Shown here: positions 1 to 64,000 of the stretch, one piece after another | Numbering within the stretch: the first letter of the stretch is position 1 | Layout of the letters: each line of letters opens with the position of its first letter | Program-made: the position numbers and the translations under genes | Assembly: GCA_000787465.1 (NCBI GenBank) | Contig: JSYX01000023.1 | Location: 1 to 64,000 of the forward strand | Direction of reading: 5' to 3' | DNA from: Thermomucor indicae-seudaticae | Lineage: Eukaryota; Mucoromycota; Mucoromycetes; Mucorales; Lichtheimiaceae | DNA length: 64,000 nt | Notes under the pieces: model-generated | What the model was told of the DNA's origin: nothing | The model's input: the letters and a program-made list of their open reading frames with translations, nothing else | Database searches by the model: none

Positions 1-449
1 AAGAATAGAACTTCTAAGTCAAACACAATAAATAGAATGGCTACAAGATAAAACTGTACGCTAAATTTTTGTCTAGCGTCACCAAGTGGAGTAAACCCAC
101 CACATATTCCTATTCTTTCAAAAAGGTATGGACTATATAATATTCCAATACTTAAATTAAATATTTGGAATCTCCATTATAGTCTCTGAAGTAATTAATA
201 TAATTACTTGCGGATTGTCCATTGTAATATATAAAGAATTATTACTATTATAGTATCTTTATCTTTAGGATATTCCCGCATATACTGGAGTTGTCAATTC
301 AATAATTACTTATTGATGGAGCACGGGTTTAACTCATAAGGTGATACTTTTTCACTATCTGGTTTATTAACTGCTAATAATGTATTAACTACTAATAATG
401 CTAAAGCTAATACAGGAATAAATAAAACAAGAAATGTTAAAGTACTCAT
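1..449 (-). CDS. nad3: NADH dehydrogenase subunit 3 (partial, 2 exons, runs off window)
   Basis: Subunit of the membrane arm of respiratory complex I. Exon 1 is 449-332 and begins [20 protein letters not shown], ending in SPYE. Exon 2 is 100-1 and reads [18 protein letters not shown], the conserved nad3 core; its 3' end lies outside the window. Splicing at T|G joins GAG TGT GGG TTT (E-C-G-F), the expected family sequence. The ATG at 449-447 shares one base with the TAA of nad2 (TAATG), the usual fungal nad2-nad3 coupling. A short ORF-less group I intron separates the exons. Identification is secure; the only inferred part is the exact splice point. Confidence 0.95.
101..331 (-). mobile_element. 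group I intron nad3-i1 (no ORF)
   Basis: 231 nt minimal group I intron. Core elements on the minus strand: P/Q near 290-215 (reverse complement of tcccgcatatac and tgcggattgtcc) and R at about 180-195 (reverse complement of atagtctctgaag). It has no room for an endonuclease gene. Boundaries follow from nad3 protein continuity and the T/G rule. Confidence 0.85.
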
Positions 450-3164
450 TACCAATAGAATAGATTTAAAGTGAGTAGGTGAACACTATTTAATAATGGT
501 GTTGGATTTAAAATAAAGAAAATAAGTAGAAGAGTAATAGTAGCAATTACTAAACTACTCGAAGTAGTTAATTCTCCTTCATTTGTTTCAACTTTTTCAG
601 TAACATTTAAAGGATCAAAATGAATTACTTTAATAACTCTTAGATAATAAGCAGCACTTACTACACTTACTACTACAGCAATTAAAGCTAAGAAGAAATT
701 ACCATTATGAGTAGCTGCATATAAAACCATCTGTTTACCAAAGAAACCTACTAATGGAGGAATCATAATTAATATTAGTTTGTAGGGAAATAATTTAGAT
801 GAATCCAAGTATAAACTCCAGTATTTGGTTTCATTCTTTGTTGAATACCAAACAATCTATTATTACTATATAAAGTTTTATAAGTTTTAGTAACACTTAA
901 TTTATGAATTTCTTTAAAATTAATTACCGCAAAGTGTTTATAACTAAATAAGGGATGTTCCTCTAAATAATCTAATAAAATCGTTTTTGAGCTAATCTTA
1001 TTAGCTCTTACTAAATATGCTGATTCTCGATATGAATTTTTCATTCGATCAATTAAAGTTACCTTAGTATCAAGATATTCTGCGATAGATTCCATAATAG
1101 GAAGAAAGTCTTTATTCATAGAGGATTCTCTTGAATACTCTCTCTTTTGACTAATTCGCATATAATATTCTAAAGAAGTAGGTAATCCTTTTTTATCTAA
1201 TTTCCAATTAAAATAAAAATGACTATCCGCATCTAAAATACCTGATAACCAATTATTAGATGATAGAGGACTTGTATCTAATCCTAAAGGCAATAAAGGA
1301 TTAGTTAATTCCTTATTAGTATTTAACCATTCAATCAGTCGATGTAGAGCCTCAATCTTTGGGGTTCTCATACATCCGTTAATTAAATTAACCACTTTGA
1401 GTAAAGTGGTATTGTCTTTAATAACTAATCTACAACTTTGACCACTAGGTCTGCGCCGCAGTGCGGCGCTGGCCAAGTGGTCCCGGGGGACCACTAGGTC
1501 TATTAAGAATATAACCACCATTAAGAACCTCTTGTAATTTTTTAGCAAGAGGAAGATCTTCAATAGCAAATTCGATCTCAATATGAGGAAATTGTTTCTT
1601 ACCTTTTTTGTCTCTTAAAGAAGAAGGTACAATAATAGACCCATCTCCTTCAATTAAACTTGCTAGATAAGATCTAAGTTTACTATTTGAGTGGGTTGAT
1701 TGAATTGGAATAGAAAAACTATAGAGTAAACTAATAGAAAGAATACTGGAAAGTTTATATTCTGTTGGAATCAATATTGACTAATATTAATGTTGGACTA
1801 TCTCTTTTCGATATTATATATATCGATATTACATGTAGTCTCTGAGGTACTCTAATTCATTATTTAAGTAATAAATATAGATTACCTGCTGATTACCTAA
1901 TTCTTAAGATTGTTACTATTTAAGTACTTTCGAATAAATAGATTTTCAGCATATAGTAAGATTCTTAACAGAAAATAAACAGTTAATCTGTTTCTGGCAT
2001 TCCTCTTATACCAGCCATAGAGAATAAACAAATAGCTAAACTTAATCCAAGTAAAGGATTTGCTTGGAATTGACCTTTGAATTGATTAATATATTGAATT
2101 GGTGAATAAGTAGATAATCCTTTAGTTTGTAATAAATATCCAAAGGCAATTAAGATGAAGAATACATTCACATTTGTTAATGAATATTGAATTAGATAGA
2201 ATAAGAATGATTCTACTGATTCTTCACTATTAATAGCTAATGCTAATAATAAAAATCCTACATGAGAAATAGTACTAAATGCTAATAATCGTTTAATTCT
2301 ATATTGAGCTAATCCTCCAATTGTACCAATAACTAGAGATAATAAAGAACTAATTAATAGTAAATATGTCCATGAAGACCAATTACCTAATTGAGTAAAT
2401 CCTTGGAATTCTAAGATAAATACTAATAAAGAAACTTTAGGCATAGTAGTTAGCCAAGAAGTTACTACTGTTGGTACTCCATCATAAACGTCTGGAGCCC
2501 AACTATGGAATGGAGCTGCTGATACTTTGAACAATAGACCTACAACCATTAGTAGTACACTAATTTCAATGGCATGATTTGTTGTTGTAGTTGAACATAG
2601 AATATATAATCCCTCAAAACTAGTTAGTCCTGTGAAACCATATAATAGACTACTTCCTAATAAAATTAAAGCTGAAGATAAACTTCCTAATAAGAAATAT
2701 TTAAGTCCTGCTGCTGTAGCTGATTCTGATTCTCTATAAATAGTAGCTAAAATATAAACAGCAAAACTTTGTAATTCAATAGATAGGAACATAGAAACTA
2801 AGTCACTACTTGAAATTAAACTACTCATACCTAATACTGAGAATAATGCAATAAGAGGATATTCTGCTAGGATTGATAATCCTTTACCCTTACTAACTAA
2901 AGTAGTATTTTCTCCTAATAAAAGCACTAATGCTCCTAATAGGAAAATTAATACATCAATACTTTGAGTAATAGCAGTAACTTGAAATAATCCACCGAAT
3001 ACTCCTACTCCTGAACTTACTAAATCAATATAAAGTGTATTATATGATAGTAATGCAGAGTAAAGTAATAAAATTACAGTAATTCGGTTAAAATCAATCG
3101 CAGGAATTCGAAGGGAAAATAGGGCAATCGCTAAAATCATGGTTAATACACCGAATAAAACCAT
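449..3164 (-). CDS. nad2: NADH dehydrogenase subunit 2 (2 exons)
   Basis: Membrane-arm proton-pumping subunit of complex I. Exon 1 is 3164-2010 (385 codons) and exon 2 is 763-449. Joined length is 1470 nt, 489 aa, normal for fungi. Exon 1 carries the conserved [17 protein letters not shown] segment and ends ICLFSMAG; exon 2 resumes [20 protein letters not shown] and ends LNLFYW-TAA. All Trp codons seen are TGG. The stop overlaps the nad3 start by one base. Fragments of this gene's 5' and 3' ends recur elsewhere in the window (26978-27261, 35499-35590, 17814-17840). Confidence 0.97.
775..1774 (-). pseudogene. LAGLIDADG homing endonuclease, frameshifted by a GC element
   Basis: Two-motif LAGLIDADG endonuclease of nad2-i1. 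The N-terminal half (1774-about 1502) contains [15 protein letters not shown]; the C-terminal half (about 1440-775) contains [16 protein letters not shown]. It is closely related to the intact cox1-i1 enzyme: both have the NLINGxMRTPKxEALxRLI-type block. The halves lie in different frames because about 60 bp of GC-rich hairpin sequence sits between them at 1440-1501. It would not give a full enzyme as read. Family assignment is firm; loss of function is inferred. Confidence 0.85.
1440..1501. repeat. GC double-hairpin element flanked by 13-bp direct repeat
   Basis: Two hairpins side by side: gcgccgca/tgcggcgc (1453-1469) and tggtcc/ggacca around a CGGG loop. The block is bracketed by the direct repeat gaccactaggtct at 1440-1452 and 1489-1501. 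It interrupts the LAGLIDADG frame of nad2-i1. It resembles the double-hairpin elements described in Allomyces mtDNA; relationship by structure only. Confidence 0.75.
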
Positions 3165-4429
3165 TACACATTTAACAACTTAATTTTAACCTTCGGCCCC
3201 ACTTAAAATAAATATTTTAATAATAATTATTAATTACAATCTCCGTAGGCTAATTTCTCTTTCTAAATTTATTAAATAGGTACATCTTGATATCCAAGGC
3301 TGAGTTAAAATTTTTTAAAAATTTAACTGGAGTGAGACATACTGGTCTTGAGACAAAATTTAATTTATTAAAAGTACTATGGAGAATTATTCCGATTACG
3401 CCCAAGATATACTTTTAAAGCAGAAATTACTAAGAGGTAATTTCCTTTTATTATAAAAGGAAGCGAAACTTAAATACATTATTATCAGATAATCTATTTA
3501 AGCATAATTTTACATTACTTATAGAGCACTTAATTTTATAGATTAAATTTACTCTTATAAATTATCTTTCTGCACAAATACTCAAAGGTTATATTTTGCA
3601 TACAAAATAAATTTAATTAATTACTTTATTTTTTTATATATGTATAATGAGCATATTTAAATCTCATATAAATTAGTAATTTATGATGAATAAATAAACT
3701 CATTCGAATTTAAATTTGAGAATAATTCGAAATAAATTTAAATGGTTATCTAAACAAATTATAAAGATAAACAATTAGGAGAGAATATTTTTTGAAAATT
3801 TAATTCTAATTATCCCGAGGCCAAAGTCTTAGATCCAATATTAATAAAATATTTTCTTAGGCCTAAGTTTATTTTACTAATAATTAATTTCTTTATTTAT
3901 GAAAACTGTATACATAATTTAATTGTTTAGACACAAACTATAAATCACATTAACTAATTTTATCACAAATAATATCAATAAATTTAATCTCATTTAATGA
4001 TTCAATGTTTTTATTAACCATTTATTCTAACAAAAGTATTACTAACTTTAATTGATAAATTGAATCAATAGATCGTTATTTAAAACAATTAAATATCAAT
4101 CTAGGAGGATTAGCAGAGTCCCCCTTCCTGGATTCCCTCCCTCCACCCGGCCTATGGACGGATGGAATCTTAAATTTAAGTTTCATAAGTAATTACAGGA
4201 ACATTTTGATTAGTTTATTAATTAATTCAATTTGGTACTATAAAAACATTAAGTAAGAAGTAGGTTATTAATAAAACTTGTTGTATGTTTTAAATTTTAT
4301 TTATTTTTTTTAATATAAGAAATGAAAAATTTTATCACAAAATTTAGCGCCCTATTCTCATTCAAATTTCCAATAAGTTTAACTCTAATTTTTATTTATT
4401 ATTTATTCTAAGTTTTAAGTAATTATTAT
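3165..4429. other. AT-rich spacer upstream of nad2
   Basis: No gene recognised. It contains several short inverted repeats in AT-rich sequence and one degraded GC cluster at 4119-4170. The last 25 bases before the nad2 ATG (taagttgttaaatgtg in gene sense) recur at 26980, together with a nad2 fragment, so this end probably includes the nad2 leader. Confidence 0.4.
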
Positions 4430-5150
4430 TCTGAATATTCATTATTTGTTCCATTTCAGATTGTAGAATGTTCTGGTTCTGAACCTACTAGTCCAGAATT
4501 TAATTCACAAATTGCAAAAGAAGTAGTAGAACAACTTCAAAATAGAGGAATTACTGTTAATCATAAATTAGATAAATAGGATAGTTTAAAAATAACTGCT
4601 GAGATTTTAAAGAATATCTTAAATATTATGTTCTAGATTTTACTGTTGCTGGTGTTGAATGGGCTACTTCTAAAAATTTGTGTGCCTGTATAAAGTAGAA
4701 TAGGTGCATTTTTTGGTGTATTTGGAGCAGTAGGTGGATTTACATTATTAACTCAATTAATTAATAAATTTGATAATAGAAGTACATATAATACACCTTC
4801 TTCTGTACCTAATAGTTATAATTCAGAAGTACCTTTAAATCCTTATTATTCATCGGATTTCAATATTAATTCCCCTCTTGAGTTTGAGAGTTTCCAAGAA
4901 TGATTAAGTGTTGTAATGGTTTTTTTACTATTGGTATTCTTTATCCGTATATTTTTCTAACAATTAATTTATTAGTTAAAGAATTATACTTAAAAAACAA
5001 ATCTTTCATTAAAAACAGTCCAAGATTAACTAAAATTGTATTACATTTTGAAAAACAAGTAAGTTTTATATATTTCTTATGTTATTTTTAATTGGAATCA
5101 ATTTAATTGGAATGGTAATTACTGTTTATTATTTATATACGTCATTTACT
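4430..5150 (+). pseudogene. membrane-protein family copy A, decayed
   Basis: Plus-strand reading frame broken by several stops and frameshifts. Recognisable parts in order: a segment PTSPEFNSQIAKEVVEQLQN; a Gly-rich hydrophobic stretch GAFFGVFGAVGGFTLLTQLI; then NINSPLEFESFQE followed by a transmembrane pair separated by a Lys-rich linker (LYLKNKSFIKNSPRLTK). The order (Gly/Ala-rich helix, INSP motif, TM, basic linker, TM) matches ORF D at 33751 and pseudogene E at 36560. Function unknown. Only the 4900-5091 stretch stays open. Confidence 0.65.
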
Positions 5151-5319
5151 TAATTAATATTATAATACCTCCTTCTATTTATTAAGACCTTTATTTTATT
5201 TAGCTTATTAAAATAATTCGTTTTATCCTTTCTAAAGTGGTTATTTTTCCTATTGTTATACCATTTCTAATTAATACCTTTATTAATGGGAAGGTTAGGT
5301 TTATAAAGATATGTTATTA

Positions 5320-8300
5320 CTAAGTTACTTGAGATTTAGTATTGCCCAGCTTAACATATTACTATGCTTACACCTGCAACCTATCAAGACTGTGATCTAC
5401 AGTCACTCTAATAAAGAATCGTGCCAAGATAGGCTTCCCGCTTAAGACGCTATCAGCGGTTATCCTGTCCTAATGTAGCTTTCCAGCCGTACAGTACTAC
5501 TCCCATAAGGAAAGAGACTATAACTGGTATACCAGAGATTAGTCCACCGAGATCCTCTCGTACAATCGGCAGGTTCTTGTCCGATTCTAATCCCATTAGT
5601 AGATAGGAACCGTACTGTCTCACGACGTACTTAACCCAACTCACGTCATAAATAAAAATATCTTTCGATATTCTATGGACTATCTCTTCATCTATTCCTA
5701 ATTAACAATTGGTTAATTAGATTAGGAATAAACGTTCTACATGTAGTCTCTGAGGTCATTAATATCCAGGAAATATAAGAGATTAACTACCTGCTAGTAA
5801 CCCATATACATTCTCAAAATTATTACTCTAAAGTATTTGAGACTTTAGGGAATTCTAGCATTTAGTAAAATTTTACACATATAAAATATGTGGTGGCACG
5901 TATATGGGTACCACTTTACTCGGCGAACAGCCGAACCCTTGGGAGCGCCTACACCCCCAGGATGTGATGAGTCGACATCGAGGTGCCAAACCAATCTGTC
6001 AATATGGACTCTCGAGATTGATCAGCCTGTTATCCCTAGCGTAGCTTTTATTCGTTGAGCGATGGCCATTCCATAATGAACCACCGGATCACTATGACCT
6101 ACTTGCGTATCTGTATGACTTGTGGGTCTTACAGTTAAGCCGGCTTATGCCATTACACTTAATTAGGCTCTCTTTAGCCCATTGGTTTCCATCCAATTTA
6201 AGCCGACCTTTGTACTTCTCCGGTACTATATGGGAGAAATCCGCCCCAGATAAACTACCCATTAATCACTGTCCCAAAAATTTGGTTTAGCGTGTTCCTA
6301 ATTAAGTCAAGGTATTTCACTGACGTCTAATCGACTCCCTTGTATTCTACACCTTAATTATAAACACACAATGACTAACTGTAGTAAAGCTGCATAGGGT
6401 CTTCCCGTCTAGCTAATGGTAATCCGCATCTGCACGGATAATTCAATTTCACTGAGCTCATCTTGGAGACAGTAAGAGTATCGTTAAACCATTCATGCGA
6501 CGACCATAATTAGTGGCCAAGGTATTTCGCTACCTGAGGATCGTTATAGTTACAACCGCTGTTTACTGGAGGTTCAATCAGTACCTTAATAGTACCTCTC
6601 TTGACTTACCAGCACTGAGCAGGTATCAGTCTTTATACATCTAGTTTCCTATTAGCAAAGACCGGTGTTTTAAGTAAACAGTCGTACTCTTCTATTCTGT
6701 GCCACGACCATAAAAGTCGTACTCCTTCTTCCGAAGTTACGGAGTCATTTTGCCGAGTTCCTTCAAGATGATTCGCTCAACGCCTTGGTATACTCTACCA
6801 GCAGACCAGTGTCGGTTTAGGGTACGGTTAATTATCTAGATCATTTCCTGAATATTAAATTAAAAACTATACCGTTACCGATACGTATTAATTTAATACT
6901 GTTATCTAGATCAGTTTTTCTCATCGGTTACCCCTATCGGGATTCACTCATCTGAGTTTAAAAAACCTTAGAGGCCGTTACTTTACTCATGGAGGTTGAG
7001 CCTAGCCATGAAACCCTTCTGCTTTCGGCGAGTGGGATCTTACCCACTTTTACGTTACTCATGTCAGCATTCTCTCCTCAGTTATGTCCAGATAAGGAAA
7101 CCCTATCCTTCAACCATGTCCTGAGTGTTCCGCTACCCTCCAATTTTATTAAAATTGGGACAAGACCTCGGTATACTACTTAGACCCGATACATTGTCGG
7201 TGCCCTTGAAACTAATTAAAACAGACCATTGAGCTATTACGCTTTCATTAACGGATGGCTGCTTCCAAGCCCACCGAATGGTTGTGTAATTTCATGGACT
7301 ACCTTAATTTCACTTAGTAGTAATTTTGGGACCTTAGTTCTTGTTCTGGGCTGTTTCCCTCTCGACTAAAGACCTTAGCACCTATAGTCTGACCGTCCTT
7401 TATTAATTGTAAACCATTCCGAGGTTAGATTCCCAAACCGTATCGGTTTGGGAATCGGTTAAATAACCGATTCTATTGATAGAGCCATCACGACCCCCCA
7501 ATCAAGTCCACGAGGGACATAGTATCCAGTGCTGTACCAGTTTACAAATACGAAGGACAACCTACCAAAATAGGTTTCGCGGAATACCAGCTATCTCCAG
7601 GTTAGATTGGTCTTTCGCCCCTTTTCACAGCTCATCCAAGTTTATTGCCACAAACACTGGTTCAGTCCTTAATGACTTGGCCATGAAAAGATCACCTGGT
7701 TTCGGGTCTAATCCATGGTACTTCCCCATTAAACGTAGTCGCTTTCGCTAAGTATTTCTACTTGCACCATAGATTAACTCGCTGACCCATTATGCAAAAG
7801 GTACACAGTCATCTTGTATTTAAACAAAAATTCCTGCTGCTAATAGAACTACCGGTTCAGGATCTTTTCACCAGTTATCTACTTACTTTTCAACTTTCCC
7901 TCACGGTACTCTTCACTATCGCTCAATGCATCATATTTAGCCTTAGAGGATGGTTCCCCTCTCTTCAGACAAGTTATCTCTCATCCTACTTACTTCTTTT
8001 CTAACTTTTATTATTACGGGACTTTCACCCTCTATGGTTTGTTATTCCAAACAAATTATAATAAAAGTATCTAGAGCAGACCCTAGATAAGTTTAGAAAA
8101 TAGGCTAATCCGCTTTCGCTCACCACTACTAACGGAATCTCGGTTGATTTCTTTTCCTTCTACTACTTAGATGTTTCAGTTCGTAGAGTTATTATTTTTA
8201 TGGTTTCCCTTAGGAACATCGTAATTATATAATTATTCATTACGAATTTTGGTAAAACTACCTCCTTTGGATGCATTGGCTAGTCATCCCCGATAGTCCC

Positions 8301-8420
8301 TTTTCATCTTAGTAATACGTTACATATCATTATTGGATACTTATCTTATTCGTTTATATTTAAAATTAAAATTATGTGGTACATTATATTTATTTTTATT
8401 AATTATATTACCCACGAAAT
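5320..8420 (-). rRNA. rnl: mitochondrial large subunit ribosomal RNA
   Basis: Ends are approximate. The gene reads on the minus strand from about 8420 to 5320. Near-universal LSU blocks are visible: domain I GAACTGAAACATCTAAGTA (8190-8170), the GGTAGCGAAATACCTTGGCC-like region around 6520, the peptidyl-transferase stretch around 6000-5920 (GGCACCTCGATGTCGACTC, GGCTGTTCGCCGAG), and the sarcin-ricin stretch AGTACGAGAGGATCTCG near 5555. It is split once, by a 263 nt group I intron in the peptidyl-transferase region. Several antisense ORFs inside it are not genes. Confidence 0.95.
5647..5909 (-). mobile_element. group I intron in rnl (no ORF)
   Basis: 263 nt intron splitting GTGGT | ACGTGAGTTGGG, which corresponds to E. 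coli 23S immediately before A2572 in the peptidyl-transferase centre. The group I core is at 5870-5730 (tctagcatttagt, cctgctagtaa, tagtctctgagg on the plus strand). No reading frame. Confidence 0.88.
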
Positions 8421-8855
8421 AAGTATCGTGTTTGTTGCCCGAAGATGGTACTTTATTTATAATTTTAGCCGGAACGGCGGAGCCACCCAGATCAAAATTT
8501 AGCTTCGTTTCGAGCTAAATTTTAATCTTTATTTAAATAAACAACCAATACATTTATAAAACCTTTTTTAATTAATTCTTAAAAACTAAACAGTCTCATA
8601 TCCTTTTTAATTACTTCTACTTAACAGGACCTTAGCCTTTTGGACTGAGTAAAAATTTAAATCTATTTTAATTTTTTTATTTATTAAAAACCCCGATGGT
8701 ACTTTCCCTAGTATATTCCGTTTTTATTTTATAAATATTTTATTAAATTATGACTAATTATTAAATTGTTATTTAATAATCTATAGCTTAAATAATAATT
8801 AGATAGCAAAATATATCCACAAAGTACTGGTTATAAAAAAAGATTAAGTAATAAC
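8421..8855. other. spacer between rnl and trnQ
   Basis: AT-rich, no gene recognised. It contains a GC-containing hairpin cluster at 8468-8525 (aaaatttagc and gctaaatttt form its outer stem). The rnl 5' end may extend slightly into it. Confidence 0.4.
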
Positions 8856-8926
8856 TGGGCTGGGAAGGCTCGAACTCCCATTAGTCGACATCAAAAGTCG
8901 ATGACTTACCAATTAGTCAACAGCCC
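8856..8926 (-). tRNA. trnQ: tRNA-Gln (TTG)
   Basis: Cloverleaf on the minus strand: acceptor GGGCTGT/CCAGCCC (one mismatch at pair 7), anticodon stem TCGAC/GTCGA with loop TTTTGAT, anticodon TTG, T-loop TTCGAGC, discriminator A. Confidence 0.93.
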
Positions 8927-9181
8927 AATTTAATCATTATAATTAGAATTTAAGGTACTCTGACAACCCTTGGTGTGTTTAATTTTAAACCATCGAGGCA
9001 ATTTAATCTAAAACATTAAATTGAATTAAAATCCACCCCTTCAGGCTGATTTTAAGAACAGAAGACTTAGAGTCTAAAATGAAATTTCAAAGTTACAATA
9101 AAATACTGCTAACTACTAATCTATAAATGGATACTCCTGTTTTTAAATTATATACTTTATTTATTAGCATTACAAAATTTA

Positions 9182-9244
9182 ATGTTGGCTAGTAGACTTG
9201 AACTACTATTACCTCGATTACAAATTAAGTGTATTATCAATTAT
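9182..9244 (-). pseudogene. degenerate trnT copy
   Basis: Tandem copy of the adjacent tRNA-Thr. It shares the T-arm and the 3' part of the anticodon arm (ctactattacctcgattaca), but has a mutated anticodon stem and a lost 5' half. No cloverleaf can form. Confidence 0.75.
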
Positions 9245-9250
9245 TAAATG

Positions 9251-9323
9251 TGCTGGTTAGTAGACTCGAACTACTATTACCTCGATTACAAATCGAGTGC
9301 TTTACCAATTAAGCCAAACCAAC
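9251..9323 (-). tRNA. trnT: tRNA-Thr (TGT)
   Basis: Acceptor GTTGGTT/AACCAGC, anticodon stem CTCGA/TCGAG, loop TTTGTAA giving anticodon TGT, T-loop TTCGAGT. A degenerate tandem copy lies directly 3' of it at 9182-9244. Confidence 0.95.
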
Positions 9324-9669
9324 TAATTTAATTATTAAAAATAAGATTAGTAAAACATATAAAAAAATAAGTACCCAATCTGATTTAATTACTATTACTT
9401 ATATATTTCTTGGTTAAATAATAATAATCAATTAAGACTTTAAACAATAGTAATCTATTTTGAAATGAGGAAAAATTATTAACTTCAAAAAATTATTATA
9501 AAATATTCATATAAATCCATGTTACATTAGTTAGCATAAGTTGGTCGTCTTACTTCACACAAAATTATGATTATTACCTTTATATCTTTGTCTAATCTAA
9601 ATTATAAATGTAATGGAAGGATAGGGTAGAAATATTTTAATAAGTTTTTGATTTTATTAATAATCAAAT
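9324..9669. other. AT-rich spacer
   Basis: No gene seen. It holds a short block (tgattattacctttatatct, near 9568) that recurs at about 10415 and 63117, part of a dispersed repeat linked to GIY-YIG remnants. Confidence 0.35.
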
Positions 9670-9840
9670 TATTTTTAATAATATTATATAATTCACTGTA
9701 AGTTCATAAATTCTCTTTTATTAATGAAAGAGAATTCAATTTAATTATATCCCGAGGTCCAGGACCCCTGGATCCCGGGATTCAGGGAGGCAGGAGCCTC
9801 CCTGAATCCCGGGATTTTTTAATTCTTCGATTTCACTCTA
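9670..9840. repeat. GC double-hairpin element inside a dispersed AT repeat
   Basis: 9772-9791 and 9796-9815 form a perfect 20-bp stem around the loop agga; ggtcc/ggacc at 9756-9766 forms a second hairpin. The flanking AT sequence is repeated at 62870-62950 without the GC block, so the pair shows an occupied and an empty site. Confidence 0.8.
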
Positions 9841-10330
9841 TTCTTCTTCTGTAAATAATGAAGGTAAAGCTAATGGACTATTATAAGTTGGAAATAGTTT
9901 CTTAATAAAATATTGTTCTGAATGAAAACGATAAGCTTATAAAGCCTCAGAGGTTATTTTGAACTCCCGGGGATTAGACCCCGGGGTTCAAAGTATAGTC
10001 AAGAATAACTAAGATAAAGTTATCAATTCCATATTCTTTAATAGATTTACAGATAAGCATAGATTTATTATAACTATATGTTAAATAACTATTTTGATAA
10101 TATTTAGATAGTTTTTATATAAATCTTTACTACTTCTAATATAGAAATCACTTATTACTTTATTGTACCAAAGATATACTCCTGATCTTCCCGATGTTAC
10201 TTTTCTAATCTCAACTATTTTAGAGAGAGGATGTACAAAGATATCTTTTGAATAGTTGAATAATTCAATAAGATTATTATTTGATTTGATAGTAATTAAT
10301 TATCCGTTAAAATAATAAGTTCAATCATAA
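9841..10330 (-). pseudogene. GIY-YIG homing endonuclease remnant
   Basis: Minus-strand remnant. It has a GIY motif (SGRSGVYLWYNKVISDFY, around 10200-10140) and the downstream Glu-containing block FHSEQYFIKKLFPTYN (around 9940-9890). The sequence is very close to the intact GIY-YIG gene at 32442-33122. Multiple frameshifts and a GC hairpin at 9962-9991 interrupt it. It sits in a spacer, not in an intron. A shortened second copy is at 62930-63060. Confidence 0.75.
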
Positions 10331-10867
10331 TTAGACTTTATAATTTAATTGATTAAGGATTATTAAGAAAAATTTGCATCATATAATGCTACTTATATTT
10401 AGATAAATTTGTATGATTATTACCTTTATATCTGTACAAAAATAGGTTATTAATTTTAAATGGAAGTTTATTTAAATCACATAGAAAATTATCTCCTTGA
10501 ATATTAGGAAAATGTTCAATAAATTTATTATGACTAAAGCCCGCAGGCTAAAAATTTAATTGTTTTTATTTTAAAATTAATAATTTTTAAACTTTGACCC
10601 CTCGGGTATTAACCCCGGCTAAAGAATTGATAAAAATAATTGGTACATTGATTAATAAATTTTTATTTTTGTTATTAATCATAATTAATATTGTAGTACA
10701 TTAAATCTTATAAAGAAATTTAATTTTCTTACTTCTAAATTATAATACATAAATTTAATTTCCTAGCCTTGCAGAGCTGACTTAACTCAAGTTTAATTTT
10801 ACTTTAAACCCTTTAATTTGTAAAGAGAGGGGTGGGTTATTCTAAAATTTAATTAAAACATATAAAA
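10331..10867. other. spacer downstream of nad1
   Basis: AT-rich, no gene recognised. It includes a block shared with 63074-63135 and a small GC cluster around 10594-10622 (gacccctcgggtattaacc). Confidence 0.35.
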
Positions 10868-13800
10868 TTAAGCAATTTCAAATGCCATTAAGATACATGG
10901 AACTAGAATAATAAATCCTAATCCTAAAGGAAGCATACCAGTCCATGTGAAAGACATTAATTGATCGTATCTTAATCTAGGGAAACTTGCTCTAACCCAA
11001 ATATAAATAAATGCAATTAGACAAGTTTTAAGACCTAGACTTAATCCTTCTAATGATACAAATGTAGGATTTTCAAAAGATACAAAAGGAATTAAGTAAC
11101 CTCCTAAGAATAAAATGCTTACTAAAGTTGACATTAAAATAATAGAAGCATACTCTCCTAAGAAGAACATTACGAAAGGTACACTTGAATGTTCTGTAAA
11201 GAAACCTGCTACTAACTCAGATTCCTAAATACATTACTTAATTGACTTAGGTGTTAATTTGAAATAATATTTATTATTTAATAATTTTCCTGATTTAATA
11301 TAACAACCTACTGTTGTTTTATGAATACCCGCCCATTCTGCAGTTAATACTGCATTAGAAAAGAAATTACTATAATTCTTTTTATTCTTAAAGAAAATAA
11401 ACATATTCATAATCCTAGACCTCCGGGCTTCAAATTTAAAGTTAAATAAAGAATCTATTACAAAAAATTGAATATATAGAGTCTCTAAATTCGTTAGACT
11501 TAAGGTAGATTTATTAATTTTATTTTTAGCAAGAGGATGTAATACAGTTTCACCATCTGAATAAATTCAAAACAATAAAGCTAAATAGATATAATCCATA
11601 TTTATTAATAGAACGTTCTAATCGTACATTAGTTTTATTACTTTTTAAGTGTTATGGCCGGAGGCCAGAATCACTGGCCCAAAGGGCCAGTGATCTTTAA
11701 ATATTTTAACAGGATCTTGTGCACTATCTACATAAATTTAACTAGTCTCCTTATTGAATACACCATAAACACCATACTTATTTTTAAGTTCAGTTTCAAT
11801 TTGTGTAATCGTTTTAAGATCAGATAAATCATTAAAAATTTTAATAGGTTTAGGCATTACTTCTGAAACACTAAATGGAATACAAATTGCTAAGCTTAGA
11901 AGGCTGTTAAATTCAATGTAATTAGAATAATTAAAAATTAATGGAATAATAAAGAGAATATTCAATAAAACTGATTTTTATTTATAAATTTTCTTTATTA
12001 CCTAAGAATTTAATCTACTTTATATATATGATTTTACTTAATTTGAATCTCTCTGGACCTAAGTCAATAAAGAATGTATATAATGGATTTTATCTTAATC
12101 GTATAATTAGGATTCACCACATAAAATCTCTGAGGATAGATTCGAAATCTGTCCTGCTGATTATCTAATCAATAGAATTATAACCTCTAAGGTATCTATT
12201 AATATAAAGAATTCCCAGCATATAGTGATGTTTAAAAAGGCCAAATCTTAATAGTAGGGTTTAGCCTCAGGTAAGTCAAATGGAGCTCGATTAGTTTCAG
12301 CAATTGCTGAAATTAAGAACATTAAAGATAATGGTAATAATGGGATAATATCGTCTCTTAAACATCGAATGATAATATTAATCAATTTATTCTAAATTCA
12401 ACTTATATAACATAGAAGTATGCATATGAGGAACTACTAAATATTTTAATGTATTCATTGATTCATAATTAATATAAATTCTAGCCCCGCGGTACTTGAC
12501 CCGCGGGGTAAGGCCCCCCGGGTCTAGGTTGATTATTCTTCATATGAATAGAACATTTTAATCCAAATTTATTAATTAGAACTTTAACTAATAATTCTAC
12601 CTCTTGTAAAGTAAAACCATAAGTGTTTAAATGGATTCCATTTTTAATTTTTGATCCATCGTCCATAATCCAATAGGCTAATCCTACTGAGTTAATAAAT
12701 CTTCAATGTTTTTAGGAACAATTTTAAGGTTATTTGAATAAAAATATTTCTATATTCATTAAAACAAGGTAAAAATATAGTTAAGAATGTAAAATATTTA
12801 TAAGGAATTTTAGTAGTTGGATTTACTTGTGATCCATCAATAACAATAAAATCCACTACAATATTTTTTAAATAAATCAAATACATGATTAAAATAAGTA
12901 TCATGTTTGATAGTCTGTGTATATCTTAATCTACTATTACCTGTTGAAGATCGTTGTTCAATATGAGCATCTCCTAATAGTAGTCCTACTAATACTTCTT
13001 TTTCTCTATCTGTTAAACCTATTTTTTCTCGTTCTTTTTTAGTTAATCTCCGAAGAGGATTAACATGGCAAAGCCATGTTAATCTTTTTACACTTTTAGT
13101 AGACGTAGATAAATAATGTTTGTGAGAAAAATTTAAAGTTGATTTATATACCGAGAGGCAGGGGCCTTCCTGAATCCCGGGATCCCGGGGTCCAGGACCC
13201 CGGGATCTACTTAAATTGTAATTTAATACAAGTAAATTAGTCATATAAATTAAATCAGTAGATAAATCATTATAAACAAATGATGATTAATATTATCAAT
13301 TCTGAGGTGGTACTTAAGTCCACATAAAGTTAGTTTAAGATTGGACTTTATCTTCATTTCGATAGAGTCGATCAATGTTTTGCATGAAGTCTCTGAGGAA
13401 TCATTTACATATTCCTGCTGATTATCCGATCCTGTAAATTGTTACTAATAAAGTATTACAGTATTAAGGATTTTCCAGCATATAGCAAAATTTAATTAGA
13501 ATCTAAATATTCTAAAGGCATATTAATACCAAACATTAATTTGAGCTTGAATAATATCTGTTAGGTTAAGTGATCCTGCTAATAATACAGTAGTTAAGAT
13601 AATTAATCCCATTACTACTTCGTAACTAACCATTTGAGCTGTACTTCGTAATCCTCCTAAGAATGCCCATTTAGAATTAGCAGACCAACCTGCAAAAATT
13701 ACTCCATAAACTCCTAGAGAAGAAACAGCTAATAAATATAAAATTCCTAGACTAAGATCTGCTAATGTTAATCCAGCTCCAAAAGGAATTACTCCCCATC

Positions 13801-15442
13801 CTAATAGACTAGTAATTAAAGTAACTAATGGAGCAAATAGGAATAAAGCTTTATTTGAATGAGCAGGAAGTACAGATTCTTTAACAAATAATTTTAATGC
13901 ATCTGCAACATTTACTCAAGAAATAATGTTGTTATATAATTTAAATAGTTTACTATACATTAGATAATATTTTAAAGGTTTTCCTGTATCTATATATTTA
14001 ACAACAGAATTGTAAGAAATTGAAATTACTTTGCTGTTTGTCTTTTACTTGAAATAAGTGTTCCTCCTAATAAAACAGCCCGGAGAACCGCCCCTTGGGC
14101 CTGAAGCACGGCGGGTATTTAGAATCTGCATAATAAACCCATACTGGGTCTGAATTTACTAATGCTGCCGCAGCTAATGTGGCTTTAGGTAATGATTTGT
14201 TAAATAATACATTTATTTCACCTTTGTAAGATAAACTCATTTTTAATCTGGTTTCTGTTGAATGTGTTTTACCTGTTAAAGTTTTGCTAATTTTATTTTT
14301 AGTCCCGGGCGGAGCCCTGGACCCGAGACCAGTGGCTTTGGCCCCGGGTCTCTTCAGAATGAGATTTTATTCTAAGCATTTCTTCTGAAAAATACAAAAT
14401 ATTAAGTAAAGGTCGGTATTTCTGAAGATAAAAATTTTCTCGATTGGCTAAATCTTTCGGATCACACAATTCAACAATCGTAACTGAAAAATTTCCCATC
14501 CTGCAGTTTTAAGAAACAATCTTAATTTATATGGATATTTAGCTCCTCTGGGTCTAATATCCAAGGAGTCAAAGCCCCCTTGGGCTTTAGGTGAAGTATA
14601 ATAATGATATTTTAATCGTTCACCTAAATTTAAAAATGATCCGTAATAATAAAATCGTCTATCAAGTAAACAAGTAATTTTATATATACCCCATTCATTA
14701 TTCTATTTTTTTCTAAATTTATTATATTCTTCAGCAAAATTATGACAATGATCAATAGCAACATGTTTTTATATTTAATTCGGATATTAGCTTTTTTATA
14801 AATTGATTTAGCTAATAAAACAAAAGGACTACTGATAGCTTATTAGCTATCAGTCTCCATTTCACTATATGACCAAATTATCATATTAGAAGAAAAAATG
14901 GTATTCATAAATAAAAAGGTGAAAATAATAGTAAATGAAATACTATACTTTATACTTAAATATAATTTATTTGCAAATTATAAAGTATCAAATTTTACAA
15001 CATTTCTTGAGTAAATAGATCATATTATCATATTTTAATATGTAAGACGTGTGATCGTTGAGGATCCCATTAGTTTCCTGCCTCCTCAGAGGCAGGCAAG
15101 AGAAGCGGAATAATAGCGCCTGCGGCTCAGTTTCCTGCTGATTATTCTACTTTATAAATTATTACCAATAAGGTATAATAAATTGAAAGAACTTCTCAGC
15201 ATATAGTCTTATTTTCATCTCTATAGTCCTTTAATATCTTCCAAAGACTATTTAAGAGAAGCCACTTGTCTCAATGGTTGTAGTAGACCATAATATCCTA
15301 CTTTATTAGGACCTAATCGTCTTTGCATAGATCCCATAGCTTTTCGTTCTGCAATAGTAATAAAAGCTACTGATAATAATAATGGTACAATAACAATAAG
15401 TACTTCAATTAGTGATAATAACATGAGTAAATAATTATACAT
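10868..15442 (-). CDS. nad1: NADH dehydrogenase subunit 1 (4 exons)
   Basis: Complex I subunit forming the quinone-site/membrane interface. Exons: 15442-15274, 13908-13528, 12351-12263, 11224-10868; joined 996 nt, 331 aa from the first ATG. Exon 1 has [20 protein letters not shown], exon 2 [11 protein letters not shown], exon 3 [13 protein letters not shown], exon 4 [14 protein letters not shown]. All junctions keep frame with T before and G at the intron end. The true start may be the ATG at 15424 (MLLSLIEV): the sequence up to that codon is duplicated in front of ORF B, while the sequence after it is not. Confidence 0.97.
11225..12262 (-). mobile_element. group I intron nad1-i3
   Basis: 1038 nt, inserted between PEA and ESE. 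The core is at 12225-12115 (cccagcatatag, cctgctgatta, aatctctgagg). It carries a broken GIY-YIG gene downstream of the core. Confidence 0.87.
11240..11965 (-). pseudogene. GIY-YIG endonuclease remnant in nad1-i3
   Basis: Reading from 11965: a leader, then [20 protein letters not shown], a decayed GIY motif ended by a stop. In another frame follows [20 protein letters not shown]. The C-terminal helix-turn-helix type tail ([20 protein letters not shown], about 11350-11280) is still legible. A GC hairpin at 11653-11692 interrupts it. Not functional as read. Confidence 0.7.
12387..13244 (-). pseudogene. LAGLIDADG_2-type homing endonuclease, broken by GC elements
   Basis: The first domain reads [20 protein letters not shown] (about 13000-12945), the second [20 protein letters not shown] (about 12680-12620), then a C-terminal tail ending at 12387. 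This is the compact family of the intact nad4L-i1 enzyme at 59669. A GC element at 13153-13210 sits in the N-terminal region and another at 12482-12530 interrupts the second domain; the middle part is frameshifted (12692-12904). Confidence 0.78.
13153..13210. repeat. GC double-hairpin element, family with cccgggatccaggacc
   Basis: Contains a perfect stem at 13182-13193/13195-13206 around a single A. It shares modules (gaggcaggggcct, ccaggaccccggga) with elements at 9751, 25355 and 39624, in different order or orientation. Confidence 0.75.
14110..14740 (-). pseudogene. GIY-YIG endonuclease remnant in nad1-i1
   Basis: GIY motif [19 protein letters not shown] (about 14700-14640), then a frame break with a GC insertion at 14545-14592. 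Next comes [20 protein letters not shown] (about 14495-14440), a second GC element at 14301-14350 with a shift, and finally a NUMOD-like tail [20 protein letters not shown] (about 14290-14230). At least three lesions; two coincide with GC elements. Confidence 0.75.
14301..14350. repeat. 50-bp GC double-hairpin element, copy 1
   Basis: Differs at one base from 19571-19620 over 50 nt. Two hairpins: one around cgggc-gga-gccc, one with outer stem agacc/ggtct. Inserted in the nad1-i1 GIY-YIG remnant. Confidence 0.85.
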
Positions 15443-15657
15443 GAATAATCATAATATTCATTCATAATTTCCTTCAGAATTCATTAAATCGAAATTCTAA
15501 CGAGGAATAAAATGATAAGAATATTGATTATTAATTTTCGTCATCAAGCTATTAGAGCTTAGTGAATTAATTAAATTGATTATTTGTTCAGACTTAAATA
15601 GTATTAAAATAATTATATGAATTAAGTAATAAATAAAACATTTAATTCTGTTTTAAT
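15443..15657 (-). promoter_or_regulatory. nad1 leader, duplicated at 16350-16520
   Basis: Sequence upstream of nad1. Two blocks recur about 0.92 kb away in front of ORF B: the start-proximal block (atgaataatcataatattca at 15441 and 16364) and a longer block of about 100 bp that begins with aatgataagaatattgatta (15511 and 16422). It probably contains the nad1 5' untranslated region. No promoter consensus is recognised. Confidence 0.5.
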
Positions 15658-16395
15658 TTAAACAGCACCAAAGAAATAAAAATATAAACCATATAATAAA
15701 CTAATAGACTGAGAGATAATGATACATAAAATATAAAAAGTATTAGACATAACTAAATATTTATCTTTAATATAAAATAAATATTGAATTTGTTTAGGAA
15801 ATTTATCTTTAAATTTATTTCCGAAATTAGAAATAAAAAAATTTAATCCTAAACAAATTCCAGAAACCAATCCAATAAATGCAAAACAAGCAACAGAAAA
15901 TCCTACATATTGTAAGATATTACTTGAAGATACATCAATTAATCCAGGTTCAAATACAGAATTAATAATAGATGGGCTTTCTTCTAAGTTTGCTGTTACA
16001 TTTAATGATAAATTAGATTCAGTTTGAATTGTACTAGATACTTCTTGAGGTGTATTTAATTCAGTTTGAATTGATTTATATTCAGAAGATACTTTAAGGT
16101 CCTCTTGAACTTTTAAAGTATCAATCCTATATTGATCAAATTTTGAGGGTAACCCTAATTTAAATTTATCCAATTCAATCTTATCGATCTCAATTTGTTG
16201 ATTTCGTTCCATCAATGTTTTATTATCTTCATGAATCATTTTATTTTGTTTTAAAGTTTGATGGTTACTATAAATAGTTGCTGCAGCAATAGCTAAACAG
16301 GCAATACCTGTTCCAGTTACAATTGCCGCAATAATTTTGTCTTTCCACATGATTAAATGATTATATGAATAATCATAATATTCATTTATAATCAT
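15658..16395 (-). CDS. membrane-protein family ORF B (245 aa, intact)
   Basis: Not a recognised gene. The likely start is ATG 16350 (MWKDKIIAAIVTG), because the 15 codons before it are copied nad1 leader; the longest frame starts at 16395. Architecture: N-terminal TM (IIAAIVTGTGIACLAIAAAT), charged coiled-coil-like region (HEDNKTLMERNQQIEIDKIE), Ser/Thr-rich middle, then FEPG followed by TM (FSVACFAFIGLVSGICLGLN), basic linker (GNKFKDKFPKQIQYLF) and a last TM. It is homologous to ORF C in the EPG, KDKxP and C-terminal helix. It sits between two nad1-leader copies on the nad1 strand, so it may be transcribed with nad1 signals. Function unknown. Confidence 0.8.
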   Translation of the reverse strand: MIINEYYDYSYNHLIMWKDKIIAAIVTGTGIACLAIAAATIYSNHQTLKQNKMIHEDNKTLMERNQQIEIDKIELDKFKLGLPSKFDQYRIDTLKVQEDLKVSSEYKSIQTELNTPQEVSSTIQTESNLSLNVTANLEESPSIINSVFEPGLIDVSSSNILQYVGFSVACFAFIGLVSGICLGLNFFISNFGNKFKDKFPKQIQYLFYIKDKYLVMSNTFYILCIIISQSISLLYGLYFYFFGAV

Positions 16396-16520
16396 CTAAA
16401 CTCTTTAATTTTTGATAAGAAAATGATAAGAATATTGATTATTAATTTTCGTCATCAAGCTATTAGAGCTTAGTAAATTAAATTGATTATTTGTTCAGAC
16501 TTAAATAGTATTAAAATAAC
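16350..16520 (-). repeat. second copy of the nad1 leader, in front of ORF B
   Basis: Direct repeat of 15441-15615. Similarity ends at the start codon: the ORF B ATG at 16350 aligns with the nad1 ATG at 15424. The block from 16422 to 16515 is nearly identical to 15511-15615. Confidence 0.8.
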
Positions 16521-16759
16521 CATAAGAAATAAATTATTAATTTAGATTAAACAACAAGTGAGACTTTAATTTGAATATTATTTACTTATTTACTCTAATA
16601 GGCTTATTATAGAATAAAATTCATAAGATTTAAAATAAAATTTAAATGAATTTATTGAAGGCGTAACTAGCTTCTTGCCTACACCTTGTTAGAAAAATGG
16701 AGGCAAGTTAGGTTTTAGGTGTAACCTCATCATTTTAACTACTTTAATAAATTTCATTA
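16521..16759. other. spacer between nad6 stop and duplicated leader
   Basis: AT-rich; small GC-containing segment at 16660-16725. No gene recognised. Confidence 0.3.
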
Positions 16760-18500
16760 TTAATGAAATCTTTTAGTTGGTTTGTGTGATAAAATAATTG
16801 GTCCTACCATAGCTAATAATAGAATCATACTTGCAATAATTAAGAATAATGCATGAGAAGTATATAATACTTGACCTAAACTATTAATTTGATCAAGAGA
16901 TACAAATACATTATCCCAATTTGAATGACTTACAAATAAAGTTTCTAATTTGTCTGATTTAAATGATAATAAATTAATTGAATCAAAAATAGTAGGTAAA
17001 TCAATTTTTGAAAGATTTGGATTAGTTAAACCTAAACCACTTACAAATAAAGTACCTAATACAAAAGCTAATGGATACGGATTAGAAGTATTTTCTGCTG
17101 AATCTTGTAACTCTACTAATTTAATATTAAGCATCATTACTACGAAAAGAAATAAAATAGCAATAGCTCCTACATAAACAATTAAATATGTAAGCTTCTC
17201 TCTAATAGGATTCTTCATCAGGAAAAATCCTTAATTAATATCTCTCGAAATCCTCTCGAAACATAGAATATGGATTAATTAGTGCAAGAGGGGAATCTAT
17301 ATTAGGAAACCCAAGTTTACAATATTCTAAATTATTTAATAATATAACTTATTTAGTTAAAGGTTTAGTATAATAATAATGATCTAAATATACTTTCCCT
17401 GTATCTACAATCTTATAGAATGCATTACGGTTAATCTTCATATAATCTAGACATTTACTTAGATAAGAATGGAGTATTATTGATTAAGTTATAATCAATA
17501 TCATATACCCATACTTTTTTACTTCTTGATTTATTAGCGGCTAATGGTGTTTTATTAGCTACACTAATTTTTAATCTATGGTCATCAGTAATAATTCTAC
17601 CTTTTAAACTAATAGAAATCTTAGCCTTAGTTTCTTCTCATAGTGTTCTACCTAATTGGAAACTACTAATTAATTGTTTAGAGGTATTTGTATGATTAAG
17701 CCTCTAGTTCTATCTGATGGTCTCATATTATACCCATTAGACATCATTGTTTAAAGTAATAAATAACATGATTCTATATTTTATAGGGTCGAGTCAGTAG
17801 GAACTCCCCTGCGACTATTTAATAATGGTGTTGGATTTAAAGGTACAATATCTAATTTATAATACTAAAATATAAATAGATAAATTAGAATTTATTCCTA
17901 CTTATATAAATATATAAATAAGATTTAATACATTATACTAATTAAATTGACTACCTATATAATCAACTATACCATTACTTAACCCAATAGATTATCATAT
18001 ATACTTTACTTAATATCAAAATAAATTATTCAATAGATTATACTGTAAAGAGGATCATAAAAGATATTAATTAAAAAGAGATTGGACTATCTCTTAATGT
18101 AAGATTTGCCAAGAAAGACTGATCATTGATTCTGTCAAGGATCTTTATTTCTACATAAGGCATGATGCTACCTAAATCAGATCTTACATTTATCACATGT
18201 AGTCTCTAAAGTATCTGTTATACAGTTACTTACTGATAATCTCAATTAAATAATTGTTACCTTCTAGGTATATTTAATTATTGAGATGTTCCAGTATATA
18301 GTGATTTTGATGGATAATTAAATAGTATCCTTGGCCTCTTAACCAATAAAATTAATACCTAATAGAATTAAATAACAAGCTACATTTACAAAAACAGCAA
18401 TTAAAAATAATACAGAAATAATAGGATTACGTGATGTAATTACTAAAATTCCTGACAATACAGAACCAAAAGCTAATAAATCTAATAAAATTGCGTTCAT
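16760..18500 (-). CDS. nad6: NADH dehydrogenase subunit 6 (2 exons)
   Basis: Complex I membrane subunit. Exon 1 is 18500-18342 (MNAILLDLLAFGSVLSGILV to LGINFIG). Exon 2 is 17194-16760 (LTYLIVYVGAIAILFLFVVM to HKPTKRFH-TAA). Joined 594 nt, 197 aa, normal. The junction lies inside the conserved G-x-x-Y-x-I-VYVGAIAILF motif. Identification secure. Confidence 0.96.
17195..18341 (-). mobile_element. group I intron nad6-i1
   Basis: 1147 nt. Core at 18303-18190 (ttccagtatatag, cttactgataatc, tagtctctaaag). Contains a GIY-YIG C-terminal remnant and a 26-bp match to the nad2 3' end at 17814-17840. Confidence 0.85.
17340..17700 (-). pseudogene. GIY-YIG endonuclease C-terminal remnant (NUMOD part)
   Basis: Legible pieces: EETKAKISISLKGRIITDDH, LKISVANKTPLAANKSR, VWVYDIDYNLINN, then a broken tail with NRNAFYKIVDTGKVYLDHYY. 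This is the DNA-binding repeat region typical after a GIY-YIG domain. No catalytic domain was found in the intron, and stops are present. Confidence 0.65.
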
Positions 18501-18948
18501 GTAAGCTAAGATTATCCCTATAATTAGGGTTAATTAAGAACCAATTATAACCTATGGCCGTTTCAAATGCTATAATTTTTGACTATTAAATAATGAAGTA
18601 TTTTTAATTAAAACCAGAAAGTACCTAGAAGTCTTTCTATAACTAAACTAAGTTTTATTATCCTACAACCCTGGAGGTTGTACCTTCGGGGTATTAGCCC
18701 CGAGGTTCACAAATAATTAAAAAAATTTTTAATATTATTCGCCAGAGAAGTAGCCGATGAAGACCAACGCCGTAGGTGCAAAAGGATTATAAAAGGGTCT
18801 TAATTCCACTTATTTAGCGGATTTTGTCCCGAAAGTAAAAATAAAGATAGGCCAGATTACCCTTATTCTTACTCTAATTAAGTGGTATAAAAATAACCAA
18901 TTTCCTTTTAATTCAAAAATTTTGAACAAATTAAGGAATTGATAATAT
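18501..18948. other. spacer upstream of nad6
   Basis: No gene. GC cluster at 18664-18710 and a block at 18733-18790 resembling 30400-30440 (agaagtagccgatgaagacc versus gcgagaagaccagcgc). Confidence 0.35.
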
Positions 18949-19019
18949 AGCCGTTAAGAGGAATCGAACCTCTATTCATAAATTAACAGTTTACCGTTCT
19001 ACCATTGAACTATAACAGC
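18949..19019 (-). tRNA. trnN: tRNA-Asn (GTT)
   Basis: Acceptor GCTGTTA/TAACGGC, D-stem GTTC/GAAC, anticodon stem GTAAA/TTTAT with loop CTGTTAA, anticodon GTT, T-loop TTCGATT. Confidence 0.94.
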
Positions 19020-20246
19020 ATTTGAATTAAATTAGTATAATCCTTGGAACCCAATGGAATTACCCCATTTCTTTAAAGTGAGAACCAAAAATATAGTTTG
19101 CTTTCCTTTAAGATAAAGATTCTTCGAATATTTTATCCAAATGTGCCGAACGAAGCCTCCGGCACTTTAGGTTTAAATCAAAGATTTAATACCAAATGTT
19201 TTAATATAAAAGATTAAAACACCCCGAGGGGGCTAATACCCGGCAGGGGGAAGAGGTAAAAGTTTTAAAATTATTAATTTTAAAATAAAAAATTTAATTT
19301 TAGACCCAGGGCTTTTGCCCAGAACTAATAGTCCCGGAGGCTATAGCCTCTGGAGACAATTTGATTAATCATCTTCGATGATTAATCAAATTGTGATTTA
19401 AATCATAGATTTAAATACACCATTATATTTTAAATTAAAAATTTAAATATAATAGCGGGAAAAATACCTGGAAAAGTATTTAGGTAATTAGTATTCAGCA
19501 TATTCACGTTAGGATACAATTAATAAATTAACTAATTCAAATATAAATTTAAATTTTTTGAAAACAAAATAGTCCAGGGCGGAGCCCTGGACCCGAGACC
19601 AGTGGCTTTGGCCCCGGGTCTAATTGATATTTCTCTTACCTTTATTGAATTAAATCAATCTTAATATTAAAACTATCAATTTATATAATTTTATATATAA
19701 CCTTTTACAACTACTATAATAATTTAATAAAAATTTTAATAACCTACCCTTAACTTTTTAAATTATAAAAATTTTAACATTACCTTACCAGGTATTTACT
19801 TTTTAATAAATTAAAGTATTACCATATACTTTAAGAACTTTAAAATATTAACAGTTAACATTGGTCCGCAAGAGCCTAAATAAAAGCTCCTAACTTTTTA
19901 GCTAAGATCTGAGTCGTTTAAAAATAAATAATTTAAAAATAAAAACTTAAATTTTTAGCTCTCACTGGCTTTGCCTAATTAAAATACATATTAGTTAGTA
20001 AATAATTAATTTTTCTATGATTATCTAACAATCATTACAGAATAAATTTTTCAAATATCAAGTTAGAAATATTCTTAATTCTTGCGAAGTTCCAAGTAGT
20101 CCTTTATAATTAGGTTAAAAACTTAATTCCTAATAAATTAATAATTTATTAAATTTGATGACCTTCTTGGGAGAAAGATATAATATTTACTCGCCTCTAT
20201 TTATAATTTGAAATTAAAATATTATTCTATAAGTAAATGTTCAATA
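19020..20246. other. 1.2 kb spacer with GC elements
   Basis: No gene recognised on either strand. It holds AT stretches with palindromic ataattttaaaattaa-type sequence, GC clusters at 19220-19250 and 19305-19350, and the 50-bp double-hairpin element at 19571-19620. Confidence 0.4.
19571..19620. repeat. 50-bp GC double-hairpin element, copy 2
   Basis: 49 of 50 bases equal to 14301-14350. Here the first hairpin is perfect: ccagggc-gga-gccctgg. Lies in a spacer. Confidence 0.85.
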
Positions 20247-20318
20247 GGGGTTATTCCTTAAATGGTAGAGGGCTCGTTTTGCATACGAGTAGTCCGAGTT
20301 CGAGTCTCGGTAACTCCA
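20247..20318 (+). tRNA. trnA: tRNA-Ala (TGC)
   Basis: Acceptor GGGGTTA/TAACTCC, anticodon stem CTCGT/ACGAG, loop TTTGCAT, anticodon TGC, T-loop TTCGAGT, discriminator A. Plus strand, opposite to most genes. Confidence 0.95.
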
Positions 20319-20686
20319 ACCCTCATAAACCTATTTTTATTAATAAACTCATTTAGATGAGGAGGTAGTTTAGATTTATTATATTATCTTCAAATCTGTT
20401 CATTACTTGCTACATGGATAATTCTAAACATGATTTAATTTTAAAATTTATCTATTTATTCTTTTAATTGCCACACGTAAAGTGTGTATGACTTATTTTA
20501 GCTTATTTGAAATTTAAATAATAAGAGAACCCTTACGATACTTAAAATTTAATAACTGACCTAAATTACCTAATAAGTTAAGTCATGTAAGATTTAAAAA
20601 ATAAAAGTTTCTCTCCATCGGCAAAACTTGGCAGGTCTTTCTTAAATTTATTTAACAATAATTATTGTTACTATTATATTTCTAAT
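20319..20686. other. AT-rich spacer between trnA and trnP
   Basis: Nothing recognised. Confidence 0.3.
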
Positions 20687-20760
20687 CAGGTTGTAGCCTA
20701 ATCTGGTAAGGCATTTACTTTGGGTGTAAAATAGTGTAAGTTCAAATCTTACCAACCTGA
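20687..20760 (+). tRNA. trnP: tRNA-Pro (TGG)
   Basis: Acceptor CAGGTTG/CAACCTG, anticodon stem TTTAC/GTAAA, loop TTTGGGT, anticodon TGG, T-loop TTCAAAT, discriminator A. Confidence 0.95.
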
Positions 20761-21112
20761 AAATCTTTATATAATTAGATTATTTATTATAAATAACACA
20801 TTTTTAACCGTCCAGACCCGGAGGGGTATTGTACCTCGGGACAAGTTCTCGAAGGAAACTTGTTCTCGATTTATCTTGTTGGGGAGCAAGTCTATCAAGA
20901 CAAGTTTAATTTATTAATTTCGAATTCAATATTCATAATTACTTTAGTCTGCGGAGCTGATGCCTTTAAGGCTAAATAAAATTTATTAATAAATTTTATA
21001 TTTTAGGCAAATTCTATTTATTTAAAGCACCTTGTTAATACATTCCTTCTAGAATGTCCTAGGTTTATTTTATAAAAACAGGATTTTAATTTCTATACTC
21101 TTAGAAATTAAA
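20761..21112. other. spacer with hairpin-module repeat
   Basis: No gene. 20815-20905 carries GC and acttgttctcgatttatctt-type modules shared with 23612, 26039 and 55395. Confidence 0.4.
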
Positions 21113-21183
21113 AACTTACCCCGGGACTCGAACCCGGATTTGAGTATTAGAAGTACCCTGTTCTTCCTTTGAACTAAGTAAGT
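21113..21183 (-). tRNA. trnR: tRNA-Arg (TCT)
   Basis: Acceptor ACTTACT/GGTAAGT, anticodon stem GGGTA/TACTC, loop CTTCTAA, anticodon TCT, T-arm CCGGG-TTCGAGT-CCCGG. Confidence 0.94.
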
Positions 21184-21539
21184 TGCAGAATTATACTATT
21201 CCTTATACTTTAAAAAATAGGCAATTTCTAATTACTGTCAGAGTTCTACATAGTTAGGTATACAGGATATTATTTATCTTTATAACCTTAAAGTATTAAA
21301 GTTATTAAATTAATGTTTAAAGACCAAGTTGCTTTGCCCTCTGTGCTAAGCCTGAAGGATTAGGCTGGAACCTAAGAATTTATTTTTAATTTAATTTTTA
21401 AATTATTTATTTTATAATCTACACTAAGTAAGTATAAATCTAAGGGTAATAAATTCAAATTACTAAACTCACCTGTTTGAATTAATAAAATATTAATTTT
21501 AAGTGAATATCTATATAATTTACATAAATCACCATTATA
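21184..21539. other. spacer before the D5-type relic
   Basis: AT-rich. May include the eroded N-terminal part of the primase/helicase, but no clear protein similarity is legible here. Confidence 0.3.
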
Positions 21540-22889
21540 ATTATAATTATAATGGTGTATGGAATTTAATTGATGATAATGAAGCTGAACAAAAAGTATT
21601 TCTAATTTTAATGGATAAACCCGGAATTTCTGGCAGATTAACAAATACTTATGTTAAAAATATGAAGCATTAACTAAAATTAATGGTATTAAATTACAAC
21701 AATTAACTCATGCAAATAAACAAAAAGGTTTAATTCAATTTAAAATGGTGTATTAGATGTCAATACAAAAGAATTAATTCTATTTAATAATAATCATTAT
21801 TTTACATATCAATTATCTGTTGAATATAATCCAACAGCTAAAATGTCAAAAGAAATGAAATGATTGATTTTTTAATTAATCTCTTTAATAATAATTATTA
21901 TTCATTACTTATTTTAAGACTTTTTATTTATCTTGTTTTAAGAAGAGAAAATAAATATCAAATTGCAGTATATTTATGGGAACAAGCTAATAGTGAAAAA
22001 AGTATTATAGAATATATTTTAGCTGCATTAGTTGGTAACAAATATACTAAATATTGTTCTCTAAAAAAATTAAATTCAAAACATGAAACAAGTAAATTAA
22101 CAAATGCATGTTTAATTTAATTTTTAGATATTAAAAGTTATTCTGGTGATGCAACTAAATTAAAAATTTAATTTCTGGTGATTTAATAGAATATGAATAA
22201 AAATATAAAAGTTTATCATATTTTCAACCAGAAGCACTTGTTATGTTTACAAGTAATTTATTATGGTCACCAAAATATCCAACAAATGGATTACAAAGAA
22301 GAATCATTTATATTTCAATTGATAAAAAATTTAAATAAATTAATAGATATTTATTTAAATTTTATTTTATAACAGGTGAATCATATGGAATTTTAAAAAA
22401 ATTTTACCTAGATTAGTTAATTAGGCATTAGATGTAACAGAAGAAGATTTATCTGTGTTAAATAATAATACTGTTTTTATTAATCAAAGAACAGCTCCAA
22501 ATATGTGTTATAAAGTTAATCCATTATTAGATTGGATTGTAGCATATGTAGTATTTAAAAAAGGAAATCAAATTGGTGTAGGTTTAAAATTTAGTGATCC
22601 TGATAAATATTTATGGCTAAATTATTTAAGATATTATCGTAACCATAATTTTTCACCATTAAGTTTTAATGATTTTAGTAATGCATTAGTACAACAATTA
22701 AATTTATTTAGTGATAATGCTGGAATAGCTCATGTAACTAAAAAAAGAACAATGGCAGGAGTTGTATTAGAAAATATTGATTTATTAAAAACTTCAAATA
22801 TGAAAGTGGGTGATGCTATGATTGATGAATTAGATTTAACAATTAATAATTATAGATATTATGAAATTTTTGGTAAATTTGTAGAATAA
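21540..22889 (+). pseudogene. D5-type primase / superfamily 3 helicase relic
   Basis: Several frames on the plus strand align in order with a D5-like primase-helicase. Domain-entry block: GLIQFKNGVLDVNTKELILF then EYNPTAKMSKEM (about 21725-21860). Walker A region WEQANSEKSIIEYILAALVG (21978-22035), with Gly-to-Glu changes at G-x-x-N-x-G-K-S. Then DIKSYSGD and ISGDLIEYE around the Walker B/motif B' region (22125-22195), ALVMFTSN (sensor/motif C, 22230) and GLQRRIIYISIDKKF (arginine finger, 22288). The C-terminal part (22455-22889, open for 144 codons) has NPLLDWIVAYVVF, a YLWLNYLRYYRNHNFSPLS winged-helix signature and NDFSNALVQQLN. Such proteins replicate viruses, phages and plasmids. Stops, frameshifts and Walker A damage show it is dead. 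Confidence 0.8.
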
Positions 22890-23202
22890 ATTTTTATAAA
22901 CCATCGGTTTATATAGTATAGGTTTTAAAATTAATATATTCAATCTACTATTACTACATATAAAGAACCTTAAATTTTGAGAGAGGGTAAATTTAAATAT
23001 CAAATTTAAATAATAAATTAGTAGTTATAATAATTTATTATGGTTAAAGCTTAGATTTATAAATTTTATTTGTTAAAATCTGTCAAGAATATTTCGGACC
23101 CGAAGGAACCTAAATATAATCATTTTATTATATCCTAGGCCCGAAGAACCTGAATCAGCCAGCTTTATAAAGCTGGCTGATTCTATAAGTAACACTTTTT
23201 AA
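22890..23202. other. spacer after the D5-type relic
   Basis: AT-rich with one hairpin (agccagctttataaagctgg, 23157-23176). No gene recognised. Confidence 0.35.
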
Positions 23203-23286
23203 ACGATTGTGATGAAATTGGCAAACATGGTTGATTTAGGTTCAGCTGGTAGTAATACCTTGCAGGTTCAAGTCCTGCCAATCGTA
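23203..23286 (+). tRNA. trnL: tRNA-Leu (TAG)
   Basis: Acceptor ACGATTG/CAATCGT, anticodon stem GTTGA/TCAGC, loop TTTAGGT, anticodon TAG, long variable arm as expected for Leu, T-loop TTCAAGT. Confidence 0.94.
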
Positions 23287-23504
23287 TAATTTATTTATAA
23301 AATAGGTATTATTCAAGATAAATAAAAACATTTAATTCACTTTGAAATCAGGCCCAATAAACCGCCACCAATCTATAGATAGTTTTATTAACTGGGCCCC
23401 GTAAAGGATAAACAAAAATTAATTTTAGGCAAATGACGGAAATTAGGTACTAAATTTTTACTTTCTATCTTATTAATACTTTTTATAAGAAATAAAAAAA
23501 TTAA

Positions 23505-23577
23505 GGGGCAGTAGCTTAACAGGTAGAGTCCTTACTTGTCACGTAAGTGGGTACCGATTCGACTTCGGTCTGCCTCG
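23505..23577 (+). tRNA. trnD: tRNA-Asp (GTC)
   Basis: Acceptor GGGGCAG/CTGCCTC, anticodon stem CTTAC/GTAAG, loop TTGTCAC, anticodon GTC, discriminator G. Confidence 0.95.
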
Positions 23578-24455
23578 ATTTTCGTCCGACAAGCGTTTTT
23601 AAAAACTTAAATTCAAACACTAGTCCCGTCGGGGCAAGTTCCCTTCGGGAACTAATCTTGACAGAGCTAGTCTGTAAACACTTGATTTGACAATACAAGA
23701 TTGCCAAATCTAGTTTTGTTAAAACTTGTTTTAACAAAACAAGTTTGTTAAAACTAGCACCAAAAGTATTTATCGAAGGTACAAATGCCTTCAGGCTCAT
23801 ATTAATTTTTCTAATCTAAAATTTGTAAAAATTAAATTTTTTACTTGTCTCAAAAATAAATATAAACTGTTTAATTAAATAGCTTGAACCGGTTGGTGTT
23901 CAAGAGCCAAAACTATCCTTAGAATTTGTTAATTAAACAGTTACTTAAAAAACAAGTAAGGATAGCCAGACATTTAATCTTTAAAATTTATTTATCCTTT
24001 AACTTGAATTTGCTATTTTGGTGGCTACCACCCTATACTAATGATTAAACCCTATAGAGTGAGCCCAAAAGAATTTATTTAAATTAAAAATTTATTTATA
24101 ATTTTAAAATTTTAAATAAATAATAAACAATTTATAAAAATTCTTTTTATCTTTTCTTGAGCATAAATACCAAATTAACCTTTTTTCTCCGTAGAGAAAA
24201 CTAAAATTTTAGAGCTAGATATTTATAACTACATTTTAGAAAAGATTTTTATTTCTGGAGGTTAAATTATCCAATTGGATAATTTAATAAAAATAAAATT
24301 TTAGAAGACAAAAATTAGCGTATACTTAGGTATATTACCAAAGAGGCAAGAAAATTTTAAATTCTTTTTCTTATTCTCAACAAGTGCAGAAAAAGGTACA
24401 TGTGCATTCCTCAGGACAAAAGCAAGTAAATTTATAAATCCTATAATAATAAATG
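23578..24455. other. 0.9 kb spacer with hairpin-module array
   Basis: 23612-23756 is an array of short palindromic modules (cccgtcgggg, gttcccttcgggaac, ttgttaaaacttgttttaac) that recurs in other spacers. The rest is AT-rich with no recognised gene; the reading frames over this stretch follow the repeats. Confidence 0.45.
23612..23756. repeat. tandem hairpin-module repeat
   Basis: Modules gtcccgtcggggcaagttcc, gggaact, ttgacagagctagtctgtaa, acaagattgcc and ttgttaaaac occur in series. The same modules appear in other orders at 26039-26150, 55395-55512, 20848-20905 and 58330-58375. Confidence 0.7.
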
Positions 24456-24539
24456 TGAACAGAGTGGGGCTCGAACCCACAAGGACAGTTACGTCCATAG
24501 TTTAGCAAACTACTTCCTTACCGATTCGGTCATCTATTC
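24456..24539 (-). tRNA. trnS: tRNA-Ser (GCT)
   Basis: Acceptor GAATAGA/TCTGTTC, anticodon stem GTAGT/ACTAT, loop TTGCTAA, anticodon GCT, long variable arm GGACGTAACTGTCC, T-loop TTCGAGC. Confidence 0.94.
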
Positions 24540-24816
24540 AATTTAATTAACCTAATTTAAATTCTTGTATTTTATAAACGGGCAAACTACATCAGCTAGG
24601 CTACTCTACTTACTCGCCAAGTAGCCTTGTAAGGTTACACTTTACCAATAGCATAACCCGCGGACCCATGGAAAATAATAAATAATATTGTAAATTAAAT
24701 TAGCCGAAGGGAATCCAACCTTACATACAAGCCGGACTGTGTTTCCAGAGGCTTAAATTATATTTTATAAATCTTAAATTTAAAATTACAAATTTTTAAT
24801 TAAATTAAAAGTTTTT

Positions 24817-24885
24817 AGGGAATAGTAGAATCGAACTACTGCCAGTTATGTGTAAGATAACCACTCTACCATTAAGCTAATCCCC
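24817..24885 (-). tRNA. trnV: tRNA-Val (TAC)
   Basis: Anticodon stem GTTAT/ATAAC, loop CTTACAC, anticodon TAC, T-arm GTAG-TTCGATT-CTAC. Acceptor GGGGATT/TATTCCC has one mismatch at pair 7. Confidence 0.92.
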
Positions 24886-24974
24886 TTTTCTCAGTTTAAT
24901 CGAATGTATTTGTCGAAAAAATTAATTTACTTATTTAACGATGATTTTAATGTTACTTATAAGATTAATGTATG

Positions 24975-25048
24975 GGTGAAAACCCGGGATCGAACCGGGA
25001 ACCGTTAGTACCACAAACTAATGTTCTACCTATTAAACTATTTCCACC
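24975..25048 (-). tRNA. trnH: tRNA-His (GTG)
   Basis: Acceptor GTGGAAA/TTTTCAC with an encoded G at position -1 opposite C73. Anticodon stem TTAGT/ACTAA, loop TTGTGGT, anticodon GTG, T-loop TTCGATC. Confidence 0.94.
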
Positions 25049-25692
25049 ATTTTAACTAATTTTACTTAGCTATTGCACTGCGGGTTATTATGACCTTTTA
25101 ATTAAAAATAAATTTAGGAGGTCACACCCTCGGGAGGGACATAGAAAATAAATTTATGTCTCTTATAATCTCTTATCTAGTTATCAGATACTTAAAATAG
25201 AAACCACTTTAAGTAATATAAAGGTTATATTAGATAATTTAATAAATTTAAGGAAAAAACTCTATTACGGCTATTATTTTTATTTAAGACACTTCTCTGC
25301 CAGAGAAACTTCGGCATTATACTGGCTTCATCAAGGTAATAACAATTAAAATAGGAAATCCCGAGTCCAGGACCTTGGATCCCGGGATTTAGGGAGGCCC
25401 CTGCCTCCCGAGATCTAAATTTGCCTGTGAGAAGTTTCAGCTAGAAAAATACTAAGGCTCTCAGTTCCGGCAATAATTAAGACTGTTCTAAATAAATAGA
25501 CTAGTTCCCCCGGGGAATGAACTCATCCCGGGTGGGACAATCCCCCCGGGGCTAGTTATTACAAAATTAGTGTAAATGTATAAAAACTAGTCCATACTGG
25601 GACTTCATCCTGGCTATTCTGTTTATTAAAATATTTTATTTTAATATATCATAAAAGTTTACTATAAATCAGAAAAAAGATAATATAATTAG
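25049..25692. other. spacer with GC elements
   Basis: No gene. GC double-hairpin element at 25355-25412 (same family as 9751, 13153 and 39624) and a further GC cluster at 25505-25553. Confidence 0.45.
25355..25412. repeat. GC double-hairpin element
   Basis: Modules gtccaggacc, ggatcccggga and gggaggcccctgcctccc. Same family as 9751 and 39624, here in a spacer. Confidence 0.7.
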
Positions 25693-25765
25693 AGCGTTTC
25701 AGAGGAGTTGAACCTCTACCAACAAGAGCCGAAATCCTGTGCTCTACCAATTAAGCTAGAAACGC
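25693..25765 (-). tRNA. trnR: tRNA-Arg (TCG)
   Basis: Acceptor GCGTTTC/GAAACGC, D-stem GCTT/GAGC, anticodon stem CAGGA/TCTTG, loop TTTCGGC, anticodon TCG, T-loop TTCAACT. Confidence 0.93.
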
Positions 25766-26537
25766 TTTTATGCTATAAAAGTCTTATGCTGCTTAAAACA
25801 CATCAAAGCAGTTGAAAGGTCTAGATTGAATTAAGTATAACCAAAGAAAAACCTGTTCTTATATTAAATAAAATTTAAAATAAGAGTAATCTTTATTATT
25901 ATTTTTTATTTTAACATTTAGGTTAACAAATTCGTCCACACTTATTCTATAGGCTTGTTACCAAATTTTAGATCATTAAGGATATTATTCTAAATCTGCC
26001 TTAATGATATTAAATTTCAAGACTAATCTTATCAAACTAGCTCTCGATTTATCTTGTTCGGGAGATAGTCTGTAAAAACAAGTTTTGTTAAAACTTGCTC
26101 TGTCGAGCTTGTCTTGACAGAGCAAGTATGTAAATACTAGTCCCCCCGGTACCAAAATTTAATTTATCTTATGATAAATTAAATTAAAATAAAATTTTAG
26201 AGACCGGGGTAAGTCCCTAAGAGGGAATAAAATTTAAAAACAGTAGAATATTAAAAAGATCTTCTTTAAAATCTGTTTCTTATAATTTCTAATAATGGCC
26301 TGACGGGTTCTCTCGGCCAGACCCGGCAGAGGAAGAAAAATAATAAAAAAGAAATTATTTCTAATTTTTATAAGAATATATAAGGAATAACAATCTTTCT
26401 AAAATTAGATTAAAATATAAAAAAGAACAATTTTTTTAATCTGGCCAATTTCGGCGAAGCCAAAAATTGTTTAAAATAAGAAAAGTAGGAAACTGGACTT
26501 AAATTTAGACCTAAGGTTATATTTATACAAGAAATAA
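25766..26537. other. spacer with hairpin-module array
   Basis: No gene. 26039-26150 holds the ctcgatttatcttgttcggg / ttttgttaaaacttg module array; 26285-26325 is a GC cluster. Confidence 0.4.
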
Positions 26538-26574
26538 GCAAGTGTAACATAATGGCTAATGTGGTATCCTTCCA
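26538..26574 (+). pseudogene. truncated trnG (5' half)
   Basis: 37 bases identical to the first half of the intact tRNA-Gly at 29823, ending inside the anticodon loop (ccttcca); what follows is unrelated. Confidence 0.85.
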
Positions 26575-26977
26575 TCTACCCCTTTATTATAAAAGGTTTG
26601 GGCTATCTAAAAAATTCGATTTAAAAATGCAGAAACCTTTCTAAATACCCTCCGGGCGATAATATAATTTATTTTCTCCTTACTACTTTAAATAAAATTA
26701 ATTAAAGTATAAAATAGCAGAAGCTAAAATACTTTATCTTTTTGAAAATTATTACATAAAATTCCTTACTAGCCCTGAAGGCTAAAAATTAAAATTTTTA
26801 ATTTTTAATTTTAAAATTAAAAATTTTAAAACTTGTCCATCCTCGGTAAGTACCTCCGGTACTAGATTAAAAGTTTTATTAATTAATAAGATTATTAACA
26901 AATTTAAAATTTAATATAAGTAGATAATCTGAGATAAATATTATATATCGGCTGTGATATTAAAGGGTATTATCTAA
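26575..26977. other. AT-rich spacer
   Basis: No gene recognised. Palindromic taattttaaaattaaaaat-type sequence near 26790-26825. Confidence 0.3.
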
Positions 26978-27261
26978 TTAAGTTGTTAAATGTGTAATGG
27001 TTTTATTCAGTGTATTAATCATGATTTTAGCGATTGCCTTATTTTTCCTTCAAATTCCTACGATTGGCTTTAATTTAAACTAATGTAAGCTAATTCGAGT
27101 CATTACAATTAATAATTGTAAGAAAACAAATAAGGAAGAAGTACCAATTTTAAGTAATTTAATAATTGCTACTATTACTCTTCTACTTATTTTCTTTATT
27201 TTAAATCCAACACCATTATTAAATAGTGTTCACTACTCACTTTAAATCTATCCTATTGGTA
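26978..27261 (+). pseudogene. nad2 5' and 3' fragments fused as leader of ORF C
   Basis: 26978-27081 is a mutated copy of the nad2 leader and first about 25 codons (atggttttattcagtgtatt against atggttttattcggtgtatt). 27140-27261 copies the nad2 3' end through ctattggta, the bases just before the nad3 ATG. The roughly 1.2 kb of nad2 between them is missing. The join leads directly into ORF C. Confidence 0.85.
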
Positions 27262-27996
27262 ATGTTTAATTTTTTAAAAAATATGAATAAGGAAACGATA
27301 CTTTTAATTACTGGAGTAATTTTTTCTGTGACATTTATTTACAATAATGAAAGAACAATTAAAGCAAATAAAGAAATTGCTGAATTAAATACTCAAGATA
27401 AAAATAATCAAATGCTATTATTACAAAATATTTCTAATCAATTAGAGAAATTAGAAAAAATTTTAGAAAACAATTCTCAAGCAATTGATAATAAAGAAAT
27501 TTTAGAACTACAAAATATAATGAAAAATTCTCAGTTTAAAGAACATTTAATGTCAGCTTATAGAAATGCTGTAGAGAATTCAAAAAGATTGGAAGATAAT
27601 ATTAATATTTCAACTTCTAGTTCATCGAATCTTCTTGATTCTAATACAAATTTATTAAATTCAGTTGATAATACTGATTTATCAAAAGCTAGTTTTATCG
27701 ATATTGATTCAATGTTATCAGTTCTTTCTGAACCTGGTTTTATGATGTTAAGTGTTTCTATTTTTTTATTTAGTGTTGTAATAGCATCAGCTACTTTAGG
27801 ATTAATTTCTAATTATTATTTTGATAAATACGGAGAACATTATAAAGATAAAGTACCAAACTGGTTATTACCTTATATTAATGCTCGTAAGACATTAAAT
27901 AATTATACTAATAAGTATTTTATTTTTGTTATTTTATTCTGTCAATTAATGATTATGCTACTCTGTATTTACTTAAAATTCAGAGGAATTGCTTAA
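27262..27996 (+). CDS. membrane-protein family ORF C (244 aa, intact)
   Basis: Not a recognised gene. The ATG at 27262 (MFNFLKNMNKETILL) occupies the place of the nad3 start codon behind a copied nad2 tail; the frame remains open upstream to 27226 only because it reads through that tail. Architecture: N-terminal TM (ILLITGVIFSVTFIY), coiled-coil-like region (LLLQNISNQLEKLEKILENN), Ser-rich middle, SEPG, TM (MLSVSIFLFSVVIASATLG), basic linker YGEHYKDKVPNW, last TM. Homologous to ORF B. A copy of the last atp9 exon follows at 28023. Function unknown. Confidence 0.8.
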   Translation: MFNFLKNMNKETILLITGVIFSVTFIYNNERTIKANKEIAELNTQDKNNQMLLLQNISNQLEKLEKILENNSQAIDNKEILELQNIMKNSQFKEHLMSAYRNAVENSKRLEDNINISTSSSSNLLDSNTNLLNSVDNTDLSKASFIDIDSMLSVLSEPGFMMLSVSIFLFSVVIASATLGLISNYYFDKYGEHYKDKVPNWLLPYINARKTLNNYTNKYFIFVILFCQLMIMLLCIYLKFRGIA

Positions 27997-28022
27997 ATTA
28001 ATAAAGTTTTATAATACGCTAT

Positions 28023-28063
28023 TTAATGATGGCATTCTTATTACTATACGCAGCGTAGTAAAA
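28023..28063 (+). pseudogene. copy of atp9 last exon
   Basis: Near-identical to 32197-32236: atgatggcattcttattact, then actatacgcagcgtag. No other atp9 exon accompanies it. Confidence 0.85.
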
Positions 28064-28139
28064 TGCATAGGTTTTTATTATTAAAAAATAAGAACCTTCC
28101 TAGTAATAAAGGAATTAGTATAAGAGTAGGTGGGTAATT

Positions 28140-29600
28140 AATTTAAAGAGGTAATTTATTTAAATCACATTGATATTCTGTGTTTGTTGCATCCGGAAAT
28201 AATTATACAAATTTAGCATGACTTACAAATTGATAATTATTTTTATAGATAGTAAATTTATCTAAATGTTTATGAATTGAATTAGCATTAACTAATTTAA
28301 AATATTTAGCAACTAGCCCCGGCTTGTCTCCCTGAGTTCCTACCCCGGGGGAACAAGATTAGCATTATCAAATTTAATTGATAAACCTGTTGTTAAATTA
28401 ATCACCCAAAGTACTTTAGGATAACCTTTTGATTTTAATTTCATTAAAGTTTGAGGATTACATACAAAGTAAAAATTACCTAATCCTATTTTAACTAATC
28501 GTTAATTTAAATATCTCGAAATATATCGCCCTAGAACATCACCATTATCTTTTTCTAATTTTTCAGAATCTAAATGTATAGCTGCAGCTATTGCTGTCTT
28601 AAATTTATATTTAATTTAAAATTTAGATAAATTTAATGCATAAATAAAACCTTCTTTTAAAGAATTAATATCATAATTTTTAATTAAAGGATATTGTTTT
28701 GGTTTAAAATGCGTAATAGGAGATTCACCAATTGTAACATTAGGTAATTTAACAAATACCTTACCTTCTAAATATTTACTTTCAAAAGAGTAAGGCTTAT
28801 TAAGATAATTTGATATTAATGAGCTAGATACTCCTAAATTATCTGCTGTTTTTCTAATAGAAGGATAAGTAGTTAAAATCGACTTATAATCTTCTAATCA
28901 AACTTCAACCTGTGTACCATATGAACTTTCAGATTTAAATGATTAATCTAAAGTAGCAGGATCCCAAGATGTAAATGTTACATTATATGTATTAAACTCG
29001 GAAAAATGAGTAATTAAAGACTGTTCAAGAACTCTGGACTCTAAATGAGTTAAATGAGATAAAATAATCATCTCACCATGAGATAAAAGGTATTCAGGAT
29101 GTTTATATTTAAATTCTGTTAAATAATTAGTATTTTCATATACTGTACCAAATACAAAATCATTCCATGCATTTTCTGCTACAAATTTATGAAATTTAGT
29201 AGATGAATGCCGTGCAGCATGTAGGTGCATAATAACTCAATCTTGAAAATTCATAGCATATCTAACATATTGTTTACCAGTTAATGTATGAGTTAATAGA
29301 TATACTCCGGCGGATTTAGAAATACTTGGATAGAAATAATCAATTAGTCTTAAACACTGATTTCTTAGAAAATTATAATTTATTGTTTGAGTTAATAAAT
29401 CTTGTAACTTTAACTGATTTATTAGCATTTTCAGTAATAAACCTTTTTTACTAAATTATCTTGTGGTAAATCTAAACAAATTGTTTCAGCTAAATGCATA
29501 GCGTTCTCAATTTGTTTAGTGTGTACTAAATTTGTATATAAATTAGTTTGAGTGTTTTTTCTTTTCAAGAATGTAGAAGATTTAAATAAATTTAATAATT
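28140..29600 (-). pseudogene. large GIY-YIG endonuclease, decayed
   Basis: Minus strand, freestanding. GIY motif SKSAGVYLLTHTLTGKQYV (29310-29250); AENAWNDFVFGTVYENTNYL (29185-29125); the Glu block RVLEQSLITHFSEFNTYN (29025-28975); helix-turn-helix type tail YPSIRKTADNLGVSSSLISN (28880-28810). In-frame TGA interrupts at 29239-29237 and near 28890, plus other stops. A GC cluster lies at 28316-28355. About 450 codons originally, long for the family. Confidence 0.7.
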
Positions 29601-29676
29601 TTTTTCATAGTATATATAAGTAATATAATAATATTAGCCTAATTAATATCTTTCATAATTTCCTTAATAAGTAGTA

Positions 29677-29715
29677 ATAAGATAACGGTAAAAATTGAAT
29701 TTACCGTTATCTTAT
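29677..29715. terminator. 16-bp perfect hairpin upstream of trnG
   Basis: ataagataacggtaaa and tttaccgttatcttat flank a 7-base loop. It could be a processing or termination signal between the dead GIY-YIG gene and trnG; role inferred from position only. Confidence 0.35.
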
Positions 29716-29822
29716 AAAAAATATAGTATTTTCTAAATAATGGGAATGAGATGAATAATACTATTATTCAATTCAATAATTTAGGATAATAAAATTCAAT
29801 TTATTAATTTTAATATAAGTAA

Positions 29823-29895
29823 GCAAGTGTAACATAATGGCTAATGTGGTATCCTTCCAAGATGACGATTGCGAGTTCAAGTCTCGCCACTTGCA
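29823..29895 (+). tRNA. trnG: tRNA-Gly (TCC)
   Basis: Acceptor GCAAGTG/CACTTGC, loop CTTCCAA with anticodon TCC, T-arm GCGAG-TTCAAGT-CTCGC, discriminator A. The outermost anticodon-stem pair is mismatched. Its 5' half is duplicated at 26538. Confidence 0.92.
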
Positions 29896-31194
29896 TATTT
29901 ATCTAATTAAAATAATGAATAATCATATCTCTCTATTAGTATTAAATTAATTTTTATCTAAGTTATATAATGATATATAAAAATGCTATAATTATACAAT
30001 AAGATTATTTAACTTCTATACGATTTATATTGTGATTCAGAAATATATAATTATAGGCTTGAGACGAGCCATCGCCCACTTTTATTTATAAAGTTATTTT
30101 ATATAAAAGGTTTGATCTAAATCTGGTATCTGCATGAATTTATAATAAATAATATACCTAAATAAGCTTTTATAACTCAATTTGGGTCTAAGGACCCGAT
30201 TTTATGCAAGAGTTAAAGGGCAAACTAAAAATTTAATTAGAATGCGGATTAATTGTATAACTCATCTTGATAAGTATTTAATTCAACCACTCATAATGCA
30301 GTTTAATAAATTAGTTTTCTACTTATTCGTCTTTTATTTTATTATTAGCAACAATTAATTTTTATAAAAATAATTTAGTCAAAATTAAGGTAACTTGCAT
30401 CCAACCAAGGCGAGAAGACCAGCGCTGCAGGCGCTGGTAACTTTTTTCTAAACTACTTAAATAAATTCATTCTTTCTTCAAGAAGAAGGATTTTTTGAAT
30501 CTTTTATCCAAATGTTTTAATATTTTAGATTAAAACTCCCTTCGGGTCTAATACCATAAGAGTTCAAAGTTAAAAATTATGGATTTTAAAATAAAAAATT
30601 TAATTTTTAACCCCTCCGGCTTTAGATAGATTATATAAGAATATTTTTAAGTCTCAAACTAATTAATTTAGCAGTAATTATATTTTATAAATTTGTTAGT
30701 CAATTTTTATTATTTAGATTTATATAAAATAAATTCTTGAAATCGGGATTACTCTAAATGTTAAATTTAACATTTAACATTTTAAAATAGTATTTAAGGG
30801 TTTATTATTTAAGACTAGCCTGAAGGAGCGAGGTAAGTCCCCGAAGGGATACTAGCTCCGCCGGGGCTTGAGGCTTGCCCACCCCCAAGTTTTAAAATTT
30901 ATAATTTTAAAATTAAAAAGATTTATTTAAATCTTTTTAATTCGAATTAGCCCGTAGAGTATCTGACCTTATGTACAAGCTATCTGTATACTCGGCTTAA
31001 TTAGATTAATTTACTATAAGTAACATACAACCGGTTTCTCACATTTTATATATTAATTTATTTAAAAATTAGTATTTAAAATGTATTTATTATACTCTAT
31101 CTATTTAAATAGATAACAAATTTCTATTTTCTTAAAATAGAAATTTATTGTGTTTTATTGCACTAGCATCCATACATGGTAGTTAAAACTTTTT
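29896..31194. other. 1.3 kb spacer upstream of atp9
   Basis: No gene recognised on either strand. GC clusters at 30405-30440, 30520-30560 and 30815-30890. The last 100 bases include the atp9 leader. Confidence 0.35.
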
Positions 31195-32230
31195 ATGGTA
31201 GCAGCAGCAAAAATTTTAGGAGCTGGATTAGCAACTATTGGTCTAGCAGGAGCTGGAGTTGGTGTTCAATGCCAATAGATTATATTTTATCCATTATAAA
31301 TCTTAAGAATGGATAAATCTAATCTTAGTATATCACTATATGCTGGAACATCCTATAAACTTAAATACTTTACAAGTAATAATTTTAAGTATATAATAAG
31401 GACAATCAGCAGGAAACATATTATTATTCCTCAGAGACTATATGTGATGTCTCATTATAAACATAATGAGAGAAGAAATAGTCCAAATTAATATCTGATT
31501 AAATCAATTCTATTACAAAAAAATTGATTTAATTCTAATATTAAAAAAGGTTGGACTAGTTTTCGCAGCTTTAATTAACTCTACTTCTCGAAACCCAGCA
31601 TTACGACCTCAATTATTCTCTTACACAATTCTTGGGTAAAATGCGTGCCCCCCATAATTGTAAAATTATGTGGAAAATCGGGTGAATTGCAAAGAAATCC
31701 AATAATAATATATTGGACAATTTGCAGCGAAGCATGTATTAGTGTTTTAAAGATACATGAACGTTCAACGACTAATCAGTGAGTAACACTAGCAATAATC
31801 TGAACACGAGTGCCCGACAACATTGATAATTACTTATTGATGTTGATGACATAGTCTGAACAGTCTGGTAACAGACTGAAATAGAGGATAAAAAGCCTCT
31901 ATGATAACAAATATTGTCGCATTAACAGAAGCAATTGGTCTATTCGCGCTTAAGAAATCTTAGGTCCTAGTTTTTACTTTGAATAGTCACTAAATGCGAG
32001 GAAACCCTTAGAGCCTTATTAACTTTAGAGTAACATAATAAGGATTGGGTAATTCGCAGGTATAATTTTTATTACCTCAGAGACTATATGTGACTAGTAT
32101 TCTGAATGGAATATTAAGATGTAGTCCCCTCATGATTGAAAAATTATGGGATATATTTAATATCCGCGAATAATTTCAATTATTCGTAAGAAATGGTATG
32201 ATGGCATTCTTATTACTATACGCAGCGTAG
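31195..32230 (+). CDS. atp9: ATP synthase subunit 9 / c (4 exons)
   Basis: Proteolipid of the F0 rotor ring. Exons 31195-31263, 31550-31637, 31917-31950, 32197-32230; joined 225 nt, 74 aa. Product begins MVAAAKILGAGLATIGLAGA, with the loop SRNPALRPQ in exon 2, the proton-binding Glu in ALTEAIGLFAL in exon 3, and MMAFLLLYAA-TAG in exon 4. One of the few protein genes on the plus strand. Three introns in a 225 nt gene is unusually dense. A GIY-YIG gene and an eroded second exon 4 follow. Confidence 0.96.
31264..31549 (+). mobile_element. group I intron atp9-i1 (no ORF)
   Basis: 286 nt after GGT of AGAGVG. Core: aatcagcaggaaac (31402) and cctcagagactatatg (31430), then agaaatagtcc (31474). The reading frame over it has no endonuclease motif. 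Confidence 0.88.
31638..31916 (+). mobile_element. group I intron atp9-i2 (no ORF)
   Basis: 279 nt. Core visible as gaattgcaaagaaatcc (31682), atttgcagcgaagc (31720), acgactaatcag (31768) and gacatagtctgaac (31848). The sequence differs from the other introns here, pointing to another subgroup. Confidence 0.85.
31951..32196 (+). mobile_element. group I intron atp9-i3 (no ORF)
   Basis: 246 nt. Core ggtaattcgcagg (32048), cctcagagactatatg (32074), aagatgtagtcc (32116). Confidence 0.87.
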
Positions 32231-32240
32231 TAAACTGCAC

Positions 32241-32311
32241 GGGTTATCAGCTGAAAGCTGATAACCCCCCTCTCCTAAATGCCATCCTACCCTGACTTAA
32301 GGATGGCATTT
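32241..32311. repeat. double hairpin just after the atp9 stop
   Basis: First stem gggttatcagct/agctgataaccc (32241-32267), second aaatgccatcct/aggatggcattt (32277-32311), both perfect 12-bp stems. Possibly the atp9 3' processing signal, or a mobile double hairpin. Confidence 0.6.
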
Positions 32312-32441
32312 CTAATTCAGATTATTATTTCGGATAATTTTAATTTTTAAAAATTATCGTAATTGATATTATATATTTCTCTTAAATACTGCTGCTATTA
32401 TATACAAATAAACTAGCCTTGGCCTGATAATAAATATTATT

Positions 32442-33122
32442 ATGAAATTATACATTTATTCAAAGGATGTTTTTGTACATCCAATTGCTGAAAGACTTAA
32501 TATTAAATTAGCAACTTCTAATAAACCCGGAGTATATCTTTGGTATAATAAAATTACAGGTAAATATTATGTAGGAAGTGGTAAGGATTTGTATAAAAGA
32601 CTTAGTAGATACTATCAAAAAAGTTATTTAAATTATCCTGTTCATAGTGATCTTCCTATTGCAAGAGCAATCAAAAAATATGGTTTAAATAACTTTATTC
32701 TTGTAATTCTAGATTATCCTGACAAACGTTATCTTTATCATTCAGAACAATATTTTATTGATTCTTTACTTCCACTCTACAATATCCGACAAACTGCAGG
32801 ATTTAGAAGTGATAATAAAATAATTAGAGGTCCTATGTCTGAAGCACAGAAGTTAAAATTATCACTCAAAAGAGGAAAAGATCATCATAATTATGGTGTT
32901 AAAAGACCTCCTGAAGTCTTAAATATAATGAGAGATAATCATCCAAAAACAAAAAAACTCTATCAATATTTAGAAGATAAAGTAACTTTAGTAGCTAAAT
33001 ATAATTCAATAAGAGAGATGCAAAAGAAGACTGGTATTACTAAAGAATATGTATCGAGATGTATTAAAGCCGATAAATTAGTACATAATAAATATTACTT
33101 TTCATTTAATCAACTATCTTAA
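32442..33122 (+). CDS. GIY-YIG endonuclease, freestanding (226 aa, intact)
   Basis: Domain order: leader, GVYLWYNKITGKYYVGSGKD (GIY-YIG, residues about 31-50), RLSRYYQ (catalytic Arg region), YHSEQYFIDSLLPLYN (catalytic Glu block, about 100-115), NUMOD-like SEAQKLKLSLKRGK, and C-terminal helix-turn-helix IREMQKKTGITKEYVSRCIK. It is intact and not inside an intron: it follows atp9 exon 4 by 211 bp, and an eroded exon 4 copy lies 80 bp after it. Probably a mobile gene that duplicates the atp9 C-terminus. A close relative decays at 9841-10330. Confidence 0.88.
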   Translation: MKLYIYSKDVFVHPIAERLNIKLATSNKPGVYLWYNKITGKYYVGSGKDLYKRLSRYYQKSYLNYPVHSDLPIARAIKKYGLNNFILVILDYPDKRYLYHSEQYFIDSLLPLYNIRQTAGFRSDNKIIRGPMSEAQKLKLSLKRGKDHHNYGVKRPPEVLNIMRDNHPKTKKLYQYLEDKVTLVAKYNSIREMQKKTGITKEYVSRCIKADKLVHNKYYFSFNQLS

Positions 33123-33199
33123 TTTAATAAACAATAAATCGGAAGGTATATCTATTGGATGTATTTTCCATTCACCACCTTCCGTAAACTAAACTTTTT

Positions 33200-33227
33200 A
33201 AGGAGGCATTCCTATTACCATCCGGAG
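33200..33227 (+). pseudogene. eroded copy of atp9 exon 4
   Basis: ggaggcattcctattaccat resembles gatggcattcttattactat of exon 4. Lies 3' of the freestanding GIY-YIG gene. Short and diverged, so tentative. Confidence 0.5.
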
Positions 33228-33594
33228 GGTGGAAATTCAGGTAAATTATTCAGAGATATTTATTACATTGTTCCTAAAATTTAATTATTAATTTTAAATC
33301 TAAATAAATATCCTCTCCCCCCTATTATAATAAAGGATTTATAAGAATATTGGTTATAGGTCTCAATAAATATATTTTAAAGGTTACTTTTTACAGTAAC
33401 CCCTACTTATTACTTTAAATTATTTAGGCCCTCCTGGCCGCCCCGCCTGAAGCCCCGGCGGGGCTTTAGAATATTTATCCAAATTTCCTTGAGGCTGATA
33501 CCCAATAATTTAATGTTTTAAGAAAGATAAAAAGATTGAATTAAATAAAAAATTATAAGACTTTTTATTATCAAAAGTTAATAATAAACTATTA
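33228..33594. other. spacer between GIY-YIG gene and ORF D block
   Basis: AT-rich; GC cluster at 33428-33468 (ctggccgccccgcctgaagc). No gene. Confidence 0.35.
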
Positions 33595-33750
33595 TTATTA
33601 CTTTAAATAATGTTTTTTATTAAAATCTTATAATTTAAGTTATTAGTTATTAACCTATAAGATCTTAGCTAAATCCTAGGCCGGGAGCCTGAACCTTGGG
33701 CCGAGCCCGCGGGGCTAGGTTAAAAAGAATATTTATAACTTAGAATTAAA

Positions 33751-34722
33751 ATGACAATAGTAAATTCTAAGTTATATTATTCCCCCTATTTAAGAAGTTA
33801 CAATTTTTTTATTATGGTTATCTTATTCTTTTCAATTTATTTAGGTTGGGTTTTAGCTAGTATTACAATTGAACTTGTAAATTTTATCTTAGCTAAATTT
33901 GTAAATCCAATTCCATGGCAATTAAAAGTATTATCAATTTTTATTGGTGGTCTGTTAGTTATTATTGTAATTAGCATGATTCCATCTGATTTTACTAATC
34001 ATACTATAGATGTATATTGTTCTGGTAATGAGGAAAGTCATAATCCTTACTTAATTACTGTATCTAATGAGCATTTAGGTGTAAACTTTAGTTTTGATCC
34101 TAGAAAGATTACGGATGTTTTATTACTTGGTACTGTAGGAAAAATAACTTTAAGTACAATTAAAGGTGCTCCTGCATCTGTGAAAGCATCTGTTGCAGCT
34201 TCTACTGTTTTATCAATGGGAACGGTAGCTGTTATGTTAAAAGCATTTAATAACGTTAGTAATCAAAGTAAAGTTTACGAAATTTCTAAAAATAATCAAA
34301 AAGTCCAATTAGAAATTTCTCTTAATATTGAAAAAGGTGGAAGTTTTAAAGATGTAGAAGAAGTAGCTAAAGTCCCCCCTCGGGGGGTCTTAGCTCCCTT
34401 CGGGGCTAAATATATTAGCATTAATTCACCTTTTGAATATTTATATTTTGTTGAAACTCTAAAAGTAATTATTTTATGTATGGAAATTCTTACTATTTTA
34501 TCAATTATTGGTTTTATCTTGTTTGCTTTATTTATGTCTTTTACATATTCAGGTATTAATAATTTTGATAAGACAAATAATATTCTATTAAAAAAATTAA
34601 TTAATTTAACACAAAAATCTGGTAAAGTTTATGCATTAATTTGGGGAACATTAACCCTATTTAATTTAAGTTGGATTTTATATTTTACAATTAAATTTAT
34701 AGAATTATTAAATAATCTATAG
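33751..34722 (+). CDS. membrane-protein family ORF D (323 aa, intact)
   Basis: Not a recognised gene. TM segments: VILFFSIYLGWVLASITIEL, VLSIFIGGLLVIIVISMIP, an Ala-rich helix SVKASVAASTVLSMGTVAV, a pair VIILCMEILTILSIIGFILF and ALIWGTLTLFNLSWILYF separated by a basic linker. Motifs SINSPFEY before the TM pair and IPSDFTNHTIDVYCSGNEES after TM2. Residues from 210 (VPPRGVLAPFGA) are encoded by a GC element inserted in frame; copy F lacks them. Intact except for that insert. Followed by an atp9 exon 3 fragment at 34757-34788. Function unknown. Confidence 0.8.
   Translation: MTIVNSKLYYSPYLRSYNFFIMVILFFSIYLGWVLASITIELVNFILAKFVNPIPWQLKVLSIFIGGLLVIIVISMIPSDFTNHTIDVYCSGNEESHNPYLITVSNEHLGVNFSFDPRKITDVLLLGTVGKITLSTIKGAPASVKASVAASTVLSMGTVAVMLKAFNNVSNQSKVYEISKNNQKVQLEISLNIEKGGSFKDVEEVAKVPPRGVLAPFGAKYISINSPFEYLYFVETLKVIILCMEILTILSIIGFILFALFMSFTYSGINNFDKTNNILLKKLINLTQKSGKVYALIWGTLTLFNLSWILYFTIKFIELLNNL
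34372..34408. repeat. GC element inserted in frame within ORF D
   Basis: ccccctcggggggtcttagc and ctcccttcggggc hairpins; about 36 bp, absent from the homologous position in copy F at 40970. Confidence 0.65.
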
Positions 34723-34756
34723 TTATAAGTAATTTTTATTTTAAAATTAATCTTGA

Positions 34757-34788
34757 AAGCACTAACTGAAGCAATTGGATTATTGAGA
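34757..34788 (+). pseudogene. atp9 exon 3 fragment
   Basis: gcactaactgaagcaattgg, then attatt: a mutated copy of the ALTEAIGL segment of atp9 exon 3 (31919). Isolated. Confidence 0.7.
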
Positions 34789-35219
34789 ATACTCTAATGC
34801 ATCTAGCTGTATCTAATTTATTAATCTAATTAATTTAAATTAATTCCCACCCATATCTGTTTTTATGTAAAGGGGATAATTTATAAGATAATACTTTATC
34901 AAAATCCTATATAGTATTAGCTGTTATCCCTCCGGGATAATACCCGGGCTTAGATTAATTACATTTCTACCACTAATAACAATAAGAATAATACAATATA
35001 CTTTATTTTCTGATAGAATAGATAAAATTTTCTGAACTTTAATTTCAATATTTTTATCACCTAAGTTAAATAATTTGATCTATTTATAATTATATTTTTT
35101 CCATGAATATTTAGGATTTCTAAGTAAATCAAAATATAATAAACTGCAAGAATAGAACCCACCCCGCAGGGTGGGTCTTTCAGCCCGAGGGGCATTAGGC
35201 CCCCCGGGCCTAAAGAATT
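34789..35219. other. AT-rich spacer with GC clusters
   Basis: GC clusters at 34925-34950 and 35157-35212. No gene recognised. Confidence 0.35.
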
Positions 35220-35600
35220 TAATACATTAATTTCAGAAAAGAATAGAAAATTTCGTTATTTTGCAGTGTTGATTGTTGCACGGTGTTATTAACTAAATTA
35301 TCCTTGTTAATATTTGTAGACTCAGAACCTGTAATGTTATTACCCTTATTATTAGATGTAGAATAGAAAGCATAGTTATAATTATATCCTAATAGTTCAT
35401 TAGATCTAGTAAATAGATAATTAGATCTAGTCCCGGAGGGACTTACCCGAACGGGACAAGCCCGTCCGGGCTAGTTTTAACCATTAAAACTATTAGTAAC
35501 TTGAAATAATCCCCCAAAATTTTGGTAAAGATTAATCGCAGGAATTCTAAGGAATCTAGGATAATCGCTAAATTATTGTGTAAATTTGTTCGTTTCATGA
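35220..35600 (-). pseudogene. mosaic of nad2 5' pieces and a membrane-ORF fragment
   Basis: In gene sense: 35590-35543 matches the nad2 start region (ttcctgcgatt), 35527-35499 matches a second nad2 block (ggattatttcaagttact). After a GC cluster (35430-35475) comes an open stretch with AFYSTSNNKGNNITGSES, similar to the SYSTKNNVKNTDS start of pseudogene E. Confidence 0.6.
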
Positions 35601-35665
35601 TCATAATTTGAAATTTAGTTATAAATTAAACAATGGTAGCATCATTCAATCCAAAGTAAAAAAGA

Positions 35666-35748
35666 TAGACCTTTGGTTTCTCATTCAAAAATGATATTTA
35701 TAGAATCCACCACGTAAAGGTAGGTCTAATTGGATTCCAGGGGTGGTA
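35666..35748 (-). repeat. 80-bp repeat, copy 2 (3' of pseudogene E)
   Basis: Nearly identical to 38577-38660. Lies about 30 bp after the stop of pseudogene E, as the other copy lies just after the cox1 stop. Confidence 0.8.
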
Positions 35749-35775
35749 TTTATTTGTTTAAAAATTAAATTAAGT

Positions 35776-36560
35776 TTAAATATTTATTAATCTTAAGAAA
35801 TGTAATAAATAACATAATCCATAAAACATAGAACATGAACCAAATAATACCATTACTAACATAAATAAAGTTGTATAATCTCTACTTTTTAATGATAAAG
35901 AAACCCATTTCTGTAATTTAGGTCTACTTTTTACAAATTCTAGATATTCTAAATTAAATAATTTAATAATAAAATTAATTAAAATTAAAATAATTCTTAA
36001 CTCCTAAATTTACGATCATAATACCTACTACTAACAGATCTAAATTACTTAATTCTTATAATGGTGAATTAATAAATGTATTTGGATCTAATTCTGGAGA
36101 ATTAGTTAATGATTTATCATAATCAGGAGGTAAACAAAAATCAGGTTTATTTTCTTCAATAGCAAAATTACTATTACCCTTATGGCTAATCCTTCTTTGA
36201 ATTAATTCCGGATTAGAATTATTATCCTTAATGATTGTTTGAATAGTTTTAATTCCTTGTGAGAAAACAGCAGTTCCACCAGTAATTAATCCGGCTGTAG
36301 CTATAACACCAGCTCTTTTATCAGGTGGTAGAGTTTTTAAAATAAACAGAAGGCGTAGGAGAATTATTATTAGAAAGATTACTTACATTTTCAGTAATCT
36401 TACAAACTTCATCTGTAAGATTAGAAGAATTAGCTAAAGAATTAGTTTGATTAATTAAACTATCTGTATTTTTTACATTATTTTTTGTAGAATAAGAAGC
36501 TTTACTAATGAAGATCGAGTTCATAATCAATGTTGTTTTAAATAATGTTGTCATAATCAT
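35776..36560 (-). pseudogene. membrane-protein family copy E, frameshifted
   Basis: Starts MIMTTLFKTTLIMNSIFISK (signal/TM-like), then SYSTKNNVKNTDSLIN and a Ser/Asn-rich region. A frameshift near 36340 leads to AGVIATAGLITGGTAVFSQG (the Gly/Ala helix), ELIQRRISHK, FINSPLEELSNLD, and after a second shift a TM-basic linker-TM tail ending CYLLHFLRLINI-TAA at 35776. Same order as ORF D and copy A. Confidence 0.7.
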
Positions 36561-36839
36561 AATTAAGAACTACCATTAAATTAAAATTATATAATTAAAA
36601 CTATATAATAGCAGCAAATAAAATTTAAGGAGTAAACCTTTAAACAGTTAATCACAGTCTATAGAATTTTTAGTAACCTATGCAACTTGAGTATTAATTT
36701 ACCATACATAATAAAAGGACGCAGGCATTTTCAGTAGGAATGTTGTCCCGTGATGAAAACGTATAATCAATCAATGATGAATAACGAAAGATTATAATCT
36801 AATTATGGAAATCCTTTAAAAATAGGAAAAGGGGGGGAA
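36561..36839. other. spacer upstream of copy E, 3' of rns
   Basis: No gene. 36607-36637 weakly resembles the atp9 5' end (agcagcaaataaaatttaag). Confidence 0.3.
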
Positions 36840-38270
36840 ATAGTAATAACCATTCAGCCACTCGTTCCCGAACGGCTACCTTGTTATGACTTCAGACCAG
36901 TTGTTTACTATCCGTGGATATCTATTTCAACAGATACCTATTATTAAAATTAATAATGACTCTGTTGAAAATCAACTACTTCGGGTATAGCTCACTCCCA
37001 GCCCGTGACAGGCAGTTAGTAGATCTTGAAGATTTAATTTCACCGCGACGTGATGATTCGCGATTACTAGCAATTCCTAATTCATGAGCTCGAGTTTCAG
37101 AGCTCAATCCACAAAGAGGAAATTTGGGGATTACCTCCAAGTTACCTTATTGGATCCTTTTGTATTCCTCCTAGCAGCACGTCTGTAGCCCACTCCATAA
37201 GGGCCATGAGGGCTTGTCTTAGTCCTAATTATTCCAGTTTGTCACTGGATACTCAATTAGAAATTAACTAATTGCAAGGGTTTTGTTCGTTTTGCGGACT
37301 TAACCTTACATCTTACGACACGAACTGAAGACAGCCATGCAACGCCTGTGTAACATTCAAGGAGTGGTAAGATTTTGTGCGGATTATCACATTAAACAAC
37401 ATGCTTCACTGCTGGTTTTCAAGACCCTCTATACTTTTGGGTTTCAACCTTGCGGCAGTACTCCCCAGGTGGAGTGCTTAAATCTACATTTATAGACTGA
37501 TTTATTACCAATCTAAGGCACTCATAGTTTACGGTATGGACTACACGGGTATCTAATCCGTTTTGCTCCCCATACTTTCGTACCTCAGCGTCAGTGTTTA
37601 GTTAGAAAGAAGCCTTCGCCTTAAGCGGTCTTCCGGGTATCATAAGATTCCATCCCTACTCCCGGAGTTCCTCTTTCCTCCATTACACTCTAGTTTCATA
37701 GTTACTAAAAAGCTTTTTTTCATTTAGTTTGAAGCAAATTTAGTCTTGTGAAACAGCCTACGTACCCTTTAGACCCATTAATGATGAATAATGCTTACCC
37801 CTCTCGTATTACCGCGACTGCTGGCACGAGATTGGTCGGGATTAATAGGAAAGTACAGTCATTATCCTCCTTTCCGTTAGGACTTTATCAAATTAATGTA
37901 TCCGTCCTTCTAGGTGACTGGTTCAGCCTTCCGGCCATTGACCAAGATTCCTCACTGCTGCCGAGTCTTTGCTCGTGTGGGCCTTTTTCATTCCCACTGT
38001 GGTTGATCATCCTCTCAGACCAACTATAGATCATTGGCTTGGTAAGCCGTTACCTTACCAACTACCTAATCTATTCAATAGGTACATCCATAGGCGGAAA
38101 TTATCCTTTCAATATTTGGTATTCCACCAATCCTATGGGTAGCTTGCCTATTCATTACTCACCCGTTCGCCATGGTCCAAATATATAATATTTGGCATTC
38201 GACTCGCATGTGTCAAGTCCCTAGATAGCATTCACTCGAAACCAAGTTTAAATTTTTACTTAAAATTCTG
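36840..38270 (-). rRNA. rns: mitochondrial small subunit ribosomal RNA
   Basis: Minus strand, ends approximate. Universal sites: GACTTGACACATGCGAGTCG near the 5' end (38210), the 530 loop GTGCCAGCAGTCGCGG (37825), GGATTAGATACCCGTGTAGT at about 37555-37535, CAACGAACAAAACCCTTGCA-type region (37285), and the 1492 site AAGTCATAACAAGGTAGCCG near 36880. Continuous, no intron. About 1.43 kb. The antisense frame at 37748-38029 is not a gene. Confidence 0.95.
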
Positions 38271-38576
38271 ATAGAAAATATCAGAGATTATAATCTTATT
38301 GTTACTTATATAAAACTTAAGATTATAATTAGTCTGATTAAATTTTTAAATAAAACCATTTATTTTAGAAAGCTCGTTCTTTATTGACCCGCAGAGAACT
38401 AGTGGAAATCGACATTTAATAAACCTATTTATTTAAAAACTTTATAATAATTGAACTTAATCTTTAATTCAATTTAAAAACAGATTAATTTTATATATTA
38501 AACCCTTTACCTAACTGGTAGAATACCTAAAAATAAAAAGCTTTTGGCTTTATATAATTAAGAAAGAGTAACTTTC
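38271..38576. other. spacer between cox1 3' repeat and rns
   Basis: AT-rich, no gene. Probably includes the rns 5' leader. Confidence 0.3.
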
Positions 38577-38660
38577 TAGACCTTTGGTTTCTCATTCGAA
38601 AATGATACTTATAGAATCCACCACGTAAAGGTAGGTCTAATTGGATTCCGGGGAATTAGA
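38577..38660 (-). repeat. 80-bp repeat, copy 1 (3' of cox1)
   Basis: Begins 26 bp after the cox1 stop on the cox1 strand. In that sense ggaatcc can pair with ggattct and agacct with aggtct in an interleaved way, so a pseudoknot is possible. Copy 2 at 35666-35748. A 3' processing role is inferred from position. Confidence 0.7.
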
Positions 38661-38685
38661 GAAGGGTAAGTTTAAATTTAAATTA

Positions 38686-54023
<15,338 letters not shown>

Positions 54024-54289
54024 ATTAGAAGTTGTTAAATTCTTTATATTCTTATTACTTATATATAAATATAAATTTATAGATAAATTTAAAATTTTTA
54101 ATTTGAAGTAAAATTTTAATAAAAATCCACCAGACTTTTACCTCAAAATTAATCGAGTCAAAGTAATTTATTTAGTTTCAACTTATTATAAATAATTAAG
54201 TATTAGCCTTTGGCTTAAATATAATAAGTTTACTTACGGTATCACCACGAGAAGGTATAAATTATGATACCAAGGGAGTTAATATTAGA

Positions 54290-57200
54290 TTAATTTTTAT
54301 TAGAATTAGTGTTATTTGGTAATAATAATACAGCCCAGAATAGAAGTAAGAATAATCTTGGATCTCCAATAAAGAAAATTAAAGTGATAAATAAGATTAA
54401 ACCACTAAAAATATACATTGCATATGAAGGAATAAATCCTGAATCTAATGATGTAATTTTATTAGAAGCTGTTCTAAACACATTAACTAAACCATATGGT
54501 CCAACTAATTCAATAGCTCCTCTATCAAGGATTTTATTAGTAGTATAACCAAAATTTAAAAGTTTATTTAAGATTAAATTATTGTAAATATTATCAAAGA
54601 AATATTTTTGGTTAAAGAATCGGTAAATTGCTCTACCAAAACTAGAACTAATAAATTGGTTAGGTAATGAATCAAAAATCCAATAGATAGCAAATACTGC
54701 TAAAGTTCCTAATAGACTACCAATTAATGGTAATAATTTAATTGAAGTAGGAAGTCCAAATTCAGTATCTACTAAAATAGAATTATTTGGATGAATAAAT
54801 AAAGAATTATTCCAGAAATCAGTTCCCATTCCTACAAATAAATCTTTAGTAACGTAACCAAAGAAAATACTGAATACCGCTAATACAACTAATGGAATAG
54901 CCATAATTAAAGGTGCTTCATGAATATTTTGATAATTAATTTTTGGACCATTTGGATATCCTAAGAAAGTTAAATATAAAGATCGGATAGAATACATAGC
55001 AGTAAATACTGCTGCTACTGTTGCTAACCAATATACTAAATTACCTGAGAAACTAAAATGTCCATAAGCTAATTCAATAATTAAATCTTTAGAATAGAAT
55101 CCAGTTAAGAATGGTAAAGCCATTAAACTTAAAGATCCAATTACCATCATAGAGTATGTAAATGGTAATAAATTAGCTAAACCACCAAATTTTCTTAAAT
55201 CTTGTTCATCATTCATTGCATGAATTACAGAACCAGCTGATAAGAATAATAGAGCTTTAAACCATGCATGATTTACTAGATGGAATAATGCTACATTATA
55301 TTGAGAAAGCATATTCTATCGAAAAGTTTAAATGATATAAACTTTTACAATCCAATTCTATAGTATATTGAAAGATGTAAATAATCTAGACCCAGAGGGC
55401 TAGTCCCGATGGTACTTGTTCCCGTCGGGGCAAGTTCCCGAAGGGAACTAGTATTGGCAATCTTGTATTGTCAAAACAAGTATGACAAGACTTGCTCTGT
55501 CAAGACAAGAAGATGATTTAAATATTGAGTATTATAAATAAACTTTCACTTAAACTTATCGATTTTATGAATTGGACTATTTCTTAGTTTTGTTTAAATA
55601 ACAAAAACTCATCATGTGTAGTCTCTGAGGTATATTTAATAAAATACCTGCTAATCGTCCGTCCAGTAATAAAGATTGTCACTATTAAAGTACCTTATAC
55701 CTTGAGATTTATTAGCATTAAATGATGTTTTTTATTTGAGGCCTTTGACCACAAACTAGGAATAGAAGACCTAATTGAGAACAAGTAGAATAAGCAATTA
55801 CTCGTTTTAAATCATTTTGTAGTAAACCTGTAGTTGCAGCAAAGAATGCTGTTAAAGCACCTACCCAAGTAATTAGAATTAAAGCTGTAGATCCATATTC
55901 TAGTACTGGAGAAGATCGTAGAAGTAAATATACACCTGCTGTTCATTATGTTGATTATTATATAGGATTTCCTACATAATAATGCACCCACTTTTTTGAG
56001 TGGGATCGGACTTTACCTTAATCCCTAAGCCCAGGGGGCTTTCCCCCAAGGGGAATACCTGAGGGGAAAGATTAATTACATAAAGTCTCTGAGGAACCTA
56101 GATATATAGTTTCCTGCTGATATTTCAATCCATAGAATTATTACTAGACTTCATTTGTTATAATGGTGTTCGTAATGAGCACCTTCTTAAAGTTTTAAAG
56201 TATCTATGGCTCTAAGAAATTTCCAGCATATAGTAATTTAATAATAAAATAACTTTCGTTATTTTACAGCAACATATAATTACAATTACATATTTAATTA
56301 AAATTTCTATAGGTATTCATTCTATAAGCTAATTGTTTCAATTGTGCTAATCCTTCTGAAGTTAAATGTCCTTTTCTACTCATAATTTTAACCTCTTGAA
56401 ATAAATATTTAAAATATAAGTATTTAGCACCATAAATTCTATATTTATTAAAAAAATGAATAATAACGATTAATAAAGTATTAATATTTGTTACAGAAAT
56501 TCCAGATGCTTTTCTATTAGGATAATACTTACTATATTTCCACACCCTAGGGTCAATAAAATTCGTTTAAAAATAATTCTCTCTCATGCTAGGATATTCG
56601 GAACTATGGATTACAAGTATAACTTAATCTTATTTCTTCAAATTTAGTAAAGTTTAATCCAAACCTACCGTCAGCTTGTACAAATCTTGCGATCCAGTAT
56701 GTATTTAAAGGTTCAGTAGAATAAATTCATTCGGGTTTCATAAGAATAGCAATATTTGGAAACGCTTCTTTAATTTTTTGCTTAACCCTATAGAGAATAA
56801 TGCTTTAATAGAAAGAACTTCTTTAAATTCTTCTAAAGCCCCGCCAGGGCTTCAAGTGGGGCGGCCCCCGGGCTTAAATTTTTAATCTTTATATTAAAAC
56901 ATTTGGTATTAAATCTTTGATTTAAACTTAAAGTCAAATGTGATTTATTTTCTAAATGATCTAGAACTTGACACCATAATTTAAAATTAATTTAGTACTT
57001 TGTAAAGGATAAGCTAAAAATTGATTTTTTACAACATATAAAATTTTTAATCCATGAATTCGATATCTATATAAATTTTTTCTTTTTCAATTTTACTTAC
57101 TCCCCAAATAATTCTAGAAATTTCTCTAATAAAATTAAATTATTTGGATTTATTTCTATAACAATAGAAAAAATCGGAATAAATTCAAATTTAAATCTTG

Positions 57201-59584
57201 CTCTTTATTTTGCTCTAAGAGAAAGAAAAATGATCCTTCTACGTCTGTATATCCAGTAATAAACTATGGATTTATATTTTATAATTTATTAGAAGTAGAT
57301 AAAGGGTTGATTTTTATAGGTTTAACTTGGTGAAAGATATTTTTAGAATTAATTTTTACATTATTAGATGAAATTAGCTTATTGAATGTTTGATTAATAA
57401 ATAAGAAATTATTCTTTAAATATGTAATTGTAAAATTATCGTTTACCATCGTGGCTGCGTGAATCAGCGCACTTACAGGTGTTGGACCTTCCCATTAATA
57501 TTCACTATGAAACAGTGAAATTGGACTTTATCTTCATCATTTTATGATGTTTAGCATATAGTCTCTGAGGTCTTCCGGGCATCAGGCACCCGGCCCGCCA
57601 GCGGGCCGGGTGCCTGATGTTTAATACCTGCTGATAGTCTAAAATAATCTATTATTACTTGACCCTTTGGCTATGCCCTTGTGGCGTGGTTCCTACGGGC
57701 TATTAAAGTAAGATTACATTTAAAGACTTCCCAGCATATAGCTAAATTTTATTGCGACAGAAGTTTATTGTCATCGCATCTGGTAACCAAGCATGTAAAC
57801 CTAGTTGAGCAGATTTAGCCATGGCTCCAATTAGTAATAGAATAGAAATAATAGTAATTAATTCTTCGTTAATATATGGGGCTAATGAGAAAACAGTAGT
57901 AAAATCTAAGTTACCAAAAGTCCAGAAAATTGTCCATAAACCAATACTGAATCCCCAATCACCAATTCTATTAGTTACTAAAGCTTTAATTGCAGCTTTG
58001 TTAGCTTGTAGTCTAGTAAACCAGAAGTTAATTAATAGGTAAGATGAAATACCTACACCTTCCCACAGATGTTATTTATAAATGTGAAGAAATTATAATT
58101 TATACAGCATACTTTGATGCATATAAGGTTAAACAAGGTTATATAATTTATTTTTAACATCTTGTTTTACTTGAATATATAAAAAATATTGAGATTTAAC
58201 CTTTTCTTCTAATCTAGGCCCAGGGGGGCCTGACCCCTTGGGCTAAGCCCGCGGGGCTAGAATGCTTTTTATTCTATTTATTCTTAAAGAGAATTCAGGA
58301 CCTGGACCTCCGGTCCGGTTTTTATCTTGATATACTTGCTCTGTCAATACAAGTCCCCCTGGTCCCAAAATTTGTCCAAAATATCTTTTTGAAGTAATTC
58401 TACTTCAAATTTAGTATAAGATCTTGTATGAATAATAGTTTGTCCATAATAAGATTTACCTCTATCGTCCATAATTAAATAAGCCAAACTTCTTGCTATT
58501 AATAAATCATCAATATTATTAGGAATAATATTTTTTTTCCGTTAGGATAGAATAATTCATAATAATAATTTAAACAAGGTAAAGATAAAGTTAAAATTTA
58601 ATACTCTTATATACTTTACCAGTTTTAATATCTGGTTTTTTATTAGTAATTTTAGGACTAGAAGCAGTAAGAGGTTCAAATACTTCATATAAATGAAGTA
58701 AATAATCTTTATGTAAACTATTAGATTGATCAAATACTAATTTAGTATTATGACTAGGTTTTGGTCTTCTTAAATAGGCATCTCCTAATAAAACTTAAAT
58801 TAAAATTTGCTTTTGAATATCTGATAATTGTAAATTTTCTTTATACCGTTTAGAATATCTAATTTTTTTATCAGAATTAGATACAATAGGAATCATATAA
58901 GATGTTTTAATTAAGAAATCAGACATATTATTAAAGTTAATAATTTTTCACATTTATAAATAATCGGACTTAATCATTATTCATCAATACAATTTGAAGA
59001 ATATCTCACATAAAGTCTCTGAGGATTAACTCTAATATTTCCTGCTGATAACTCATTTAATCTCTCTGAAATTATTACCATTTAGGTATTCAGAGTTTTA
59101 GAGTGTTCCAGCATATAGCGAGATTACACCATATATCTTACGATTATAGGCAGGCCGGGATAATGTGACCAATAAACATTAGAATATAGTTATCTCCTGT
59201 TACAAGCATTAACATAAAGAATGTGAACATAGATAAATATGAGAAGAATCTTTGATTGTGAGGATCTTCACTCATATAACCTACAGAGTAAATATGTACT
59301 AGTGCAGATACAATAAGAACTGGTAGTAACATTGATACTGTTAAACTATCGTAGATAAATCCCCATGATACTAATAAGAATTCAGAATCAATCCAGCTCA
59401 TTAATTTAATATAAACAGGTGATTGACATAATCCTACTTCGTAGAAAGCTACTAAAGCTAGTAATGCTGTTAGAACTAAAGAACTACAAGTAATTAAATG
59501 ACTACCTGTTCTACCAATTTTTCTTCCTAAAAATCCTGCTACTGTAGCTGATAATAGAGGAAGTGTAAGAATAGCTAAATACAT
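54290..59584 (-). CDS. n​ad5: NADH dehydrogenase subunit 5 (5 exons)
   Basis: Large antiporter-like subunit of complex I. Exons 59584-59168, 58065-57773, 57492-57445, 55943-55748, 55309-54290; sum 1974 nt, 657 aa. Exon 1 ends NYILMFIG, exon 2 starts [12 protein letters not shown] and ends GLHAWLPDA(M), exon 3 (48 nt) codes [16 protein letters not shown], exon 4 [18 protein letters not shown] to FLVCG, exon 5 [20 protein letters not shown] to NNTNSNKN. Start ATG overlaps the TAA of nad4L (TAATG). Identification secure. Confidence 0.97.
55310..55747 (-). mobile_element. group I intron nad5-i4 with hairpin-module array
   Basis: 438 nt. Core at 55730-55610 (tattagcattaaatgatg, cctgctaatcgtcc, tagtctctgagg). 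55395-55512 is a hairpin-module array of the 23612 type. No endonuclease. Confidence 0.86.
55395..55512. repeat. hairpin-module array in nad5-i4
   Basis: ttcccgtcggggcaagttcc, cgaagggaactag, ttgtattgtcaaaacaag, tgctctgtcaagacaag. Shared with spacers at 23612 and 26039. Confidence 0.7.
55944..57444 (-). mobile_element. group I intron nad5-i3
   Basis: 1501 nt. Core at 56240-56080 (tccagcatatag, cctgctgatatttc, aagtctctgagg), close to the 3' end. The upstream kilobase contains a decayed LAGLIDADG gene. Confidence 0.86.
56294..57420 (-). pseudogene. LAGLIDADG endonuclease of nad5-i3, decayed
   Basis: Pieces in several frames: [20 protein letters not shown], a motif [16 protein letters not shown] (about 57265-57215), later [20 protein letters not shown] and [20 protein letters not shown] near the C-terminus (ends 56294). 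Multiple stops; a GC cluster at 56837-56872 lies in it. Confidence 0.65.
57493..57772 (-). mobile_element. group I intron nad5-i2 (no ORF)
   Basis: 280 nt. Core at 57745-57555 (cccagcatatag, cctgctgatag, tagtctctgagg) with a long GC hairpin between R and Q. Confidence 0.87.
57580..57619. repeat. perfect 19-bp GC hairpin in nad5-i2
   Basis: catcaggcacccggcccgc pairs with gcgggccgggtgcctgatg around the loop CA. Sits in the loop between core elements R and Q. Confidence 0.85.
58066..59167 (-). mobile_element. group I intron nad5-i1
   Basis: 1102 nt. Core at 59120-58990 (ttccagcatatag, cctgctgataac, aagtctctgagg). Contains a decayed LAGLIDADG_2-type gene. Confidence 0.87.
58370..58930 (-). pseudogene. 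LAGLIDADG_2-type endonuclease of nad5-i1, decayed
   Basis: [16 protein letters not shown], stop, [19 protein letters not shown] (first motif, about 58800), [19 protein letters not shown], shift, [18 protein letters not shown], shift, [17 protein letters not shown] (second domain), [11 protein letters not shown]. Same family as the intact nad4L-i1 enzyme. At least three lesions. GC cluster next to it at 58217-58262. Confidence 0.72.
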
Positions 59585-61031
59585 TATGCTTTAATTGCAA
59601 TGCTACCTCTTACAAAAGTTCTGTATATATTATATTAATCTGTGATGGGGAGGAAGATGGGGTGATTATTAATAAAGTTTATACATTATAGTTTTATAAA
59701 AATAAAGAGTAATTAATGTTTTAAATTTAGATATAGATCTAGCTGTAATATAAATTTTATATTGAGTTTTATGTCTATGAATATTACATTCTAAACCTAA
59801 TTTAGACATAAGAGCTTTTTGAATTAATAAATGTTCAGCTTTAGAAAAAGAATGAGTATTAATATAAAATCCTGATTCCGCTTTACTACCATCATATATA
59901 ACCCAATAAGCTAAAACGACTGGAGTTAATAAATCTTCAAAACATTGTGGAAGAATTTTTACTCCATCCTTATAGAATAATTCATAAAGTTCTAATAAGG
60001 CTAGTAAAGATCTGGAATATAATTGTAAATAATCAGTATCATATTTTCGTATATGATAATTTGGTAAATGTGTACAATAATGAGATAAAGTATTAAATAG
60101 ATGAAGCACATAATCGGTTATAATAACTGATTGATTATATTTAAAATAGGCTACTGTTTTAGATTTATTAGTTTTTAAACTACCATCACCTAATAATAAA
60201 CCAATAAATACTTCTTTATGATATTCAGTTAGTTGCATTAGGTTACGAGCATCTTGAGTTAATTTTAACCCTACTGTTGAACCAATATTAGTTCCATAAA
60301 GCACTAATGCTTTACAAGAATAATTAATTTCCATTTCTTTAACCATTTTTCATCGTTTTTGAATTAAATTAACTTGAGTATTGTTAATAGCAAAACATGT
60401 TAAGTTTTAGTTAAAATTTTTAACATGATAAATACTAATACTTCCTCTTACATAATATTAATATAATATATACAGTTGTATATTTATACAACTCAATCTT
60501 TCAATTGAGATCGGACTATTTCTTTATTCTTTGATTTTTGCTATTGGATTTGATGTTTTTATTAAACATAAGACCTGCAAGAAATCATAAGAATTTATCA
60601 CATATAGTCTCTGAGGTACTTCGGGCCTTAGGTACCTAGCCCGCCGGCGGGCCGAGTGTCTGAGGTGTAAGTTACCTGCGAATGATCCATAATATTCTTA
60701 AGATTCTTACTATTATAGTACTTAAGACTTAAGGATGTTCTCGCATATAGTGATATACAAAGCAATAATAATATGCTAAGGACCAAGAGATAGATCTATA
60801 ATATGCTACTAAAATTCCTAGTCCAATAGCTGATTCTGCTCCAGCAATAGCAATAATATAAATTCCATAAGTTTGACCTAAAATATCGTCAAAACTAAAT
60901 GAACTTAAAATAATTAAAAGTGCTACAGCTAATAGCATAATTTCGATGGAGATAAGCATTAGGATAATATTTTTTCGATTAAGAATAAATCCTAAAATCC
61001 CAATTAAAAATAATACCATCGATAAATTCAT
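59584..61031 (-). CDS. nad4L: NADH dehydrogenase subunit 4L (2 exons)
   Basis: Small membrane subunit of complex I. Exon 1 is 61031-60794 ([20 protein letters not shown] to GILVAYYR). Exon 2 is only 29 nt, 59612-59584, completing [12 protein letters not shown]. Sum 267 nt, 88 aa, the normal length. The stop shares its last A with the nad5 ATG. The conserved [13 protein letters not shown] is in exon 1. Confidence 0.94.
59669..60346 (-). CDS. LAGLIDADG_2-type homing endonuclease of nad4L-i1
   Basis: 225 aa, intact, freestanding start at 60346. First domain [20 protein letters not shown] (about residues 42-61), second [20 protein letters not shown] (about 145-164), then the conserved [20 protein letters not shown]. 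Compact two-domain DNA endonuclease. Relatives decay in nad1-i2 and nad5-i1. Confidence 0.9.
   Translation of the reverse strand: MVKEMEINYSCKALVLYGTNIGSTVGLKLTQDARNLMQLTEYHKEVFIGLLLGDGSLKTNKSKTVAYFKYNQSVIITDYVLHLFNTLSHYCTHLPNYHIRKYDTDYLQLYSRSLLALLELYELFYKDGVKILPQCFEDLLTPVVLAYWVIYDGSKAESGFYINTHSFSKAEHLLIQKALMSKLGLECNIHRHKTQYKIYITARSISKFKTLITLYFYKTIMYKLY
60615..60664. repeat. GC hairpin block in nad4L-i1
   Basis: tagcccgccggcgggccga core flanked by imperfect arms (cttaggtac / gtgtctgagg). Same loop position and similar centre as 57580-57619. Confidence 0.7.
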
Positions 61032-61577
61032 TATGTTATTTGTATTTAACTTTATAATTGTAAAATATTTTTATTTCATTTATTTCTTTTTGACCTAAAC
61101 ACATCAAAACTTATAAAACATTGGTACCTCAAAAGGCTCGCAGAAATATTTTTAATAATTATTGAAACATTAATTTTTAGCAGGTCCTAGTAAAGAAATA
61201 AGATTAATTTCACAAAAAATATCATTTTTTTAAATAAAAATCCAAAACTATTCAAGAGACAAAATGTTAAATTTTACCTTTCTTCTAAATTAATGGGTTT
61301 CATCCTATTTTATTAATCAAGATAAATTATAAATAACAACTCTTAAGGAAAAATTTTTAATAAAACACAAAATGATATTTCTTACTTTTATCTATAAAAT
61401 TTTATTTAATTTTTGATTTATTTTATTTAATTAGTATCATATGACCTTTACATAGAATGTGTTAAGTCTGGGGCTAAAATTAATAATTTAAAAAGCCCTC
61501 GGATGTTAGTCTTTCGAGCTAAATAGATTTATCTTACTAAACATACAGTACTATTTAAGTAAAGAAGTTAAATTAAT
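61032..61577. other. spacer between nad4L and trnF
   Basis: AT-rich, nothing recognised; presumably contains the nad4L-nad5 leader. Confidence 0.3.
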
Positions 61578-61649
61578 TGTTTTGGGAAGGAATTGAACCT
61601 CCTCACTACGAACTTCAGTCATATGCTCTACCATTTAAGCTACCAAAAC
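61578..61649 (-). tRNA. trnF: tRNA-Phe (GAA)
   Basis: Acceptor GTTTTGG/CCAAAAC, anticodon stem TATGA/TCGTA, loop CTGAAGT, anticodon GAA, T-loop TTCAATT, discriminator A. Confidence 0.94.
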
Positions 61650-62063
61650 TATTCATTTCTTATAAGTTTTATTTATGTAAAATAAATAAAGTTATTCTAA
61701 TTACCCGAGGGGTAATTTGGTATTTAAATCGATTTAAAACCTAATAGATTTATTTATTTTATAATCAAAAAATAATTTGGTTTTTATAAACTAGCAATTA
61801 GAAAACAAATGAAAAGCTATAATCTAATAAGTAAATTTGATAAAAATTGATTTAAAAATTCTTTAAACATTATAATTTTTAGTTCTGAGTATTTAAAGAT
61901 AAAATTTAATTTAACTATTCTAACTTTGATAAATAATTTTTGGTAAAAGGTCTTATTAATTTAATTATTGAAGTACCATTATTCAGTTTTTGCGGGACAT
62001 TAGGCCCCATGGCCTAAAGTTAGAAGAAATTTAATAAATGGTTTTTATTTTAAAAAGATTAAT
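61650..62063. other. AT-rich spacer
   Basis: No gene; short GC cluster near 61994-62018. Confidence 0.3.
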
Positions 62064-62135
62064 TAGGTATAGTAGGATTTGAACCCACATATGTTTTATT
62101 TCAAGTAAAATGCTTTACCAATCAGCCATATACCT
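62064..62135 (-). tRNA. trnS: tRNA with TGA anticodon (Ser by anticodon), short variable loop
   Basis: Acceptor AGGTATA/TATACCT, anticodon stem TTTTA/TAAAA, loop CTTGAAA giving anticodon TGA, T-arm GTGGG-TTCAAAT-CCTAC, discriminator A. The anticodon reads UCA (Ser), but the variable region is only CATAT, whereas Ser tRNAs normally have a long arm. The tRNA fold is clear; the amino acid is less certain. Confidence 0.75.
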
Positions 62136-62258
62136 TAATTATTAAAAACTTAATTAAATACTGTTTAGACATCTCCTTTATTAAAGATAAAACAGTACCC
62201 GCAAGGTGTATTTCCTATTTTATTCAAAAATTTAGATTAATTTCAAATCTAAATTTAA

Positions 62259-62331
62259 TAGTCTGAAGAGGGCTCGAACCTCTAACTTATACGTTATCAA
62301 CATATCACTCTACCTATTGAGTTATCAGACT
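62259..62331 (-). tRNA. trnI: tRNA-Ile (GAT)
   Basis: Acceptor AGTCTGA/TCAGACT, D-stem ACTC/GAGT, anticodon stem ATATG/CGTAT, loop TTGATAA, anticodon GAT, T-arm AGAGG-TTCGAGC-CCTCT. Confidence 0.94.
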
Positions 62332-62596
62332 TATATAGTCTATTTTTCAAAGTAAAAAATTCACCCTGTATTAATTAAAATAAATCTACAGAACTTTCAA
62401 TTAATAATTATTATATTACTTATATAAAATATATACTAATGCTCCGTTGGGCCTAAAGTTTTAATCTAAAAGATTAAAACGGAGAAAGATTCGAATAATA
62501 TTTCTTCTTGAAGAAGGCAATAATAATTTAGAATAGGACCAAACAATTTGCTTTAAATTTTAATTTTTCTTATACAACTATTATTAATAAAATTAC

Positions 62597-62668
62597 AGGA
62601 GTGGTAGGATTCGAACCCACGACCAGGATTTTGGAGATCCCTATTATAACCAACTTAACTACACTCCT
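62597..62668 (-). tRNA. trnW: tRNA-Trp (CCA)
   Basis: Acceptor AGGAGTG/CACTCCT, anticodon stem GGGAT/ATCCT, loop CTCCAAA, anticodon CCA, T-loop TTCGAAT, discriminator G as expected for Trp. CCA reads UGG only, consistent with TGA as a stop. Confidence 0.94.
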
Positions 62669-63499
62669 TTATTAGTTGTTATTTCATATAAAATTTGAAT
62701 TTTAATAAAATTAACAATTAATCATTATTTAACTATTAATCTTCTCTTATACGTAAATTGTATTAATTAATTTCTATACTCATTATCTTGTAAAGCATAT
62801 TTTTAAAGGGGTTTAATATATACAAAGGTTTTAACATTTGTAAAGATAATTTATTTTAATAATATTATTTAACTCGCTGTAAGTTAATGAAAATATTTTA
62901 TTACTAAAAAGAATCTAATTAATTTTTTATTTTTCGATTTCATTCTATTTTTCCTTTATAAATAATGAAGGTAAAGTTAATGGATTAATATTATAAGTTG
63001 GAAATAGTTTCTTAATAAAATATTGTTTTAAATAAAAACGATAAGCTTCTAATTTATTGGTTAAGGTTTATAAATATTTGCATCATATAATACAACTTAT
63101 TTTAAATTTATATAATGATTATTACCTTTATATAAAGGCAATAATACTTTTTATACCCTTTATTATAGCTAAACTTAATATTAAATCTTAAATATCGCCA
63201 TTGGATCCAGTTAAATTTTTTATTAATTAATTTTTAGATCCTACAAGTCCATCCCGTAGGTACATAAAACCAAAAAGAAAAATCCTTTAATATTTTATAA
63301 CAATCTAATACCAAAGAACACATCTCCAGTATCCCCATTCCTCTAGACTTACTAAAAATAATTTAAATTGATTTGGTCTAGCTACGATAGGTATCTATCT
63401 AAACTTATCAAATAAGCTAAAAATAAATCTATTTTTTGAACTTAGATAAATTACAAAGTATATATAAAGAAGGTCAGTCAGTTAATTTAAAAATAAAAT
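62669..63499. other. spacer with a GIY-YIG repeat fragment
   Basis: No functional gene. 62870-63060 copies the 9670-9940 block (including the KKLFPTYN part of the GIY-YIG remnant, minus strand) without its GC element. 63074-63135 copies 10372-10432. The intervening 400 bp is deleted relative to that copy. Confidence 0.55.
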
Positions 63500-63572
63500 T
63501 GAGGTTGTAGGGACTCGAACCCTAATAAAACCGATTAAAAGTCGGTTACTTTACCTATTAAGCTACAACCCC
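63500..63572 (-). tRNA. trnK: tRNA-Lys (TTT)
   Basis: Acceptor GGGGTTG/CAACCTC, anticodon stem ACCGA/TCGGT, loop CTTTTAA, anticodon TTT, T-loop TTCGAGT. Confidence 0.94.
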
Positions 63573-64000
63573 TTAGAAAGATTACTTTTACTTATAAAAA
63601 ATTAATAATCCTCGACAGCGTAACTGGTAATTATCGCTGGATAGTAATAAATCTTAAAAATTTTTTAATTACTCTGTTATCATAACAAAAATAGATTAAC
63701 CAAAACCTCATAAAGTCCATTATATATTTAATACAAAATAAAATTATTTTAAATATTTATAAATCTTCTCCGGACCTAAATTTATAATTTTAATTTACCT
63801 GCAACAATTAGAGTTTACCAAGACCACAACTTAAATTTGGATTTTCTTTTTATGGGTCCTAAGTCTCCATTTTAATTTTAAATAAATAATTTATTAGAAA
63901 ATTAATCAGCTTATAAGGCCAAAGTTATAATAAATTAGTTAATTATTAGTATTTCAGAAGGATAGTTATGTAAATGTTAAAATTAGAAAGAGATAATATA
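63573..64000. other. AT-rich spacer to window end
   Basis: Nothing recognised on either strand. Confidence 0.3.

Follow-up and report, generated by a model that had tools for sequence, protein, structure and literature searches.

Pieces of one broken gene, probably for a P4-family (D5-type) replication protein, in the mitochondrial DNA of Thermomucor indicae-seudaticae

The interval between trnR and trnL on a mitochondrial DNA (mtDNA) contig of the fungus Thermomucor indicae-seudaticae holds four colinear open pieces that derive from one broken gene. It is very probable that the locus once encoded a replication protein of the P4 family (D5 type) and is now a pseudogene, the relic of a replicon once resident in mitochondria. 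The DNA analysed, referred to here as the window, comprises bases 1-64,000 of contig C23 (92,356 bp) in an assembly of 24.77 Mb. Its mitochondrial origin is evident from Pfam matches on seven open reading frames (ORFs), to Proton_antipo_M (twice), Oxidored_q3, NADHdh (twice) and COX1 (twice), one of the two Proton_antipo_M ORFs also matching NADH5_C; 18 tRNA genes were found in the window by ARAGORN. The assembly as a whole is fungal, with 46 Fungal_trans matches as against zero in 14 control genomes. The relic region, 21540-22889 on the plus strand, is bounded by trnR on the minus strand and trnL on the plus strand; a sequence-only reading had placed it between these two genes, and the ARAGORN and Rfam coordinates agree. 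The open pieces A, B, C, D, F, G and H were searched separately and not joined, A, B and G being doubtful. The principal features are:

21112..21184, minus strand: trnR(tct), left flank (ARAGORN, Rfam tRNA)
21503..21670, plus strand: piece A, frame 2, candidate D5_N start (YNGVW...), which its score does not support
21744..21872, plus strand: piece C, frame 0, end of the D5_N domain with the NGVLDV block (Pfam D5_N, phrog_864)
21842..22117, plus strand: piece D, frame 2, SF3 helicase linker and P-loop region (phrog_1156, phrog_1829, TIGR01613)
22156..22338, plus strand: SF3 stretch with ISGD, sensor FTSN and arginine-finger QRRI, stops inside (phrog_864, phrog_1829)
22201..22335, plus strand: piece F, frame 1, inside the preceding stretch (phrog_864 and our own profiles)
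22425..22889, plus strand: piece H, frame 0, predicted C-terminal winged-helix, origin-binding-like domain, 154 codons and a stop
23203..23286, plus strand: trnL(tag), right flank (ARAGORN, Rfam tRNA)

Every motif named in the sequence-only reading was located on the plus strand and in the order claimed: NGVLDV at 21744 (frame 0), ANSEKS within piece D (frame 2), ISGD at 22171-22182 (frame 1, by eye), FTSN and QRRI within piece F (frame 1) and NYLRYYRNHNFSPLS within piece H (22425-22886, frame 0). The open stretch of 144 codons reported there corresponds to 22455-22889, and extends to 154 codons when measured from stop to stop. The left part of the region fared differently. As parts of D5_N, pieces A and B are not supported by the pairwise tests and the 17-sequence profiles described below; piece A reached z-scores of at most 2.0 across 21 pairwise tests, and the cyanobacterial-type profile of 17 sequences gave 21503-21744, mostly inside 21540-22889, no more than 2.9 bits (E 3.3). 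Side matches of piece A to DUF6363 (Pfam, 0.025) and phrog_21741 (0.02) are under cut-off or without function, and pieces A, B and G matched nothing of the D5/P4 family among the PHROGs. A perfect palindrome of 28 bases, with two complementary 14-base arms and no gap, lies at 21530-21557, at the left border of the relic as first drawn.

Assignment to the family rests in the first place on library profiles. Piece C matches Pfam D5_N at 1.8e-6 (28.8 bits, cut-off 22.4) over domain positions 100-140 of 145, whilst the first two thirds of that domain are not supported at the locus by the pairwise tests or the 17-sequence profiles. Among the PHROG DNA primases, piece C matches phrog_864 (7.5e-7) and phrog_1829 (7.9e-4), piece D phrog_1156 (0.0012) and phrog_1829 (0.0021), and piece F phrog_864 (0.0021); the matches of piece H are weak (phrog_7601, 0.023; phrog_864, 0.028). 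The matched profile positions run in DNA order, 295-336 (C), 447-491 (F) and 566-601 (H) in phrog_864 and 435-472 (C), 472-553 (D) and 587-631 (F) in phrog_1829. The NCBIfam model of the P4 family, TIGR01613, gave scores far under its cut-off of 108.7 bits (D 0.0071, 15.2 bits; C 0.024). The sole Pfam match of piece D, TRPM2-like at 0.046, is under cut-off. Across the 24.77-Mb assembly, in a profile search that scores only the best candidates, D5_N has one match at E<=0.001, at the relic, and phrog_864 and phrog_1829 have two matches each at E<=10, all at the relic. One of these covers positions 432-492 of phrog_864 (2.3e-6) across the SF3 stretch with three stops inside, and another, to phrog_1829 at 22159-22401 (2.2e-5), has two stops inside. 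No better-scoring rival P-loop family for the pieces emerged from PHROGs, Pfam or NCBIfam. The central proposal of the sequence-only reading, a D5-type SF3 helicase relic in mtDNA, is upheld by the Pfam, PHROG, whole-assembly and structural tests, with a significant D5/SF3 match found and no better match to an unrelated P-loop family.

Two profiles of our own were run against the 2583 stop-to-stop frames of at least 20 amino acids in the 92-kb contig. The first was built from 13 phage primases chosen through their match to piece C, a choice that inflates the score of piece C and leaves those of D and F unaffected; its top three frames are C (6.8e-10), D (4.5e-6) and F (2.3e-4), the next frame standing at 2.8, and piece H is not reported. 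The second was built from 129 sequences, comprising 120 relatives from among the matches listed (of 586) and nine others, of which the members with an organism name are cyanobacteria and most have none. Its top four frames are C (5.3e-9), H (6.3e-9), F (1.5e-4) and D (0.069), followed by one at 1.3. In both profiles the order of positions equals the order in the DNA. Distances from the start of piece C are 155.3 and 255.0 codons, compared with 155 and 257 in the profile, and this agreement within two codons indicates small indels with no large insertion or loss. The sensor asparagine and the two arginines are kept, as are the order and spacing of the SF3 motifs, whereas the Walker A glycines are replaced.

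The description of the locus as a primase/SF3 helicase relic holds for the SF3 helicase parts; a primase domain was not found, and 'primase' applies as a family name only. Neither a Prim-Pol nor a DUF3854 primase domain gave a match at E<=1 in the assembly, although the DUF3854 profile responded in only one of 14 controls, and there under cut-off. The N-terminal part of the 129-sequence profile was matched by no frame of the contig, and tRNA genes occupy the upstream DNA where an N-terminal primase domain would sit. In alignment, the D5 proteins of satellite phages also have no primase domain in the same protein, so that the missing primase does not decide the membership of the relic. Either the relic was truncated on insertion or it represents a D5 protein without a primase part, like those of satellite phages. 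No second copy of the gene was found in the assembly.

The C-terminal domain lies in piece H, whose 154 codons exceed anything obtained in 1000 dinucleotide shuffles of the 1350-base relic, each read in three forward frames (longest 133). At E<1e-3 the piece matches 56 of 129 cyanobacterial-type references (best P0112, 1.7e-7), whereas nothing reaches that threshold among the 17 other D5 proteins from phages and plasmids (best 0.54) or the 146 reversed sequences (best 2.5). Profiles of equal depth, 17 sequences each, gave 35.3 bits for the cyanobacterial type, from which three references found directly through piece C had been left out, against 6.1 bits for other D5 proteins. Identity to 26 proteins of the cyanobacterial plasmid or cyanophage type is 19-27%; the 8 invariant columns of that comparison count the relic itself by construction and carry no weight here. 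An AlphaFold model built with the relatives aligned has a core pLDDT mostly around 90, with the origin-binding domain of phage P4 (PDB 1ka8) as its best PDB match, whereas a model built without relatives is poor (pLDDT 35.5); the likeness to 1ka8 is that of a prediction for which the alignment of the relatives is required. On this model, piece H is predicted to be an origin-binding-like domain with the winged-helix fold of 1ka8, in keeping with the winged-helix signature first noticed there. Pieces D and H have no relative among solved structures by sequence, and piece H has no close relatives in plasmid and phage records (E<=1) or in IMG/VR. In a collection of 5.8 billion proteins it retrieved, from the short ones, only the window's own 128-residue protein P0001 (two member sequences, three contigs), and 706 longer candidate proteins yielded nothing at E<=10, so that these searches returned neither an intact gene nor another relic copy.

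The long open frame raises the question of whether piece H is alive as a stand-alone origin-binding-like protein, which might, for example, occupy the origin of an incoming element related to the lost replicon and so block that element. In addition to its length, the piece has a strong codon-position signal (GC 0.377/0.266/0.058), its fold corresponds to a complete domain unit in the predicted structure, and it is free of stops, whereas in the preceding 680 bases the frame changes three times or more and no fewer than three stops intervene (by eye). Recent decay nevertheless accounts for these features too, and the first ATG comes only 26 codons in. Columns at least 90% conserved in the relatives are kept at 9 of 16 in C, 13 of 35 in D, 9 of 17 in F and 13 of 34 in H, and a special preservation of residues in H is rejected, since its conserved columns are no better kept than those of the broken piece D. 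A living piece H is accordingly considered unlikely.

By sequence comparison, the kin found for the relic are the P4-family primases of phages and plasmids; where the C-terminal domain is concerned, they come from cyanobacterial plasmids and cyanophages. In pairwise tests against 21 references, a cyanobacterial plasmid or cyanophage-type protein ranked first by z-score with all four of the pieces C, D, F and H. Equal-depth 17-sequence profiles, in contrast, prefer non-cyanobacterial over cyanobacterial-type D5 proteins for piece C (38.2 vs 29.0 bits) and piece D (21.4 vs 6.6 bits), and the cyanobacterial kinship consequently rests on the C-terminal domain, for which it is firm at the level of sequence, and on the pairwise tests. 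A tblastn search with piece C (E<=10) matched 227 phage records, the best being the primase of Synechococcus phage S-EIVl (3e-4) and the weakest including tail proteins. Piece D found nothing in phages or IMG/VR, piece F matched a single phage protein, a terminase (E 9), and IMG/VR searches with P0112 and with the Chondrocystis primase returned none. The same order and spacing of D5_N, SF3 helicase and C-terminal domain recur in the P4-family primase-helicases encoded by cyanobacterial plasmids, examples being Chondrocystis sp. NIES-4102 plasmid3 and Rippkaea orientalis pP880101, and in that of cyanophage S-EIVl. Unlike these proteins, the relic sits in fungal mtDNA, is AT-rich and broken, and has neither the Walker A glycines nor a detected N-terminal primase region.

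The sequence-only reading had named the D5-like proteins of large DNA viruses, phages and some plasmids; membership of the D5/P4 family stands, and the closest proteins found are of the P4 phage and plasmid type, giant viruses providing only weaker structural matches. An origin from a large DNA virus carrying a D5 gene of the giant-virus kind, and not from a phage or plasmid replicon, is for these reasons highly unlikely. Giant-virus primases appear in the structural search with E values of 0.021 to 0.18, behind phage primases and the P4 domain, and Pox_D5 is absent from the filtered Pfam results. The sequence of piece H matches the cyanobacterial-type set, in a panel that held no giant-virus proteins.

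The state of the gene bears on its age. Between 21744 and 22424, the coding sequence can be followed only by changing frame three or more times and passing three or more stops (by eye). Two Walker A glycines that are conserved in both of our own profiles read as glutamate, which confirms the degraded Walker A (ANSEKS) first reported, and with these glycines replaced an active ATPase is not expected from the sequence as it stands. Third-position GC in the relic is 18/323 (5.6%, piece C being cut where D takes over). It is 172/1294 (13.3%) for six pieces of native genes (p 4.5e-5), of which Pfam names five and the sixth, at 59147-59584, was recognised by eye, and 132/1042 for four ORFs without a name (p 2.2e-4); flanking DNA has a GC content of 23-24%. 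As long neutral decay would raise the low value of the relic, the loss looks recent, and the codon usage of the gene was distinct. This distinct usage suggests that, before insertion, the gene spent time in another organelle or on a separate replicon rich in AT. The fresh codon usage and the net length kept would also suit a gene that is intact in the organism, its apparent breaks being due to assembly error, RNA editing or programmed frameshifts. Such a reading is very improbable, as it requires several frame changes and stops while other genes of the window are open, and indel errors would not cause the replacement of the Walker A glycines. A likeness that arose by chance in DNA rich in AT, or a closer fit to some other P-loop family, is practically negligible despite the individually short pieces and some marginal library scores, given that the pieces are the top three or top four of 2583 frames in an order common to profile and DNA, that D5_N finds a single place in 24.77 Mb, that spacing is kept and that no better rival family appeared.

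If the locus is, as we favour, a pseudogene of a P4-family replication protein, the intact protein would have bound an origin through its C-terminal domain and, as a ring-shaped SF3 helicase, opened the DNA of a foreign replicon of small size, such as a plasmid or satellite-like element, that would have lived in these mitochondria or in those of a predecessor. The replicon, or the gene alone, may then have recombined into the mtDNA between two tRNA genes, where the gene would not have been needed any more and would have decayed recently by small indels and stops. The earlier suggestion that a D5-type replicon once integrated here is borne out as regards one D5-type gene, and from this single gene we infer the replicon; replicon ends, an integrase and a polymerase were not found on the contig. 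A search of 21180-23210 for terminal repeats and target duplications yielded nothing beyond AT repeats of low complexity and a single short palindrome. No tyrosine integrase was found on contig C23, matches elsewhere in the assembly lying on contigs C409 and C489; that at C409:12448-12951 is tyrosine-integrase-like (5.3e-6) and falls within an open frame of 293 codons. The DNA_pol_B_2 profile found no family B DNA polymerase on C23 and one sub-threshold match on contig C54, and a phage-type RNA polymerase (RNA_pol) was likewise not found on C23.

The window contains further ORFs of uncertain affiliation. Two membrane-protein-like ORFs of 245 and 256 residues, at 15661-16395 (minus strand) and 27226-27993 (plus strand), are about 27% identical to each other (1.9e-10) and have no Pfam match. 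A 323-residue ORF at 33751-34719 (plus strand), also without a Pfam match, has a broken second copy at 40631-41578 (minus strand), with pieces 45-63% identical, and a fragment of 18 identical residues at C23:70623-70733 (minus strand); together these constitute a repeated, decaying element. A 218-residue ORF at 48387-49040 (minus strand) has no convincing Pfam match and no relative on the contig. Outside C23, the mitochondrial-looking contig C24 (15,754 bp, GC 28%; one ORF atp6-like by eye) carries at 12838-13688 a phage-type RNA polymerase in two matching pieces (1.0e-18 and 2.0e-16), one with a stop, which are probably the relic of a linear mitochondrial plasmid.

Linear plasmids of fungal mitochondria carry a family B DNA polymerase and a phage-type RNA polymerase, and integrate into fungal mtDNA, where they then decay. 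To our knowledge, their replication is protein-primed and proceeds without a D5 helicase, and the fungal mitochondrial plasmids known to us encode, for their own replication, a DNA polymerase, an RNA polymerase or a reverse transcriptase. The relic differs from the linear plasmids in that its contig gave neither a DNA_pol_B_2 nor an RNA_pol match, the broken phage-type RNA polymerase being on C24. Further parallels come from the organelles of plants and algae, among them TrlaMp60 of the liverwort Treubia, which we take to be a mitochondrial ORF. Published accounts record a phage/plasmid primase ORF (TIGR01613, 653 codons) in the chloroplast of the green alga Prasiolopsis (PMC4524492) and a phage/plasmid primase gene in that of Ulva (PMC10151680), both in organelle DNA like the relic, but in chloroplasts and not mitochondria. 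In the fern Mankyua, the published account gives Pleurocapsa sp. PCC 7319 and Chondrocystis sp. NIES-4102 as the best listed hits of the plastome ORF531, which also matches TrlaMp60, and describes sequences similar to the Mankyua ORFs in the mitogenome of the fern Helminthostachys (PMC6220310); MORFFO remains are reported for the Haplopteris mitogenome (PMC10027690). ORF531 and the MORFFO elements belong to plant organelles and are tied to the relic via shared relatives, the Pleurocapsa and Chondrocystis strains, and not by direct sequence comparison. The main text of a further paper on MORFFO genes (PMC13000998) contains neither 'fung' nor 'primase'. No report of this gene in fungal mtDNA was found in the literature, a search whose scope mostly excluded subscription journals and which is weak evidence of novelty.

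Kin of the gene are thus on record for the organelles of ferns and algae, and fungal mitochondria are an unexpected place for such a gene; its presence suggests that foreign replicating DNA once entered these mitochondria. It is possible, though we propose it only tentatively, that P4/D5-type replicons related to cyanobacterial plasmids form a family that hops between organelles, glimpsed so far through ORFs of algal chloroplasts, of a liverwort and of the plastids and mitochondria of ferns, and that fungal mitochondria are, or once were, among its homes too, with fungal contact with plants, algae or cyanobacteria as the route. A profile of the C-terminal domain now allows a search for intact copies in fungal mtDNA and plasmid reads. 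Should such a family exist, the mtDNA of T. indicae-seudaticae would hold its first fungal fossil. A helicase-led replicon of the P4 type would in itself add to the kinds of guest known from fungal mitochondria; it would also connect the mtDNA of fungi with the mobile ORFs of plant organelles, which lack an explanation so far, and make the origin of these ORFs testable.
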